A stretch of 64,000 nucleotides of DNA from Gammaproteobacteria bacterium (GTDB lineage Bacteria; Pseudomonadota; Gammaproteobacteria; Ga0077536), in assembly GCA_016191285.1 (NCBI GenBank), contig JACPPA010000013.1, positions 124,001 through 188,000 on the forward strand, read 5' to 3'. Made by a program: the position numbers and the translations under genes. The notes under the pieces were generated by a model. The model was given only the letters and a program-made list of their open reading frames with translations. It had not been told where the DNA came from and did no database searches. Shown piece after piece: positions 1 to 64,000 of this stretch (within the stretch, counting starts at the first letter, position 1; each line of letters begins with the position of its first letter).

Positions 1-1017
1 CACCTTGACGACGGTGGACAAGCCGGGCTTCAGACGCGAAAAATCCGTCGCCTCATCGAACGCGATCTTGACTGGCACGCGACGCACGATTTTCGTGAAG
101 TTCCCGGTTGCATTCTCGGGCGGCAGGAGGCTGAATTCAGCGCCGCTGGCGGGTGCCGTGCTGTCAATCTTGCCGGTAAAGTGCGTTTGCGGATAGGCGT
201 CAATGGTAATTTTGACGGGCTGACCGACCCGCATATCTTCAATTTGCGTCTCTTTGAAATTGGCTTCAACGAAAAACTCACGGCTCGGAATGAGATACGC
301 GAGCACCGCCCCGGGTTGCACCATCTGTCCCACTTGCACGCTGCGGTTTCCAATCGTGCCGGACAGCGGCGCCACGATTTGCGTATTCGCGAGATCGACC
401 TTGGCGACGGTGAGCGCCGCCTCCGCCACTTTGAACGCGGCTTGTGCTTCGGCAATTTGTGCGGCCAACGCCAACAGCTGACTCTCGGCTTCGACATGCG
501 CGGATCGGCTTTGCGCGACGTGAGCAACTGCTTGCTTGGACGTCGCATCCGCGGCGTCGCGCGACTGCGCGGACACTGCGCCGTCCGCGACCAATTCATC
601 GACGCGCTTTAAATCCTTAGCCGCGCGTTCTTGATCGGCGCTTGCCGACGCAATGGTCGCGCTCTGTTGCGCGACCCGCGCTGCTTGCACCGCACGCTCG
701 GCTTGCAGCGAATTTATTTTCGCCGCGGAGGCGCCGGCCTGCGCCTCCGCCTGCGCGACACGGGCGCGATACTCGGCGTCATCGATCGTCACCAGCACCT
801 CGCCAGCATGCACCGCTTGGTTGTCGTTAAAGTGCACGGCTTGAACATAGCCCGTGGCTTTGGGACTCACCTGGGTCATGTGCGCGCGGACGTAGGCGTT
901 GTCGGTGGTCTCAAACGGCCGGACATAAGTCCGCCAATAATGCATGCCGCCATAACCGCAAGTGGCCATGCTGACAAACACAAACAGAATCGTTAGTAGG
1001 CGCAGCACCGGATGCAT
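1..1017 (-). CDS. HlyD/EmrA-family membrane fusion protein of a drug efflux pump (3' end cut by window edge)
   Basis: Reading leftward from the ATG at 1017, 339 codons are open to base 1, so the C-terminus lies outside the window. The protein starts with one membrane anchor (about residues 5-27), then a biotinyl-lipoyl-like segment (TDNAYVRAHMTQVSPKATG), a long Ala/Gln-rich alpha-helical hairpin (about 85-205), and the second lipoyl half (ANTQIVAPLSGTIGNRSVQV). The stretch NATGNFTKIVRRVPVKI is typical of EmrA. Such proteins bridge an inner-membrane MFS transporter to an outer-membrane channel. The channel gene is at 1685-3145; the EmrB-type permease probably follows off the left edge (inference). 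It is divergent from the TetR gene, sharing a 72-bp regulatory gap. Confidence 0.9.
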   Translation of the reverse strand, partial: MHPVLRLLTILFVFVSMATCGYGGMHYWRTYVRPFETTDNAYVRAHMTQVSPKATGYVQAVHFNDNQAVHAGEVLVTIDDAEYRARVAQAEAQAGASAAKINSLQAERAVQAARVAQQSATIASASADQERAAKDLKRVDELVADGAVSAQSRDAADATSKQAVAHVAQSRSAHVEAESQLLALAAQIAEAQAAFKVAEAALTVAKVDLANTQIVAPLSGTIGNRSVQVGQMVQPGAVLAYLIPSREFFVEANFKETQIEDMRVGQPVKITIDAYPQTHFTGKIDSTAPASGAEFSLLPPENATGNFTKIVRRVPVKIAFDEATDFSRLKPGLSTVVKV

Positions 1018-1027
1018 GGAGAAAACA

Positions 1028-1056
1028 TTGAACTAAACTGTGTAGTGTAGGATAGT
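1028..1056 (+). promoter_or_regulatory. sigma-70-like promoter with overlapping TetR-type operator
   Basis: A -35-like TTGAAC (1028-1033) and a -10-like GATAGT (1051-1056) are spaced 17 bp apart and point at the TetR gene. Within the spacer, 1033-1050 reads CTA-A-ACT-GTGT-AGT-G-TAG, an imperfect palindrome of the size TetR repressors use. Its position between -35 and -10, in the gap shared with the divergent EmrA-type gene, suggests one operator controls both directions. Promoter and operator are read by eye. Confidence 0.55.
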
Positions 1057-1089
1057 GGCGCCCCTGCCAGCACGCAAGTCCCGACCCGC

Positions 1090-1695
1090 ATGACTCAGCT
1101 CAGCGACGCCAAACGAGAATCCATTCTGCAAGCTGCGACTCGGATGTTTCTGAGCCAGGGTTATAGCAACGTCAGTGTCGATGCGATCGCCGAGGCCGCG
1201 CCAGTCTCGAAACCGACGCTCTATAACTACTTCGAGAGCAAACCCGCGTTATTTGAAGCGGTGGTCGCGCGCCAATGTGAACGATCGTTGCTGGCTCTCG
1301 AACGCATCGACGCCAGCGCTTCTGATCTGCGCGAGGGCTTGCGCCTGATCGCGCGCGCCTGCGTGGATCTGATCTACGCCCCGGAATCCTTGCGTCTCTT
1401 TCGATTAATCATTGCCGAACAAACGTCCTTTCCGGAACTCGGAAAGCTCGCTTATCGCAGCGCGCCGGCGCCGATCATCGCGCGCGTCGCCAAGTACCTT
1501 GGTAAATTCGAATCCACCACCAGTCTCGCGTTCGAGGACGTTGACGAAGCGGCGCGCGTATTCATCGGTCTGCTGATGGGCGACGAGCATGTGCGGTGCC
1601 TGCTTGGCCTTAAGGCCAATCTCACGACCCGTGACAAGGATCGCCTCGTGAACCGCGCGGTAGAACTCCATTGGCGGATCCAGCATGGCAAGTAA
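1090..1695 (+). CDS. TetR/AcrR-family transcriptional regulator
   Basis: 201 residues, the usual TetR length. The N-terminal HTH spans about residues 10-57, with the recognition helix in VSKPTLYNYFESKPALFEAV, the classic TetR signature. The C-terminal part (about 75-200) is an all-helical ligand/dimer domain and carries no recognisable ligand motif. It lies between the divergent EmrA-type gene and the NodT-type channel gene, whose start overlaps its last 11 bp, so it is co-transcribed with the channel. The likely role is repression of the efflux locus through the palindrome at 1033-1050, relieved by a small lipophilic compound (inference). Confidence 0.9.
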   Translation: MTQLSDAKRESILQAATRMFLSQGYSNVSVDAIAEAAPVSKPTLYNYFESKPALFEAVVARQCERSLLALERIDASASDLREGLRLIARACVDLIYAPESLRLFRLIIAEQTSFPELGKLAYRSAPAPIIARVAKYLGKFESTTSLAFEDVDEAARVFIGLLMGDEHVRCLLGLKANLTTRDKDRLVNRAVELHWRIQHGK

Positions 1696-3145
1696 AGCTG
1701 GCGGATTACTGGTGGTGAGCCTCGTGACGGCGTGCGCCGTTGGCCCGAATTATCAGAAGCCGGCCGTGCCAACCCCCACGCATTGGCAGGTCACGGACAA
1801 TCAAAAAATTGTTTCGACCGAGGACGCCAATCAACTGGCGAGGTGGTGGACCTTATTTGGTGACGACACGCTAACCGATCTCGTGGCGCGCGCGCGTACG
1901 GAGAATTTCGATGTCAGAACGGCGGCCGCGCGGATCGCGGCGGCGCGCGCCGAGCGCCGCGGTGTCGCGGCGGGCAGCGGACCCAAGCTGCAAGGCGAGA
2001 TCGGCGCCAGCCGTCAGGAAAATCCGTTCCCGGGGCTCGCTGAAGGCATCAAGTTCTCCCTGTATGAAATTGGCTTCGACGCGCAATGGGAAATTGATCT
2101 GTTCGGACGGCAACGGCGGCGCCTGGAAGCCGCGGACGCGACGTTGCAAGCCACGCTGGATGAACGCCAAGCGGTGCTCGCGTCGTTAAGCGCCGAAGTG
2201 GCGCGCGGTTATTGGGCACTGCGCAGCCTCGATGCGCAATTGCTGATCGTGGACAACACGGTGCATGTGCTGCGCGAAACCTTGCGTCTCACCGAAAAAC
2301 TCGTGGCCGCGGGGGTTGGCACCAAACACGACATGCTACGAGTGCGTGCGGCGGTCGGGGCCGCCGCCGCCAACGTGCCGAATCTGCGCGCCGCGCGCGT
2401 GGTCGCTGAGCGTCAGCTTGAATTATTGCTGGCGCTGCCGCCCGGCGAACTGACGGCGCGCCTGCACGCGACTGTGGCGAGCGACACACGGCCCACGCCG
2501 CAGATCTTGTTGAACCCCGCTGCCGTCATCCGTAGTCGACCGGATATCCAGCGTGCCGAACGCTTGCTCGCGGCGGCGACCGCGCTCAAGGGCGCGGCCA
2601 TCGCGGATCTCTATCCCAGCATTTCGCTCGGCGCGTTTTTTGGTTTGCGTAATACCGGCCTCGACGGGTTATTCGCGACTGCCGCCGAATCGTGGATGCT
2701 GGACGGCAAACTTCTCGCGCCATTATTCGACAGCGGCAGCCGACATGCGGCGGTCGATCGCAGCGATGCACAGATCGACGCGGCGCTCGCGGAATATGAA
2801 AAAACCGTCCTCACCGCGCTCCACGAAACTGAAATCGCGCTGACTCGCCTGGTTGAAGAAGAGCGCCGCCGCACGGGCCTCACGCTCGCGGTGACCGATT
2901 TACGCGAAGCTGCGCATCTCGCGCACCGCCGCTACGAATCTGGTGTCGCCTCGTTCCTCGAAGTGCTCGACGCCGAGCGCGAACTGGCGCGCTCGGAACT
3001 CGATTTGGCCGTCTCGAAGGGAACCGCCGCCACCGATACCGTCGCGGTGTTCAAGGCCCTGGGTGGTGGCGTCGAGACCGTCGCGCAGACTAGCACCGCT
3101 GCAATCGCGCCACGTGCAGCGACCGCTCCGCCAAAGTTGCGCTAG
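1685..3145 (+). CDS. NodT/RND-type outer membrane efflux lipoprotein (TolC-like channel)
   Basis: 486 residues with a lipoprotein signal: hydrophobic LLVVSLVTAC with the lipobox VTAC and Cys17, followed by AVGPNYQKP, the standard start of mature NodT-type channels. Two OEP repeats follow (about 50-250 and 265-460). PSISLGAFFGLRNTG and RRYESGVASFLEVLDAERELARSELDL are characteristic of the second. It forms the outer-membrane exit duct for the EmrA/EmrB-type pump encoded leftward. Its ATG overlaps the end of the TetR gene. The C-terminal tail (after about 465) is Ala/Pro/Thr-rich and probably disordered. Confidence 0.92.
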   Translation: MASKAGGLLVVSLVTACAVGPNYQKPAVPTPTHWQVTDNQKIVSTEDANQLARWWTLFGDDTLTDLVARARTENFDVRTAAARIAAARAERRGVAAGSGPKLQGEIGASRQENPFPGLAEGIKFSLYEIGFDAQWEIDLFGRQRRRLEAADATLQATLDERQAVLASLSAEVARGYWALRSLDAQLLIVDNTVHVLRETLRLTEKLVAAGVGTKHDMLRVRAAVGAAAANVPNLRAARVVAERQLELLLALPPGELTARLHATVASDTRPTPQILLNPAAVIRSRPDIQRAERLLAAATALKGAAIADLYPSISLGAFFGLRNTGLDGLFATAAESWMLDGKLLAPLFDSGSRHAAVDRSDAQIDAALAEYEKTVLTALHETEIALTRLVEEERRRTGLTLAVTDLREAAHLAHRRYESGVASFLEVLDAERELARSELDLAVSKGTAATDTVAVFKALGGGVETVAQTSTAAIAPRAATAPPKLR

Positions 3146-3172
3146 ACTTTGATAATTCGACACCACCATTTT

Positions 3173-3235
3173 GTGGGAGCGGCTTTAGCCGCGAAAGATA
3201 TTTCCGGAAGATTCGAAGCTCAAAGCGGCTCCCAC
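3173..3235. repeat. GTGGGAGC-family palindromic dispersed repeat
   Basis: The outer arms GTGGGAGCGGCTTT and AAAGCGGCTCCCAC are inverted repeats. The left arm also holds a small inner hairpin (GCGGCTTTAGCCGC). The unit lies in the 220-bp gap between the efflux channel gene and hpnI. Related copies are at 21771, 22871, 33000, 33113, 49579, 51828, 57299 and 60649. Confidence 0.85.
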
Positions 3236-3365
3236 CCGGCATACAAATGCGCCAAACTTCGCAAACGCATTTCGCGAATGAGGTCCGATTAGCTGCGGCC
3301 GTTGCTATAGTTTAGACTCCTCGCTAATCGTCGGCCGCGACTTCCAGATCACACAGACCAGGCAC

Positions 3366-4526
3366 GTGAACTTGTACTTTCCATCCGCCTTGTCGCAAAT
3401 CATCGGTCATTTGCTCGGCGTTGCCACCATTGTTTATTTCAGCCTTGCGTTATGGCAGGTGTGGCGCTTCCGCGAACGACGGCATGGCGTCGGCGATTTC
3501 CGACCGCCCGTCACGATCATGGCGCCGGTCTACGGCGCACCGCCCGGGTTGTATGAATGTCTGCGGTCGTTTTGCCGGCAACGCTATCCACAGTTCCAAA
3601 TCGTATTCGGCCTGCATAGCGCAGACGACGCCGGTCGTGCCGTGATCGAACGACTGATTGCTGAATTTCCGACGCTCGATACCGCCTTGGTGATCGATGG
3701 TCGCCGCGCCGGCACGAATCCCAAGATGTGCAACCTCGCCAATATGATTCGTGCCGTAAAGCACGATGTCATTCTGATGCTCGATAGCGACGTTGAAGTT
3801 GATCCGAATTTTCTGAGCGTGGTCGTCGAGCCACTGCGTGATCCCGCCGTCGGTGGCGTGACCTGTGCGTATCACGCGCTGCCGCAGCCAGGCCTATCGT
3901 CGGCCTTGGGCGCGATGCACATCAATGACTGGTTTCTGCCGTCCGCCTTTGTCGATTTAAGTCGACGCGAAATGGACATCTGTTATGGCGCCGCGATCGG
4001 CGTTACGCGTCAAAGCCTGGCCGCCATCGGCGGTCTCGAAGCGCTCGCCTCGGCGGTGGCGCAAGACGATGTGTTCGGCCAGCGTTTGGTCGAAGCAGGT
4101 TACAAGGTCGTGCTCGCGCCCCGGGTCGTCGCCACCGTGGTCGCCGAACCGAGCCTACCCAGTCTCGTCAAACACGAATTACGCTGGATGCGAACCGTGC
4201 GCGCGTGCCGGCCGCGCGATCACGCCTTGGCGGTGGTGATGTTCGCGCTGCCACCCACCTTACTGCTGTGCGGCCCCGGCGCGCGGCTGTCGGGCCTGGT
4301 TCTCGCGAGCCTAGTGTGGACTTTGCGTTATGCCTTGCACTTCACCGTGCGTGCGCGTTTTCGCGTGCCGAGAACCCATGCGGCGTGGTTGGTCCCGGTG
4401 CGCGAATGTTTAGGTTTTGGGATCTGGCTCGTGAGCTTCACCTCGCGCACCATGCACTGGGGTGAGCATGTGCTAATCGGCGGTGAGGGACGAAGCATGC
4501 GGATGCGCGACCCCAATTCGCCGTGA
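3366..4526 (+). CDS. hpnI: HpnI, hopanoid-biosynthesis glycosyltransferase (GT2/GT21-like)
   Basis: 386 residues starting at GTG. A membrane helix lies near residues 12-32. The GT-A fold follows with the DSD metal-binding motif at 140-142, a QDD acid motif near 233-235 and the ceramide-glucosyltransferase-like motif HELRW near 270-274. C-terminal hydrophobic helices (about 285-365) complete the protein. In known hopanoid clusters HpnI adds N-acetylglucosamine to bacteriohopanetetrol, and HpnK then deacetylates it. Here hpnK and hpnL follow with 4-bp and 1-bp overlaps, so the three form one translationally coupled operon. No squalene-hopene cyclase or hpnJ is present in the window. Confidence 0.9.
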   Translation: MNLYFPSALSQIIGHLLGVATIVYFSLALWQVWRFRERRHGVGDFRPPVTIMAPVYGAPPGLYECLRSFCRQRYPQFQIVFGLHSADDAGRAVIERLIAEFPTLDTALVIDGRRAGTNPKMCNLANMIRAVKHDVILMLDSDVEVDPNFLSVVVEPLRDPAVGGVTCAYHALPQPGLSSALGAMHINDWFLPSAFVDLSRREMDICYGAAIGVTRQSLAAIGGLEALASAVAQDDVFGQRLVEAGYKVVLAPRVVATVVAEPSLPSLVKHELRWMRTVRACRPRDHALAVVMFALPPTLLLCGPGARLSGLVLASLVWTLRYALHFTVRARFRVPRTHAAWLVPVRECLGFGIWLVSFTSRTMHWGEHVLIGGEGRSMRMRDPNSP

Positions 4527-5386
4527 AACGCTTGATCGCGACCGCCGATGACTTCGGTCTAGCGACCGCGGTCAATGAAGCGGTGGAACTCGCACACACG
4601 CGCGGGATCTTGACCGCGGCGAGTTTGATGGTAACCGCGCCTGCCACCGCTGACGCCGTCGCGCGCGCGCGCCGGCTACCGGCGCTCGGCGTCGGACTGC
4701 ATCTGGTTTTTGTCGACGGAATTCCGGCGCTGCCGCCGACGCAGATCCCCGATCTCGTCGGCGCCGATGGGCGCTTTCACAAAGATCCCACGCGCTTCGG
4801 CGTGCGGCTTTTTTTCTCGCGCCGGCTTCAGCGTCAGCTCGCGGCGGAAATGCGCGCGCAATTCGAATTATTTCGCGCCACCGGCTTAGCGCTCGATCAT
4901 GTCAATGGCCACCATCATTTTCATCAACATCCAACGATCGTGGGCCTCTTGATAGAGTTCGCGCGCGAGTATCGAATCAGCGCCGTGCGTGTGCCGTACG
5001 AACCCTTTGGTCCGTCGCACCGCGCGCAACGCGATCATTTCTGGCAGCGCTGGTTCGGTGGCGTGTTTCCGATCACCCGTTTAACGGGGATGCGTGCGCG
5101 TCTGCGCGCGGCGGGGATCACGAGCAACGCGCAACTGTTCGGTCTGCATGACAGCGGCCGCATGACCGCGGCGCGAGTCAGTCGCTATCTCGATGAATTA
5201 CCGGATGGGGTATCCGAACTTTATTGCCACCCGGCGACTGCGCGATGGAGTGGACCGGACAATCTTCCCGCGACGTATTTATGCATCGAAGAATACGCGG
5301 CGCTGGCCGATCCACTCCTCCGTTCGCGTTTGGAACGCGCTGGCGTCGAACGCATTTCGTTTAGCGCACTCGCTTCCCTCGCGTAA
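4523..5386 (+). CDS. hpnK: HpnK, YdjC/ChbG-like hopanoid N-deacetylase
   Basis: 287 residues; GTG start in a GTGA overlap with hpnI. The N-terminal ATADDFGL carries the paired aspartates of the YdjC/ChbG fold, and HVNGHHHFHQHP (about residues 129-140) supplies metal-binding histidines. The later HDSGRMTAARV and ELYCHPA segments are also family motifs. In characterised pathways HpnK removes the acetyl group from the N-acetylglucosaminyl hopanoid made by HpnI. The sequence supports the family well; the exact substrate is inferred from gene order. Confidence 0.9.
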   Translation: MKRLIATADDFGLATAVNEAVELAHTRGILTAASLMVTAPATADAVARARRLPALGVGLHLVFVDGIPALPPTQIPDLVGADGRFHKDPTRFGVRLFFSRRLQRQLAAEMRAQFELFRATGLALDHVNGHHHFHQHPTIVGLLIEFAREYRISAVRVPYEPFGPSHRAQRDHFWQRWFGGVFPITRLTGMRARLRAAGITSNAQLFGLHDSGRMTAARVSRYLDELPDGVSELYCHPATARWSGPDNLPATYLCIEEYAALADPLLRSRLERAGVERISFSALASLA

Positions 5387-6402
5387 TGAAATGGAAAACG
5401 GCGCTGGCGCTGGGTGGCGGCCTGTTGTTGATCGGGCTTCTGCGTTGGGTGGGTTTCGATTCGATCAGCGCCGCCGTCGCAACTGTCGGCTGGCGCGGTT
5501 TGCTCACCATCACCGGCGTGCACGTGTTCTCGGTGGTGCTGTGCGCCGCCGCTTGGTGGCGGGTAACGCCGGGGTCACGGCGACCGTCGGTTGTCATGTT
5601 CGGCTGGGCGCGCTTTATTCGGGATGCGGTCAGCGACGTGCTGGTGATCCCGATCGCGAGCGAGTTGGTGGGCGCGCGCGTATTGGTCTTACATGGCGTC
5701 ACGGGAACGGCGGCGACCGCCGGCGTGGTCGTCGATGTCACGACTGAACTCCTCGCCCAGCTCGCGTTCACCGTGCTCGGTCTTAGCCTGCTGATTGCAT
5801 TCCATCCAACGCAAAACGGTGCTTACTGGGCGCTGAGTGCGCTGGTCGTGGCCGCACTCGGACTGATGGGATTCGTGATGGCGCAAACGCATGGCCTGTC
5901 GCGATTAGTTTCACGGCTGCCGGAAAGACTCGTGGCCTCCTTGGACTGGCCGATGACGTCTAGCATAGCCGCCGTGCACGAAAGTCTGCGCTCGATTTAT
6001 CGCGATCGGCGGGCATGCCTTGCCTCCTGCGCTTATCACTTAGCAGCCTGGCTGGTGGGGGTCGTCGAGATCTGGATTGCCCTTAAATTTTTGGGACACC
6101 CACTGATTCTCGCCGACGCCGCGGTGCTCGAGAGCTTGGTTTATGCGGTGCGGACGGTGGTGTTCTTCGTGCCTGGCGCGCTCGGCGTGCAGGAGGGAAG
6201 CTATGTCGCGCTCGGCGTCATGTTAGGGCTCGACACCGAAACCGGTCTCGCCCTTTCCCTGTTGAAACGGGGTCGTGATCTCTTGCTCGGCGTGCCCGGT
6301 CTCGTGGCGTTTTACGCCATGGAAGGCAGCGTTAGCTGGCGCCACGGTCAGCGCGCCCTGGGCGACGATGAATGTGGCGCGGACGCGGACCAACCGCCAT
6401 AG
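5386..6402 (+). CDS. hpnL: HpnL-like integral membrane protein
   Basis: 338 residues; the ATG shares its A with the hpnK stop (TAATG). It is very hydrophobic, with about 8 membrane segments, and resembles the lysylphosphatidylglycerol-synthase membrane domain family that includes HpnL. The segment VRTVVFFVPGALGVQEGSYVALG is diagnostic. Members are thought to flip or move modified lipids, so transport of the decorated hopanoid is a reasonable but unproven role. The C-terminal 20 residues are acidic and hydrophilic. The gene ends 31 bp from the convergent amidohydrolase gene. Confidence 0.85.
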   Translation: MKWKTALALGGGLLLIGLLRWVGFDSISAAVATVGWRGLLTITGVHVFSVVLCAAAWWRVTPGSRRPSVVMFGWARFIRDAVSDVLVIPIASELVGARVLVLHGVTGTAATAGVVVDVTTELLAQLAFTVLGLSLLIAFHPTQNGAYWALSALVVAALGLMGFVMAQTHGLSRLVSRLPERLVASLDWPMTSSIAAVHESLRSIYRDRRACLASCAYHLAAWLVGVVEIWIALKFLGHPLILADAAVLESLVYAVRTVVFFVPGALGVQEGSYVALGVMLGLDTETGLALSLLKRGRDLLLGVPGLVAFYAMEGSVSWRHGQRALGDDECGADADQPP

Positions 6403-6433
6403 GTCGGTCCGCGCGCCGCTAATTCGGCTGTGC

Positions 6434-8155
6434 TTAAGTAGCGCGTGCTGCCAGCGGCCCCCGCGCGAGACGCCCCGGCAGTTCACCCGTCGGTCGAGTG
6501 CCTTCCAGGATAACTTTCCCATTGACCACGGTGTAGTGAATGCCGCGCGATTTTTGCAACAAGCGTTTCGCACCGGCCGGCAAGTCGTGCACGACTTCTG
6601 GCATCAGCGGCCCAATCGTCGCCGGATCGAAAACCAGCAAGTCGGCATTCATGCCTTCGCGCAGCAAGCCGCGATCATGCAGCCCCCACGCAGTGGCGGT
6701 GTCGTAAGTCACCAGGCGCACCGCGGCTTCGAGCGAGAATTCATGCTTCTCCCGCACCCAATGACTCATGATGTGGGTCTGCAATGACGAATCCATGATT
6801 TGCGCGACATGCGCGCCGGAGTCCGAAAAAGTCACGACACTGCGCGGGTGCCGCATCATCTCGAGCGCGTGGTCCTGATCTTCATTCGCCAGCGGCTGGC
6901 GGAAAAACACTTTGAAATCGCGTTCGAGCGCGATGTCGATCATGGCTTCGACCGGATGCACACCACGCTGCTTGCCGACTTCATCCATCCGCACTTCGTC
7001 ACCGATGCCGTTGAACAGCCACACCCAATCCCACTCTGGCGGCCGCGCTTCCGCGCCCACGATCTCGGGTCCGTCGTACGGCCTGGTCGCGACTTCGAGC
7101 AAGCGGCGGCGCCATTCTGGATCTTTGAGCAGGACTTTCTGTTCGGCGAGCGGCTTGGCGCGCAGCTCGCGCCATACGTCCCAGTTATCAAACGCGGTAT
7201 ACGTCTCGAACGACATCAGGGTTGAAAGTGCGCGACTATGACATTGCACGAAAATTCGACCGCCGGCCTTCGCTGCTTGATTGGCCACTTCGTAAAACGG
7301 CCGCCAAATATCGGGCGCAATGCGCGTGCTGAACATGCCATAGGTCAGCGGTCGTCCGGATTCGACGGTCAATTGCGTGAGCCGATCAAAATAATCCTGT
7401 TGCCGATCCGGCCTACGACCGGGGGTTTCACTCGCGATCTCGAAGATCCCGGCGCCTGTTTCGCCCATCGCGTTAACCAAGGACCGCACTTCGTCCCAGT
7501 CCGCGACCCGGCTCGCCACCGGTCGATCATCGGAGGTCACATGATTGTAGGTGCGTGAGGTCGAGAAGCCGATGGCGCCGGCGCGCACCGCCGTTTGTAC
7601 TTCATGCCGCATGCGGCGCAACTCGTCGTCAGTGGCCTGCTCGGTAAACGCCCGTTCGCGCATCACGTAAGTCCGCAGCGCCGAGTGCCCGATATAGCCG
7701 CCGTAGTTGATGCCCTTCGGCAAACTATCGATCACATCGAGAAATTCCGGAAAGGTTTCCCAGCGCCAATCGATCCCCGCCAACATCGCTTCACGCGGCA
7801 GATCTTCGGCCCGTTCCAGGTTACGAAACACGAAGTCCGCATCGCGCGCGGCGCACGGCGCCAACGTGAATCCGCAGTTGCCCATGATGACGGTGGTCAC
7901 GCCGTGGTAACACGACGATGACCCCATCGGATCCCAGAAGATCTGCGCATCCATATGGGTGTGGCCGTCGACAAAGCCAGGCGAAATCACGTGGCCCTCG
8001 GCGTCGATCTTGCGCGTGGCCTGACCGCTGATACGCCCGATGGTCGCGATCTTGCCGTTGGCCACGCCAACGTCCGCCGGATAGGCCGGCGCGCCAGACC
8101 CATCCACCACCATGCCGTTTTTAATGACGAGATCGTATTGCATGCCGGGCACCAT
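6434..8155 (-). CDS. N-acyl-D-amino-acid deacylase-like amidohydrolase (amidohydrolase 3)
   Basis: 573 residues. The start region YDLVIKNGMVVDGSGAP forms the small beta domain. PGFVDGHTHMDAQ gives the first metal histidines (65 and 67). GNCGFTLAPC carries the Cys motif of the D-aminoacylase group, and the FSDSGAHV segment supplies the late metal/catalytic Asp. These enzymes hydrolyse N-acylated D-amino acids or related amides in the cytosol; the true substrate cannot be read here. A second in-frame ATG at 8143 is an equally possible start, since neither has a clear ribosome site. It is divergent from another amidohydrolase 89 bp away, which hints at a shared degradation function. Confidence 0.85.
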   Translation of the reverse strand: MVPGMQYDLVIKNGMVVDGSGAPAYPADVGVANGKIATIGRISGQATRKIDAEGHVISPGFVDGHTHMDAQIFWDPMGSSSCYHGVTTVIMGNCGFTLAPCAARDADFVFRNLERAEDLPREAMLAGIDWRWETFPEFLDVIDSLPKGINYGGYIGHSALRTYVMRERAFTEQATDDELRRMRHEVQTAVRAGAIGFSTSRTYNHVTSDDRPVASRVADWDEVRSLVNAMGETGAGIFEIASETPGRRPDRQQDYFDRLTQLTVESGRPLTYGMFSTRIAPDIWRPFYEVANQAAKAGGRIFVQCHSRALSTLMSFETYTAFDNWDVWRELRAKPLAEQKVLLKDPEWRRRLLEVATRPYDGPEIVGAEARPPEWDWVWLFNGIGDEVRMDEVGKQRGVHPVEAMIDIALERDFKVFFRQPLANEDQDHALEMMRHPRSVVTFSDSGAHVAQIMDSSLQTHIMSHWVREKHEFSLEAAVRLVTYDTATAWGLHDRGLLREGMNADLLVFDPATIGPLMPEVVHDLPAGAKRLLQKSRGIHYTVVNGKVILEGTRPTGELPGRLARGPLAARAT

Positions 8156-8244
8156 CTTGTGAGGATAGAGGTAGAGCGTAACAACTCTGCGGCCACGAGC
8201 AAGGGCTGAATCGATACTCTGTAGGACCTTCGGAGGATTTCAAG

Positions 8245-9399
8245 ATGCCGGCGTATTCAATTATCGATGTCGATACCCATGTGACCGAGGTTCCAGACCT
8301 GTGGTCCAAGCGCGTTCCGGCCCGGATGCGTGATTCGGCGCCGCGGGTCGAAACCGATAGTGCGGGACGCCAATGGTGGTGGCTGGGCCAGCATCGCCTG
8401 GTACCCGTTGGCCTCACGGCCACCGCCGGCGTTGGCGATTTCAAGTCGCCGCCCAAGGATTACGCGGGCCTGCATCCTGGCGCGTTCGATGCCGACGCAC
8501 GCTTGAAGTACATGGACGATATGGGCATTTGGGCAATGGTGATGTACCCCAATGTCGGCGGCTTTGGCGCTCAGGAATTCTTACGCCTGGGCGATCCCGA
8601 ATTGATGCTGACCTGCGTCAAGGTCTATAACGACTGGCAAACCGAATGGGCCGCCGCCGATTCGCGGCGGCTGTTGCCGATTACGTCCACGCCGTTTTGG
8701 GATGTGGCGGCCGCTGTTACCGAAATACGCCGCTGCGCGACGATGGGCCATCGCGGCATTTTATTTACCGGGGAACCGCAATCCCTTGGCCAACCGCTGT
8801 TGGGCGATCGCCATTGGGACCCGTTGTGGGAAGTCGCGGTTGAACTCGATTTGCCGATTAGCTTCCACATTGGCTCGGGCAATATGGAAGCCGGCCTGCT
8901 CCGTGACAAAATAAAAACCTATGGTCGCATGGCGGCCTTCGCCGAACTGTCGGTTGACCTGTTCATGAATAATGGACGACAACTGTGTGACTTGCTGATG
9001 TCCGGCGTGCTGGCGCGTTATCCCACGATCAAATTCATCTCGGTGGAAAGCGGCATCGGTTGGATCCCGTTTGTGTTGGAAGCGCTCGATTATCAATTCG
9101 TAGGCAATCGAGTTAGCGAAGATCGCCCGGAGTTTGATCGCCTGCCGTCCGAATATTTCGCGCGCAATGTGTATGCGTGCTATTGGTTCGAGCAAACCGC
9201 ACCGCGCCGGCTCATCGATAAGGTTGGCGTCGATAACATTCTCTTCGAAACCGATTATCCGCATCCGACGTCCCTATTCGGTGACGAAGTTCAGCGGCGG
9301 ATAACCAGTGGATTAGGAGATTGTGATCCGGTGACGCGACATAAAATCCTGTGGGAAAACGGCGCGCGGCTGTACAAGGTTGAAGGGCCGGCGGGTTAG
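8245..9399 (+). CDS. TIM-barrel metal-dependent amidohydrolase (amidohydrolase 2 family)
   Basis: 384 residues with a good ribosome site (GGAGGATTTCAAG before the ATG). IIDVDTHVTEVPDLW carries the D-x-D-x-H metal motif. DLPISFHIGSGN supplies a further His, SVESGIGW is a family signature, and NILFETDYPHPTSLF near the C-terminus gives the catalytic Asp. Relatives include gamma-resorcylate decarboxylase, ACMSD and uncharacterised hydrolases common in environmental Gammaproteobacteria and Actinobacteria. Substrate unknown. It faces the D-aminoacylase-like gene divergently. Downstream lie a bidirectional hairpin and a kup-like remnant. Confidence 0.85.
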   Translation: MPAYSIIDVDTHVTEVPDLWSKRVPARMRDSAPRVETDSAGRQWWWLGQHRLVPVGLTATAGVGDFKSPPKDYAGLHPGAFDADARLKYMDDMGIWAMVMYPNVGGFGAQEFLRLGDPELMLTCVKVYNDWQTEWAAADSRRLLPITSTPFWDVAAAVTEIRRCATMGHRGILFTGEPQSLGQPLLGDRHWDPLWEVAVELDLPISFHIGSGNMEAGLLRDKIKTYGRMAAFAELSVDLFMNNGRQLCDLLMSGVLARYPTIKFISVESGIGWIPFVLEALDYQFVGNRVSEDRPEFDRLPSEYFARNVYACYWFEQTAPRRLIDKVGVDNILFETDYPHPTSLFGDEVQRRITSGLGDCDPVTRHKILWENGARLYKVEGPAG

Positions 9400-9414
9400 C
9401 GATGTGTGGCGTGT

Positions 9415-9460
9415 GTGAATCCGCGCGTCACTGCAAGATCTGCGTGTCCACTTCCAGAAC
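9415..9460 (-). pseudogene. Remnant resembling the 3' end of kup
   Basis: Read leftward this stretch encodes LEVDTQILQ followed by TGA. The intact kup gene ends VEVGTQVLL-TGA at 11961. The two segments (9415-9460 and 11949-11994) agree at about 38 of 46 bases by eye, including bases beyond the stop. No more of a kup gene is recognisable, so this looks like a leftover of a second kup copy or a short duplication. It is too short to be certain. Confidence 0.4.
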
Positions 9461-9470
9461 CGAAAAACGA

Positions 9471-9515
9471 AAAAGGTGCCGGCGTGGTTATTAAATATCC
9501 ACGCCGGCACCTTTT
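9471..9515. terminator. 45-bp bidirectional hairpin terminator, copy A
   Basis: A perfect inverted repeat has arms AAAAGGTGCCGGCGTGG and its complement, with loop TTATTAAATAT. The A-run on one side and T-run on the other make it a factor-independent terminator in both directions. It sits between the rightward amidohydrolase gene and the leftward mntA/hepT remnant. Near-identical copies are at 11137, 11896 and 16263. Confidence 0.85.
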
Positions 9516-9577
9516 CCCCTCTAACGGCCCCGCAACTACTGGCGAAGCGAGTATTACATACAACACGGCGCAAAGAA

Positions 9578-9733
9578 TTAATCGCTCCATTTGATCTCCA
9601 AATTGCGGATCACGGCATCGTATACCAAGCCGTCGCTACGGAACGTTTCGCGAGTGAAGCCTTGCGTGTACTGGGCGATTTTGCGCGAGCTGTCGTGAAA
9701 GTCTTCGAGATAGAACGTCCAATCACCCGACGC
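9578..9733 (-). pseudogene. Truncated HepT (HEPN-domain toxin, DUF86) remnant
   Basis: After three in-frame codons the reading is DWTFYLEDFHDSSRKIAQYTQ, and it goes on to LVYDAVIRNLEI, the conserved N-terminal half of HepT/DUF86 proteins. It then breaks off into KWSD and a stop. Full HepT is about 110-120 residues, so the catalytic C-terminal part with R-x4-6-H is missing. There is no ATG, GTG or TTG between the upstream stop and the DWTFY segment. The frame overlaps the end of the MNT gene as in intact HEPN/MNT pairs. This is read as a 3'-deleted, inactive toxin gene. Confidence 0.7.
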
Positions 9734-9998
9734 TTATCAAATCCTTTTCAATAATTTGCCGCATACGCGGTTTTATTGAGTCCCGGGTTACCAAATCCAC
9801 CCGTCTCTCGAACAGAGCTTCGAGAAAGAACTTCAGTCCCATGTAACTATCGAACGTCGGCAGCCTTTCGAATTCCACAAGTACATCGACATCGCTGTCG
9901 TTGCGTAATTCGTTGCGCGCGGCTGACCCAAAAACAGCCAGCTGCTTAGTACCGAATCGCTGGCGCGTCGTCTCGAATTGTTCGTTCAACAGTTTCAA
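9723..9998 (-). CDS. mntA: MntA-type nucleotidyltransferase antitoxin
   Basis: 91 residues. AVFGSAARNELRNDSDVDVLVEF is the minimal nucleotidyltransferase motif, with GS at 24-25 and metal aspartates at 36 and 38. RRVDLVTRDSIKPRMRQIIEKDLI is the usual MNT C-terminus. In active pairs MntA AMPylates and silences the HEPN toxin HepT; here HepT is truncated. The only available start is TTG (9998), which lies 2 bp from the boundary of a MITE-like element. The native start and promoter may therefore have been displaced. It may be a relic, though the frame is intact. Confidence 0.75.
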   Translation of the reverse strand: MKLLNEQFETTRQRFGTKQLAVFGSAARNELRNDSDVDVLVEFERLPTFDSYMGLKFFLEALFERRVDLVTRDSIKPRMRQIIEKDLISVG

Positions 9999-9999
9999 T

Positions 10000-10193
10000 A
10001 CTAAATAGCCAAGCGGAAATACCGTCCACCCTACGGGGGCCGGGCTTTAACCGTGTCGTTCCGGCGCAGGCCGGAATCCAGAACATTGAGTTATTCGACT
10101 GGGTCCCGGCGTTCGCCGGGACGACGGCAGTGCCTTCCTGATGATCCGACGCATCGCCGCGACCTGGTCGCTATTTATGCTCTTCTATTTAGT
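10000..10193. mobile_element. MITE-like element, short copy
   Basis: The ends are inverted repeats: the left end and the complement of the right end both fit CTAAATAG-N3-AGC-N2-AAATA (16 of 21 matches). Inside are REP-type palindromes (GTTCCGGCGCAGGCCGGAAT near 10057, CCCGGCGTTCGCCGGG at 10104-10119). The right part (about 10088-10192) is closely matched at 26625-26735. No ORF is inside, so it would be non-autonomous. It abuts the mntA start codon. Confidence 0.6.
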
Positions 10194-10414
10194 GATTTGT
10201 CCGTGACCGCTTAAGTTCCGAACGCGGAACTGAGTATACGCAAACCGTAGGAGAAGCGGCAGCACTCAACGACATAGTCAGTCGACTTATACATCCATTG
10301 GTCAACGTAACGGCACTACGGAGACTCCGGTGTCACAACAGACGCGGTATCGGCGCACCGACCACTTGGGCTCGATGAAAAAAAAGATAAAAGATGCCGT
10401 CGTGGTTATTGCGT

Positions 10415-10433
10415 TGTCACCAATTCGGTGACA
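10415..10433 (+). promoter_or_regulatory. Candidate HigA operator upstream of higBA
   Basis: Perfect inverted repeat TGTCACC-N5-GGTGACA, ending 10 bp before the higB start. HigA-type antitoxins usually repress their own promoter by binding such palindromes, so position and symmetry fit. No convincing -10/-35 pair could be picked around it. Confidence 0.5.
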
Positions 10434-10443
10434 CACTCGATCA

Positions 10444-10773
10444 GTGCGGATTTTTAACCGGAGTGCTATTGAACAGTACGGCCGGCGCCACGCGGCGGCG
10501 CGCGAAGCGTTACGGGCTTGGTACCATGAAGCTATTCGAGCGGATTGGGCATCGCCGGCTGACGTGAAACGCCAGTTTCCGAAAGCCTCAATCGTCGCGA
10601 ATAATCGGGTTGTGTTCGATATCGGTGGCAAAACGTATCGATTGATCGTTTCATTTAATTACGGATTTCGAAGCGGATACATCAAGTTCTTTGGCAGCCA
10701 CGCCGAATACGACCGCGTTGATGCAGCGACGGTCGATCGAACGGAAGTGCAACATGGCAAAACGAAGCGTTGA
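10444..10773 (+). CDS. higB: HigB-family mRNA interferase toxin
   Basis: 109 residues from GTG. The pattern REALRAWYHEAIRADWASPADVKRQFPKAS, then NNRVVFDIGGKTYRLIVSFNY and KFFGSHAEYDRV, is characteristic of the HigB_toxin branch of the RelE fold. HigB cleaves mRNA on the ribosome. The GTG aligns with the usual HigB start (x-RIxxRxxI). The antitoxin gene follows with a 20-bp overlap; toxin-first order is normal for HigBA. The C-terminal tail after AEYDRV is about 15 residues longer than usual and coincides with the overlap. Confidence 0.88.
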   Translation: MRIFNRSAIEQYGRRHAAAREALRAWYHEAIRADWASPADVKRQFPKASIVANNRVVFDIGGKTYRLIVSFNYGFRSGYIKFFGSHAEYDRVDAATVDRTEVQHGKTKR

Positions 10774-11131
10774 AATCGAAGTAGTCAAAAACGAACCTGG
10801 CTACCGACGCGCGCTCAAGCGCGTCGCGTGGTTCTTCGACAATCCGCCGAAGACTGGATCTTCCGCGGAGGCCGAGTTCGAGTTGCTGATGATGATGGTT
10901 GACCGCTACGAGGCTGAACATCATCCGGTGCCACCGCCCGACCCGATTGCGGCAATTGAATTCGCGATCGACCAGCGCGGCATGACGGCTGCCGATCTGC
11001 AGCAGATCCTCGGGTCCCGCCAGCGGGTGCATGACATCTTGCGCCGGAAGCGACGTTTGTCGCTTGAACATGTTCGCGCATTGCACGAGAAGCTGGGGGT
11101 GCCGGCGGAAGTTTTGATTCAGGCCTATTAG
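10754..11131 (+). CDS. higA: HigA-type HTH antitoxin
   Basis: 125 residues from the ATG at 10754; an earlier in-frame ATG at 10691 lies deep inside higB and is less likely. The N-terminal half (AEAEFELLMMMVDRYEAEHHPVPPPDPIAAIEF) is the toxin-binding part. The C-terminal half is an XRE-like HTH (MTAADLQQILGSRQRVHDILRRKRRLSLEHVRALHEKLGV). It should neutralise HigB and repress the operon through the palindrome at 10415-10433 (inference). A degenerate terminator hairpin follows 5 bp after the stop. Confidence 0.88.
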   Translation: MAKRSVEIEVVKNEPGYRRALKRVAWFFDNPPKTGSSAEAEFELLMMMVDRYEAEHHPVPPPDPIAAIEFAIDQRGMTAADLQQILGSRQRVHDILRRKRRLSLEHVRALHEKLGVPAEVLIQAY

Positions 11132-11136
11132 GTCGC

Positions 11137-11179
11137 AAAAGATGCCGGTGTGGTTATTAAATATCCGCGCCGACTTTTT
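11137..11179 (+). terminator. 45-bp hairpin family, degenerate copy B
   Basis: Arm AAAAGATGCCGGTGTGG, loop TTATTAAATAT, arm CCGCGCCGACTTTTT. The loop is identical to the other copies, but the arms have lost several pairs and one arm is 2 nt shorter. It directly follows higA and still ends in a T-run, so it may terminate rightward transcription. Confidence 0.65.
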
Positions 11180-11313
11180 CTACCGATACAAAATGGGAAG
11201 TGCCGGCGAGTCGGTACGCCTCATGCTCGAATAATCGAAACTCCGGCGATGAATTCCCACGTGTCGCGGCTATACTTACCAGCGTGTGTTTCACAATTGG
11301 GGCGCCTAAGAAT

Positions 11314-11838
11314 ATGAGCGCTGTGCCTGAGATTATCCGCCAACCATTGACCGGAGAGGCGCTAGGTCAGCGCTATCGGGAGTTATGCGCTTCCGCAATA
11401 TTCGCCAAACTACCCGGCAAGATCGAGCTCGATACCTGGGGAAGAATTCTGATGAGTCCAGCGAGCAATTATCGTGGAATTATTCAAGGGCGCCTGGCAC
11501 AACGACTATTAGTCCTTTCTGGGCAGGCGATGGTTGAAGCTTCCGTTCTGACGTCCATTGGGCTCTTGGTAGCCGATGTCGCGTGGGCCTCATCCGAATT
11601 CATGCAGGGGCATCGCGACGAAACGCCGTTTAGCCGAGCACCGGAGCTATGCATCGAGATCGCTTCGCCTTCAAATTCGATCAAGGAACTCAAGGATAAG
11701 GTGGAGGCCTACCTTGCCACGGGCTCGTTCGAAGCTTGGGTGGTCTATACGCAATCGCGACGAATTGAAGTTTTCGCGGCCGAAGGCGTGCGCCAGAAAT
11801 CGATCTACGAGATAGATCTTCAATCGTTATTCGATTGA
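11314..11838 (+). CDS. Uma2-family (DUF820) putative restriction-like endonuclease
   Basis: 174 residues from the ATG at 11314. An upstream ATG at 11200 would add 38 residues that do not resemble the family. The PD-(D/E)XK-like core is visible as LLVADVAWASSEF and PELCIEIASPSNSIKELKDKVEAYLATGSFEAWVV, the standard Uma2 signature. Uma2 proteins are abundant in cyanobacteria and scattered elsewhere; their function is unsettled. It stands alone between HigBA and kup, with a hairpin terminator on each side, as part of the accessory island. Confidence 0.82.
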   Translation: MSAVPEIIRQPLTGEALGQRYRELCASAIFAKLPGKIELDTWGRILMSPASNYRGIIQGRLAQRLLVLSGQAMVEASVLTSIGLLVADVAWASSEFMQGHRDETPFSRAPELCIEIASPSNSIKELKDKVEAYLATGSFEAWVVYTQSRRIEVFAAEGVRQKSIYEIDLQSLFD

Positions 11839-11895
11839 ACGTTCGCAAATCGCCCACCCCACTCACTGCTGACCGTAGTGGGAGCCGGCTCAGTT

Positions 11896-11940
11896 AAAAG
11901 GTGCCGGCGTGATTATTAAATATCCACGCCGGCACCTTTT
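11896..11940. terminator. 45-bp bidirectional hairpin terminator, copy C
   Basis: Same hairpin as at 9471 with one mismatch at the loop-proximal pair. It lies between the convergent Uma2 gene and kup, with A- and T-runs able to serve both. Confidence 0.85.
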
Positions 11941-11960
11941 TGCTTTCGTGAACCCGCGCG

Positions 11961-13865
11961 TCACAGCAATACCTGGGTGCCCACTTCCACCACCGCATTG
12001 CCCGGCAATTCAAAATAGGTCGCGGCGCTTTCCGCTTGACGGGTCATCCACGCAAATAACGCGCAGCGCCACGCCGGTAACCCACCGGGGCCATCGACAA
12101 TCAGGGTCCGCGCGACGAAATACGAGGTGGTCATCGGATCAAACGCAAGCGGCGGAACCTGTGCCGAACGGAGCGCATGTGGGATATCCGGCTGTTCGCG
12201 AAAACCAAAATGGAGGTCGACTTGGTACATTCCTCGATACATGCCCGACGTTAGGGCGGTGATGCTAACGCGATTCGTCGCGTACGGAACCTCGTCCGTC
12301 ACGACATGCAAAAACACCGTGATCTCATGCAGCACTTTGAAGTGCTTCAAATTATGAAATAACGCACTCGGCACCAGCGCCGGATCAGAGGTGAGATAGA
12401 CGGCGGTTCCAGGCACCAATGGCACATCCGGCGCCGGCCCACTGATGAAATCAGTCATCGGAATATCGATAGCCTGGCGGCGCTCGGCGACCAGGCGCGT
12501 CCCTTCTTTCCAGGTAGTGAGTAATAGGCAAATTACCGCGCCGAGCAGCAGAGGAACCCACCCGCCGCCAACAATCTTAGTTAGGTTTGAACCGAGAAAT
12601 CCTACCTCCAGCATACCGAATGCCGCGAACGCCAACAGCACGGGGAGCTGGCGCCGACCACGCACGCGGAGCATCACGACCACGGCGAGAATCGATGTGA
12701 TGATCATCGTGCCCGAAACGGCGATCCCGTAGGCGGCGGCGAGCCCGCTCGACGACCGGAACTGCAGCACCAGAACGATTACCGCGACGAGCATTAACCA
12801 ATTCACGCTCGGGACGTAAATCTGCCCGCGCTCGAGATCTGAGGTATGTACGGTACGCATGCGCGGGAGATAGCCTAGATGAGCGGCCTGCGCGGTGATG
12901 GAAAATGCGCCTGATATCGTGGCCTGAGAAGCGATTACCGTGGCCGCTGTCGCCAGCACCACAAGCGGCAGCAGTAGCCAGTCCGGCGCCAGGAAATAAA
13001 AGGGATTCTGCGCGCTGGCCGCATCTCGTAAAACCAGCGCGCCTTGACCAAAGTAATTCAACATCAGCGCCGGCCACACCAATCCGTACCATGCCACGCG
13101 CACGGCACGCGCGCCAAAATGCCCCATGTCGGCATACAACGCCTCGCCGCCAGTGAGCGCAAGAAAGACCGCCGAGAGCAGCAAAAATGCGGCTTGCGGA
13201 TGGGCCGCCCCAAACGCAACCGCATAGGTAGGATTCAGCGCTGCCAACACGATTGGAGTCCGCGCGATACTGGCAACGCCGAGCGACCCCAACGTCACAA
13301 ACCAAATCAGTGTCACCGGACCAAACCAACGTCCGACCTGGCCCGTCCCGCGCTTCTGAATCGCGAACAACGCGACAAGTATCCCCAACGTAATCGGGAT
13401 TACCCAATGTTCGAACTCCGGAGTTGCGACCCTGATCCCCTCGACTGCCGATAGCACCGAAATCGCGGGCGTGATGATCGCGTCGCCATAAAACAGCGCG
13501 GCGGCAAAAATCCCGACCGAAACCACTACCTGAGCGAGCCGGGCATTTTCATGTACCAAGCGATGCGCAAGCGCGGTAAGCGCAAGGACCCCGCCTTCAC
13601 CCTCGTTATCAAACCGCACGACAATCCACACGTACTTCACGGCGATGATCAGCGTGACCGCCCAGAACATGATCGATAAAGTGGCCAAGACATTAGCCTC
13701 GTTCAGAGGCAACGGATGTGACCCGGCAAAGGCCTCCTTGAAGGCATACAACGGGCTCGTTCCAATATCACCGTAGACAATCCCAAGCGCCGCTAACGCA
13801 AGCGTCCCAAGACGGCGGCGCCCAAGGCGCTCGTGCGCGAGGGTGTGCGTTGGGTCGTCGATCAC
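11961..13865 (-). CDS. kup: Kup low-affinity potassium transporter
   Basis: 634 residues, normal for Kup (about 620-650). LALAALGIVYGDIGTSPLYAFKEAF at the N-terminus is the Kup signature. About 12 membrane segments cover residues 20-450. A cytoplasmic C-terminal domain (about 460-634) ends VEVGTQVLL. Kup imports K+ with H+. It is the last gene of a leftward operon that starts with a kdpD-like kinase and kdpE; the gap to kdpE is 36 bp. A bidirectional hairpin lies 20 bp past the stop. Pairing with a KdpDE-like system instead of kdpFABC is unusual. Confidence 0.95.
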   Translation of the reverse strand: MIDDPTHTLAHERLGRRRLGTLALAALGIVYGDIGTSPLYAFKEAFAGSHPLPLNEANVLATLSIMFWAVTLIIAVKYVWIVVRFDNEGEGGVLALTALAHRLVHENARLAQVVVSVGIFAAALFYGDAIITPAISVLSAVEGIRVATPEFEHWVIPITLGILVALFAIQKRGTGQVGRWFGPVTLIWFVTLGSLGVASIARTPIVLAALNPTYAVAFGAAHPQAAFLLLSAVFLALTGGEALYADMGHFGARAVRVAWYGLVWPALMLNYFGQGALVLRDAASAQNPFYFLAPDWLLLPLVVLATAATVIASQATISGAFSITAQAAHLGYLPRMRTVHTSDLERGQIYVPSVNWLMLVAVIVLVLQFRSSSGLAAAYGIAVSGTMIITSILAVVVMLRVRGRRQLPVLLAFAAFGMLEVGFLGSNLTKIVGGGWVPLLLGAVICLLLTTWKEGTRLVAERRQAIDIPMTDFISGPAPDVPLVPGTAVYLTSDPALVPSALFHNLKHFKVLHEITVFLHVVTDEVPYATNRVSITALTSGMYRGMYQVDLHFGFREQPDIPHALRSAQVPPLAFDPMTTSYFVARTLIVDGPGGLPAWRCALFAWMTRQAESAATYFELPGNAVVEVGTQVLL

Positions 13866-13901
13866 TGGATGCTCCGCGAGGTCGTCAATGTGTGCGCCAA
13901 A

Positions 13902-14594
13902 CTACAATTGAAAACGGTAGCCAACGCCGATCTCGGTTTGAAAATGTCGCGGTTGCGCTGGGTCGCGTTCGAGCTTCTGGCGCAGCCGCCCAATGTAGAC
14001 CCGGAGATAGGTGGCGCTTTCGCTATTGCCAGGACCCCATACCTCACGCAGTAGTTGGCGATGCGTCATCACGCGACCGGCGTTCGCGATCAAGGTCGAG
14101 AGCAACCGGTATTCCAGCGCGGTAAGATGGATCGCGGCGCCCGCTTTGATTAATGTCCGGCGACTCAAATCTATTTCGACATCGCCAAAGCATACGCGCG
14201 ACTCGGTCGCGCCCGCGACTGCGTGGGCCCGACGCAACAAGGCGCGCGTGCGCGCCAGTAATTCGCCGACGGAAAACGGTTTAGTTAAATAGTCGTCCGC
14301 ACCGGCGTCCAACGCATCGATTTTGTCGTGTTCGGTCGAGCGCGCGGTAAGTACCAGTACCGGAATGTGGGACCAGATACGCATATCGCGAATAAATTGC
14401 GTCCCGTCGCCATCCGGAAAGCCAAGGTCGAGAATAACGAGGTCGGGTCGTTGCTCACCAACGCTAACCAGCGCGGTGGTCAGACGCGCCGCTTCCGCCA
14501 CGCGGCAGCCTTCGCGTTCCAGTGCATTGCGCACCATCCGTCGAATAGGCGCCTCATCTTCGACGATCAAAATGCTGGGTGAGGTCGCGTTCAC
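13902..14594 (-). CDS. kdpE: KdpE-like response regulator (OmpR family)
   Basis: 230 residues when started at the GTG that overlaps the kdpD stop (GTGA, 14594). The open frame extends further upstream, but only this start gives the normal KdpE length. Receiver domain: ILIVEDEAPIRR with acidic pocket at 12-13, phosphoacceptor Asp56 in LVILDLGFPDGDG and Lys in DYLTKPF. The C-terminal winged helix has LTALEYRLLSTLIANAGRVMTHRQLLREVWG and YLRVYIGRLRQKLE, characteristic of KdpE. It probably controls its own operon and hence kup; the direct repeat at 16204-16222 is the candidate site. Confidence 0.92.
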   Translation of the reverse strand: MNATSPSILIVEDEAPIRRMVRNALEREGCRVAEAARLTTALVSVGEQRPDLVILDLGFPDGDGTQFIRDMRIWSHIPVLVLTARSTEHDKIDALDAGADDYLTKPFSVGELLARTRALLRRAHAVAGATESRVCFGDVEIDLSRRTLIKAGAAIHLTALEYRLLSTLIANAGRVMTHRQLLREVWGPGNSESATYLRVYIGRLRQKLERDPAQPRHFQTEIGVGYRFQL

Positions 14595-16159
14595 GGCTGT
14601 AGTGTTGAATCTTCGGGATCCGGCGCGATATCCGGCGGGCTTCCGAGCGGTAAAGTGAACGTCACGCACGCCCCTGTTTGTTCATTGGCCGCCGTGATCG
14701 TGCCCCCATGAACTTCAATGATCGCCTTGCAAATCGCCAAGCCCATCCCAACGCCAGTGGTCGTGGACTCGCTTTCGCCACGCGTGAACAAATCAAAAAT
14801 TGTCGCGAGCTTATCGCGTGGGAAGCCGTTGCCGACGTTGCGAATGGATACTTCAGCGAAGCCATCGACCGCTTCGGCACCGATCGTGATCGCACCTTCG
14901 TGTGCCGCGTACTTCGCGGCATTTTCGAGTAGGTTACCCAGCACGCGTTCCAGTAATACCGCGTCGAATTCGAGTAACGGTAGCCGGTCTGCGATCTTGA
15001 CCGTCAAGCAATGACCAGCAAGTGTGGTCTCGAGTAGTTTGATACTGGCGCCGATCACTTCTTCGATCGGCTGCCACTCCTTCTTCAAACGCACACTCCC
15101 CGTTTGCAGCCGCGCCATATCCAGGAGATTAGTGACCATATGATTTAGACGCAGCGCTTGTCGGCGAATCGTTTCGAGCGATTCGCGGGCGGAGTGCGGG
15201 AGAGCAGAGGCGTCCAGTAAAAGGGAGTCCGCTAACCCGTACATTGTTGTTAACGGAGTACGCACATCGTGCGATATCGCGGACAATATCGAACTACGCA
15301 AGCGTTCGGCCGCCGTCTCAAGCTGACTGTCTTGGGCGACGGCGACGAAATGCAAGCGCTCCAAAGTGGTCGCCAGCAACGACGCCAGCGCTTCGAGTAA
15401 TTGCCGCTCGTCTTTCAACGTTGCATCGGTCATCGCTATCCCCGTAACGATGAGTACCCCACGTGGGCGGATTGCACCGCGCAGCGGCAACATCAACGTC
15501 AATCGCGGTTCGGCGCCGAGGTCGCTCGATTCGACCCGTTCACCAGACAAATACACGGTGCGCGCAGCCAGCAGTTCGGTATTCGCGAGCAAGCGACGTG
15601 GCCGTCCAAGCGGTTTCAGGGATTCGGTCGAATCGGGCACGAGGATTTGAAACGGTCGACCCAAATGGGTATCGAAATAGCGCTCGATTGTGTCGAGCAT
15701 CTGATCGATAGACGCCGCGCCGCTTAGCGCGTGGGCCAACGAATACAGGGTCTGGGTCTGACGTTCACGGCGTCGGGCTGCCTCGGCGCTGTCGCGTAAG
15801 CCGGTTGTGAGTGTACTGATCAAGATGGCCACCGCGAGCATCACGGCGAACGTCACGAGGTACTGGAGATTGTTGACAGTGAAGGAAAAATACGGCGGGA
15901 CAAAAAAGAAATCGAAAGCGGCAACGCTAACGAACGCGGCCAGGATGCCTGGGATTTGCCCGGCTTTCGCTGCTACGATTGCCACAGTCAGCAAGAACAA
16001 CATGACGATGTTCGCGGCGTCTAAAAACTGCCGCGTCGCAAAGGCGCCAGCAGTCGTCAGGCCGCAGGCCAATAGTGTGAACAGCAAGTCCCTGGTGAAC
16101 GACGTCGATTCGGCGTCCGGCGGCGTCGCGACTTGGCTGGAAGTCGAGTCCGTGGTCAT
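14591..16159 (-). CDS. kdpD: KdpD-like sensor histidine kinase lacking the N-terminal KdpD/Usp domain
   Basis: 522 residues against about 890 in E. coli KdpD. Missing is the roughly 380-residue cytoplasmic N-terminal part with KdpD and universal-stress domains. Four membrane segments cover about 25-120, including FFFVPPYFSFTV, typical of KdpD. A GAF-like region spans about 140-270. The kinase core has His297 in SAISHDVRTPLT, N-box NLLENAAKYA and G-box GVGMGLAICKAIIEVHGG. Short KdpD forms exist in some bacteria, so this may be a natural variant, not a broken gene. It starts the kdpD-kdpE-kup operon. Confidence 0.9.
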   Translation of the reverse strand: MTTDSTSSQVATPPDAESTSFTRDLLFTLLACGLTTAGAFATRQFLDAANIVMLFLLTVAIVAAKAGQIPGILAAFVSVAAFDFFFVPPYFSFTVNNLQYLVTFAVMLAVAILISTLTTGLRDSAEAARRRERQTQTLYSLAHALSGAASIDQMLDTIERYFDTHLGRPFQILVPDSTESLKPLGRPRRLLANTELLAARTVYLSGERVESSDLGAEPRLTLMLPLRGAIRPRGVLIVTGIAMTDATLKDERQLLEALASLLATTLERLHFVAVAQDSQLETAAERLRSSILSAISHDVRTPLTTMYGLADSLLLDASALPHSARESLETIRRQALRLNHMVTNLLDMARLQTGSVRLKKEWQPIEEVIGASIKLLETTLAGHCLTVKIADRLPLLEFDAVLLERVLGNLLENAAKYAAHEGAITIGAEAVDGFAEVSIRNVGNGFPRDKLATIFDLFTRGESESTTTGVGMGLAICKAIIEVHGGTITAANEQTGACVTFTLPLGSPPDIAPDPEDSTLQP

Positions 16160-16203
16160 AACTACCGCTATTTGTAACTGCTATTTCCCAGCATGGCGCA
16201 GTC

Positions 16204-16222
16204 GGTATAAAAACGGTGTAAA
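16204..16222 (-). promoter_or_regulatory. Candidate KdpE direct-repeat operator
   Basis: On the leftward strand the sequence is TTTACACC-GTT-TTTATACC. These are two nearly identical 8-mers with an 11-bp period, the spacing OmpR-family dimers use. The half-sites resemble the TTTATAC/TTTACAC pair reported upstream of E. coli kdpFABC. The site ends 45 bp before the kdpD start, suggesting autoregulation of the operon. Confidence 0.5.
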
Positions 16223-16262
16223 CGTGGATGGGCATCGCGCCATACGACTCGACTAACCGCCT

Positions 16263-16307
16263 AAAAGGTGCCGGCGTGGTTATTAAATATCCACGCCGGC
16301 ACCTTTT
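16263..16307. terminator. 45-bp bidirectional hairpin terminator, copy D
   Basis: Identical by eye to copy A (9471-9515). It lies 8 bp beyond the stop of the leftward flavin monooxygenase gene and upstream of kdpD. Confidence 0.88.
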
Positions 16308-16314
16308 TGGTTAG

Positions 16315-17949
16315 CTAGACCGTCAGCGCAAATCCTTCGTAACCACGTGCGGCGACTTCCTTGCATTTGACGACATACGGCGGCACACCGAGGTACGGCA
16401 TGAAGATGCGTGGCTTACCGGGAATGTTGGCGCCTAGGTACCACGAATTGCAGTTCGGGTAGAGGGTGGTGTGAGCCACCGCATTAACGTGTTCGACCCA
16501 CTGGCTCTCCGCGTCCTCGGTCGCCTCAATAGTGCGCACCCCGCGCCGGTGCACGTAATCAATACACTCGCTCACCCAATTCACATGCTGTTCGATCGAC
16601 GGCAACATGTTCGACAGCACCGACGGACTACCGGGACCCGTAATCGTGAATAGATTGGGGAAACCCGCGGTGGCCAACCCGAGATAAGTGCGTGGACCGG
16701 CCGCCCATTTGGTTTTGAGTGCGAGGCCACCCTTGCCGCGAATATCAATTTTCTCCAAAGCGCCGGTCATCGCATCGAAACCGGTGGCAAAGATCAGGCG
16801 GTCGAAAGTGTATTCGGTATCTTGCACGCGCAGTCCATGCGGCGTGATTTCTTCGATGGGCGTAGTGCTGACATCCACCAATGTGACGTTGGGGCGATTG
16901 AAGGTAGCGTAGTAGCCGCTGTCGAGGCATAGGCGCTTACAGCCAACGACTTGGCGCGGCACTAATTTTTCGGCGAGTGCGGGATCTTTCACGATTGAGC
17001 GGATCTTGTCGCGGATGAATTCGGCGGCTGTCTCGTTGGCCTCTCCGCTCACGAGGAGATCACCATAGGCGCCGAGAAAGCCCAGGCTTCCATAATGCCA
17101 GCGTGCTTCGTATTCGCGCGTCCGCTCCTCGACCGCCACACTCAGCGCGGATTCGGGATTCGTTCGGAAATCAACGCCAAAGGGTTGTTGCCAATTGCGC
17201 GCGCGATACGCGGCGTAATCCGCTTTGATCGACTTCACCGAATCTAGATCGAGCGGACCGTTTTGCGCAGGGACCGAGTAACTCGCGGTGCGTTGAAACA
17301 CATGCAAATGCGCGGCCTGCTCGGCAATCAGCGGAATGGATTGGATGGCGGACGATCCGGTACCGATAATGCCCACGCGCTGGCCAGAAAAATCAACGCC
17401 TGCGTGCGGCCAATCACCTGTGTGATAGATCGGGCCAGAGAAATTTTCGAGGCCCTTGAACTGTGGACGATTGGTCGACGACAAGCACCCCGTCGCCATC
17501 ACGCAATACGTCGCAGTTATCGATTCACCGCGCTCGGTGGTAATCGCCCACCGCCCACTCGCGTCGTCGAACACCGCGGCGCGCACTCGCGTATTGAATT
17601 GAATATCGCGGCGTAGATCGAAGCGATCGGTCACGTGATTGGCGTAGCGCAGAATCTCGGGCTGTGTCGCATAACGTTCACTCCACGCCCATTCCTGCTG
17701 GAGCTCGGGCGAAAATTGATACGAATACTCCATGCTGAGCACATCGCAGCGCGCGCCCGGATAGCGATTCCAGTACCAGGTTCCACCGACTCCGTCGCCC
17801 GCTTCGAGCACTCGTGCGGCGAGTCCCAATTGGCGTAAGCGATGGAGCATATAGATCCCGGCAAAGCCCGCGCCGACAATAACGGCGTCTAATGAGGTGC
17901 GACCTGGTTCAGTTTGGGAGGTAACAGCGGACTTTTGAATCACGGGCAT
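16315..17949 (-). CDS. Flavin-containing Baeyer-Villiger-type monooxygenase
   Basis: 544 residues. FAD-binding GAGFAG at 26-31 is followed by GDGVGGTWYWNRYPGARCD, the standard BVMO start. The BVMO fingerprint F-x-G-x3-H-T-x2-W-P is present at 170-181 (FSGPIYHTGDWP), and the NADPH Rossmann motif GIIGTGSSAIQ lies at 193-203. Family members insert oxygen next to a ketone carbonyl, using NADPH and O2, in degradation of cyclic ketones, steroids or terpenoids. Substrate not readable. It is a single leftward gene with its own hairpin terminator. Confidence 0.93.
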   Translation of the reverse strand: MPVIQKSAVTSQTEPGRTSLDAVIVGAGFAGIYMLHRLRQLGLAARVLEAGDGVGGTWYWNRYPGARCDVLSMEYSYQFSPELQQEWAWSERYATQPEILRYANHVTDRFDLRRDIQFNTRVRAAVFDDASGRWAITTERGESITATYCVMATGCLSSTNRPQFKGLENFSGPIYHTGDWPHAGVDFSGQRVGIIGTGSSAIQSIPLIAEQAAHLHVFQRTASYSVPAQNGPLDLDSVKSIKADYAAYRARNWQQPFGVDFRTNPESALSVAVEERTREYEARWHYGSLGFLGAYGDLLVSGEANETAAEFIRDKIRSIVKDPALAEKLVPRQVVGCKRLCLDSGYYATFNRPNVTLVDVSTTPIEEITPHGLRVQDTEYTFDRLIFATGFDAMTGALEKIDIRGKGGLALKTKWAAGPRTYLGLATAGFPNLFTITGPGSPSVLSNMLPSIEQHVNWVSECIDYVHRRGVRTIEATEDAESQWVEHVNAVAHTTLYPNCNSWYLGANIPGKPRIFMPYLGVPPYVVKCKEVAARGYEGFALTV

Positions 17950-18087
17950 CGCTCTTTAGTTGCGTAACGTGGGGTAGCGGGCGCCCTTAAGGTGGGCTTA
18001 ATCTTTCCAGCGCGGACTCCGATTATTATCACCGCGCGGCGCCGCCAGCGGTACCGCGATATAAACGTTAACCAGGAGTCGGACCTC

Positions 18088-18411
18088 ATGCGCAATATTC
18101 TAGCCACGGCAGTGTTGGCATTGACAGTTGCTTTACCCGTTCATGCGATCGAATCGACGTTTGGAGCGCCGCTGATGGTGGCCGCCAATTCCCAGCAAGA
18201 TCGCATGAAAACTTGTAATGCCGACGCCAAAACCAAGGCACTCGCCGGCGCGGAACGGAAAGCGTTTATGAAAACCTGCCTCGGTGGCGGCAAGGCGGAA
18301 AAAGCCGGCACTCCACAAAACCGGATGAAATCCTGCAACAAAGACGCCGGCGTCAAGGGCCTCAAAGGCGCCGAACGTAAGCAATTCATGAGTGGTTGTT
18401 TGAAGGGCTAA
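18088..18411 (+). CDS. PsiF-repeat periplasmic protein
   Basis: 107 residues from the ATG at 18088, preceded by AGGAG. The open frame extends upstream, but this start gives a clean signal peptide (about 1-22, ending PVHA). Two PsiF repeats follow: RMKTCNADAKTKALAGAERK plus CL (about 46-73), and RMKSCNKDAGVKGLKGAERK plus CL (about 80-107). PsiF is phosphate-starvation-induced in E. coli and its function is unknown. No Pho box was identified. A terminator follows. Confidence 0.85.
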   Translation: MRNILATAVLALTVALPVHAIESTFGAPLMVAANSQQDRMKTCNADAKTKALAGAERKAFMKTCLGGGKAEKAGTPQNRMKSCNKDAGVKGLKGAERKQFMSGCLKG

Positions 18412-18433
18412 CGCCTAATTATCGGGACAGCAT

Positions 18434-18466
18434 GCGCAGCCGCGGATTAGCGGTTGCGTATTTTTT
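18434..18466 (+). terminator. Rho-independent terminator after the PsiF-like gene
   Basis: A 9-bp stem CGCAGCCGC / GCGGTTGCG with one G-T pair and a 6-nt loop is followed by TATTTTTT. Confidence 0.8.
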
Positions 18467-18539
18467 GCCCCGTGCCGCGTGATCGCGACAGCAAATCGGG
18501 CTAGGCTTGGTCTAACGACGGCCATTTAAACGAGCCCGC

Positions 18540-19631
18540 ATGTACGAAAAATTCTACGGCTTAAAAGCCAAACCGTTCAGTCTGCTGCCCGATCCGGCGT
18601 ATCTTTTTCAGAGTTCCAAGCACCAGCTCGCCTTGTCCTTGCTCGAATACGCCGTCAACAGCCGCTTAAGTCTCTCGGTACTGACCGGCGAAGTCGGTTC
18701 GGGCAAAACAACCCTGATCCGCCAGCTGATGTCGCAGCTCGAAGATTCGGTGACGGTGGGACTGATTTCGAACACGCATCGCTCGTTCGGCAATTTGATG
18801 CAATGGGTGGCGCTGGCTTTCAGCCTGCCGTTCAAGGATCGCGATAAGGTCGAGCTCTATCACGACTTCGTCGCTTTCGTGATTGACGAATATTCGCGCG
18901 GCAAGCAAACCTTGCTGATTGTCGACGAAGCGCAAAATCTCGATCCCGAAATACTCGAAGAATTGCGCCTCCTCACCAATGTGAACGCCGATGATCATCA
19001 GGTGCTGCAGATCCTCCTCGTTGGTCAACCCGAACTGCACGAGGTGCTGAAACGTCACGAATTACGACAACTTGCCCAGCGCATCAGTGTGTCCTCACGC
19101 CTCGAACCCTTGAGCGAAAAGGAAACCGCTGCGTATGTTCATCATCGGCTTGCGGTCGTTGGTGGTAAACCGGACATTTTTCATAAGAATGCGCTGCGCT
19201 TGATCTACTGGAACAGTGGTGGGATTCCGCGGGTCATTAACACGCTGTGCGAACTCGCGCTGGTTTACGGCTTCGCTGATGGTAAAGCAGAGATCGATGC
19301 GATCCTGATCGCGGATATCGCACGCGATCGCATCGACAGCGGGTTGTACGGCAACCTGGTTTACGACATGCGCACGCTCCGCGAACAAGCCGCGCATAAA
19401 CGTGCCGCGCGACGCGGCCGGCGCGCACCAGATTCAACTGACGACGGCGGCGCGACCTTGAGTGTTGAACCCGACGACGATGGCGCACCGAAAGCCGCGA
19501 TCGATTTAATCGTCGACGGCTCGAGTGTAAGCGACTTGCAGCGCCCCGAAGCAGTTGGCGGAATCGAGCCAAGCCCCGTAGTCGGCGCCAAGAAACCCGA
19601 GCGTCGCTCACAGCGCAAACGGCGGCGCTAA
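18540..19631 (+). CDS. ExeA/GspA-like AAA ATPase
   Basis: 363 residues. MYEKFYGLKAKPFSLLPDP is the classic ExeA start. Walker A GEVGSGKTT is at 50-58, Walker B LLIVDEAQNL at about 125-134, and the sensor region LLVGQPEL and arginine segment LAQRIS follow. The C-terminal 90 residues are charged and low complexity, with no peptidoglycan-binding domain or clear membrane helix. ExeA helps insert the type II secretin; related ATPases serve exopolysaccharide/PEP-CTERM loci or transposons. No secretion genes flank it, so its partner is unknown. Confidence 0.85.
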   Translation: MYEKFYGLKAKPFSLLPDPAYLFQSSKHQLALSLLEYAVNSRLSLSVLTGEVGSGKTTLIRQLMSQLEDSVTVGLISNTHRSFGNLMQWVALAFSLPFKDRDKVELYHDFVAFVIDEYSRGKQTLLIVDEAQNLDPEILEELRLLTNVNADDHQVLQILLVGQPELHEVLKRHELRQLAQRISVSSRLEPLSEKETAAYVHHRLAVVGGKPDIFHKNALRLIYWNSGGIPRVINTLCELALVYGFADGKAEIDAILIADIARDRIDSGLYGNLVYDMRTLREQAAHKRAARRGRRAPDSTDDGGATLSVEPDDDGAPKAAIDLIVDGSSVSDLQRPEAVGGIEPSPVVGAKKPERRSQRKRRR

Positions 19632-19648
19632 GGGCGGCCCGAAAATCC

Positions 19649-20365
19649 GTGCGGTTAAATAAACTCGTTAGCGACGGCGGCCGGTGTTCCCGCCGCGAAG
19701 CGGATCGTCTAATCGTCGAACGCCGGGTCACAGTTAACGGTAGGTTTGTTGACCTCGGCGCGCAGGTCGAAGCGGATGATGAAATTCGGCTCGATAACGA
19801 AATCCTCCGCACTAGTCTGCAGCGCCGCGCAAAATCGAAAATTTACATCGCGTTCAATAAACCCGTTGGGGTCACCTGTACCACCGATCAGCGGGTGGAA
19901 GGCAACATTATCGATTTCATCGACCATGCCGAACGCATCTTCCCGATCGGTCGGCTCGATAAAGACTCGGAAGGGCTGATACTGTTGACCAACGACGGTG
20001 ACATCGTCAACGAGATCTTGCGCGCGGAGAATCGGCACGAAAAGGAATATCTGGTGGCCGTGGATAAACCGATAACCGACGCGTTTCTCACCGGTATGGC
20101 CCATGGGGTGCGAATTCACCGCACAAAGACCCTGCCCTGCCGCATCATGCGCACCGGAAAATATACGTTTCGGATAATCCTGGTGCAGGGATTGAATCGG
20201 CAAATCCGTCTGATGTGCGCGGCGTTCGATTACGCCGTGCGAGGCCTGCAACGACAACGAATTAAGAATATCCGACTCGATCGTCTCAAGCTCGGCGGCT
20301 GGCGAAATCTTTCACCCGCGGAGCTCGATGGCTTGTTGCCGACACGGCAGCTAGAGCAGCCTTAA
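19649..20365 (+). CDS. rluF: RsuA/RluF-family 23S rRNA pseudouridine synthase
   Basis: 238 residues from GTG, 17 bp after the ExeA-like gene. S4 RNA-binding domain (RLNKLVSDGGRCSRREADRLI, residues 2-55), then catalytic Asp104 in GRLDKDSEGL. The C-terminal GLNRQIRLMC and R-x-RIKNIRLDRLKLGGWR match RluF more than RsuA, RluB or RluE. RluF modifies U2604 (and U2605) of 23S rRNA. The last 4 bp overlap the end of the convergent flavoreductase gene. Confidence 0.85.
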   Translation: MRLNKLVSDGGRCSRREADRLIVERRVTVNGRFVDLGAQVEADDEIRLDNEILRTSLQRRAKSKIYIAFNKPVGVTCTTDQRVEGNIIDFIDHAERIFPIGRLDKDSEGLILLTNDGDIVNEILRAENRHEKEYLVAVDKPITDAFLTGMAHGVRIHRTKTLPCRIMRTGKYTFRIILVQGLNRQIRLMCAAFDYAVRGLQRQRIKNIRLDRLKLGGWRNLSPAELDGLLPTRQLEQP

Positions 20366-21369
20366 CTCGCGGGGTGAAACTTGTCGTAGAAAAGTTGATT
20401 GTCGCGGATCCCTTTTGCTTCGAGCAACGTCCCAACAATGTCACACATATGGGGCGCGCCGCAGAGATAGGCATCGTAGTGACTGGCATCTGCGATCTCG
20501 TGCTGGAGCGCCGATGTCACGCGACCACGACGGCCAGCCCACTCGGGAGCGGCACGGCTAAGTGTCGGCCGATAACTAAATCGATCGCCTAGCCGTGTGG
20601 CATAGGAATCCATATGCGCGGCAAGTGGCAAATCAGCGGCGGTTCGCGCGCCGTAGAATAATTCAAAGCGACGCGGATCCTCCCGCTCCATCGCGTCTTC
20701 CAAGATCGACAAGAGCGGCGCGATACCGGCGCCTGTCGCCACCAACAACACCGGTGCCGCGCCTGCCCGCAAATAACTCATCCCAAACGGCCCCCGCAGC
20801 GCCATTGAGGTGCCACGAGTCATTGTCGGTAAGGCGCCCGAAAACATGCCGCTGGCAACGTGCTTCATGACAAACTCGAGGCGGCTGCCATGCGCTGGCG
20901 ATGACGCTATTGAGTACGAGCGCCACCCACCGCCGTCGTGCGCTTGCAATTCGACAAATTGGCCGGGATAAAATTTAAGTGGCGCGTCCAACTCCAGCGT
21001 AAGTTGCCACAGACTAGGCGTTACTTGCGTCACCCCTGCCACCGTGCCGACGCGCGCGCTCGGCGTCACCAGCGGCAAACTGCGCGGATCTGTCTCACCG
21101 CGCGTCGCAATGACGAGGTCCGACAACGGCCGTGCGCAACACAGCAGGGCAAACCCTTCCTCGCGCTCTGCTTCGGTCAACGAATAGATCGACGCGCCGC
21201 CGTGATCGACCTCCCCGGCCTCGAGAAAATATTTACAGGTAGAACAATTACCGTGCCGACAACCGTATGCGAGCGCGATGCCTTGACGCAGCCCGGCGTC
21301 TAGCACCGATTCCTCGGCATCGATTTGAAACGATTCGCCGCTGGGCACGATCTTGGCCTGGTAGGTCAT
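20362..21369 (-). CDS. 2Fe-2S ferredoxin-FAD-NAD(P)H reductase (CDP-6-deoxy-glucoseen reductase-like)
   Basis: 335 residues. Plant-type ferredoxin domain at 1-90 with cysteines 37, 42, 45 and 77 or 78. FAD domain at about 100-200 with RSYSIASSP, NAD domain at about 205-330 with LLVATGAGIAPLLSIL and the C-terminal CGAPHMC segment. It transfers electrons from NAD(P)H through FAD and the iron-sulfur cluster to a partner such as an oxygenase or flavin. A partner oxygenase component is not adjacent. Named CDP-6-deoxy-delta-3,4-glucoseen reductase in many genomes, usually without evidence. Confidence 0.88.
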   Translation of the reverse strand: MTYQAKIVPSGESFQIDAEESVLDAGLRQGIALAYGCRHGNCSTCKYFLEAGEVDHGGASIYSLTEAEREEGFALLCCARPLSDLVIATRGETDPRSLPLVTPSARVGTVAGVTQVTPSLWQLTLELDAPLKFYPGQFVELQAHDGGGWRSYSIASSPAHGSRLEFVMKHVASGMFSGALPTMTRGTSMALRGPFGMSYLRAGAAPVLLVATGAGIAPLLSILEDAMEREDPRRFELFYGARTAADLPLAAHMDSYATRLGDRFSYRPTLSRAAPEWAGRRGRVTSALQHEIADASHYDAYLCGAPHMCDIVGTLLEAKGIRDNQLFYDKFHPAS

Positions 21370-21635
21370 GCTTTTTGTTCCACTGATTTCAAGCTAAATA
21401 GCCTGCACTGTAACTTAAGACCAACGCAAGCTTCGAGGCGGTGTCGACACCGGATGCCGAGAACCCCGTCATCCCGGAACGTGCGCAGCCCTTACAGACG
21501 TCACCCCGGAATTCGCGCAGCGAAACTCCGGGGCGGGATCCCGCTGGTAGTTCAGGCGCCCCTGGCTCCCGGGTCGGCGCGGCTCGCCGCTTCGCCCGGG
21601 ATGACGGACCTCACAATTTAGGCCGGGTTCGAATC

Positions 21636-21754
21636 GCACTTACAAAAGCTGAAATGCCGGGAAAGATGCGCAATCCTGGCCCGTCGTCATTCCGGCGAAT
21701 TCCCGGCTTTCGCCGGGAGGAATCCAGTCAAACAATGAATTCATTTTTCACTGG
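21636..21754 (+). repeat. About 120-bp dispersed repeat, copy 1
   Basis: Contains GCTGAAATGCCGGGAAAGAT, a central CCCGGCTTTCGCCGGG-type palindrome and an end TCATTTTTCACTGG. The complement of 50355-50472 matches nearly along its whole length. Confidence 0.8.
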
Positions 21755-21770
21755 CCACCAATGGCGCCTT

Positions 21771-21868
21771 GTGGGGGCCGCTTTAGCGGCGAATCGTTCA
21801 AGCCTTAAATCCTCGTCCAGGCAGCCAGGATTCGCGGCTAAAGCCGCTCCCACAGTACAGGCTCCCAC
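21771..21868. repeat. GTGGGAGC-family repeat, long form
   Basis: GTGGGGGCCGCTTTAGCGGC, a spacer with TTCAAGCCT and CCTCGTCCAGGC, then ATTCGCGGCTAAAGCCGCTC and CCCAC, ending in a further GCTCCCAC. The same long form occurs at 33000 and 33113. Confidence 0.8.
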
Positions 21869-21974
21869 AATAACTACCCGTCGATTTATGCAAGTCCATC
21901 ACCGGACAGCCGTGCACCAGATCGAATCTTGTAAACGGTATAGACGAGACGCCAAGTCGGTTATCTACGCGCCG

Positions 21975-22775
21975 TTACCGCGCCGAGGGAAAACGCGCCG
22001 GACGTTTCTCTTTAACCGCCGCAACGCCTTCTTTGGCGTCTTCACCCAGGAAGCACAACATTTCTATCGCCAGCGAATTATCGAATGCCGGGCCGGCGGC
22101 GCGGATCCAATTATTCAGGGCTTTCTTGGTCCCGCGAATCGCCGGCTGGCTCCCGACGCCGAGTTTGTGTGCAACCTTGAGCGCGCGTGGTAAGACTTCG
22201 TCTGCTGGCGCGCAGAGGCTAACCAAGCCGATGCGTTCGGCTTCCTTGCCATCGATAAAATCCGCGGTCATCAGGTAATACTTGGCTTTGGCCATGCCGC
22301 ACAATAGCGGCCAAATGATGACGGCGTGATCGCCAGCGGCCACACCGAGCCGCACATGGCCATCGGTGAGTCGCGCCGTTTCCGACATGATGCTGATGTC
22401 GGCCATCAAGGCCACGGCCAACCCGGCGCCGACGGCAATGCCATTGATCGCCGAGATAATCGGCTTATCGCAATCGAGAATGCGATAAACGATATCGGCG
22501 GCCTCTTGCATCGTGTTCGAGATCTTCGCGGCATCGCCCACCATCTCGGTAATCCAGTCGAGATCGCCGCCGGCGGAAAACGCCTGATCGCCAGCACCGG
22601 TGATGACCACGACCCGCACCGCCGGATCGTCGTTGACTACAGTCCAGATCTTCGTCAGTTCCCAGTGCAACCGTGCGTTGGTCGCGTTCATCACTTCTGG
22701 GCGGTTAATGGTGATGAGCAGCACGCCATGTTCCTGCTGATCGAATTTAAGAAATTGGAAATCGGAGTAATTCAT
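21975..22775 (-). CDS. Enoyl-CoA hydratase/isomerase (crotonase) family protein
   Basis: 266 residues. Crotonase fold: GVLLITINRPEVMNATN at the N-terminus, AFSAGGDLDWI for the first oxyanion-hole segment, and INGIAVGAGLAVALMADISI for the second. The glutamates needed for hydration are not evident: the usual PE-x-x-LG site reads GHVRLG, and the next helix has YY where the second Glu is expected. It may therefore be an isomerase, hydrolase or other acyl-CoA lyase. Neighbouring SDR and DUF455 genes run the same way, separated by a repeat. Confidence 0.85.
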   Translation of the reverse strand: MNYSDFQFLKFDQQEHGVLLITINRPEVMNATNARLHWELTKIWTVVNDDPAVRVVVITGAGDQAFSAGGDLDWITEMVGDAAKISNTMQEAADIVYRILDCDKPIISAINGIAVGAGLAVALMADISIMSETARLTDGHVRLGVAAGDHAVIIWPLLCGMAKAKYYLMTADFIDGKEAERIGLVSLCAPADEVLPRALKVAHKLGVGSQPAIRGTKKALNNWIRAAGPAFDNSLAIEMLCFLGEDAKEGVAAVKEKRPARFPSAR

Positions 22776-22870
22776 CGATCTTTTCCTCGGAATTAAGGTG
22801 CCGGCATTGGTTCAAATTAAGACTAGCGTAGTCTCCCGCAAGAACATCGAACTATCGATTCGTTGTCATG

Positions 22871-22933
22871 GTGGGAGCGGCTTTAGCCGCGAATTGGCCT
22901 CGGCAAAGATTCGAAGCTCAAAGCGGCTCCCAC
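22871..22933. repeat. GTGGGAGC-family repeat, short form
   Basis: GTGGGAGCGGCTTTAGCCGC ... ATTCGAAGCTCAAAGCGGCT and CCCAC, almost identical to the unit at 3173. It lies between the crotonase and SDR genes. Confidence 0.85.
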
Positions 22934-22976
22934 AAAGCGCGACCAGGAACAACGGCAACCCTTCGCAAGCACCCTA

Positions 22977-23852
22977 TTAAGAGTTCACCGGCCGCGTGGT
23001 ATTGGCTTCGCCGGTGGTGCCTTTGTTCATGCGGCTGCGTTGCATGACGGCTTCGCGCGGAATGCCGAAGCGCTCCCATACATCCGGGCCGATTGCGGTC
23101 AAGGCGCCGTCGACCACGATCGCTTCACCATTTACAAAGCGTGAATCGTCGCTCGCGAGAAACAAGCAAGTGCCGGCAATATCAGCGCCGGTGCCGTGCT
23201 CGGGCCACGGCTGCAAGCCATCTAGATGACGGCCGGCTTCTTCCATAGACACCTGATTCGAGCGCGTTAGCCCGGTCAAAATGAATCCGGGGCAAATGGC
23301 ATTGACGCGAATCCGCTGCGGCGCGAGTTGCGCCGCGGCGGCGCGCGTCATGTTGATGACGGCCGCCTTGGCGGCCGAATACGCCAAAGGTCCGCAACCG
23401 CCGGAAATCCCCGCCACCGAGGCCGTGTTGACGATCACGCCGCCATGGCCCTGCCGGCGAAACAGGCGCGTCGCGTGTTTGATGCCGAAGAACACGCCCT
23501 TGACCAACACATCGAAGGTGTAATCCCATTCCTCTTCTTCCAGATCCCATACCGGACCGATGGCGCCACCGACGCCGGCGTTGTTGAACACGATATCGAG
23601 CTGCCCAAATTCGCTTCGCGCGCAATCGATCATCGCTGCAACATCGGTTTCTTTGGCGACATCGACCTTAATGAAACGGGCCGCGCCGCCGAAGCCGGCG
23701 GCGGCCACTTCGGCGAGCGTCGCGGCGCCGCTCTCGGCGTTGAAGTCCGCGATGACCACGCGTGCGCCTTCGGCGAGAAAACGCAGCACGGTAGCCTTGC
23801 CCATGCCGCCCGCGCCGCCAGTTATCACCGCCACTTTATCTCGTAGTTTCAT
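22977..23852 (-). CDS. Short-chain dehydrogenase/reductase (SDR)
   Basis: 291 residues. NAD(P)-binding TGGAGGMGKA at 11-20, NNAGVGG, and the catalytic YSAAKAA, followed by the C-terminal substrate region (INGEAIVVDGALTAIGPDVWERFG). ADFNAE after the second strand favours NAD over NADP. It oxidises a hydroxyl or reduces a ketone on an unknown substrate; the adjacent crotonase-fold gene suggests acyl-CoA or sterol/terpenoid metabolism (inference). The tail after residue 265 is longer than in most classical SDRs. Confidence 0.9.
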   Translation of the reverse strand: MKLRDKVAVITGGAGGMGKATVLRFLAEGARVVIADFNAESGAATLAEVAAAGFGGAARFIKVDVAKETDVAAMIDCARSEFGQLDIVFNNAGVGGAIGPVWDLEEEEWDYTFDVLVKGVFFGIKHATRLFRRQGHGGVIVNTASVAGISGGCGPLAYSAAKAAVINMTRAAAAQLAPQRIRVNAICPGFILTGLTRSNQVSMEEAGRHLDGLQPWPEHGTGADIAGTCLFLASDDSRFVNGEAIVVDGALTAIGPDVWERFGIPREAVMQRSRMNKGTTGEANTTRPVNS

Positions 23853-23887
23853 CCGCAGATCTCCTCACGCTAAAAAGTCTCACCCTA

Positions 23888-24703
23888 TCATCGAACTTCG
23901 GATTCCGCTCGCTGGCGCATCTGTGCCAATTCCAGCGCGCTGAAGCCGGCGGCCTGGCGCGCCTCGTCGTTGAACGGCGGATGCGGCGGTTTAATGCCGT
24001 ATTCGATACACAAGCGTGGAAAGGCGGCAATCGGATCCAAACCGCGTTCGGCGCACAAGTATTCGTACCACCGATTGCCAATGGCGACATGACCGATCTC
24101 ATCGCGTAACACCGTTTCAAGGATCGCGACGGCGGCGTGATCGTGGACGGCGCTAAGGCGCCGCTGCAGCGCGGGTGTCACGTCCAACCCCCGTGCTTCC
24201 AAAATTCTGGGCACCAAGGCCATTCGAGCAAGGACATCGTCGCGAGTTTTAGTCGCGGCTTCCCACAGGCCGCCGTGCACCGGGTAATCGCCATATGCGG
24301 CGCCCAAGGCCGTCAAATGCGCCACAAGCAAACTGAAGTGATGGGCCTCTTCCGCCGCGACATGCAACCAATCGAGATAATACGCACGCGGCAAATCAGC
24401 AAACCGCACCACCGCATCAAGCGCGAGATTCACAGCGTTAAATTCAATATGCGCCAGCGCGTGGATTAATGCCGCGCGGCCAGCCGGAGTTCCCAACCGG
24501 CGGCGTGGCACACGTGCCGGATGGACCAGCACCAGGTGCAGGGGCTGGCCGGGGAGATCGGGTGCGCCGGGCTGGCCCGCGCAGTTGACGGTCAAAGCGG
24601 CTTCGATAGCGCGCTGCTGAAGATCCGCGACCGCTTCGATCTTGGCCCCCGGTGTCACGAGTTCGAGCGCATCACGCGCCGCTTCGCGCAACTCAATCGT
24701 CAT
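23888..24703 (-). CDS. DUF455 ferritin-like protein
   Basis: 271 residues. Repeated E-x-x-H-like motifs of a di-iron/ferritin-like four-helix bundle are visible: ALAHIEFNAVNLALD, HVAAEEAHHFSLL and LRDEIGHVAIGNRWY. The proline-rich PGQPLHLVLVHPARVPRRRLGTPAGRAAL is the typical DUF455 N-terminal segment. These proteins resemble MiaE-type tRNA hydroxylases in fold, but their role is unknown. It lies 6 bp from the next leftward gene (24710) and 35 bp from the SDR gene. Confidence 0.88.
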   Translation of the reverse strand: MTIELREAARDALELVTPGAKIEAVADLQQRAIEAALTVNCAGQPGAPDLPGQPLHLVLVHPARVPRRRLGTPAGRAALIHALAHIEFNAVNLALDAVVRFADLPRAYYLDWLHVAAEEAHHFSLLVAHLTALGAAYGDYPVHGGLWEAATKTRDDVLARMALVPRILEARGLDVTPALQRRLSAVHDHAAVAILETVLRDEIGHVAIGNRWYEYLCAERGLDPIAAFPRLCIEYGIKPPHPPFNDEARQAAGFSALELAQMRQRAESEVR

Positions 24704-24709
24704 GTTGCT

Positions 24710-25783
24710 TTAACGAATAGTCGCCGTGACGGGGTGGAGCGCGACTACCGCGCTCGATGGGCGTAAGTTCAAGGTATCGCTTAGCCATGTAGTATCCGAA
24801 ATGGCCCCGTCACGGCTCTCCACCGACTGCACTGCCGTCGGTGCCGATGGTGCAGTCTCCGCTGAGCGGCTGGCATCGGCGACCAAAGCAATGCCGTACG
24901 CCACCAGCGCCGGGCGTTCAAGATGGATGAGATGCCCGCTGTCGCGCGCTAGGATTTGCGCCGAAGTCGGACTCTGTGCCGCAAGCTCGCCCTGCAGCGC
25001 GAGCCACAATTGCTCCAGCTGATCGCCGTGCGGGCCTACTGGCCAGGCGCGCTTCCCCCGCGATAACACGACCAACGGCACCGCTGGAAACGGTGGCTCG
25101 GCGCGCAATTCGCGCGCGCTATCGCGAAACCCGAGCAGCTCATAGGAGATTGTCCGTCGCGGGCGCCAATACTGATATTGATACAAGGTTAAAAGCCGTG
25201 CCTGTGGCGACAGGCTCGGATGCAACGCCGGCAACTCTTTGAATTGGACCACGCCAAAGCGACTAATCGGCGCCGTGTTCAAATGATAAGGTGGCGCCTC
25301 GAAGCGTTCGATTTGCTCGGGGTGAGAGGCATCCACTAACACCACACCCGCCGTCAATCGCGGATAGCGGCGCGCGAATAATTGAACGTTATAGCCACCG
25401 TATGAGTGTCCGACCATGACAAAAGGTCCGGACAAACCGGCGTTGTGCAGCAACCGATGCAGTTCGTTAACTTCGATCGAACTGGTGCGGGGGTAAGGTC
25501 CCATATCGCTCCAACCATAGCCGGCGCGGTCATAGACGCAAACCTGCGTAAAGTGGGCGACGCGCTGCATCACTGGTTGCCATTCGAGCGAAGTCCCGCC
25601 GAGTCCGGTATCAATCACCACCGTGGGCGCACCCTGCCCCCGGCAATACAGATGCATGCGATGCCCGTCGACATCGATCAGTCGCCCGGGCGACCGGCCG
25701 AGTGGATGCGCGGCAGCAACACTAACTCCCAGGCACCAAAGTGCCATGAGCCGAAGCGGCCAACGATCACGGAGCTCAGTCAT
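24710..25783 (-). CDS. Secreted alpha/beta hydrolase
   Basis: 357 residues from the ATG at 25783. The open frame extends 67 codons further, but only this start gives a signal peptide (LRLMALWCLGVSVAAAHP). Alpha/beta hydrolase motifs: GQGAPTVVIDTGLGGTSLEW (oxyanion turn), YDRAGYGWSD, nucleophile Ser in VGHSYGGYN, acid region LVDASHPEQ and His in DSGHLIHLERP. The substrate cannot be read; it is likely periplasmic. The C-terminal 60 residues are low complexity. It is divergent from the RDD gene. Confidence 0.85.
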   Translation of the reverse strand: MTELRDRWPLRLMALWCLGVSVAAAHPLGRSPGRLIDVDGHRMHLYCRGQGAPTVVIDTGLGGTSLEWQPVMQRVAHFTQVCVYDRAGYGWSDMGPYPRTSSIEVNELHRLLHNAGLSGPFVMVGHSYGGYNVQLFARRYPRLTAGVVLVDASHPEQIERFEAPPYHLNTAPISRFGVVQFKELPALHPSLSPQARLLTLYQYQYWRPRRTISYELLGFRDSARELRAEPPFPAVPLVVLSRGKRAWPVGPHGDQLEQLWLALQGELAAQSPTSAQILARDSGHLIHLERPALVAYGIALVADASRSAETAPSAPTAVQSVESRDGAISDTTWLSDTLNLRPSSAVVALHPVTATIR

Positions 25784-25940
25784 AAAACGTGGGAGTGCTT
25801 GCGACGGTCGATGGCATTGTGACAGATTCACCCTCCGCGCGGTTCCGTCACCACACGATATACCCACTTTCTTCATCTTCGCCTGCAAACCCTTGGACTC
25901 ACGGCTCGCCCCAATTTCAAATCCATCGCCGGTCGGACTG

Positions 25941-26333
25941 ATGCGCCGGGGCGCGGCCATGGTGTATGACACCTTGGCCGTCATTGCGATTTGGTTCGTG
26001 GCGGCAGCGATCGCGGTGGCGACTAATCACGGACAAAAAATCGCCCCACATCAGTGGTGGTTTAGCGGCTATCTGATTCTCGCCGCCTACGCGTACTTTG
26101 CTTATTGCTGGCGTCGCGGCCATACGCTTGGGATGCGGAGCTGGAAAATTCGGATTACGGATACGACCGGCGGCCCGGTCACCTGGCGCCAGACCTTGAT
26201 CAGATTTGGCGTCGCGGCGCTCGGGGCGTTAGTTGGCGGGTGTGGTTATTGGTGGGTGCTCTTCGATACCGAGGGTCGCGCCTGGCATGACCGCGTGTCG
26301 GCCACCCGCTTAACTACTTTTCGCACTAAATAA
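25941..26333 (+). CDS. RDD-family integral membrane protein
   Basis: 130 residues from the ATG at 25941. RRGAAMVYDTLAVIAIWF carries the R-D pattern of the first helix, TLGMRSWKIRI the central motif, and a third helix ends with DTEGRAWHDRVSATRLT, the typical RDD C-terminus. Three membrane segments. Family function is unclear (some act in ion exchange). The conserved PxGLxRR motif begins just before this ATG, so an in-frame TTG at 25893 may be the true start. A MITE-like element begins at the base after the stop. Confidence 0.8.
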   Translation: MRRGAAMVYDTLAVIAIWFVAAAIAVATNHGQKIAPHQWWFSGYLILAAYAYFAYCWRRGHTLGMRSWKIRITDTTGGPVTWRQTLIRFGVAALGALVGGCGYWWVLFDTEGRAWHDRVSATRLTTFRTK

Positions 26334-26736
26334 ACTAAATAGCGAAGCGGAAATGCCGACTACCCAGACTTGCGTCAGGTCCGAACTCTTCGTCATTCCG
26401 GCGGAAGAGGACGTAAAAAAACTCGAACCGCCGTCACTCCGGAATTCGCACAGCGAAACGCCGGGGTTCAGCCAGAATAGGCGTTCGCGCCGTACGCGGA
26501 GCCGCTTTTTTTTTGGATTCCGGCGGGCGCCGGAATGACGTGTGCTGGGTTGTTGTTCCCTGCTCCAAATTACTTGGAGTTTTCACACGGCCTGGTAAGC
26601 CGGAATCCAGGCCATTAATTTATTCGACTGGATTCCTCCCGGCGAAAGCCGCGATCACTCCGCAATGACGGCAGTGCGGTCTTGATGACCCGACGCATGG
26701 CCGCGACCTGGTCGCTATTTATGTTCTTCTACTTAG
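26334..26736. mobile_element. MITE-like element, long copy
   Basis: Starts ACTAAATAGCGAAGCGGAAAT one base after the RDD stop and ends CTATTTATGTTCTTCTACTTAG, reaching into the lptG stop codon. The ends match those of 10000-10193, and the right 110 bp are nearly the same sequence. The extra 210 bp are REP palindromes (CGTCATTCCGGCGG, GATTCCGGCGGGCGCCGGAA), so the long form looks like the short one with REP units inserted. It fills the whole convergent RDD-lptG gap. Confidence 0.6.
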
Positions 26737-27797
26737 GGCGTGCGCGTTAATAAATAGAGCGCCGCCGCCGACATCAACAACGCGGGTCCTGTAGCGCTCA
26801 ACACCGGCGGAATGTCATAAACCACGCTGAGGTGGCCCGCCGCTTTATTCATTAGATGAAACCCAAGACCGATCAGGGATCCCACCAATACGCGTTGACC
26901 GACGGTGACACCGCGGTTCGCGCGCAACACCATCGGCACCGCCAGGACGACCATGACGACGGTGGTGATGGGGTAACTCAATTTAAGCCACAACACGTGA
27001 TCGTACCGCTGCGCGGTTTGGCCGTTATCGCGCAAGAATCGACTGTACTTAATGAGACTGGAAATCGATAGGTTGTCGGGATTGATCGTTACCATCGATA
27101 GTAAATCCGGCTTCAAGATCGAGTCCCATGCCGCTTGGGCCAATGTGCGTTTCTTGAGTCCATCATCGTCGAGCATGGTCTGCGTGATGTTCTGCAGCAC
27201 CCATTCGCGTCCGGTGTAGCGCGCGAACTCGGCGTGCGTGCTTAAGCGCAGTTTGCTCGAGTCGTCGAACTCGTAGATGTAGACATCGCGCAGCTGATCG
27301 CCGGGCAAGATCTCGCGAATATTGATGTAACTATTCGCGTCGCGCGCCCAAAAACCGTTCTCGGATTGAAAAGTCACGCGCTGGTTGATCGCGACGTTGC
27401 GATAGTCCTGGGCGAATCGTTCAGCGGGCGGGGCGATAAATTCGCCCATTAGCATCACCACCACGAGGAGGACCGCGCCGGCTTTGATCACTGCGTGGAT
27501 GAGGCGCAGTTTGGACACGCCCGCACAGCGGATGACGGTAATTTCGCCATTCCGCATCATCGTCCCAAAGCCGATCAAGGAGCCGATCAAGGCCGCCATC
27601 GGAAATAAATCGTAGGTAAGGTCGGGAGTGCTTGCGATGACGAACACGGTCGCCTTGCCGATGTTGTAAGTACCGCGCCCGACCTCTTCTAATTGTTCGA
27701 TAAAGGCGAAAAAGGTGAAGACCGCGACCAGCACGATGAGCACGGTGATGGTGGCCGAAATGATCGTCCAACCGATGTAGCGATCCAATATCTTCAT
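26733..27797 (-). CDS. lptG: LptG, lipopolysaccharide export permease
   Basis: 354 residues, normal length. MKILDRYIGWTIISATITVLIVLVAVF, then LEEVGRGTYN, PDLTYDLFPMAALIGSLIGFGTM, NGEITVIRCAGVS and a beta-rich periplasmic jellyroll (about 120-260), then three C-terminal helices (about 265-350). LptG works with LptF and LptB2 to extract LPS from the inner membrane. In most gammaproteobacteria lptF precedes lptG and faces pepA. Here lptG faces pepA directly across 121 bp and lptF is absent. Confidence 0.95.
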   Translation of the reverse strand: MKILDRYIGWTIISATITVLIVLVAVFTFFAFIEQLEEVGRGTYNIGKATVFVIASTPDLTYDLFPMAALIGSLIGFGTMMRNGEITVIRCAGVSKLRLIHAVIKAGAVLLVVVMLMGEFIAPPAERFAQDYRNVAINQRVTFQSENGFWARDANSYINIREILPGDQLRDVYIYEFDDSSKLRLSTHAEFARYTGREWVLQNITQTMLDDDGLKKRTLAQAAWDSILKPDLLSMVTINPDNLSISSLIKYSRFLRDNGQTAQRYDHVLWLKLSYPITTVVMVVLAVPMVLRANRGVTVGQRVLVGSLIGLGFHLMNKAAGHLSVVYDIPPVLSATGPALLMSAAALYLLTRTP

Positions 27798-27918
27798 GCG
27801 ATTAGGCGCGCTTTACTGCCTGTTCGGCGAACGAATACACTGCGGGGACTTAAGTTCAACACATCTAAGCTGATGTCGGCGTCGGTCACTGACCAGTACC
27901 TCAGCGGAGCGTCTATCT

Positions 27919-29403
27919 ATGGAGATCTCGATTAAACGCGGCAGCTTGCGCACGCATAAAACCGCTTGTATCGCGGTCGGCGTACTCGCCGGCAAACGCT
28001 TGAGCCCGAGCGCCCTACGGCTCGACAAGGCAAGTCGTGGAGCGCTGACTCGAATCGTCAGGCGAGGGGATATTAGCGGCAATCCAGGTGAAGCGCTAAT
28101 GGTGCCCGACGTCGGCGGCATCGCCGCCGAAAGAGTTTTATTAGTGGGCTGCGGCAAGGCGGACGGAATCTCAGGTCTCGAATATTTGGGAGCCCTCAAT
28201 GCCGCCGCGAAAGCGCTCTGCGGCGCCGGTCTAAGAAATGCCGTCACAGCACTCGGCGAAATCAGCGTCAAAGATCGCGACACGGCCTGGAAGCAGCAAC
28301 AGATCGCGGTGTCGCTTAACCACGCCGCGTATCGTTTTGAGCGCTTGAAAAGCAAACCTAGTCGTAAACCCGCGTTGACGCGCGCGTGGTCGGCGGTCGA
28401 AGACAGTGACGCAGACGCGGCTAGTCGAGGCTTGCGCACGGGCAATGCCATTGCGCTCGGCATGGCCCTGACCCGCGATCTCGCCAATTTGCCGGGGAAT
28501 CACTGCACTCCTACCCATCTCGCGGAGACCGCGGAAGCCCTCGCCAGCGCTTACCCAAGCCTTGAGGTAACCGTGCTCGACGAGGCTGACATGTTGAAGC
28601 TCGGCATGGGCTCGCTATTGTCGGTCGCGCGCGGTAGCCGCCAACCGCCCAAACTCATCACTGTCGAATACCGTGGCGCGGGCGACGCGCCACCAGTGGT
28701 CTTGGTCGGCAAGGGCGTGACATTCGATTCCGGCGGAATTTCGATCAAACCCGCCGCGGCGATGGATGAGATGAAATTCGATATGACGGGCGCAGCGAGC
28801 GTGCTCGGCGTGATGAAAGCGGTGGCCGAACTCGGTCTTGAAATTAACGTGGTCGGCGTGGCGCCGGCGACGGAAAATCTACCCGATGGCAGTGCCACCA
28901 AGCCCGGCGACGTGGTCACCAGCATGTCTGGCCAAACCATCGAAGTTTTAAATACCGATGCCGAGGGCCGCCTGATTTTGTGTGACGCGCTGACCTATAG
29001 CGCGCGCTTTAAGCCTGACGTGGTGATCGACATCGCAACCTTGACCGGCGCCTGTGTGATCGCCCTTGGCAGCCACGCGAGCGGTCTTTTGAGCAACCAC
29101 GATGCGCTCGCCGACGACCTGCTCGCGGCCGGGCAACGCGCTGGCGATCGCGCGTGGCGCTTGCCGCTGTGGGACGAGTATCACAAGCAGCTCGAATCGC
29201 CCTTCGCCGATGTGGCGAACGTGGGCGGCCGCGAAGCCGGCACCATTACCGCGGCCTGCTTCCTGTCGCGGTTCACCAAGGATTTTCACTGGGCGCATCT
29301 TGATATCGCGGGCACCGCGTGGACTGGGGGCAAAACCAAGGGATCGACGGGACGGCCTGTTCCTCTCTTGATGGAATACCTGCTCGGCCGACTCGCACAG
29401 TAG
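27919..29403 (+). CDS. pepA: Cytosol (leucyl) aminopeptidase A
   Basis: 494 residues. The N-terminal DNA-binding/regulatory domain covers 1-170. The catalytic domain has VGKGVTFDSGGISIKPAAAM (metal Lys and Asp), MKFDMTGAASVLG and NTDAEGRLILCDAL, the PepA signature with metal Asp/Glu. It is a hexameric Mn/Zn exopeptidase; in E. coli it also binds DNA (XerCD recombination, carAB control). holC follows after 12 bp and valS after a further 2 bp, the usual order. Confidence 0.96.
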   Translation: MEISIKRGSLRTHKTACIAVGVLAGKRLSPSALRLDKASRGALTRIVRRGDISGNPGEALMVPDVGGIAAERVLLVGCGKADGISGLEYLGALNAAAKALCGAGLRNAVTALGEISVKDRDTAWKQQQIAVSLNHAAYRFERLKSKPSRKPALTRAWSAVEDSDADAASRGLRTGNAIALGMALTRDLANLPGNHCTPTHLAETAEALASAYPSLEVTVLDEADMLKLGMGSLLSVARGSRQPPKLITVEYRGAGDAPPVVLVGKGVTFDSGGISIKPAAAMDEMKFDMTGAASVLGVMKAVAELGLEINVVGVAPATENLPDGSATKPGDVVTSMSGQTIEVLNTDAEGRLILCDALTYSARFKPDVVIDIATLTGACVIALGSHASGLLSNHDALADDLLAAGQRAGDRAWRLPLWDEYHKQLESPFADVANVGGREAGTITAACFLSRFTKDFHWAHLDIAGTAWTGGKTKGSTGRPVPLLMEYLLGRLAQ

Positions 29404-29415
29404 AACTGGTCGCAA

Positions 29416-29841
29416 ATGACGAGTGTCTATTTTCATATCGTGCCCGCCCAAGCCAAACGTCAACACGACGTCTTTGTCTGCCAACTCATCGAGCGTGAGT
29501 GGCAGACCGGTCGCACGGTCCATGTGCATTGTTGTGACGATACCATGGTCGCGAGTTTCGACGACCTGTTATGGACGTTTCGCGATACCAGTTTCGTACC
29601 GCATGCAATAGTTGGCGCGTCCGACGCCAGTGGCGTACGCGTGATGCTCGGCTGCGCCAACCACTCGCCGGCGACGCACGATACCTTGGTGAATCTACAT
29701 CCCGAAATCCCCGCGTTCTTCAGTCAGTTCGAGCGCGTGATCGAAACCACCGGACACGACGACAATACGCGACAACTGGCGCGCGAACGGTATCGATTTT
29801 ATAAGGATCGTGGCTACGCGCTGGCCACGCACCAGCCATAG
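29416..29841 (+). CDS. holC: DNA polymerase III chi subunit
   Basis: 141 residues. [55 protein letters not shown] and the C-terminal [16 protein letters not shown] follow the HolC pattern. Chi with psi connects the clamp loader to SSB. The position between pepA and valS is conserved across gammaproteobacteria. Confidence 0.93.
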
Positions 29842-29843
29842 CG

Positions 29844-32800
29844 ATGAACGACACGCCACCTACAAAAAATTTGGATCTAGGTTCGACGATTAACGAACTG
29901 GAATCCTTGATCGAAGTAAAGCGAGTCGAACTGCGTGAGGTGGTCGCGGGTCGGCGCCCGCCGCCAGGACTAACGCCACCGGTGTTAACCGAGCAAGTGA
30001 CCGACGTTGATCCCGCCATCTTTGGTCCGCCTCTCACCCGCGGCAGCGTGCACCAGGCACGGGTGAGCGCAGCTGAACCTGTCCTCGATGCAGCCCCCAA
30101 TCCGAGCGCCGCGGTCACGCCACCCTCCGTTTTGCTACCTCAACCGACAACGCCTGCCATGAAATTCGAGCCGCCAATTGTCAAGACCTACGACCCCCAC
30201 ACGATCGAGCGCGCGCGCTACGCCGAGTGGGAACAAGCGGGTTATTTCAAGCCTGAAGGCCGGGCCGCGCCGTTTTGTATTGCCCTACCGCCGCCGAATG
30301 TCACTGGCAGCTTGCACATGGGACACGCGTTTCAAGACACGCTGATGGATTGCCTGATCCGCTATCACCGCATGCAGGGCCACGCCACGCTTTGGCAATG
30401 TGGCACCGACCACGCGGGGATCGCGACCCAAATGGTGGTTGAACGCCAATTAGGGTTGAAGGGACTGTCGCGCCACGACCTCGGCCGCGAGCAGTTTTTG
30501 GAAGCGGTGTGGAAATGGAAGGATGAATCCGGCGGTACCATCTCGCAACAATTGCGGCGCATGGGCGCGGCGATGGATTGGAGTCGCGAGCGCTTCACGA
30601 TGGACTCAGGCCTATCGAATGCGGTCACCGAAGTATTTGTGCGTTTGTACGACGAAGGTTTGATTTATCGCGGCAAACGCTTGGTGAACTGGGATCCGGT
30701 GCTGAACACTGCGATCTCGGATTTAGAAGTGGTCACGGAGGAGGAGCAGGGTCAGATTTGGCATATTCGCTATCCGTTGGAAAACGGCGCGGGCCATGTC
30801 GTGGTCGCCACCACTCGCCCCGAAACATTGCTCGGCGACGTGGCGGTAGCCGTGCATCCCGATGACGAGCGGTATCGCCGCATCATTGGCAAATACGTCA
30901 AACTCCCGCTGTGCGAACGCAGTATCCCGATCATTGCGGATACCTATGTTGATCCGGCGTTCGGTTCTGGTTGCGTGAAAATCACCCCCGCGCATGACTT
31001 CAACGACTACGTCGTGGGCGAACGCCATCAACTGCCAAAGATCAATATCTTTACCGGCCAAGCGCACATCAACGACAACGCGCCAGCGGCGTATCGCGGC
31101 CTCGATCGCCATGCCGCGCGCAAGCAAGTGGTCGCTGATCTCGAAGCACAGGGCTTACTGGTCCGTTGCGATCCACACAAAATGGCGGTGCCGCGCGGCG
31201 ATCGTTCGCAAGCAGTGATCGAACCGTATTTAACCGATCAATGGTTTGTCAGTATTAAACCGCTCGCCGAGCCCGCGATCAAATGCGTGGAAGACGGCCG
31301 CATTCGTTTTGTCCCCGAAAATTGGAGCAAGACTTATTTCGAATGGATGCGCAATATCGACGACTGGTGCATCAGCCGTCAGTTGTGGTGGGGCCACCGG
31401 ATCCCCGCATGGTACGACAGCAATGGCAAAATTTACGTTGGGCGCACCGAACAAGAAGCGCGCGATAAGGCGGGTCTCGGCCCGGAGACCGCACTCGATC
31501 AAGATTCCGACGTCCTCGATACGTGGTTCTCATCGGCCTTATGGCCGTTCTCGACCTTGGGCTGGCCCGCGCAGACCCCCGAGCTCGCGACATTTTATCC
31601 GACGTCGGTGTTGGTAACAGGCTTCGACATCATTTTTTTCTGGGTCGCGCGGATGATCATGATGGGTCTGAAGTTCATGGGCGACGTGCCCTTCCGCGAA
31701 GTCTATATCCACGGTCTGGTGCGCGATGCCGAAGGCAACAAGATGTCCAAATCCAAAGGCAACATCTTGGACCCCATCGATCTGATCGATGGCATAGAGC
31801 TCGAACCGTTGGTGGTGAAACGAACTGCAGGTTTGATGCGACCCGAGGCTGCGCCGAAAATCGAGGCTGCCACGCGCCGCCAGTTTCCAGACGGTATTCC
31901 GAGTTATGGCGCCGACGCGCTGCGCTTCACGTTCGCTTCGATGGCCACGCAAGGTCGCGATGTACGCTTCGATCTCGGCCGCATCGAAGGCTATCGCAAT
32001 TTCTGTAACAAGATTTGGAATGCCACGCGCTTCGTGCTGATGATGCAGGGCGAGACGCCATTGAGCGGTACGCCCAATGTTGCAAGTCATGGTTTGCCGG
32101 AACGTTGGATCATGCAGCGCCTGCGCGGCACGGTGAGCGGCGTGCGTGCTGGTTTCGAGAGTTATCGCTTTGATCTCGCGGCGCACGCGATCTACGAATT
32201 TATGTGGGATGAATATTGCGATTGGTACATCGAACTCGCCAAGGTCACGTTGAATAGCGCGGACACGCCCGATCAAGTGAAATCGGCCACGCGCCACACC
32301 TTGGTCGAGGTGCTCGAGTGCGCGCTGCGTATGATGCATCCGCTGGTGCCGTTCATCTCGGATGAAATCTGGCGCAAGGTCGCGCCGCTGGTGGGCAAGC
32401 GCGGCACCACCATCATGCTTGAGGCGTACCCCAGCGTGGACGAATTGCCGACCGACGCGAGCGCCGAGGCGCCGCTGGCGTGGCTCAAAAATTTTATTCT
32501 CGGCGTGCGACGAATTCGCGCTGAAAATAATCTGGAACCGAATCGCCGCATTCCGATCAAGGTATACGGCGGGAGTGACATCGAACGTCATTGGCTACAG
32601 GTGTTGGAACCTTTCATCAACCAATTAGCGCGAGTTGCGCAAATCGACCGAGTCGAATCGATAGAGAATCGGGACGACACTTCGGCGTTGGCGGGCGACA
32701 CCACTATCTTGGTGCCGCTGCTGGATCTAATCGACCCCCATGTTGAGCGGGAACGGATCACCAAGGAACTGGCCCGCATGCGCCAAGATCTACAACGCGT

Positions 32801-32936
32801 GGAAGGCAAACTCGCAAATGACGCGTTCGTCGCCAAGGCGCCCGTCGAGGTGGTCGACAAGGAGCGTAAACGTGCGGGCGATCTTGCCGATCAAATCGAG
32901 CGGTTAACTGCTCAGCTCGGTCGTTTACCCGGTTGA
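29844..32936 (+). CDS. valS: Valyl-tRNA synthetase with about 105-residue N-terminal extension
   Basis: 1030 residues; the usual enzyme starts near residue 106 ([21 protein letters not shown]), which is itself an in-frame ATG at 30159. Class I motifs: [15 protein letters not shown] with HIGH-like HMGH, the editing domain (about 300-510), KMSKSKGN, the anticodon domain, and a C-terminal coiled-coil arm (about 960-1030) that is typical of ValRS. The extension has a short predicted helix ([20 protein letters not shown]) and then Pro-rich linker sequence with [19 protein letters not shown]. No ribosome site precedes 30159, so a single long protein is more likely than two starts. Confidence 0.93.
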
Positions 32937-32999
32937 GGACCGCTTTAAACTGAGCTCGATTAGCCGACCTGGGCTGCCCTGCAGCCATAAACTTCGATT

Positions 33000-33100
33000 T
33001 TGTGAGAGCCGCTTTAACGGCGGTTCGTTCAAGCCTTCAATCCTCGTCCAGGCCAACCCGGATTCGCGGCTAAAGCCGCTCCCACAGTACAGGCTCCCAC
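33000..33100. repeat. GTGGGAGC-family repeat, long form, tandem unit 1
   Basis: GTGAGAGCCGCTTTAACGGC, then TTCAAGCCTTCAATCCTCGT and CCAGGC, then ATTCGCGGCTAAAGCCGCTC. Same organisation as 21771-21868. Confidence 0.8.
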
Positions 33101-33112
33101 CACACACTGGAT

Positions 33113-33251
33113 TTGTGGGAGCCGCTTTAACGGCGAATCGTTCAAGCCTTCAATCCTCGTCCAGGCCTCAAGCCTTCAGTCCTCGTCCAGGCAACCCGGA
33201 TTCGCGGCTAAAGCCGCTCCCACAGTACAGGCCACAAGTACAGGTGCCCAC
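33113..33251. repeat. GTGGGAGC-family repeat, long form, tandem unit 2
   Basis: As the previous unit, but with an internal duplication: the 26-bp block TCAAGCCTTCAATCCTCGTC plus CAGGC occurs twice (33142-33192, one base differing). This suggests growth by slippage or unequal exchange. Confidence 0.8.
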
Positions 33252-33311
33252 AACGCACACCGCTCGCGCGGTGATTAAGGGGAATTAGGCGGGTTTATCG
33301 CAGAACGACTT

Positions 33312-33551
33312 CTAATGTCCAGCCGCGCCTAACACTAAATGCACCACGGTGTAGACGGTGAGGACGAACACCGCCGTGCCAATGAGACCAGCAATGATGA
33401 AGGTCTTGGCCGCACCGCGCGTGAAATCCCGCTCGCGGTTCCGATTGCTCTGTACGCCCATGGCGGCGGCAACCACGCTCTGAATAACTTGTAGTATGCT
33501 GAGGCCTTGTTGTGCAGGCCCTGGTGGCCCCATCCTATTTTCTTCAGTCAT
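33312..33551 (-). CDS. DUF2970 small membrane protein
   Basis: 79 residues. SILQVIQSVVAAAMGVQSNRNRERDFTRG followed by a single hydrophobic helix (FIIAGLIGTAVFVLTVYTVVHLVL) matches the DUF2970 family, common in Beta- and Gammaproteobacteria and of unknown function. Divergent from cysE, with 57 bp between. Confidence 0.85.
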   Translation of the reverse strand: MTEENRMGPPGPAQQGLSILQVIQSVVAAAMGVQSNRNRERDFTRGAAKTFIIAGLIGTAVFVLTVYTVVHLVLGAAGH

Positions 33552-33608
33552 GAGTCACCGACTTCTCTAATCGCGTCAGTCGCATCATAGCATCGCCAAA
33601 TCAGACCC

Positions 33609-34352
33609 ATGTTCGACCAACTCAAAGAAGACATTCAAAGCATTTTCGTGCGCGATCCCGCGGCACGAAACACCCTGGAACTACTGACTACCTATCCGGG
33701 CGTGCATGCCATGATCGTGCATCGCGCGAGTCATTGGCTGTGGTTGCGCGGCTGCAAATTAGCCGCGCGCATGGTGTCGCACTTTGGGCGTTTCATCACC
33801 GGCATTGAAATTCACCCTGGCGCCACGATCGGTCGGCGATTTTTTATCGATCATGGAATGGGTGTGGTGATCGGCGAGACCGCTGAAATCGGCGACGATT
33901 GCACGCTCTACCACGGGGTAACGTTGGGCGGTACGACCTGGAACAAGGGCAAACGCCATCCCACGCTGCGTAACGGGGTCGTGATCGGCGCCGGCGCGAA
34001 GGTTTTGGGCCCGATCATCATTGGCGAAAATGCACGGGTCGGTTCAAATGCGGTGGTGGTCAAAGACGTTCCCGATGGCGCCACCGTGGTTGGCATCCCG
34101 GGACGGATTGCGGGCAGTGAAACCACGGCGCGCAAAACCGAACGCGAGGAAACGGCGCGCCGTATCGGCTTTGACGCCTACGGCCAGGTCAAAGATTTAA
34201 ACGATCCCCTGGCACAGGCGGTCGATGCTCTCCTCGATCATGCGCGCGGCCTCGAAAAACAAATCGCGACGCTGGCGGAAGCCTTGTGCAAACAAGGCAT
34301 TAAGGTGGATCTACCCGACGTGCCGCCCTGCGCGGACCTGAAGCAACCCTAA
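33609..34352 (+). CDS. cysE: Serine O-acetyltransferase
   Basis: 247 residues. Left-handed beta-helix of hexapeptide repeats from about residue 65 to 175 ([60 protein letters not shown]), with the catalytic His in [11 protein letters not shown] and the [10 protein letters not shown] loop. It makes O-acetylserine for cysteine synthesis. Its place just before iscR links sulfur supply to Fe-S cluster assembly, as in the isc loci of pseudomonads. Confidence 0.94.
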
Positions 34353-34395
34353 GTCGTGGCACCGCGGGCGGCGAGGCCGGTCAGTGGTCGAAATT

Positions 34396-34428
34396 AATCT
34401 TGACTAAAATACTCGGGATCTACACAAT
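34396..34428 (+). promoter_or_regulatory. iscR promoter with type-1 IscR site
   Basis: The segment TTGACTAAAATACTCGGGAT (34400-34419) resembles the type-1 IscR motif found upstream of iscR genes. Its TTGACT also serves as a -35 element, and CACAAT at 34423-34428 fits a -10 with 17-bp spacing. An iron-sulfur-loaded IscR would sit on the promoter and repress the suf operon. Confidence 0.65.
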
Positions 34429-34469
34429 TCCCGACTACCTTCCTAGGGATTCCCGCAGCGGAGACACTT

Positions 34470-34946
34470 ATGCGTTTGACGACTAGAGGCCGGTATGCCG
34501 TGACCGCGATGGTGGATCTCGCGCTCAATGCGAACGATGGACGGGTGTCGCTCGCGGAAATCGCGGAACGTCATGGACTTTCGCAGTCCTACCTCGAGCA
34601 ACTGTTCGCGGCGTTACGCCGTGGGGGTCTGGTGGATGGTACTCGCGGGCCCGGCGGCGGATACCGGTTAGGGCGGACGGGTGCGACCATTTCGGTGGCG
34701 GACGTGATCGACGCCGTCGATGAGTCAGTCGATGCCACGCGTTGCGGCGGCAAACGCAACTGCCAAGGCGAGCACGGCTGCCTGACGCACGATTTGTGGG
34801 AAGAACTCAGTCGCCAAATTCGCCAGTACTTGAGCAGCGTCAACCTCGAAGAAGTCGTTAAAAAAACGCATCTCGCCAACGACGCCAAAATCATGCGCAA
34901 GTGGACCAAACAACCAACCGTGCAGCCGGAACCCAGCGCGGCTTGA
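34470..34946 (+). CDS. iscR: IscR, Rrf2-family Fe-S cluster-sensing regulator
   Basis: 158 residues. [19 protein letters not shown] and the winged helix [27 protein letters not shown] are IscR-like. The [2Fe-2S] ligands Cys92, Cys98, Cys104 and His107 are all present. It lacks only the variable tail. Here it heads a suf operon, not isc, and is probably autoregulated through the site at 34396-34419. Confidence 0.95.
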
Positions 34947-34968
34947 GCTACGTAAGGAGATTTCAAAA

Positions 34969-35286
34969 ATGGCTGTCACCTTAACCGAACGCGCCGCGAC
35001 CCATGTGCAGCGTTACCTTCGCGATCATGCCAACGGCTTGCGAGTTGGCGTCAAACCCACCGGTTGCTCCGGCTACATGTATGTGGTGCAACCCGTGCAA
35101 GCGGTTGGTGAACATGATCGCGTGTTTGAATCGCGAGGCATCCAAGTCGTGGTCGACGACGAAAGCCTAAAATATCTGGATGGGACTGAAGTCGATTTCG
35201 CGCGCGAGGGCTTGAACGAAGGCTTCAAATTTCTTAATCCGAACGTGAAGGCGACGTGCGGTTGCGGCGAAAGCTTCAGTTTGTAG
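34969..35286 (+). CDS. sufA: HesB/IscA-type Fe-S carrier (SufA-like)
   Basis: 105 residues, with AAGGAG before the ATG. Conserved Cys33 in KPTGCSGY and the C-terminal pair in TCGCGESF are the A-type carrier signature. IscA, ErpA and SufA cannot be separated by sequence alone; position between iscR and sufB favours SufA. Confidence 0.88.
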
Positions 35287-35303
35287 GGTCAAGGACCACA
35301 GTC

Positions 35304-36752
35304 ATGGCAGCGAGTTCGTCCGAAGTCAGCGCACTGCTTAACCGCAAATACGACGCGGGCTTCTACACCGATATCGAACAAGACCAGGCCCCGCCTGGCT
35401 TGAATGAAGACATTGTCCGTTTGATCTCGGCCAAAAAGCAGGAACCGGAGTGGATGCTCGAGTGGCGCCTGCGCGCCTACGAACGGTGGCTGCGCATGCC
35501 GGAACCGAAGTGGGCGCATGTGCATTATCCGCCCATCGACTATCAAGCGCTGTCGTATTATTCGGCGCCGAAAACCACGGCCAACCTGCTCCAAAGTCTG
35601 GACGAAGTCGATCCGAAGCTACTTGAAACGTACAAGAAACTCGGCATTCCCTTACAAGAGCAAAAGATGCTCGCTGGGGTGGCGGTGGATGCGGTGTTCG
35701 ACAGCGTGTCCGTGCACACCACGTTTAAGGACAAGCTCGCCGCCGCCGGCGTGATTTTTTGCTCGTTCTCCGAGGCGGTGCGCGAACATCCCGATCTGGT
35801 GCGCAAATATCTGGGCTCGGTCGTTCCTCAAGCCGACAACTACTATGCCGCGCTGAACTCGGCGGTCTTTTCCGACGGCTCGTTTGTGTACATTCCCAAA
35901 CACACCCGCTGCCCGATGGAATTGTCGACGTACTTCCGGATTAACGCGATGAACACCGGCCAATTCGAGCGCACGCTGGTCATCGCCGACACCGGCAGTT
36001 ACGTCAGTTATCTCGAAGGTTGCACGGCGCCGCAGCGCGACGAAAACCAACTGCATGCGGCGGTGGTCGAACTCATCGCCCTCGACGATGCGCAGATCAA
36101 ATACTCGACCGTGCAAAATTGGTATCCCGGCGATGAACAGGGACGCGGTGGCATTTACAACTTCGTGACCAAGCGCGGCGATTGCCGCGGCCGTAACTCG
36201 AAAATCTCATGGACTCAGGTCGAAACCGGATCCGCGATCACGTGGAAATATCCGAGCTGCATTTTGAAAGGCGAGAATTCCGTCGGTGAATTTTATTCGG
36301 TCGCCGTTACCCACCACCGCCAGCAGGCGGATACCGGCACGAAGATGATCCATCTCGGGCGAAATACGCGCAGCACCATCATTTCCAAAGGCATTTCAGC
36401 CGGGTACGGTCAAAACGCCTATCGCGGTCTGGTGCGAATCGCCAAAAGCGCGGAAAACGCGCGCAACTACACGCAGTGCGACTCGCTGCTCATGAGTGAT
36501 CACTGTGGCGCACATACTTTTCCCTATATTGAAGTTCGAAATCGCACCGCCAAAGTCGAGCACGAAGCAACGGCTTCGAAAATTAGCGAAGATCAATTGT
36601 TCTATTTGCAGAGCCGTGGCATCGCCACTGAAGACGCGGTGAATCTGATTGTGAACGGCTTCTGTAAGGAAGTGTTCAAAGAGCTGCCGATGGAATTCGC
36701 GGTGGAAGCACAAAAACTTTTGAGCATCACGTTGGAAGGCGCGGTCGGTTAA
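35304..36752 (+). CDS. sufB: SufB, Fe-S scaffold subunit
   Basis: 482 residues from the ATG at 35304 (AAGGA 10 bp upstream); the open frame starts earlier, inside sufA. Contains [35 protein letters not shown] and C-terminal [12 protein letters not shown] plus [15 protein letters not shown], typical of SufB. It forms the SufBC2D scaffold with SufC and SufD. Confidence 0.95.
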
Positions 36753-36802
36753 ACCGAATTCGCGTCGCCGTGTCAATTGAATTGTCTGGAATCTAAAGTC
36801 GC

Positions 36803-37552
36803 ATGCTACGAATCGAAAATTTACACGCTGAAGTCGCTGGCAAACCGATCCTGCGCGGAGTGAACTTGACCGTGATGCCGGGCGAAGTCCACGCCATCAT
36901 GGGCCCCAACGGCTCCGGCAAGAGCACGCTGGCCTATCTCATCGCCGGTCGCCCGGGATATACGATTACCGCGGGTTCGATCACTTACAACGGCAAAGAT
37001 CTGCTCGCACTGGCGCCGGAAGAACGCGCTGGCGAAGGGGTGTTTCTCGCCTTTCAATATCCGGTCGAGATCCCGGGCGTCAACAACGTTTATATGCTGA
37101 AAGCCGCGGTCAATGGCATCCGCAAATATCGCGGCGAACCGGAAATGGGTGCGGTCGAATTTCTAAATTTGGTCAAATCGAAGACCAAGGCGATCGGGCT
37201 CAAGGATGATTTGCTCAATCGCCCGGTAAATCAAGGCTTTTCCGGCGGCGAAAAAAAGCGCAACGAAATCTTTCAAATGAGCGTGCTCGAGCCGCGCCTG
37301 GGCGTTCTCGACGAAACGGATTCGGGTCTCGATATCGACGCGCTCAAAGTCGTGGCCGACGGCGTCAATCGCCTACGCAGTCCCGACCGATCGTTCGTGG
37401 TGGTTACCCACTATCAGCGGTTGCTCGATTACATCGTGCCGGATCAGGTCCACGTGCTGGCCCATGGCAGAATTGTGCGCTCGGGGCCGCGCGAGCTCGC
37501 GCTCGAACTCGAAGCGCGCGGCTATGATTGGTTGACCGCGGACGCCGCGTAA
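36803..37552 (+). CDS. sufC: SufC, Fe-S assembly ATPase
   Basis: 249 residues. Walker A GPNGSGKST (about 36-44), Q-loop FQYPVEIPGV, signature FSGGEKKRNEI and Walker B LGVLDETDSGLDID. Cytosolic ABC ATPase driving the SufB-SufD scaffold. The stop overlaps the sufD start (TAATG). Confidence 0.96.
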   Translation: MLRIENLHAEVAGKPILRGVNLTVMPGEVHAIMGPNGSGKSTLAYLIAGRPGYTITAGSITYNGKDLLALAPEERAGEGVFLAFQYPVEIPGVNNVYMLKAAVNGIRKYRGEPEMGAVEFLNLVKSKTKAIGLKDDLLNRPVNQGFSGGEKKRNEIFQMSVLEPRLGVLDETDSGLDIDALKVVADGVNRLRSPDRSFVVVTHYQRLLDYIVPDQVHVLAHGRIVRSGPRELALELEARGYDWLTADAA

Positions 37553-38853
37553 TGGGCCTCGTCGAAGCCGTTGCGCTTAAGCTTGCTCTGCCCACTAACG
37601 AACCGGCGACGTTAAGCGCGTTGCGGCGCGACGCGTTGACTCGCGCGCGCCAACATGGCCTTCCGACCACCCACCAAGAGGATTGGAAGTACACCGATCT
37701 AGCGGTTCTTCAGACGCTCGATTTCACGCCCGCGGCGGCCCCACGCGCGGTTCCGGCATTGCCACTGGTAATGCCGGATGCGTATCGCATCACGTTTATC
37801 AACGGTCATTTTGTGGCGCGCGAATCGAATGTTGGTGACCTCCAGATCGGCTGTAAGGTGCGTACAATCAATGCCGTGACACGTGATGAACCGGCGACGT
37901 TCGAGGCGTCGCTGCGCCGTGCCAAAACGCTGGAGACCAAGGTGTTGCCCGCGCTCAATGTCGCGGCCGCCGGCGACGGCGTCATTATTCAATTGGCGGC
38001 CAATTGCGTGGCCGATCGCCCGCTGGTCGTGACCTTTATCAACGACGCACGTGAACAGGCAACGTGGTCAGCGCCGCGGATCATCGTTGAGGCCGGCGCG
38101 CACAGTCAACTAACGCTGATTGAAATTCATGCCGGGGGCGACGACGCCTATTGCACGAATGCGTTCACCTACCTGGCGACCAGTGCCGGGGCGCAGATTC
38201 AGCATTACCGAATTACTGCCGACGGCCCAGCGGCGACGCATCTTGGCCAAGTCGAAATCGAACTCGGCCGCGACGCCCACGTCTCGAACTTCGCGTTGGC
38301 GGTGGGTGGGCGCCTGGTGCGTGTGGATATCGATTGCGAATTAGCGGCGCCCGGCGCGAGTGTGACGTTAAAAGGCATTTTCATGGCCAGTGATGGCCAG
38401 CACGTCGATCACCACACGCGGGTCGATCATCGCGCCAGCGATACCACGAGCGATGAGATCTACAAGGGCATTGCCAGCGGCGACGGTCGCGGTGTGTTTA
38501 ATGGCAAGGTCGTGGCCCACGCCGGAACGCAACGGATCGCCGCCACGCAGACCAGTAACAACTTGTTACTGTCATCGACGGCCGAAATCGACACCAAACC
38601 GGAACTCGAGATCTATACCAACGATATTCGCTGTACGCACGGGGCAACACTCGGGCAGCTCGACGAAGACGCGTTGTTCTATTTGCAGGCGCGCGGCATC
38701 CCGCGCGCCGATGCCGAAGCCCTGACGACCTTTGGTTTCGTGCACGCGTTGGTGGCTGAAATTCCGTACCCCGAAGTGCGCGCGCTAGCGGCCAAACGCG
38801 TCGCGCTAAGTGCACCGGCGCTCGCCGGCGTCGTCGCGGGGCTGACGCTATGA
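37552..38853 (+). CDS. sufD: SufD, Fe-S scaffold subunit
   Basis: 433 residues from the ATG overlapping the sufC stop; the upstream extension of the frame lies within sufC. N-terminal helical part with HQEDWKYTDLAVL. The beta-helix core includes VDHRASDTTSDEIYKGIASG, QTSNNLLLSSTAEIDTKPEL and GATLGQLDEDALFYLQARGI, the SufD/SufB core signature. Confidence 0.93.
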   Translation: MGLVEAVALKLALPTNEPATLSALRRDALTRARQHGLPTTHQEDWKYTDLAVLQTLDFTPAAAPRAVPALPLVMPDAYRITFINGHFVARESNVGDLQIGCKVRTINAVTRDEPATFEASLRRAKTLETKVLPALNVAAAGDGVIIQLAANCVADRPLVVTFINDAREQATWSAPRIIVEAGAHSQLTLIEIHAGGDDAYCTNAFTYLATSAGAQIQHYRITADGPAATHLGQVEIELGRDAHVSNFALAVGGRLVRVDIDCELAAPGASVTLKGIFMASDGQHVDHHTRVDHRASDTTSDEIYKGIASGDGRGVFNGKVVAHAGTQRIAATQTSNNLLLSSTAEIDTKPELEIYTNDIRCTHGATLGQLDEDALFYLQARGIPRADAEALTTFGFVHALVAEIPYPEVRALAAKRVALSAPALAGVVAGLTL

Positions 38854-40106
38854 GCGCGCAGGCACATGACACGCAGGCGCGGATCGCGCCGTTTGATCCG
38901 GAACGCATTCGCGCGGATTTCCCAATCCTCGCGACCCGCGTCAACAAACATCCGCTGATCTACCTCGATAGCGCCGCGACCACCCAGAAACCGCGCGCCG
39001 TGATCGATAGCCTCGAGCGCTACTACACCGAAAATAACGCGAACGTCCATCGCGGCGTGCACACCTTAAGTCAACGGGCGACGCAGGCTTTTGAAGATGC
39101 GCGGGAAAAAGTGCGCGCGTTTATCAATGCCGGTTCGGCCGCTGAAATTATTTTTACCCGCGGCACTACCGACGCCATCAACCTAGTCGCGCAAAGTTAT
39201 GCGCGAACCATGCTTAAAGCCGGCGACGAAATCCTGATTGGAGAAGCCGAGCATCATGCCAACATCGTGCCGTGGCAGATGCTGTGCCAGCATATCGGTT
39301 GCGTGCTGAAAGTTGTCCCGATCAACGACGCGGGAGAATTGGAACTCGAGGCGGTGACTCGGGCTTGGACGCCACGAATCAAGCTCTGTGCCTTCGGTCA
39401 TATTTCCAACGCACTCGGCAGTATCAACCCGGTGCGTGAAATCACTGCCCTCGCTCATCAGGCGGGCGCGAAGATTGTGATCGATGGCGCACAAGCAGTC
39501 GCGCATGGCAGCGTGAATGTCGCCGCGCTCGATTGCGATTTCTACGCGTTTTCCGGTCATAAGTTGTTCGGCCCCACCGGGATCGGTGTTCTTTATGGCA
39601 AGCGCGCGTTGTTGGAAGCCATGCCGCCGTACCAAGGCGGCGGCGACATGATCAAAGTCGTGACTTTCGCCGCCACCGAATACGCCGATCTGCCTTACAA
39701 GTTCGAGGCCGGTACGCCGCACATCGCCGGTGGAATCGGGCTCGGCGCCGCACTCGATTATCTTGATAGCATCGATTTTGCCGGCGCCGTGGCGCACGAA
39801 CATCGCTTGCTTGATTACGCGACCGCACAGGCCCAGGCAGTACCGGGTTTGCGCATCATCGGCACCGCACGCGCGAAAGCCGCGGTCCTGTCCTTCACCA
39901 TCGACGGCATTCATCCGCAAGATCTCGGCGTGATCCTCGACGGGCACGGCGTGGCGATCCGCACCGGTCATCACTGTGCGATGCCGGTCATGCAACGCTT
40001 TGGCTTGGCCGGCACCGCGCGTGCGTCGTTCGCTTTCTATAACACGTTTGACGAGATCGACTGCTTCTTTGCCGCATTGGCGAAGGCGCGCCGCATGCTC
40101 GCCTGA
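38850..40106 (+). CDS. sufS: SufS cysteine desulfurase
   Basis: 418 residues, ATGA overlap with sufD. PLP lysine in DCDFYAFSGHKLFGPTGIGVL, catalytic Cys in RTGHHCAMPVMQRFG, and YLDSAATTQKP at the start, all as in group II desulfurases. It supplies sulfur to SufBCD. No SufE or SufU partner gene is seen in the operon. Confidence 0.95.
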   Translation: MSAQAHDTQARIAPFDPERIRADFPILATRVNKHPLIYLDSAATTQKPRAVIDSLERYYTENNANVHRGVHTLSQRATQAFEDAREKVRAFINAGSAAEIIFTRGTTDAINLVAQSYARTMLKAGDEILIGEAEHHANIVPWQMLCQHIGCVLKVVPINDAGELELEAVTRAWTPRIKLCAFGHISNALGSINPVREITALAHQAGAKIVIDGAQAVAHGSVNVAALDCDFYAFSGHKLFGPTGIGVLYGKRALLEAMPPYQGGGDMIKVVTFAATEYADLPYKFEAGTPHIAGGIGLGAALDYLDSIDFAGAVAHEHRLLDYATAQAQAVPGLRIIGTARAKAAVLSFTIDGIHPQDLGVILDGHGVAIRTGHHCAMPVMQRFGLAGTARASFAFYNTFDEIDCFFAALAKARRMLA

Positions 40107-40128
40107 GCCCCGACGAGAACTTTTCGCC

Positions 40129-40689
40129 ATGACCGCTTCAGTAGATTTTACCCAGTCGATCGTTTTAAGCCATGCCTGCGCCGCGGTCCTGATTCCGCAA
40201 GGCACACCGATTACGTTGGAAGCCGGCACGTCGGTATTCGTCACCCAGGCACTGGGCGGCGCGGTGACCGTCAATGTCAACGGCAATCTCGCGCGTGTCG
40301 CCGCGAGCGACATCGACGCCTTGGGCATGGAACCGGCAGGACTGCCCGCGCAGACCGCCGGCTCACCAAGCGGTGAAGTTGACGAGACGTTAGTATGGGA
40401 TCAATTGCGCACCTGTTACGATCCGGAGATCCCGATCAATATCGTCGAATTGGGACTCATCTATCGTTGCGAAATCGTGCGCGATGAAGCGACCGGCAAC
40501 CGGGTTGAGATCGACATGACGCTCACTGCGCCCGGTTGCGGCATGGGTCCAACCTTGGTCGACGATGTCGCCGCTAAGGTCCGCGAAGTACCTCACGTGA
40601 ACGATGTCAAAGTTGAACTGACGTTCGATCCACCCTGGAACGCGGACCTGATGTCAGAAGCGGCGCGCCTGCAAACCGGCATGTATTAG
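40129..40689 (+). CDS. sufT: SufT, DUF59 Fe-S maturation factor
   Basis: 186 residues from the ATG at 40129; the frame extends upstream into sufS. An N-terminal domain of about 80 residues is followed by a DUF59 domain (VWDQLRTCYDPEIPINIVELGLIY, MTLTAPGCGMGPTLVDDVAAKV, VKVELTFDPPW) with the conserved DPE and Cys. SufT helps Fe-S protein maturation in organisms that rely on SUF. Confidence 0.9.
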   Translation: MTASVDFTQSIVLSHACAAVLIPQGTPITLEAGTSVFVTQALGGAVTVNVNGNLARVAASDIDALGMEPAGLPAQTAGSPSGEVDETLVWDQLRTCYDPEIPINIVELGLIYRCEIVRDEATGNRVEIDMTLTAPGCGMGPTLVDDVAAKVREVPHVNDVKVELTFDPPWNADLMSEAARLQTGMY

Positions 40690-40761
40690 CGCGCGGCCGG
40701 CGTCACCGCCTGCGTTCCACAAACACCCCGCATTGGCCGTGCTTTTGTGCACATCAGCCAA

Positions 40762-40767
40762 TATAAT
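40762..40767 (+). promoter_or_regulatory. Probable ndk promoter -10 element
   Basis: A perfect TATAAT in the 125-bp sufT-ndk gap, 48 bp before the ndk ATG. No good -35 is found at 16-18 bp; GTGCTT at 40739 is weak. A strong ribosome site (CAGGAGAATC) precedes ndk. Confidence 0.4.
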
Positions 40768-40814
40768 GGCCCTCATTTTCAATATCTTATGATTTACCAG
40801 GAGAATCTTTCCGC

Positions 40815-41240
40815 ATGGCTATTGAGCGTACCCTGTCGATCGTGAAGCCCAGCTCGGTCAGCGACAACCACATCGGCGCCATCGTCGCTAAATTTGAAGC
40901 CGCCGGTCTTCGCGTCGTCGCCGCCAAAATGCTCAAACTCACGCCCGAGCAAGCGGGCAATTTCTACGACGTCCACCGCGCGCGGCCGTTTTTCCAGGAA
41001 CTGGTTGACTTCATGACCTCGGGACCGATCTTCGTGCAGGTCCTGGAAGGCGAGAATGCCATCGCGAAGAATCGCGAAGTAATGGGCGCCACCGACCCGG
41101 CGAAAGCCACCGCCGGCACCATCCGCGCCGAATTCGGTAAAAATATTTCGGAGAACGCGGTCCACGGTTCGGATGCACCTGACACGGCGCACACTGAAAT
41201 CGGTTTTTTCTTCGCGACCAGCGAGCTGTGCGCTCGTTAA
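40815..41240 (+). CDS. ndk: Nucleoside diphosphate kinase
   Basis: 141 residues. [15 protein letters not shown], the active-site segment [13 protein letters not shown] with catalytic His, and [19 protein letters not shown] are definitive. Makes NTPs and dNTPs. Adjacent to rlmN as in pseudomonads. Confidence 0.97.
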
Positions 41241-41259
41241 CCAACTTGACCGTAACGCA

Positions 41260-42360
41260 ATGCCAGTGACTTCGCGCGTCAATCTGCTGGATCTCGACCC
41301 GGGCGCGCTCGCGCGCTACTTCGAAGACACCGGCGAACGCGCGTATCGGGCGACCCAAATCGTCAAATGGGTGCATCAGCAGGGGATTACGGCGCTCGAT
41401 AGCATGACCAATCTAAGTCGCGGCTTACGCGAACAATTGGCGCGCGACACCGAGTTTCGACTCCCTGAAGTGGTGTCGCTGCAGGAATCGGACGACGGTA
41501 CGTTGAAGTGGCTGATTAGGGTCGACAACGGGAACTGTATTGAAACGGTGTTTATTCCCGAAGCCGAGCGCGGTACGTTGTGCGTCTCGTCGCAAGTGGG
41601 CTGCGCGTTAAACTGCAGTTTTTGCGCGACCGCCAAACAAGGTTTCAGCCGTAACCTGTCGACGGCTGAAATCATCGGCCAAGTCTGGATCGCCGCGCGA
41701 TACCTCGGACAAACCCCGAAGACTCATCGTCACCTCACCAATATTGTGCTGATGGGCATGGGCGAGCCCTTGCTCAACTTCGACAATGTTGTGCCCGCCA
41801 TGCGGTTGATGTTGGACGACAATGCCTACAATCTAGGTCGCAAGCGCGTGACGTTGAGCACAGCGGGTTTAGTCCCAGGCATCGATCGCTTGCGCGAACA
41901 ATGTCCGGTGAGTCTCGCCGTGTCGTTGCACGCGCCACTCGACGACTTACGCGATGAACTGGTGCCGCTCAATCGCACCTATCCCTTGAGTGAACTGCTT
42001 GCCGCGTGCCGGCGTTATGTGGGCGATAGTCCCCACGATCAGATCACCTTCGAATATGTGATGTTGGACGGCATCAACGATAGCGTGGCGCTCGCGCGTG
42101 ATTTAGTGCGCATCCTGCGCGGGATTCCCGCTAAAGTTAACCTGATTCCGTTTAATCGCATCGCCGGTGCGGATTACGGCCCATCGCCGCATGCAACGAT
42201 CCTGAAATTTCGCGAAGAAATCGTCAAAGCGGGCATTGTGACCACCACCCGAAAAACACGCGGCGACGATATCGACGCCGCCTGCGGTCAATTGGTCGGT
42301 CGCGTAAACGCCAAAGCGGCACGCCATCGTGAATTGGCGAGCAACACCGCGGGAGCTTGA
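41260..42360 (+). CDS. rlmN: RlmN, radical SAM 23S rRNA/tRNA adenine methyltransferase
   Basis: 366 residues from the ATG at 41260 (19 bp after ndk); the longer frame overlaps ndk. Radical SAM motif CALNCSFC. The second catalytic cysteine (C-terminal [17 protein letters not shown]) and [12 protein letters not shown] follow. Methylates A2503 of 23S rRNA and A37 of some tRNAs. Confidence 0.95.
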
Positions 42361-42361
42361 A

Positions 42362-43123
42362 ATGAATGTTGGGCGAGTTTATTGGTTAATGCTGACACTC
42401 GCGCTTGGCGCATGCGAAACCTCGCCGGAGAAAAAAGAAAATCCCGCCGAGGAGCGCACCAAAATCGCCACGCTCAATACTCAGCTCGCCATCGCTTATA
42501 TGCGCGACAACGAAAACGAATTGGCGTTAAAAAAACTCGCTAAGGCGCTCGACGCAGATCCGAAATACGTCGATGCGCATAACACGTATGCCCTGCTGTA
42601 TTCACGCCTCGGTAACGTCGAAAAAGCCGAACAGAGTTACAAGGACGCGTTGCGCATTGATCCCATCAACCCTTCGGCCTTGAATAATTACGGTCAATTT
42701 TTATGTCAGGAAAAGCGCTACGACGAGGGTCAGGCGAAGTTCCTTGAAGCGATCAAGAATCCGCTCTATCGCTCGCCGGAGAACGCGCTGACCAATGCCG
42801 GCCTGTGCGCGCTGCAAGCCAAGAACCTCGAAGTCGCGGAACAACATTTTCGCAATGCGTTGCAGATCAATGCCGAACTGGCGCCCGCGTTGTTTTCAAT
42901 GGCCCAGCTTAGTTATGACAAGGCCAGCTACCTCCAAGCGCGCGGCTATCATCAGCGCTTCGTGCAAGTCGCTCCGCAGACCCCGCGCAGTTTGTGGTTG
43001 GGGATCCGCATTGAACATGCGCTGCATGACAAGGATGCGGAGTCGAGTTATTCGCTCGTATTGAAAAACAAATTTCCGGATGCGCCAGAGACCGGCTTCC
43101 TCCAGCAAGGAAAGTTCGATTGA
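42362..43123 (+). CDS. pilF: PilF/PilW, type IV pilus biogenesis lipoprotein with TPR repeats
   Basis: 253 residues from the ATG at 42362. Lipoprotein signal with Cys18 (LMLTLALGAC). Six or so TPRs (NTQLAIAYMRDNENELALKK, VDAHNTYALLYSRLGNVEKA, and more). PilF helps the secretin PilQ reach and assemble in the outer membrane. The stop overlaps the rodZ start. Confidence 0.9.
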   Translation: MNVGRVYWLMLTLALGACETSPEKKENPAEERTKIATLNTQLAIAYMRDNENELALKKLAKALDADPKYVDAHNTYALLYSRLGNVEKAEQSYKDALRIDPINPSALNNYGQFLCQEKRYDEGQAKFLEAIKNPLYRSPENALTNAGLCALQAKNLEVAEQHFRNALQINAELAPALFSMAQLSYDKASYLQARGYHQRFVQVAPQTPRSLWLGIRIEHALHDKDAESSYSLVLKNKFPDAPETGFLQQGKFD

Positions 43124-44073
43124 TGGCCGGTCCAGCGCCAGATCCGGGTTTAGCCGCTGCGCGCGTCGCCCAAGGTCCGGGCAGTATGCTGAAGCAGGCG
43201 CGCGAGGCGGCTGGCATGTCGCGGGCGGCGCTGGCGGCGCGCACGCGGCTCGATGTCAAAGTGATCGAGGCCTTGGAAGACGAGGCGTATGAACGCCTGG
43301 CGGCGGCCGCTTTCATCAAAGGCTATATCCGCAGCTTTGCGAAAGAATTACGCATCGACCCCATTCCCATCCTGAATCAATTTGAAAATCAAACGCATCA
43401 GGACGATCCGGCGCTGGCGGATTTCTCGACGCGCAGTCCCATTCAGATCACGAGCTCGAGCGCGCTGATCCGCGGTATCAGCGTCGCGCTGGTGGTGACG
43501 ATTCTTATCCTCGTCGCGCTGTGGTGGCATCACTACTACCAACAGCGTGCGCAATCCGCCGAAGGTTTGAAGGAGCTCACTACCGAGGAGCCGATGGCGC
43601 CACCGCCGGAGCCGGGAACGCCGTTAGCCTATAACTACACCATCGTCGAGCATTCGGAGCCGGCAGCAGACACCGTCAACTCGTGGCGCCATCAAACCGA
43701 CGGCTCGGCGGCGCCGGCCGAAGGCCAGGTGATCGAAGATAAGCCAAGCGAACCCGCGACCACTGCGCCAGCGGAGCCCACGGCCAAAACAGCAGAAGGC
43801 GCAGCACCGGCGCCAACGGCCGCGACCAGCGGCGAGGTAGAACTCTCGGCGACCAGCGATTCGTGGGTGGAAATCGCCGATGTCGCAGGTCGGCGGCTCT
43901 ACTTTGGGTTGATCAAACCGGGACAAAAAGTCGGCGTTTCCGGTAAGGCGCCCTACGAGGTCCTGATCGGAAATTCGGCCGTTGTCAGTCTTGCTTTTCG
44001 CGGCGCTGCCTACGACCTCAAGTCACAATCGATCAACGGTGTCGCTCGCTTCTCGCTGGGCGACCTGCGTTAA
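43123..44073 (+). CDS. rodZ: RodZ cell-shape/HTH membrane protein
   Basis: 316 residues from the ATG at 43123. HTH (LKQAREAAGMSRAALAARTRLDVKVIEALE, about 22-52) with the RodZ FIKGYIRSFAKEL motif. Single membrane helix at about 112-132, a Pro/Ala-rich periplasmic linker, and a C-terminal DUF4115 beta domain (SWVEIADVAGRRLYFGLIKP). It links MreB to cell-wall synthesis. Confidence 0.92.
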   Translation: MAGPAPDPGLAAARVAQGPGSMLKQAREAAGMSRAALAARTRLDVKVIEALEDEAYERLAAAAFIKGYIRSFAKELRIDPIPILNQFENQTHQDDPALADFSTRSPIQITSSSALIRGISVALVVTILILVALWWHHYYQQRAQSAEGLKELTTEEPMAPPPEPGTPLAYNYTIVEHSEPAADTVNSWRHQTDGSAAPAEGQVIEDKPSEPATTAPAEPTAKTAEGAAPAPTAATSGEVELSATSDSWVEIADVAGRRLYFGLIKPGQKVGVSGKAPYEVLIGNSAVVSLAFRGAAYDLKSQSINGVARFSLGDLR

Positions 44074-44097
44074 CTGACTTCGGTTAAGAAATTTCGC

Positions 44098-45363
44098 GTG
44101 TCTCAATTGCGGGCGATTCGTGGAATGAACGACGTGGTGCCGCCGTTCGGCGAGCGCTGGCGCTCGCTCGAGGGTCAAATTGTCGCGCTGCTTGGCAGTT
44201 ACGGTTACCGCGAAATCCGCATGCCCTTGTTGGAGTCGACGCAGGTCTTCGCGCGCTCGATTGGCGACACCACCGACATCGTGCAAAAGGAGATGTACAC
44301 CTTCACGGATCGCAATGGCGATAGCCTGACCTTGCGTCCCGAAGGCACCGCGAGCTGTGTTAGGGCCTGTTTGGAAAACAGTCTGCTGCAAACAACTGGC
44401 CAGCGCTTGTTCTATTTAGGCCCGATGTTTCGCCACGAACGTCCACAAAAAGGACGCTATCGGCAATTTCACCAAGTGGGTGTCGAGGTGTTTGGGCTGG
44501 CCGGCCCCGAGATCGACGCGGAACTGATTTTAATGACCGCGCGGCTGTGGAAGTTATTCGGCTTGCGCGATCTGCGGCTGGAAATTAATACGCTCGGCAC
44601 GCTAGCGGAACGCGCGGCGTATCGCGCATGCCTGGTTGACTATTTCACGCCGCGACGTGACGCACTCGATGAAGAAAGCCAAACGCGACTCGATCGCAAT
44701 CCGCTGCGGATCCTCGATTCCAAAAATCCAGCGCTCGCGCCGCTGATTGCCGGCGCGCCGCGTTTAACGGACAGTCTCGGACCCGAGTCGACCGCGCATT
44801 TCGCACAGATTTGCGTCGTGCTCGAAGCGGCCAACATTGAATACACGGTTAATCCGCATTTGGTGCGCGGGCTCGACTATTACTCGCAAACTGTTTTCGA
44901 ATGGATTACGACCGAATTGGGCGCGCAAGGGACAGTCTGCGCCGGTGGCCGGTATGATGGCTTGGTGGAACTCATGGGCGGCCGGCCGACACCGGCCATT
45001 GGCTTTGCGCTGGGTCTCGAGCGCTTGCTTGAATTGATCGCGGATCAAGTGCCGGTCGTGCAAGCCGCCGCGGATGTCTACGTGATCGCGGCCGAAGCCG
45101 CGCAACGCGCCAGCGCCTTGGTGCTGGCCGAGGAACTTCGCGACGCCTTTCCTGCTCTACGTACACTATGTCATTGCGGTCCGGAAAGTATAAAGGCGCA
45201 AATGAAGCGCGCCGATCGCAGTGGCGCGCGCGTCGCGCTCATATTGGGTCCCGACGAAATACTGGAGGGCACCGTGACGATTAAATCATTGCGCGAAGCG
45301 ATTCCGCAGTCGCGGGTCGCGCGAAGCGCAATGGCAACTGCGCTCAGCGCCTTCGTGACCTAA
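44098..45363 (+). CDS. hisS: Histidyl-tRNA synthetase
   Basis: 421 residues from GTG (SQLRAIRGMNDVVPP). Class II motifs: TLRPEGTASCVRA, FRHERPQKGRYRQFHQVG, GLDYYSQTVFEW, AGGRYDGLVELMGG. ispG, usually just upstream, is absent; rodZ precedes by 24 bp. Confidence 0.96.
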   Translation: MSQLRAIRGMNDVVPPFGERWRSLEGQIVALLGSYGYREIRMPLLESTQVFARSIGDTTDIVQKEMYTFTDRNGDSLTLRPEGTASCVRACLENSLLQTTGQRLFYLGPMFRHERPQKGRYRQFHQVGVEVFGLAGPEIDAELILMTARLWKLFGLRDLRLEINTLGTLAERAAYRACLVDYFTPRRDALDEESQTRLDRNPLRILDSKNPALAPLIAGAPRLTDSLGPESTAHFAQICVVLEAANIEYTVNPHLVRGLDYYSQTVFEWITTELGAQGTVCAGGRYDGLVELMGGRPTPAIGFALGLERLLELIADQVPVVQAAADVYVIAAEAAQRASALVLAEELRDAFPALRTLCHCGPESIKAQMKRADRSGARVALILGPDEILEGTVTIKSLREAIPQSRVARSAMATALSAFVT

Positions 45364-45370
45364 AGAATCG

Positions 45371-45410
45371 CGGCGAAAGAATATTCGCCGGGCCGCGTTT
45401 GCCGCGGCCC
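45371..45410. other. Two adjacent hairpins between hisS and yfgM
   Basis: CGGCGAA-N6-TTCGCCG (45371-45390) and GGGCCGCG-N5-CGCGGCCC (45390-45410) share one base. Neither has a T-run, so they look like mRNA-processing or attenuation structures more than terminators. Confidence 0.5.
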
Positions 45411-45436
45411 TAACCATTAACTCTTAGGGGAATCGG

Positions 45437-46090
45437 GTGGAAGATTACACCTCAGAACGCGAACAGATCGATGAAATAAAAAAATGGTGGAATGCCAACG
45501 GCAAAGCCATTTTTTTCGGCTTGCTCGTCGGTTTAGGCGCCTTATTCGGTTACCGCTATTGGGATAGTGCGCAAAACGCGCGTGCGGAGAGCGCTTCGCT
45601 GAACTATCAGCAATTTCTAACGTTAGCCGCGGCGGGCCCCAGCGACGACGTCAACAAGGTGGGTCAAACCATCATCGACGGCGATGGTAATACGGTCTAT
45701 GCGCGGCTGACTGCGTTACTGTTGGCGCGGCTAGCGGTCGATGACAACAAGCTGGCGGACGCCAAGCATCATTTGCAATGGGTGATTGAACACGGCGGCG
45801 ATTCCGAACTTGTCGCGGTGGCGCGTTCGCGCTTGGCGCAGATTTTACTCACCGAGGGTCAGGCCGAGGCGGCGTGGACCGAAATCAAAAAAGTCGGCAA
45901 GCAAGGTGAGCGTGAGTTGTTTGCCGAGACCCGCGGCGACATCTTGGCGGCGCTCGGCAAAGGAGCTGAAGCACATGCCATGTACACGCTGGCGATTGCT
46001 GACGTGGAAGGTGCCGGTGGAACCGTCGAATTGCTCGAAATGAAACGCGATGCATTAGGGGTTCAAACTCACGCGGCCGCAGCCCCTTAA
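45437..46090 (+). CDS. yfgM: YfgM, SecYEG-associated TPR protein
   Basis: 217 residues from GTG with AGGGGAA upstream. YTSEREQIDEIKKWWNANGK, one membrane helix (about 28-48), then a periplasmic TPR-like domain (LAVDDNKLADAKHHLQWVIE and so on). Its place between hisS and bamB is conserved. Confidence 0.9.
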   Translation: MEDYTSEREQIDEIKKWWNANGKAIFFGLLVGLGALFGYRYWDSAQNARAESASLNYQQFLTLAAAGPSDDVNKVGQTIIDGDGNTVYARLTALLLARLAVDDNKLADAKHHLQWVIEHGGDSELVAVARSRLAQILLTEGQAEAAWTEIKKVGKQGERELFAETRGDILAALGKGAEAHAMYTLAIADVEGAGGTVELLEMKRDALGVQTHAAAAP

Positions 46091-46093
46091 TTT

Positions 46094-47296
46094 ATGAAGC
46101 GCAAGTTAATCCTCGCGTTATCGCTCGCCGTGTTGGCCGGCGCGCTTTGCGGCTGTGCTAAACAGGTTACAAAAATTAAGGACACCACGGTGGGGTGGTT
46201 CAGCAAGGACAAAGAAAAAGAACTCACCAAACCCACTGAGCTCGACGATAAATTTAAGCCTTCGATCACCGTCGAGGAGTTATGGTCGGAACGCCCGGCG
46301 AAAGGCGCCGACGAATTATATTTAAAGTTATTGCCAGTGACCGAAGGCACTGCCATCTTCACTGCGGATCGCGACGGTCGCGTCGTCGCGCTCAATGAGA
46401 GCGATGGCAAGGAACTGTGGGCGGAGCGCGATAAGACCCGCAAGATCTCCGGCGGGCCAGGGGTCGGCGAAGGCCGAGTGTACGTTGGCACGTCGGATGC
46501 CGAAGTGGTGGCGCGCGATGCCAAAAACGGCAAAAAACTGTGGGTGGCGCGCGTTTCGAGTGAAGTCCTCGCGCCGCCGCGCGCCGCCGAAGGTGTAGTG
46601 GTCGTGCGTACCGGCGACGGCAAAATTTATGCGCTGGCGGCGGATACCGGGATCGAGAAGTGGGTATACGATCGCTCGATTCCAGTCTTGACCTTGCGCG
46701 GTACCGCGGCGCCGGCCATTCGCAATGGTTTGGTGGTCGCTGGCTTCGACAACGGTCGCTTGGTGGCGCTCGATCTCAAAGACGGCAAACAGGTGTGGGA
46801 AACGCAGGTCGCGCAACCGAGCGGACGCTCGGATCTCGAGCGCCTGGTCGATCTCGATGGCGAACCCATGATCAAGGATGACACGGTGTATATCGGCAGC
46901 TTTCAAGGACGCGTGGCGGCGATCTCGATGGCGGATGGTAGCCTCGAATGGAACCGCGACCTGTCGACTTATGATGACCTTGCCGTCGATGACGACCGCG
47001 TCTATATCACCGATGAGCACAGCGTGGTGTGGGCGCTCAAGCGCAGCGATGGCAGCGCGGTGTGGCGCCAGAAAGACTTCAAGTTCCGCCAACTCACTGG
47101 CCCGACACGGATCGGCAATTTTGTCGTGGTGGGCGATTTCGAGGGCTATCTGCATTGGCTCGATGCCACCACCGGCAAGGTAATGGCGCGCGAGCGGATC
47201 GATAAGGACCGCATCCTAACCCCGCCGCTCGATCTCGACGGGGCGCTCCTCGGCTACAGTTCGTCCGGCAAGATCGCCGTCTACCGTGTTAAGTAG
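46094..47296 (+). CDS. bamB: BamB, outer membrane beta-barrel assembly lipoprotein
   Basis: 400 residues. Lipoprotein signal LSLAVLAGALCGC. Eight PQQ-like propeller blades with repeated RVVALNESDGKELW-type segments (KIYALAADTGIEKW, RLVALDLKDGKQVW, VVWALKRSDGSAVW). Works with BamA in the outer membrane. Followed by der after 6 bp. Confidence 0.94.
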   Translation: MKRKLILALSLAVLAGALCGCAKQVTKIKDTTVGWFSKDKEKELTKPTELDDKFKPSITVEELWSERPAKGADELYLKLLPVTEGTAIFTADRDGRVVALNESDGKELWAERDKTRKISGGPGVGEGRVYVGTSDAEVVARDAKNGKKLWVARVSSEVLAPPRAAEGVVVVRTGDGKIYALAADTGIEKWVYDRSIPVLTLRGTAAPAIRNGLVVAGFDNGRLVALDLKDGKQVWETQVAQPSGRSDLERLVDLDGEPMIKDDTVYIGSFQGRVAAISMADGSLEWNRDLSTYDDLAVDDDRVYITDEHSVVWALKRSDGSAVWRQKDFKFRQLTGPTRIGNFVVVGDFEGYLHWLDATTGKVMARERIDKDRILTPPLDLDGALLGYSSSGKIAVYRVK

Positions 47297-47302
47297 TGAC
47301 CC

Positions 47303-48712
47303 ATGACGCTCGACATCCGGCGCGAGGCGAAACCCGCGCTCGCGATCGTGGGGCGTCCCAATGTGGGGAAGTCCACGCTTTTTAATCGCCTCACACGATC
47401 ACGCGATGCTTTAGTAGCCGACATTCCCGGCGTTACGCGTGATGTGAAAGTTGGCCTTGGCCGCCTCGGTTCGGCGAGCTATCTCGTCGTCGACACCGGT
47501 GGCATCGCGGATAACGCTGACTTGCTGGCGGATCAGATCGCGAGCCAAGCCTTGGCCGCGATCGAAGACTGCGCGGCCGCCTTGTTCCTCGTCGACATGC
47601 GCGCGGGTTTATCGGCCGCGGACGAACAACTCGCGCGCCAACTGCGCAAGACTGGTAAGCCGATCTTCATCGCCGCCAATAAAGCCGAGGGGACCGACGC
47701 GGCCGATGCAACGGCCGAGTTTGCACGCTTAGGACTGGGACAGGTCTACGCCATTTCAGCCGCGCACGGCGTTGGCGTCGGCCATTTGATCGATGCCATC
47801 ACCGCGCCGTGGATTACCGAGAGCGAGGCCGCGCCGGAGCGCGACACCAGCGTGCGCGTTGCTATCTGCGGGCGACCGAATGTGGGCAAATCAACGCTGG
47901 TCAATCGGATGCTGGGCGAGAACCGCATGATCACCAGCGATTTAGCGGGCACCACGCACGACAGTGTCGCCATTCCGATGGAGCGTCATGGTCGAGCGTA
48001 CACCGTGATCGACACCGCTGGCCTGCGCCGTAAGGGCCGGGTCAGCGACGTCATCGAAAAATTTAGCGCGATTAAAGCCCTGCAGGCGATCGATCTCGCG
48101 CAAGTCGTGGTCGCCGTGCTCGATGCGCGAGATGGTATCAGCGAACAGGATCTCACTGTGCTCGGCGCCGTAATTGAGTGTGGTCGTTCGCTGATAATCG
48201 CGGTGAATAAATGGGATGGCCTGAGCGCCGAAACGCGGGATGAGATGCGGCGCGATTTGGATCGGCGGCTCGATTTCTGCGACTTCGCCGAAGTGTGTTT
48301 TATTTCAGCCTTGCATGGGACCGGGGTTGGCGAACTCTTCGGCATTATCGACGCGGCCTATACTTCGGCTCACGTCGACGTTCCGACGCGAGTCCTGACC
48401 GACATCCTCGAGACCGCGCTCGAGCGCCACAATCCGCCGCTGGTGCGCGGACGCCGGATAAAACTTCGCTACGCGCACTTCGGCGGCAAAAATCCCCCGA
48501 CCGTCATCATCCACGGCACCCAAACCGACGAAGTGCCGGATTCATATCGCCGCTATTTGGCGAACTTTTTCCGGAACGCTTTAAAACTCGTCGGCACGCC
48601 GGTCCGTATCGATTTCAAATACGGCGAAAATCCCTTCGAAGGCCGTCGCAACCCCCTCACCCGCCGCCAAGTTCAGAAGCGTCGCCGCCTGATGCGGCAT
48701 ACCAAAGGATAG
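47303..48712 (+). CDS. der: Der (EngA), double GTPase for 50S ribosome assembly
   Basis: 469 residues. Two G domains: GRPNVGKST at about 14-22 and again at about 191-199, DTGG and DTAG switch II motifs, NKAEG and NKWDG specificity motifs. A C-terminal KH-like domain ends in a Arg/Lys-rich tail. The block ends here. Confidence 0.96.
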   Translation: MTLDIRREAKPALAIVGRPNVGKSTLFNRLTRSRDALVADIPGVTRDVKVGLGRLGSASYLVVDTGGIADNADLLADQIASQALAAIEDCAAALFLVDMRAGLSAADEQLARQLRKTGKPIFIAANKAEGTDAADATAEFARLGLGQVYAISAAHGVGVGHLIDAITAPWITESEAAPERDTSVRVAICGRPNVGKSTLVNRMLGENRMITSDLAGTTHDSVAIPMERHGRAYTVIDTAGLRRKGRVSDVIEKFSAIKALQAIDLAQVVVAVLDARDGISEQDLTVLGAVIECGRSLIIAVNKWDGLSAETRDEMRRDLDRRLDFCDFAEVCFISALHGTGVGELFGIIDAAYTSAHVDVPTRVLTDILETALERHNPPLVRGRRIKLRYAHFGGKNPPTVIIHGTQTDEVPDSYRRYLANFFRNALKLVGTPVRIDFKYGENPFEGRRNPLTRRQVQKRRRLMRHTKG

Positions 48713-48836
48713 GCGTATTCGATTTGCGATGGAGCTATGAGTAAAACGGGATTATGCTTTCCGCCAACGGCTGGTCCACGGGCGATGCCCGGGCCAATCA
48801 GCGAACCAACTCCAACGCAACTTTAGGGAGATCTCC

Positions 48837-49532
48837 ATGGCCAAGCTAAACGGTGTCCACCACGTCGCTTTCATGACCGCCGATGTCAAAAGCCAAATTG
48901 ATTTTTTTTCCGATGTGCTCGGTATGAAGCTGACAGCGTTGTACTGGATGCACAATGTGGACGGCTACTTTCATGCGTTCATGGAATTGAATCCGAGCTG
49001 CTCCGTGGCTTTTGTGTTCGCGCCCGCCGTTAAAGATATTCCAGTGAAGTTCGGCGTCTCGCACGCTGGCAACCCCGTAAAGCCCTGCGCGCCGGGCGCG
49101 ATGCAACACATTGCATTTAATGTGGACACTGACGAAGAGCTATTGGCGATGCGCGATCGCATCCGCGCCAAAGGCGTACGCGTGCTCGGCCCATTGGACC
49201 ATGGCTTCTGCAAATCCATCTACTTCGGTGGCCCGGAAAATTTGGTGTTGGAAGTTTCGACGTCACGCGCCGCGATCAATGCCGAAGCGTGGATCGATCC
49301 GGAAGTTGTCAAACTAAATGGGATTTCAGCGGAAGAATTGGCGCGTTATAAAAATCCAGCGCCGTTCCACCATGTTGGCTCACCGGTGGCCCAACCGCTG
49401 GCCAATACCGGTCGACCCGAATACACCCAAATGGACGAAGCCTTCGGCGGCGCCTTCAATCTACCGGACGATTTCGTCACCCGCGAATTGAGCGAAAGCA
49501 CACCGCCGGTGAAGGTCGCTTCCGCGGCATAA
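48837..49532 (+). CDS. VOC-superfamily (glyoxalase/dioxygenase-like) protein
   Basis: 231 residues, with GGGAGATCTCC before the ATG. LNGVHHVAFMTADVKSQIDFFSDVLGMKLT, MQHIAFNVDTDEELLAMRDRIRAKGVRVLG and GGPENLVLEVSTS form one VOC module with likely metal His and Glu. The roughly 80 C-terminal residues do not match VOC and are Pro-rich. Function is not readable: dioxygenase, isomerase or resistance-like are all possible. It stands alone after der. Confidence 0.8.
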   Translation: MAKLNGVHHVAFMTADVKSQIDFFSDVLGMKLTALYWMHNVDGYFHAFMELNPSCSVAFVFAPAVKDIPVKFGVSHAGNPVKPCAPGAMQHIAFNVDTDEELLAMRDRIRAKGVRVLGPLDHGFCKSIYFGGPENLVLEVSTSRAAINAEAWIDPEVVKLNGISAEELARYKNPAPFHHVGSPVAQPLANTGRPEYTQMDEAFGGAFNLPDDFVTRELSESTPPVKVASAA

Positions 49533-49537
49533 ATTCT

Positions 49538-50014
49538 CTAAGGAATCTCTGCCTTTTGCCGAGAGTCCCTAAGTTTTTGTGGGAGCCGCTTTGAGCTTCG
49601 AATCTTTGTTGAGACGACGTTTGCTTCAAGCCGCATTCTCTTGAGTCCGAGAACAATCACCGCAAAGCCGGCGCATAAGCCTGCAGAGGTAGCTAACTCA
49701 TTCGGGGACGGCGGCACGATGAACATGAAGCCCTTACCCTTGATAAGCGACGAAAAACTCGAGACACAAAACGGCATGGCAAATAGCCGGAATAGTTGCC
49801 ACCGATCCGATACGGCGTGACCACCATTGCCAACGCTAAGAACCAAGGCCACTCCAATGAAGACGCTGATTCCGATGGAGTTCGCCCAGAGACTCGGCGA
49901 TGGATCGAAGTGATGGGCTACGGTACTCAGATACCAGATGAGATAACACCAAAGCACGATTTTACCGGTGGACAGCACAGCAAAGTACCCGATGATGCGC
50001 GTGATCGGTGACAT
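49538..50014 (-). CDS. Small integral membrane protein, unknown function
   Basis: 158 residues from the ATG at 50014 (a start five codons upstream is possible). Four hydrophobic segments (about 6-28, 46-64, 76-90, 110-128) with HHFDPSPSLWANSIGIS between the first two. The last about 25 residues (KIRSSKRLPQ...) are encoded within a GTGGGAGC-family half-repeat, so the C-terminus is probably younger sequence captured by repeat insertion. I do not recognise a named family. Confidence 0.6.
   Translation of the reverse strand: MSPITRIIGYFAVLSTGKIVLWCYLIWYLSTVAHHFDPSPSLWANSIGISVFIGVALVLSVGNGGHAVSDRWQLFRLFAMPFCVSSFSSLIKGKGFMFIVPPSPNELATSAGLCAGFAVIVLGLKRMRLEANVVSTKIRSSKRLPQKLRDSRQKAEIP
49579..49604. 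repeat. GTGGGAGC-family half-unit
   Basis: GTGGGAGCCGCTTTGAGCTT plus CGAATC is the reversed right arm of the short-form unit (3211-3235). It lies inside the 3' end of the membrane-protein gene. Confidence 0.7.
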
Positions 50015-50539
50015 GTCCCAAGCGCCCAATTTTTAAGTAGACGATAGTATCGTGGCCTATCGCCAAAATCTAATTCCAGCGCGTATTTGATCCGCTGCTT
50101 GCGGAACACGCGGAGTATTAGCCGCATCGTCTGCAAGCACGAGGATTTCACTGACACTGGGTATTTCGAACGTGACATCGCCTTCTTTAGCGCTTCTTGC
50201 GGCAACTGAGTGATTAAAATGACTGCCTCTTTTGAATCGAGCGGGTGAGGGGTTCAGGAGATCGAGAAAGACCCACGAGAATAAAATCCATCGGACAAGA
50301 ATGGCACTTAACTTAAGCCAATTTTATCGTCACCCCGTGCTCCGAGCACTAAGTCCAGTGAAAAATGAATCCATTATTTGACTGGATTCCTCCCAGCAAA
50401 AGCCGGGATTTCGCCGGCATGACGAAGGGTCAAGATTGCGCATCTTTCCCGGCATTTCAGCTTAAGTAAGCGCCATTGCTATCGCACAAATGTTGCTACG
50501 CTCACCATAGCCTCAAATTCCGTTCAATCGAAATCGGCG
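50015..50539. other. 525-bp gap with dispersed repeat
   Basis: 50355-50472 is the inverted copy of the 120-bp repeat. A 66-codon basic open frame (50205 leftward to about 50010) overlaps the start of the membrane-protein gene; it has no recognisable family and is not called. Nothing else is seen. Confidence 0.6.
50355..50472 (-). repeat. About 120-bp dispersed repeat, copy 2 (inverted)
   Basis: Begins CCAGTGAAAAATGAAT and ends in GCATTTCAGCTTAAGTAAGC. The complement aligns with 21636-21754 nearly end to end, differing at roughly one base in eight by eye. Confidence 0.8.
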
Positions 50540-51655
50540 CTAAGCCGCGAGATCCGCGCGATGCACCCACGCACGCAATTGATTGTGTTTCGGCCGCATC
50601 TCGACCCAATGCGCGGTCTCGTGATTCCACACCGGCGGTTGTGAATAAAGCTTGCACAGTGCTTCACTGGTGATGGGTTCCTGCGCACTAATAAGTTTGC
50701 GCAATTCGCTCAGCAAAAACTGCGCGCGTTGCTGACTATTGCGCTGTAGTTTGGTGTGGAACCAGCCGCCCGGCGGAGCCGACCTCAATTGCGGTTTGTT
50801 GCGACCCACGGCCGAACTAGCGTTGTGATAGTGATTGGTCTGCACGAGCACGCCGGCTTTGTCAGCCCAGCGAATCTCCGGCGGACCCGCTACATCCCAA
50901 CCCAGCACACAGGCTTCGCCGCGATTGACGCCACAGACCGTGATGAAACACGGCGCACCTGGCCGTTCGCGACTTAGCAATTCCACTGCGTCGCTAAAAT
51001 CGTGAACGGATAAGTCTTCAAAGAATCGTCGCAGCATCAACGTCGGGTCAGGTTTACACCGCCCTGCCAATCCCGGCGACGGCGCAAAATTCAGCACCAC
51101 CGATACCCCTTCGCGCACGCCGGTTAGAATGCCGAGCATCCCCATCATGCCTGCCGAGCTGCCATGGGTTTCGCCGCGCGGTCCGCGCAAATCGAAAATT
51201 CGGGTGGTGCGGCCGATCGCTTCCGCCGCTGGCCAATCGAGACTCCGAAAGCACACCATTTCTTGGGCAACGTGATCCCACAATGAAATCGTGCTGCAAC
51301 CACCGGTGTACGGACTGGCATGCGTCCATGAATATTGGCGTTGAAGGAATGCGCATTGCGCCGGACTCAAGAGTCCGTCCGATTGCTCGGCGAACCAATC
51401 ACTGTCGGCGGAGTATTGCCCCCAGTGACGATAGACCAAGCGATAGGCAAGGCTCGCGAGCGGTTGCGTGATAACGCCGCGGCCACCGCCAAAAGCAAGT
51501 TGCCGCATGACCGAACAGACTTCGCCAAAACTTGCCGCTTCCTCGCGCAATGCATCGCCCCAGCGCTGCGCAGCGTCGCGCGCAAATAAATGCACCGGCA
51601 CGCGTTTTGTCACTTCGTGGAACTGCGGATCGCAGTGATGCGTGCGTGAGAGCAT
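50540..51655 (-). CDS. Acid-ceramidase/NAAA-like Ntn hydrolase
   Basis: 371 residues. YTGGCSTISLW presents Cys120 as a candidate N-terminal nucleophile after autocleavage, followed by VCFRSLDWP, the Arg-x-x-Asp motif typical of acid ceramidase and choloylglycine-hydrolase-like enzymes. Later QTNHYHN and GVNRGEACVLGWD fit the fold. Acid-ceramidase relatives split N-acyl amides; the substrate here is unknown. No signal peptide is evident. The N-terminal about 119 residues could be the small subunit released on maturation. Confidence 0.7.
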   Translation of the reverse strand: MLSRTHHCDPQFHEVTKRVPVHLFARDAAQRWGDALREEAASFGEVCSVMRQLAFGGGRGVITQPLASLAYRLVYRHWGQYSADSDWFAEQSDGLLSPAQCAFLQRQYSWTHASPYTGGCSTISLWDHVAQEMVCFRSLDWPAAEAIGRTTRIFDLRGPRGETHGSSAGMMGMLGILTGVREGVSVVLNFAPSPGLAGRCKPDPTLMLRRFFEDLSVHDFSDAVELLSRERPGAPCFITVCGVNRGEACVLGWDVAGPPEIRWADKAGVLVQTNHYHNASSAVGRNKPQLRSAPPGGWFHTKLQRNSQQRAQFLLSELRKLISAQEPITSEALCKLYSQPPVWNHETAHWVEMRPKHNQLRAWVHRADLAA

Positions 51656-52001
51656 CGTAACTCTACTATCGCGGGCCGAGAACTGGCGTTTGAAGCGTAG
51701 CGAATGCAGGGGGCAGAGCGCAATAGTCTAGATCGCGACCGACCTCAGCATCAGTTGTTAGAACCCATCTCAAAAATCATTGTGGGGTGTCCGGTAATGA
51801 ACCGTCCTATATCGACGCGCTGCTGTTGTGGGAGCGGCTTTAGCCGCGAATGGGCCATTTTCAGCACGATTCGAAGCTCAAGTTGGCTCCCACAAAGCGC
51901 AGCCAGCAGCGTGCGAATCATGCAGGTTCGGTGTGGGACAGTGCACTAGCTAATTCAGCGACAGGAATCATGCGTATCGTTGTTTACCTATGCAGGGCGA
52001 C
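51656..52001. other. 346-bp gap with one repeat unit
   Basis: Contains the GTGGGAGC-family short form at 51828-51893. No gene or RNA seen otherwise. Confidence 0.6.
51828..51893. repeat. GTGGGAGC-family repeat, short form
   Basis: GTGGGAGCGGCTTTAGCCGC ... ATTCGAAGCTCAAGTTGGCT and CCCAC; matches the units at 3173 and 22871 with changes in the right arm. Confidence 0.85.
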
Positions 52002-52646
52002 CTAATGCCTTACAAAATTCGCCGCCGCCGGAAAGCCCGACGTCACCCGCTGCAACACGTGGCGCGCATGTGCGCTGCCAAACCTGATGCATAGGTCGTG
52101 GGCATTGAGGGGATCGATGCAGGAATTTTCTTGCTGCAGCTCGCGCAGCGTGTGCAGTACATCCAAGAGCGGAACGAAATGATCCGCCATGGCCACCACG
52201 ATCGATCGCGTAGTCGGATCGGGGGCTTGGGCGCCTTGTTCACGATAGGCATTGGCGCCGACCTGTACTAAATAAGCTAGCGGGATCCCCTTGCGAATGG
52301 CGTACTCGGGAAAAAGCCCGGCAAACAGTAGACATTGGTCGCCGACAGTGGCGGCCGTGGGTGACGAAGCCGACCGCGCGGCGAGTCGTTCGAAGAACGA
52401 CACGGTATCGGTAACGCTATTGGCGCTGGGTTGCCCCAACGTGCCATAAAGTAAGCGCACTAAATATTGTTCAATGCCGGCGGGCAGAAAAATATGCGCG
52501 CGGTGCTGTGCAGTGGTGAGCAATGCCCGCCATCCGGCAACCTCGACCACCAGCAAGTCCATCGACTGCTGGGGGAATTCATTTGTTTTCATGATTCGAA
52601 TAGCGACCGCACCCAACACCGCTTGAGTCGATTCAGGGTGCTCCAT
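52002..52646 (-). CDS. Conserved hypothetical protein, divergent from glyQ
   Basis: 214 residues, mostly helical. The segment VGDQCLLFAGLFPEYAIRKGIPLAYLVQVGANAYRE seems to belong to an uncharacterised proteobacterial family, but I cannot name it. No signal peptide or membrane helix. It shares its upstream region with glyQ (63 bp). Confidence 0.7.
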   Translation of the reverse strand: MEHPESTQAVLGAVAIRIMKTNEFPQQSMDLLVVEVAGWRALLTTAQHRAHIFLPAGIEQYLVRLLYGTLGQPSANSVTDTVSFFERLAARSASSPTAATVGDQCLLFAGLFPEYAIRKGIPLAYLVQVGANAYREQGAQAPDPTTRSIVVAMADHFVPLLDVLHTLRELQQENSCIDPLNAHDLCIRFGSAHARHVLQRVTSGFPAAANFVRH

Positions 52647-52674
52647 AGGCAGTGGATGGGGTAGCCGTTATACT
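52646..52674 (+). promoter_or_regulatory. Probable glyQ promoter
   Basis: -35-like TAGGCA (52646-52651) and -10 TATACT (52669-52674), 17 bp apart, about 36 bp before the glyQ ATG. The -35 matches TTGACA at only 4 of 6 positions. Confidence 0.5.
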
Positions 52675-52709
52675 GCGGCGCCGGCGCTCATTCACGAAGC
52701 AACATCCGC

Positions 52710-53636
52710 ATGGCCTTAAGCCCTAAATCGCCGCGCACTTTCCAAGATCTCATCTTTCGGCTCCAGACCTTTTGGGCCGCGCGCGGCTGCGTTATCGCGC
52801 AACCCTACGACATGGAAATGGGCGCCGGCACGTTTCATCCGGCGACCTTTCTGCGCGCCATCGGCCCCGAACCCTGGCGCGCCGCCTACGTGCAGCCGTC
52901 GCGCCGTCCCACCGACGGACGCTATGGCGAAAACCCGAACCGTCTCCAGCACTATTACCAATTTCAAGTGATCTTGAAGCCCTCGCCCGACGATTTGCAG
53001 GACTTGTACCTGCAATCGCTGCGGGAGCTCGGCGTTGATCCCACGGTGCACGACATCCGTTTTGTCGAAGACAACTGGGAATCGCCCACCCTGGGCGCGT
53101 GGGGCCTGGGCTGGGAAGTCTGGCTGAACGGCATGGAGATCACTCAGTTCACTTACTTCCAACAAGTGGGTGGGCTCGACTGCCGGCCGGTGGCGGGTGA
53201 AATCACCTACGGCTTGGAACGTATTGCGATGTATCTGCAGGGAGTCGACTCGGTGTATGACCTGGTGTGGGCCGAACATCCCGAACTCACTGTGACGTAC
53301 GGCGACATCTACCATCAGAACGAAGTCGAAATGTCGACCTATAACTTCGAGCACGCCCACACCGCGATCTTGTTTGACTGGTTTAACCGCTGCGAGGGCG
53401 AAGCCACGCGGCTGATCGAATTGAAGCTCCCATTGCCGGCTTACGAAATGATGGTGAAGGCTTCGCATACCTTTAATTTGCTGGACGCGCGGCGCGCGAT
53501 CTCGGTTACCGAGCGCCAACGCTACATCCTGCGCGTGCGCACCTTGGCCCGCCAAATCGCCGAAAGCTATTTCGCCGTACGCGCAGCGTTGGGCTTTCCG
53601 CTGTTGAAGCCCGGCAACGACGGGTCCCCGACATGA
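52710..53636 (+). CDS. glyQ: Glycyl-tRNA synthetase alpha subunit
   Basis: 308 residues. [59 protein letters not shown] and [18 protein letters not shown] are typical. Forms an alpha2beta2 enzyme with GlyS, whose start overlaps by 4 bp. Confidence 0.97.
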
Positions 53637-55699
53637 GCGCGGCAGCCGACTTACTCATCGAGATTGGCACCGAAGAACTGCCACCGAAGGCGCTCAAGCG
53701 CTTGTCTGAATGCTTCGCCAGCGAAATCGAAACGCGCCTGAAGCACGCCAATCTCACCTTCTCGAACGTTACCCCGTACGCCACGCCACGGCGTCTCGCG
53801 GTGATGATTACCGCGCTCGAACGCCGGCAGCCTGATCAGGTTATCGAACGCCGTGGCCCAGCCGTAAACGCCGCGTTCAAGGCCAATGGCGAACCCACTC
53901 CGGCGGCAACCGGTTTCGCGCGCTCGTGCAACGTCGCCTTCGAGGCCTTGGAACGCCTCAAAACGGATAAGGGCGAATGGTTGGTGTATCGCGGTCAACA
54001 AGCCGGACGCCTAACCCGCGAGCTGATCCCCGAAATTGTCGCGCAGGCGCTCGCCGCGTTGCCCATCCCTAAGCGGATGCGTTGGGGCGTACGGACCGAA
54101 GAGTTTGTGCGGCCCGTGCATTGGGTGGTGCTGCTGCATGGCACTGAGATAATTGCCGCGACACTGCTCGGGATCGCAAGCGGCAATATCACGCGCGGCC
54201 ACCGCTTCATGGGCGCGGCGTCGATCACGCTTAGAGAAGCCCACGAATACGTCACACGCTTGCGCGATGAAGGTCGTGTCATCGTCGATTTCGCCGCGCG
54301 GCGGGCGCGCGTGCGCGAACTCGTGCTGGCCGCGGCCGCGGAGATCGGTGGTCGTCCGCTGCTCGACGACGGCCTGCTCGATGAAGTCACCGCGCTGGTC
54401 GAATGGCCGGCGCCGATCGTCGGGACCTTCGAGCGACACTTCCTCGACGTCCCGCGCGAGGCGCTCATCGCCACCATGCAAGGCAATCAAAAATATTTTC
54501 CGCTCGAGGATGATGCCGGACGCCTGCTTAATCGCTTTATCACCATCAGCAACATCGAGAGCCCGCACCCTGAATTTATTCGCGATGGGAACGAACGCGT
54601 CATTCGCCCGCGCCTCGGCGATGCCGCATTCTTTTACGATAAAGATCGCAAGATTCCATTAGCCGATCGGCGCGATGCGCTAGGCGCGATTGTGTTTGAG
54701 CGACGGCTTGGCAGTCTGCGCGACAAGAGCGATCGAGTCGCAGCACTGGCGGCGCGCTTCGCGAGCGATTTCATGGCATCGGCCGACGATGCGACGCGCG
54801 CCGCCCGGCTCTCGCGCTGCGATTTAGTCAGCGAGATGGTCGGTGAGTTTCCTGAGCTGCAAGGTACGATGGGGCGGTATTACGCGCTGGCGAGTGGCGA
54901 GAATGCAGAAGTCGCGCACGCAGTCGGGGCATTCTATCGGCCGCGATTCGCGGGCGATGCGATTCCCAGTACCGCGGTCGCCCGTTGTGTGGCGTTGGCC
55001 GATCGCGTGGATACCTTAGTCGGCATTTTTGGAATCGGTGGCGCGCCAACCGGCGATAAGGATCCTTATGCGCTACGCCGCGCCGCACTCGGCGTGCTGC
55101 GGATCTGTATCGAAGGCGACGTGGCGCTCGATCTCTTATCCGCGTTAATCATTGCGGCGGAGCAATTCACGGTGCCGCTCGCGCCGGGCGTCGCCGCGCA
55201 GGTTTTTGAGTTTGTCATGGAGCGCGCGCGCGCTTATTTTATGGATCGCGGCGTACGCTACGACATCATCGACGCGGTCCAAGCCACACGTCCGGCGCCC
55301 CGTGCCTTGGCGCTACGGATTGCCGCAGTCACCGAATTCGTGCGCCTGCCGCAGGCTGCGGCGTTGGCGGCGGCGAATAAACGCATCGCCAATATTTTGA
55401 AGAAACACGAGGAACCGCTGCGCGAGCTTGATTCGGCTTTGTTGGAGGAGGAGGCCGAACGGATATTGGCCGAGGCTGTGAACGATGCGTCGACGGTGGG
55501 AGCGGCGCTGTTGGCGCGCGAAGATTACACCTCCTATCTCTCGCATCTGGCTGGCCTACACGCGCCGATCGATCGATTCTTCGACGACGTATTGGTGATG
55601 GCGGAAGATCCCGCGCTGCGTGCCAATCGCGTGGCGTTGCTACATAGAATTCAGCGAATGTTTCAGCAGGTCGCGGACATCGCGATGATCAGCGCTTAG
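53633..55699 (+). CDS. glyS: Glycyl-tRNA synthetase beta subunit
   Basis: 688 residues, normal length. [18 protein letters not shown] at the start, [43 protein letters not shown] and [16 protein letters not shown] are family motifs; a C-terminal anticodon-binding domain follows. gmhB begins at the next base. Confidence 0.97.
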
Positions 55700-56245
55700 A
55701 TGAGACGCCTGTTGATCATCGATCGCGATGGGGTCATTAATCAGGAATCGCCCTCGTTCATCAAGCATCCCAACGAATGGGTCCCGTTGCCCGGCAGCCT
55801 TCGCGCACTCGGCCAGGCTACTCACGCGGGCTTCGATATTTTCGTCGCGTCAAATCAATCGGGTCTCGCGCGGCGCCATCTCGGCATCGACGATCTCAAC
55901 CACATCCACACGCGCCTGTTGCACGAAGCCGCGCCATTTGGGGCGCGGATCGAAGCATTTTTCTTCTGTCCGCATGGGCCCAATGAAGGCTGCCATTGTC
56001 GCAAGCCGCAACCCGGCTTGCTGCTCTCGATCGGCGCGCGCAGCGGGCTACCGCTGGTGAATGGCGTGATGATTGGCGATCGCGCTTCGGATTTGGCGGC
56101 GGCGCGAGCCGCCAACGTCAAGCCGGTGCTCGTCCTCACCGGCCATGGCCAAGCCACCGCCAATGCGCTGCCTGAAGAAGCGCGCTGCCCGACCTTCGCG
56201 GATCTCGCCAGCGCCGTGCACGCGTTGGTTAGCGGTGCGCTCTAA
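55700..56245 (+). CDS. gmhB: D-glycero-beta-D-manno-heptose-1,7-bisphosphate 7-phosphatase
   Basis: 181 residues. HAD motif IIDRDGVIN (Asp nucleophile at residue 8), Zn-binding CPHGPNEGCHCRKPQPG, and IGDRASDLAAARAA. It dephosphorylates heptose bisphosphate for LPS core synthesis. Placement between glyS and plsC is common in this class. A closely related histidinol-phosphatase function is less likely. Confidence 0.9.
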   Translation: MRRLLIIDRDGVINQESPSFIKHPNEWVPLPGSLRALGQATHAGFDIFVASNQSGLARRHLGIDDLNHIHTRLLHEAAPFGARIEAFFFCPHGPNEGCHCRKPQPGLLLSIGARSGLPLVNGVMIGDRASDLAAARAANVKPVLVLTGHGQATANALPEEARCPTFADLASAVHALVSGAL

Positions 56246-56976
56246 TGCAACAACTTCGTTCAGTTCTTTTTTATGTCGGACTCGCGCCGGTCACGGTCTT
56301 GTTTTGCTCGCTCGGCGTGATACTGCTGCCGTGCCCACGACGTCTGCGCTATTGGGTGATTATTCAATGGTCGCGCTGCGCTTTGTGGTGGCTCAAGGTT
56401 ACCTGTGGCCTGCGCTGGCGGGTGCACGGTACTGAACACATCCCCGCGCAAGCTGGCGTCATTTTGTGCAAGCATCAATCGGCGTGGGAAACGATGGCCA
56501 TGCAATTTATTTTCCCGCCGCATTGTCAGGTCGTGAAGCGGGAACTTCTATGGGTGCCGTTTTTTGGCTGGGGCTTGGCCTGCTTGAATCCGATTGCGAT
56601 CGATCGTTCCGCCGGCAGTAAAGCGCTACGCATCGTCTTAAAGGCCGGCAAGGAACGGATCTTAAACGGCTGGTGGGTATTGATCTTCCCGGAAGGCACG
56701 CGTACGCCAATCGCTAAATCCGGGCGTTATTCGGCGAGCGGCACGGCGCTCGCCATTCAAGCGCGATGCCCGATCGTACCGGTCGCGCATAACGCGGGGC
56801 TCTTCTGGTCGCGCCAGGCGTTACGCAAACACCCAGGGACAATCGACGTGGTGGTGGGTCCGCCCTTACTTCCCGACGGCCGCTCCGCGAGCGAATTGAT
56901 CGCTGCGGCTGAAGATTGGATCGAGACTACTTGCCGCGAACTCCCGCCGTTTGCGAACACGCAAACTTCGACTTAA
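56245..56976 (+). CDS. plsC: 1-acyl-sn-glycerol-3-phosphate acyltransferase
   Basis: 243 residues. An N-terminal hydrophobic segment (about 5-30) precedes the acyltransferase motifs: HQSAWE (an H-x4-E variant of H-x4-D), NPIAIDRSAGSKA, and FPEGTRTP. It adds the second acyl chain in phosphatidic-acid synthesis. The start overlaps the gmhB stop by one base. Confidence 0.9.
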   Translation: MQQLRSVLFYVGLAPVTVLFCSLGVILLPCPRRLRYWVIIQWSRCALWWLKVTCGLRWRVHGTEHIPAQAGVILCKHQSAWETMAMQFIFPPHCQVVKRELLWVPFFGWGLACLNPIAIDRSAGSKALRIVLKAGKERILNGWWVLIFPEGTRTPIAKSGRYSASGTALAIQARCPIVPVAHNAGLFWSRQALRKHPGTIDVVVGPPLLPDGRSASELIAAAEDWIETTCRELPPFANTQTST

Positions 56977-57512
56977 ATTCGTAGATCATTTTCGCACTTC
57001 ATCGTGTGCCTTCCGACGACGAACCCGTATGCTTCGCCTAAACCGAATCACATTGGAAATGATCCGGGAAATCATGGGATGCCTGAGCCTAACCTTCGTC
57101 ATGGCGGACGCCGCTGCGCACGCGGCGAAGATCCGGAATCCAGGGGGCCTGGATCCATGGCATGGATTCCGGATCACCGCGCGGCGGTTCCCGGCATGAC
57201 GAGGTTTGGGAGTCCGCACGAAGAGTCATGGATCGCATGGGCGACCAAAGTCCAATGATCCACCATCGATGTGAATGGGTTTAATACTGGCAACACAATA
57301 TGGGAACCCACTTCGGCGAATCCTCATTAAGGTCCCATTCGCGGCTAAAGCCCACTCCCACCACAACGACCCATCCATAGATGGAGGTTCTTTATTGTGG
57401 GAACCCACTTCGTGGGAGCCGCTTTAGCGGCGAATCAGATCCCATTCGCGGCTAAAGCCGCTCCCACCAGAACGACCCATCCGTAGATGGAGGTTCTTTG
57501 CGGAACATCACA
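56977..57512. other. 536-bp gene-free, repeat-rich stretch
   Basis: 57131-57200 is a REP-like palindromic array (GATCCGGAATCCAGG ... GGATTCCGGATC, with GGTTCCCGGCATGACG). 57299-57501 is a tandem pair. No gene supported. Confidence 0.75.
57299..57501. repeat. Tandem repeat related to the GTGGGAGC family
   Basis: Two units (57299-57394 and 57395-57501), each starting TGGGAACCCACTTC and ending CGACCCATCC-N-TAGATGGAGG plus TTCTTT. The second holds the full CGTGGGAGCCGCTTTAGCGG and complementary arm; the first has lost one arm. The CATCC-N-TAGATGG hairpin may be extra. Confidence 0.75.
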
Positions 57513-60002
57513 TTACGCGTTAGGCAATTGTCTGACTGGCTCGATGCCCCAGATTTCCGCGGCGTATTCGGCAATGGTGCGGTCGCTCGAGAACCGCCCC
57601 ATGTTCGCCACATTGAGGATGGCCGCGCGCGTCCACGCGGTGGGCGCCGCGTAGAGTTCATCCACGCGGCGTTGGCAGTGCACGTACGACTCATAATCCG
57701 CCAGCAGCAAGTAGTGATCGCCATTCTGCAGGAGGGTATCGACAATGCGCTGGAAACGCGCCGGTTCCTCCGCCGAAAAGAACCCCGCGCCGATCATGTC
57801 AATGGCCTGCTTTAGCGCCGCATGGCGTGCGTAATAAGCACGCGAATCGTAACCGCACTGACGCATCGCGGCGACTTCCTCGGCGGTCAGGCCAAAGAAA
57901 AAGATATTTTCCTCACCGACTGCGTCGCCTATTTCAATATTCGCGCCATCGCGGGTGCCGATGGTAAGCGCGCCGTTCAGCGCGAGCTTCATATTGCCCG
58001 TGCCTGAAGCCTCGGTCCCGGCGGTTGAAATTTGCTCGGAGAGATCGGCGGCCGGAATGATCGCCTGCGCCGAAGACACGTCGTAATTCGGTAGAAACAG
58101 AAGCTTCAAACGATCGCCAATGCTGCGGTCGTTGTTGACCACGTCCGCGACATCGTTGATCAATTTGATGATGAGTTTCGCCATGGTGTACGCAGGCGCC
58201 GCCTTGCCGGCGATCACCACGGTGCGCGGTACGCGCGGGGCATGGGGATCCGCGCGCAATTCGTTATACAGCGTGATTACATGCAATACATTCAAGAGCT
58301 GGCGCTTGTACTCATGCATGCGCTTCACTTGCACGTCAAACAACGAGTCAACGTTTACGCTGATGCCGGTTTTATCCTTAATCCGCGCCGCGAGGTTGAC
58401 TTTATTCGCAAGCTTAATGGCGCGAAACTCAGCCTGAAACGCCGGATCATCGGCGAGGCTTTCGAGTCCTTTGAGGCGCGTCAGATCGGCCACCCATTCG
58501 GATCCAATACGACTCGTGATCAAGGCGGCCAGACCCTGGTTGGCCTGATTCAACCAGCGGCGCGGCGTGATCCCATTAGTCTTATTGATGATCTTGCCCG
58601 GTTCGAACTGATCAAAATCAGCGAAGATTGTGCGCTTCATGAGTTCAGTATGGATCTGCGACACGCCGTTCACTTTGTGCGAGCCAACAATAGCCAAATG
58701 CGCCATCCGGATATGCCGCGTGCCGTCTTCGCCGATCAGCGACATCCGCCGCGCCCGTTCGGGATCCCCCGGGAAGCGATGACCCACATCGCGCAGGAAG
58801 CGCTGATTGATCTCATAGATGATCTGCAAGTGCCGGGGTAACAGATTTTCAAAAATTTCGACCGGCCAAGTCTCCAAGGCTTCTGGCATCAACGTGTGAT
58901 TGGTGTAAGAAAACGTCTGCTGGGTCAGCGACCAGGCGTGCTCCCACACGAGGTGATGGACATCCACCAGTAGACGCATGAGTTCCGCGATCGCGATCGC
59001 GGGATGGGTGTCGTTGAGTTGGATCGCGACCTTATCTGGCAACTCATCGAAATTGGTATGGAAGCGCTGAAAACGATGCAGAATGTCTTGTAGTGACGCG
59101 CAGACGAAGAAATATTCCTGCTTCAGGCGCAACGCGCGACCCATGCGCGTGGTGTCATCCGGGTATAAAACCTTAGATAGATTTTCCGATTGATTCTTGT
59201 CTTCGACGGCCTTGATGTAATTGCCTTCGTTGAAGTAGCGGAGATCGAAATCGCGCGAGGCTTTGGCCGACCACAGGCGCAGGTTATTGGTGGTGTTGTT
59301 GCGATAGCCAGGCACCGGCGTGTCGTAGGCCATGGCCATGACGTCATCGGTATCCACCCAATGATGGCGGAGCTTGCCATCATTGTCGTTGAAGGTGACC
59401 ACGCGGCCGCCAAAATGTACTGGGTAGAGCTTTTCAGCGCGCGGGAACTCCCACGGATTGCCGTAGCGCAGCCAATTGTCCGGATGCTCGACCTGCTGAC
59501 CGTCTTCGAGGCATTGCCGAAACATGCCGTATTCGTAACGGATGCCGTAGCCGAATCCAGGCAGGGCCAGCGTCGCCAACGAATCGAGAAAGCAGGCCGC
59601 GAGGCGGCCGAGGCCGCCGTTACCAAGCGCCGCGTCCGGTTCGCATTCGCTCAAGGCTTCGAGGTCGAGTCCCACTTCCTTCAACGCGGCTTTGCATTCT
59701 TCGGGAAAGCCGATATTGAGCAGGCTATTCGACAGACTGCGGCCAATGAGGAATTCCAACGAAAAGTAATAAACCCGTTTGCAGTCGCGCCGGTAGTAAT
59801 CGCGCATGGTGCGCATCCAACGTTCCATCAACCGTTCGCGTACGACATTCGCCAAGGCAAAATACCAGTCGCGATCCTTGGCGATGATGTGGTCCTTGCC
59901 GACCGTGTACATCAAGCGATTCGCCAGCGATTTGACGAGATCGGACGACTCGACACTGAGTCGGTCGTAATCCAAATGGTGGGGCGTAATCCGCTCGTTC
60001 AT
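57513..60002 (-). CDS. glgP: Glycogen phosphorylase
   Basis: 829 residues from the ATG at 60002, preceded by GAGGAG; the open frame extends 21 codons further but without a ribosome site. PLP site EASGTGNMKLALNGALTIGT with the Schiff-base Lys, N-terminal ALGNGGLGRLAACFLDSLATL, and GEENIFFFGLTAEEV match. It releases glucose-1-phosphate from glycogen. No other glycogen gene is in the window. Confidence 0.96.
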   Translation of the reverse strand: MNERITPHHLDYDRLSVESSDLVKSLANRLMYTVGKDHIIAKDRDWYFALANVVRERLMERWMRTMRDYYRRDCKRVYYFSLEFLIGRSLSNSLLNIGFPEECKAALKEVGLDLEALSECEPDAALGNGGLGRLAACFLDSLATLALPGFGYGIRYEYGMFRQCLEDGQQVEHPDNWLRYGNPWEFPRAEKLYPVHFGGRVVTFNDNDGKLRHHWVDTDDVMAMAYDTPVPGYRNNTTNNLRLWSAKASRDFDLRYFNEGNYIKAVEDKNQSENLSKVLYPDDTTRMGRALRLKQEYFFVCASLQDILHRFQRFHTNFDELPDKVAIQLNDTHPAIAIAELMRLLVDVHHLVWEHAWSLTQQTFSYTNHTLMPEALETWPVEIFENLLPRHLQIIYEINQRFLRDVGHRFPGDPERARRMSLIGEDGTRHIRMAHLAIVGSHKVNGVSQIHTELMKRTIFADFDQFEPGKIINKTNGITPRRWLNQANQGLAALITSRIGSEWVADLTRLKGLESLADDPAFQAEFRAIKLANKVNLAARIKDKTGISVNVDSLFDVQVKRMHEYKRQLLNVLHVITLYNELRADPHAPRVPRTVVIAGKAAPAYTMAKLIIKLINDVADVVNNDRSIGDRLKLLFLPNYDVSSAQAIIPAADLSEQISTAGTEASGTGNMKLALNGALTIGTRDGANIEIGDAVGEENIFFFGLTAEEVAAMRQCGYDSRAYYARHAALKQAIDMIGAGFFSAEEPARFQRIVDTLLQNGDHYLLLADYESYVHCQRRVDELYAAPTAWTRAAILNVANMGRFSSDRTIAEYAAEIWGIEPVRQLPNA

Positions 60003-60388
60003 AGCCAGCTCCTCGACATACAGTGGGCTTGGGATGGCGCTACTCATTGCAAGCATAGTCGGCACTCCCGCTGTGTATAGCGGCGGCGAACGGGTTTTGG
60101 CTTAGGTCAAGGGCGGATAAGCCCCGGTTATCGTTCGGTGGTCGACTTCGCGGCGTCTTCCGGGGCAAGATCCACGCCAGCCATTGGCAGCGCCGTGCTC
60201 CTGACACCAATTGCCTGATTTTCAACGACTAGCGGACCCGCTCCGGAGCTTGCAAACACGCTGGCTCCGGCGGCCACTAAACTTGGTGGGAGAGTCTTCA
60301 ACTTTGGCGGGGCGCGTTGTGCCGTTCCACTTGGCTCTTTTGAGATTCAAGTGGGGGCGTTGACACACGCTTCCAAACCCCGCCTAAA

Positions 60389-60530
60389 CCTCTCACCCTA
60401 ACCCTACTCGCAAGGGGGAGAGGGGAAAGATCACAAACCCCTCTGTCGCCCTAACCCTACCCGCAAGGGGAAGAGGGGAAAGATTGCGCTTTCGCATTAC
60501 GCCCTCTCCCCTTGCGGGAGAGAGGAAAGT
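60389..60530. repeat. CCCTAACCCTAC repeat array
   Basis: CCTAACCCTACTCGCAAGGG (60398) and CCTAACCCTACCCGCAAGGG (60450), each followed by an AGAGGGGAAAGAT block, and then an inverted CCCTCTCCCCTTGCGGGAGA (60502). A known-looking dispersed palindromic repeat type. Confidence 0.75.
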
Positions 60531-60648
60531 AGACCGTCGATCGCGGTTAGCCATTCAACCTTTTGGCGACGATTGCTCTGGTAGCCGCACCCACTCAAAA
60601 TTCAAAAGAGGCCCTTTAAAAGTCCACCTCATGCTCGAAGCCTCAAAG

Positions 60649-60672
60649 ATTCGCGGCTAAAGCCGCTCCCAC
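60649..60672. repeat. GTGGGAGC-family half-unit
   Basis: ATTCGCGGCTAAAGCCGCTC plus CCAC, the right arm of the long form. It contains its own small hairpin. Confidence 0.7.
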
Positions 60673-60745
60673 AAGCATCGGTCGGAACCGTCCATGCTCT
60701 TCGATCTCATGGCGTGCGCGCGACACCGGCGACGATAAACTCATT

Positions 60746-62095
60746 CTAATGAGCATCAGTGGGCTTGTCGGCGGCATTTTCGCGCTGCGATCCAGTCAGC
60801 GGCAAGTGCACCGTAAACGTCGTCCCCCGGCCGCCGGGACCGTCCGCTACACTCACCTCGCCGCGATGTAACTCGACCACGCGTTTGACGATGGCCAGCC
60901 CGAGACCGCTGCCGTGAGCACCGGCGCCGGGCACGCGATAAAAGCGATCGAAAATACGCGCCTGTTCGTCAGCCGGGATCCCGGGACCCGTGTCGGTCAC
61001 ACTGGCGATCGCCGTGTTCCCTTCCCGCCACAATTTAACGGTAACCTGGCCCTGCGCGGTGGAGTAGCGAAAGGCGTTATCCAGCAGATTGGTGAACAGG
61101 CTGCGCAGACCAATTTCGTTACCGGCGAAACTCGGTACCGCCGCGATGTCAGTCGTCAGATCAAGGCCGTGTTGGCTTGCAATCGGCGCGAGCTCACGCA
61201 TGACGTCACGAAGCACGGCCGTGATGTCGACATCGTGAAATTTGGTCGAGGCGATTTCGGGTTCCAGCCGGGCGAGCGTTAACAAACGCTCGACTAAGTG
61301 AGTTGAGCGATTAACACCGGCTTTCAGTTCGGCGGTTGCGTCGAGCCGATCCGCGGTCGTGGTCGCACGTTCCAACAATTGTGTTTGCAGGCGAAGTGCG
61401 GTGAGCGGCGTGCGCAATTCGTGGGCGGCATCGGCCATGAATTCGCGTTGGCGCGCCAGCACCTGTTGCAGGCGCGCGATCAAATCGTTGAGCGCGTCAA
61501 CCATCAGGCGCGCTTCACTGGGCAATCCGCCAACTGCGATCGGATCGAGCGCATGCGCCTCGCGCGCGGCTATGGCCCGTGTTAGATGGGCCAACGGCGT
61601 AAGCGTGCGGCCTACCAGCCACCAAATGAGAAAACCAAGCGCGGGTAATACCACCAACAGCGGGTACAGAATGCGAAGCGCAGCGTCAGTTGCGATGCGG
61701 TGTCTTATCGCCATGGGTTGTGCAACTTGCACGAGTTGTTCGCCCAAGGTCACGGCGTATACCCGCCATTCGGCACCGTTGGAGGTGACATTGGCATAGC
61801 CGAGTTCTCGACTCCGCGGCAAGGTCACGCGTTGATGCGAAAGATAAATCCGCTCACCACGCCAATTCCAGGCTTGGATCACTAAGTGTTGCTCGGGATC
61901 GGGCTCCGGCGCTTCGACTGTGCCCAGCGTGTACGCCTTGTCGCGCAGCGCGAGCGCCTGTTGCCGCAATTGATAATCGAACAGTGCATCGATTTCGTGA
62001 CGCGCCCAATAATACGTGGCGCCGGTCGCGATGATGACGGTAATCGCAACCGCCGATAACAGCACTAACAGCAGCCGCGAGCGTAACGACATCAT
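60746..62095 (-). CDS. QseC-like sensor histidine kinase
   Basis: 449 residues. Two membrane segments (about 8-28 and 142-162) enclose a periplasmic sensor; a HAMP-like stretch follows. His225 in FMADAAHELRTPLTALRLQ, N-box TNLLDNAFRYS and G-box GSGLGLAIVKRVVELHRGE. It pairs with the response regulator 75 bp upstream. Signal unknown. Confidence 0.9.
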   Translation of the reverse strand: MMSLRSRLLLVLLSAVAITVIIATGATYYWARHEIDALFDYQLRQQALALRDKAYTLGTVEAPEPDPEQHLVIQAWNWRGERIYLSHQRVTLPRSRELGYANVTSNGAEWRVYAVTLGEQLVQVAQPMAIRHRIATDAALRILYPLLVVLPALGFLIWWLVGRTLTPLAHLTRAIAAREAHALDPIAVGGLPSEARLMVDALNDLIARLQQVLARQREFMADAAHELRTPLTALRLQTQLLERATTTADRLDATAELKAGVNRSTHLVERLLTLARLEPEIASTKFHDVDITAVLRDVMRELAPIASQHGLDLTTDIAAVPSFAGNEIGLRSLFTNLLDNAFRYSTAQGQVTVKLWREGNTAIASVTDTGPGIPADEQARIFDRFYRVPGAGAHGSGLGLAIVKRVVELHRGEVSVADGPGGRGTTFTVHLPLTGSQRENAADKPTDAH

Positions 62096-62170
62096 GACGG
62101 CAAGCCTAAACGCTTTAGTACAGCACGGCGCTGGACGCGCTTAGCACTGAGGTTAAATCAGGCGGCCCCA

Positions 62171-62833
62171 TCAGCTGGCCGAACCCAGCGTATAACCCAA
62201 CCCGCGCACGGTGCGGATAAAACCCTCACCGAGTTTCTTACGCAGGTGATGAATATGGACCTCGATGGCATTACTCGCGACCTCCTCGTCCCAGCCGTAG
62301 AGTCGTTCTTCGAGCTGCGCGCGCGACACAATCGCCTGCGGTCGCTCGAGTAAGGCCGAGAGCAACGCGAATTCGCGCGCGGAGATCGCGAGCGGCGCGC
62401 CGTGGCGAGAGACTTCATGCGTACTCGGATTTAACACCACCTCGGCGTATTCAAGCAGGCCTTCGGCCCGCCCCGCATGGCGCCGTGCAACGGCTCGAAT
62501 GCGCGCGGCAAGTTCGTCGAGATCGAATGGCTTGACGAGGTAATCGTCGGCGCCCAGATCGAGACCTTGCACGCGATCCTCGATTTGATCGCGGGCCGTG
62601 ACGATGATGACGGGCAGCGTTAGCTTCGCGCGGCGTAAATCGGCAAGCACGCGCACGCCATCCTTACCGGGCAGACCTAAATCGAGCACCATTAAGTCGT
62701 ACGGGTTACTCTCAAGGGCGGCTTCGGCCTTACGTCCGTCTTGCACCCAATCCACCGAATGGCCTTCCTGCTGCAATCCTTTGCGCATCGCAGCTCCGAC
62801 CATCGCATCGTCTTCAACTAACAGCAGCCGCAC
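62171..62833 (-). CDS. QseB/PmrA-like OmpR-family response regulator
   Basis: 220 residues from the GTG at 62833, which has AGGTGG upstream; the frame opens 4 codons earlier at another GTG. RLLLVEDDAMVG, phosphoacceptor Asp51 in LMVLDLGLPGKDG, Lys in DYLVKPFD, and the winged helix SAREFALLSALLERPQAIVS with IEVHIHHLRKKLG. Controls targets unknown here; it acts with the kinase gene that follows. Confidence 0.92.
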   Translation of the reverse strand: MRLLLVEDDAMVGAAMRKGLQQEGHSVDWVQDGRKAEAALESNPYDLMVLDLGLPGKDGVRVLADLRRAKLTLPVIIVTARDQIEDRVQGLDLGADDYLVKPFDLDELAARIRAVARRHAGRAEGLLEYAEVVLNPSTHEVSRHGAPLAISAREFALLSALLERPQAIVSRAQLEERLYGWDEEVASNAIEVHIHHLRKKLGEGFIRTVRGLGYTLGSAS

Positions 62834-62894
62834 GGCAAAAACCACCTGGGGATTTAATATCGGCCCAAATTAATCCTGATGCCTTAAGCTGGCC

Positions 62895-64000
62895 TTAACC
62901 ATTGGATCGCCCATTGCCGGCGGGATAATTTTTGTGCTGGCCCACAATGTCGCGAAGCACGCCGGTGTCAGTCAGCGGTTCGGTCACGAGCCATCGCGTT
63001 AAAACGACGGTTAGCGCGCGGCGCGACAAGGGTTTAGTCAGATAATCATCCATGCCGGCTTTGTAGCAAAGCGCGGCATCGCCCGACAAGGCATGCGCGG
63101 TCAGCGCGACAATGGCGACACGCCCCCGCGCTAGTTGCTGCTCGCGGGCACGCCACCGTCGCGTGACTTCCAGCCCATCGATCCCAGGCAAGCGCAAGTC
63201 CATCAGCACCAGGTCATACCGTCGCGTCTCGAGCAGGGCAATAGCCTGCTGCCCGGATTCGGCATCGTCGACGGTTACGCCGTAGCCCGCCAGCAATTGA
63301 TGGGTGACGTTACGATTGAGTTCAATGTCCTCGACCAGCAAGAGGCGCTTGCCGCCGAAGTCGCTCGCCGGCAGCCCCAACGAATCGTTTACGGCCGAAG
63401 CCGGCAGCGCGCCATCATCGCCCAGATGCGCGAGGGCTGCTTTGAGACTGGCCGCCGTCATCGGCTTTGCAATCTGATAACCGTCGCGGCTGTCGAGCGC
63501 AGTGCCGTACGGGACCAACCGAATGGTCGGTAGCGCGCGTAAGGTCGGTGGCAGCCAGCGATCACTCGCGATCGATGAGGTTTCATCGACCACCACGAAA
63601 TCGTACAAACGACTGGCATCCACCGTCGCCACGTCGCTAGCATGCGTGAGTAAATCGGCTTCGTAACCCCAGTCGCGTAGATAGCTCAGCACTGCTTCGC
63701 GACACGCATCGTCCGGCCCCAGGACCAATACTCTCGAATCGACGTAAGACTGCCCACCGACGAGCGGATCACTTGCGGTGGCCACGGCTAATGACAAACT
63801 GATCCGAATTCGACACCCCTTACCCGCTGTACTTTCCGCTTCGATCTCGCCGTCCATTCGGGTCACGAGCAGTTTACAAATCGCGAACCCAAGCCCACTC
63901 CCGCCCGTGTCGCGCGCGGTCGCCGCTTCACCATGATTGAACGGGCGAAATAGGTGCGCTAATTGTTCCGGCGACAGCCCCGGGCCCGTATCGGTCACCG
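62895..64000 (-). CDS. Hybrid sensor histidine kinase, C-terminal part (5' end outside window)
   Basis: The frame is open to the right edge, so only the 3' 368 codons or so are seen. G1 box TDTGPGLSPEQLAHLFRPF and G2 box GGSGLGFAICKLLV of the ATPase domain. Next is a degenerate receiver-like stretch (RVLVLGPDDACREAVLSYLR) that lacks an obvious phospho-Asp, then a true receiver with LLLVEDIELNRN, Asp in YDLVLMDLRLPGIDG and Lys in DYLTKPLSRRALT. Orientation is the same as the QseBC-like pair. Confidence 0.9.
   Translation of the reverse strand, partial: VTDTGPGLSPEQLAHLFRPFNHGEAATARDTGGSGLGFAICKLLVTRMDGEIEAESTAGKGCRIRISLSLAVATASDPLVGGQSYVDSRVLVLGPDDACREAVLSYLRDWGYEADLLTHASDVATVDASRLYDFVVVDETSSIASDRWLPPTLRALPTIRLVPYGTALDSRDGYQIAKPMTAASLKAALAHLGDDGALPASAVNDSLGLPASDFGGKRLLLVEDIELNRNVTHQLLAGYGVTVDDAESGQQAIALLETRRYDLVLMDLRLPGIDGLEVTRRWRAREQQLARGRVAIVALTAHALSGDAALCYKAGMDDYLTKPLSRRALTVVLTRWLVTEPLTDTGVLRDIVGQHKNYPAGNGRSNG

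Follow-up and report, generated by a model that had tools for sequence, protein, structure and literature searches.

The KdpD/KdpE two-component system normally switches on the high-affinity K+ pump encoded by kdpFABC, and the K+ transporter Kup has been described as constitutive in E. coli. A different arrangement, kdpD1-kdpE1-kupA, has been annotated in Azotobacter (Achr_19800-19820 and Avin_24520-24540; PMC4465626), where it is given without data. The section of that paper on K+ uptake and efflux is silent on the length of KdpD1, on a promoter box and on the spread of the arrangement, and the comparison drawn here is by description only. No other account of a KdpDE-Kup operon was found in the literature searched, which covered few subscription journals. 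According to PMC11018627, E. coli KdpD inhibits KdpB through its N-terminal half, which is an atypical serine kinase; the same paper describes a split KdpD, made of a KdpD/Usp chain and a chain with transmembrane, GAF and transmitter parts. The Kup gene GSU2485 of Geobacter sulfurreducens is likewise physically linked to kdp genes, at a position 3' of their cluster. It is apparently controlled by a riboswitch, and its description in PMC2700814 does not mention a dedicated short kinase-regulator pair.

The locus studied here lies in a 64,000-nucleotide stretch of DNA, hereafter the window, from Gammaproteobacteria bacterium (GCA_016191285.1, contig JACPPA010000013.1). It has the same gene order as the Azotobacter genes; the order is already in print for that genus, and the operon is a recurrent variation on KdpDE rather than a novel type of system. 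The features are as follows.

11961-16159, minus strand: three-gene leftward operon, kinase to regulator to kup
14591-16159, minus strand: short KdpD-type sensor histidine kinase, 522 aa
13902-14594 (likely; 13902-14669 as listed), minus strand: KdpE-type response regulator, OmpR/PhoB class
11961-13865, minus strand: Kup-family K+ transporter, 634 aa, with K_trans and K_trans_C domains
16206-16222, minus strand: predicted KdpE-type box, TTTACACCGTTTTTATA; its first base lies 63 bp before the kinase ATG
16190-16195, minus strand: candidate -10 element CATGCT, 10 bp past the second half-site, with a putative function
16267-16303, minus strand: near-perfect palindrome flanked by runs of A and T, lying between the operon and the gene upstream of it, probably a terminator
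11900-11936, minus strand: second copy of this palindrome just 3' of kup, probably the operon terminator

The open reading frames and Pfam domains bear out the preliminary description of a single leftward operon of the kdpD-kdpE-kup type, in its coordinates and order, and we recovered the same 36-bp distance between the regulator stop and the Kup start, a GTG with GGAG in front. The regulator likely starts at about 14594, a placement based on homology and on a GTG that overlaps the kinase stop as GTGA. A riboswitch within the operon was rejected, as all Rfam families fell below threshold across positions 11800-16500 of the window.

The kinase has Pfam matches to DUF4118 (106 bits), HisKA (56.7 bits) and HATPase_c (90.9 bits), and none to PF02702, the KdpD serine-kinase domain, or to Usp. 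Its alignment with E. coli KdpD covers residues 409-893 only, at 38% identity, and the N-terminal half is therefore absent, as had been claimed from the open reading frame. The full-length KdpD equivalog NF007793 is not reached (426.3 bits over model positions 403-892, against a cut-off of 1123). Pfam, the alignment and a predicted structure model also support the earlier statement that sensing is left to the membrane and GAF-like parts; the kinase has only these and the transmitter to work with. The four-helix DUF4118 membrane region spans residues 26-131, and the model predicts helices at residues 17-41, 48-66, 68-86 and 98-146 and an alpha/beta fold for a GAF-like region at about residues 151-241. 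By homology, H297 in HisKA would be the phosphoacceptor. The GAF score of the window kinase is 17.1 bits against a cut-off of 27; of 34 short kinases, 28 match GAF_3 at E<=0.01. Ten Pfam families occur in these 34 proteins at that threshold, with neither PF02702 nor Usp among them, and in the 34-row alignment the short kinases of the window-kinase clade keep the catalytic motifs.

The regulator contains Response_reg and Trans_reg_C domains and is 58% identical to E. coli KdpE. It misses the cut-off of the KdpE equivalog NF007820 (305.7 versus 325 bits), with the next family at 189.5 bits. Equivalents of E. coli KdpE R193, R200 and T215, for which PMC3264566 describes a DNA-contact role, are invariant in the alignment of this regulator with E. 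coli KdpE and the canonical KdpE of the same genome. Kup scores 595.6 bits for K_trans and 131.5 bits for K_trans_C and passes TIGR00794 (547.4 bits, cut-off 539.6), but does not reach NF008015, the E. coli-type low-affinity Kup equivalog (660.8 versus 883). The operon thus shares with E. coli KdpD/KdpE the C-terminal half of the kinase, the regulator, the contact residues and the type of box; unlike E. coli KdpDE it has no KdpD/Usp half, and its transporter is Kup. The kinase chain of the split KdpD in PMC11018627 has the same domain make-up as the window kinase, but in a split system the serine-kinase half is still made, as a separate protein. The single PF02702 match of the window genome belongs to a full-length canonical KdpD, and a split KdpD with its N-terminal half encoded elsewhere was therefore rejected for this genome.

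To score the promoter we used a matrix built solely from kdpFABC promoters (34 sites in 43 kdpA upstream regions). The box at 16206-16222 scores 25.1-25.3 bits, the best value in the window, where the next-best site has 12.9 bits; the box of the genome's own kdpFABC promoter scores 25.8-26.2 bits. The spacing from half-site to -10 element is the same as at kdpFABC promoters, and the -10 offset is conserved across 25 aligned related promoters (A in 24/25, T in 25/25); the alignment could draw on 25 of 33 Kup regions and 40 of 43 kdpA regions. Canonical kdp promoters carry two tandem half-site pairs, whereas those related to the window carry one promoter-proximal box. A tight pattern, TTTAYRNNNTNTTTAYA, written after both promoter sites were known, has two exact matches genome-wide, at the kdpFABC and kup promoters. 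With one mismatch it occurs 11 times in all, against 18 for a reversed control, and the loose pattern TTTAYRN5TTTAYR and its reversed control each occur five times. The consensus was consequently dropped as a stand-alone genome test, and the case for the box rests on the trained matrix, the permuted controls and the comparison among loci. Applied to the 11 pattern-selected sites, the matrix gives 25.8 bits for kdpFABC, 25.1 for kup, 18.0-20.2 for three others and at most 11.3 for the remaining six. The three intermediate sites lie in or before genes that, from their translations, look like gatA, a YqeC-like gene and cstA.

Across short-kinase loci, the best site of the locus lies within 350 bp upstream of the kinase or the transporter in 40 of 45 cases, with a median of 23.1 bits. 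Whole loci were scanned and a site on either strand was accepted; the count is 39 of 45 with the uncorrected start of L125, and L060, on the same contig as L036, was excluded from the tree and the box counts. Sixty column-permuted matrices gave a mean of 6.6/45 and a maximum of 20, with a median score of at most 11.8 bits. Among loci with divergent kinase and transporter genes, L037, L038 and L128 have their best box oriented towards kup or trkH, and L127 has boxes in both orientations; the sites of L126 and L041 are oriented towards the kinase instead of the transporter, and the 14.7-bit site of L041 ranks second within its locus. The closely related L036 shares the operon but has a 6-bit site only, and the best site of L131 reaches only 9.7 bits. 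Two short pairs from the class sample described below, L133 and L137, have neither a box nor an adjacent K+ transporter. In the window, a predicted KdpE-type box stands at the operon promoter, which strengthens the tie between KdpDE and Kup.

We consider it probable that the operon is autoregulated through this box and that the short KdpD and the KdpE-type regulator induce kup at K+ limitation. The kinase would sense K+ status through its DUF4118 membrane and GAF-like regions and phosphorylate the regulator. The regulator would then bind the box at 16206-16222, which would stand in for a -35 element, and at limiting K+ would activate, rather than repress, the operon that encodes it, kup included. 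A KdpD without KdpB as its partner would have no need of the N-terminal half; the absence of this half, we propose, reflects the fact that the partner is Kup and not KdpFABC. Counting against the proposal, PMC9239096 reports that Sinorhizobium fredii KdpE does not bind its kup promoter.

The preliminary description had placed the operon outside a kdpFABC context. This holds for the operon and not for the genome: a canonical kdpABC-DE locus on another contig, C31, comprises kdpA, kdpB, kdpC, a kdpE-type regulator gene and kdpD, with a 907-aa full-length KdpD that carries the sole PF02702 match of the genome. The idea that kdpFABC is missing from the whole genome was therefore rejected. The sole KdpA match also lies on C31, with none beside the kup operon. 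Such a locus had been named in advance as evidence against a dedicated pair. A rival explanation is that the canonical C31 KdpE, alone or with the operon regulator, drives kup via the shared box, the short pair being auxiliary. We regard this as unlikely, though it accounts for several observations: the two boxes score alike (25.3 versus 26.2 bits), both regulators have the three contact residues, and where a full kdp locus stands beside kup with no short pair, kup can have a strong box (33.8 bits in L101, 30.2 bits in L121). Against it, the catalytic motifs are kept in the clade's short kinases, which does not suggest decay, and no kdpA was found in 12 of 13 checked genomes (87-100% complete) with a transporter-linked short kinase, so that the short pair there probably acts without a kdp locus. 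Because this genome has both systems, and because no kdpA was detected in 12 of the 13 others, the presence of a full kdp system does not by itself refute a pair dedicated to kup. The 12/13 figure is no enrichment, since kdpA is also missing in 325 of 369 genomes of the class sample (present in only 44); the suggestion that the short pair replaces a lost kdp locus was dropped, as this comparison is uninformative.

How widespread the arrangement is had been posed as a question, and the linkage recurs in relatives and in several places on the kinase tree. Among 80 loci, chosen by similarity to the window kinase and not an unbiased sample, 31 have a short and 49 a full-length kinase. In 26 of the 31 short loci kup directly follows the regulator on the same strand; the others have trkH (two), a gene for an ion channel carrying a TrkA-N (RCK-type) domain (one) or a contig edge (two). 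Each of the 29 short-kinase loci with downstream room therefore has a gene for a K+ transporter or channel next to it, and kdpB lies within the locus for 42 of the 49 full-length kinases. In the class sample of 369 genomes, 19 regions were taken from the DUF4118 matches; of the nine short kinase-regulator pairs among them, seven lie next to Kup or TrkH, and L138 and L142 have no clear pair.

Tabulated by partner, 46 loci have a full kinase with kdpB, 43 a short kinase without kdpB in its own operon, and three (L075, L094 and L095) a full kinase without kdpB in the available locus sequence, absence being scored only within the sequence available per locus. The table excludes short L049 and L055, which lie at contig ends, and full L078, L092, L096, L100 and L136, whose upstream parts are cut off; L073, with a separate kdp operon and full KdpD in the same locus, was scored as short without its own kdpB. 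A quick kinase tree, built without bootstrap, has at least five changes between full and short kinases, and the Kup-linked short kinases fall at four distinct positions in it. Independent contrasts on supported branches gave four pairs, all in the direction of the rule that short kinases go with a partner other than KdpB. With only four independent pairs (sign test p 0.125) the rule is not statistically established, and the sequences are consistent with it. We lean slightly towards the broader reading that KdpDE has been re-aimed several times, at Kup, TrkH or an RCK-type channel, the kinase always without its KdpB-directed serine-kinase half and the KdpE box kept. That the KdpDE-like pair and kup are ordinary neighbours with no functional link is strongly disfavoured by the four positions on the tree together with the matching box, even though operon structure alone is no proof of regulation and the repeated palindromes flank the operon as they might a moved cassette.

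The short kinase might answer a cue other than K+, such as turgor, ionic strength or the PTS-Ntr state via the GAF region, with kup serving osmotic or nitrogen status. In S. fredii, EIIA-Ntr binds the KdpD GAF domain (PMC9239096), and a PTS EIIA gene adjoins the related operon L106 (Accumulibacter). We find this improbable: for E. coli KdpD, PMC11018627 assigns K+ sensing to sites within the TM and GAF domains, the score of the DUF4118 region indicates good conservation, and L125 and L132 have no GAF region yet are transporter-linked.

If K+-dependent induction through the short pair is correct, Kup would be inducible by K+ limitation in these bacteria, and many environmental bacteria would have it as a regulated and no longer a constitutive importer. 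The presence or absence of the KdpD N-terminal half would then predict whether KdpFABC is the partner, and the 46/43/3 split is as the 2024 serine-kinase work would predict. The loci would amount to a natural experiment on this half, absent beside other K+ transporters and kept beside kdpFABC, and would offer a minimal K+ sensor with membrane, GAF-like and transmitter parts only. Going by record titles, the genera with the arrangement include the wastewater genera Accumulibacter, Dechloromonas and Zoogloea.

The operon examined here joins a KdpD-type kinase and a KdpE-type regulator to the transporter Kup, and is accompanied by a match to the KdpE-type binding-site pattern (the KdpE box).

11961-16159, leftward: operon of KdpD-type kinase, KdpE-type regulator and Kup
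16206-16222: KdpE box

The 522-residue kinase has Pfam matches to DUF4118, HisKA and HATPase_c. Domain search found neither PF02702 nor Usp in it, and it aligns with E. coli KdpD over residues 409 to 893 (38%), which bears out the preliminary description of a kinase missing the KdpD/Usp N-terminal half. We call such kinases short, and those with that half full. A structure model (mean pLDDT 87.6, pTM 0.57) predicts four membrane-type helices, alpha/beta structure where a GAF domain would lie, and a transmitter; Foldseek ranked the KdpD entry 6lgq third, with the transmitter covered (TM 0.83 by target length). The regulator start listed at 14669 is probably too early; homology, together with a GTGA in which start and kinase stop overlap, favours 14594. 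A gap of 36 bp separates the regulator from Kup.

The absence of kdpFABC, also proposed initially, is true of the operon and false for the genome, because contig C31 carries a canonical set of a KdpE-type regulator, full kdpD (907 aa), kdpC, kdpB and kdpA. The genome encodes two DUF4118 proteins and three Kups. Alignment of the window kinase with the genome's full KdpD gives 44.6%, and the window regulator is 55.7% identical to its KdpE.

The E. coli KdpE site is described as 6-bp repeats, TTTATA and TTTACA, with 5 bp between them (PMC3264566). Our 23-column KdpE-box matrix was derived from 34 consensus-found sites in the DNA preceding kdpA at full kdp loci (43 regions); no short-kinase locus entered the training, and whole short-kinase loci were then scanned on both strands. 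In 40 of 45 short-kinase loci (site strand free; 39 with the uncorrected start in L125) the best site lay upstream of the kinase or transporter at a distance of 350 bp or less. These upstream stretches represent 4.9% of the scanned sequence, and 60 column-permuted, equally AT-rich control matrices gave a mean of 6.6 loci and a maximum of 20. The best site fell outside the upstream stretches in five loci: L036, L041, L131 and the unlinked pairs L133 and L137. The window box scores 25.3 bits and the runner-up anywhere in the 64 kb 12.9. Around the two other Kups of the genome (46% and 41.5% identical to the window Kup), the matrix found nothing above 9.0 bits in the fetched surroundings.

Among 25 usable Kup-operon promoters, a -10-like A (24/25) and T (25/25) occur at a fixed distance after the second half-site. 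The same spacing separates the promoter-proximal half-site from the -10 in 40 kdpFABC promoters, which differ in having an additional half-site pair upstream. Judged by this layout, the Kup-operon box would be an activator site replacing the -35 element, the place that the activator site takes in PhoB boxes. In divergent layouts the box points toward the transporter (L037, L038, L128), toward the kinase (L126, L041) or both ways (L127). Two loci have a strong KdpE box just upstream of a kup beside a canonical kdp locus (L101, 13693, 33.8 bits; L121, 2964, 30.2 bits); here the box appears to serve kup although no short pair is present. DUF4118-GAF-like stretches with a strong box upstream and no kinase domain match lie beside kup in L037 (7780-8517; DUF4118 alone confirmed by domain search) and beside a KdpE-type gene in L085 (10593-11351); they are possible kinase-less sensor proteins.

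Anatomy, box, conservation and association are established. The most economical reading of the window operon is that it is autoregulated and K+-responsive and supplies Kup: the KdpDE-type pair would drive its own operon, and hence Kup, in response to K+. Here we infer the signal, the sign of regulation and the binding of regulator to box. Such wiring would be a departure, since E. coli Kup is reported as constitutive (PMC5401905) and KdpE of S. fredii fails to bind that species' kup promoter (PMC9239096). Cross-control of the kup operon by the canonical KdpE is possible as well, because the window and kdpFABC boxes match, as do the contact residues of both regulators. For Azotobacter, PMC4465626 reports the same gene order and states, without data, that KdpD1E1 regulate KupA. 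Our literature search, of partial coverage, turned up no description of the box, of a rewiring that happened repeatedly, or of a connection between the missing domain and the partner gene.

The arrangement recurs beyond this genome. Among the genome and its relatives (n=58), a DUF4118 match turned up in 17 and a Kup in 23; the kinase-regulator-kup operon lies on one strand in G027 and G030 and is divergent in G018 and G010. The kup of G001, a genome from the same genus, is 63% identical, and no pair was found within its 13-kb surroundings. A scan of named genomes gave 560 related loci, of which the best 80 were taken, a biased sample because it was picked by similarity to the window kinase. 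These comprised 31 short and 49 full kinases, with kup after the regulator in 26 of the 31 and kdpB within the locus in 42 of the 49. The other short pairs adjoin trkH, not kup (L061, L091), or, in L106 (Accumulibacter, 9384-13626), an ion-channel gene bearing a TrkA-N domain, which takes kup's place in one operon; the sequences of L049 and L055 end too early to show the partner. A PTS EIIA-family gene lies upstream of the L106 operon on the opposite strand. In a class sample of 369 genomes, a short kinase lies near kup in four (G000, G272, G109, G305), kup lies near the kinase of a full kdp locus in three (G013, G233, G399), and two short pairs (G352, G121) have no K+ transporter adjoining. 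trkH adjoins short pairs in G158, G071, G194, G397 and G012.

Individual loci vary further. In L132 (6806-11551) a single run on one strand comprises trkH, a GAF-less short kinase, a KdpE-type regulator and a gene for TrkA; this Trk system includes a KdpDE-type pair of its own. The Kup-linked short kinase of L125 (6140-7210, 428 aa) is without the GAF-like region. In L073 (8872-21401) a short kinase-regulator-kup operon, itself on the opposite strand, has a full kdpD on one side and a KdpE-like gene on the other, as though it had been inserted into a kdpD-kdpE pair.

A quick maximum-likelihood tree was built for 99 kinases. In it, 33 short kinases, the window kinase included, form one group (SH-aLRT 100) placed among full KdpDs; the partner is Kup for 29, TrkH for 1 and a channel for 1, and 2 lie at contig ends. 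Kup-linked short kinases occupy three other positions (L037 with L038, L120, L126), and at least five full/short changes are required. On the regulators' own tree, the 28 regulators of the 33-kinase group require two changes. Kinases that keep the N-terminal half tend to have kdpB in their locus (46 full kinases with kdpB, 43 short without their own, three full without); with only 4 pairs, the independent contrasts do not reach significance (p 0.125). In E. coli this half is described as a serine kinase acting on KdpB (PMC11018627); it would be missing from short kinases because its target is KdpB.

The window holds three 37-bp palindromes, nearly identical and each flanked by A/T runs, at 9475-9511, 11900-11936 and 16267-16303. 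Two closely flank the kup operon and the third borders a neighbouring cluster of small genes; a further copy, with two mismatches, was found in the genome on contig C38. In the neighbouring cluster (9723-11838), between two of the palindromes, Pfam identifies one gene with a nucleotidyltransferase domain, one of the HigB toxin family that has a helix-turn-helix partner, and one of the Uma2 family; the cluster is toxin-antitoxin-like.
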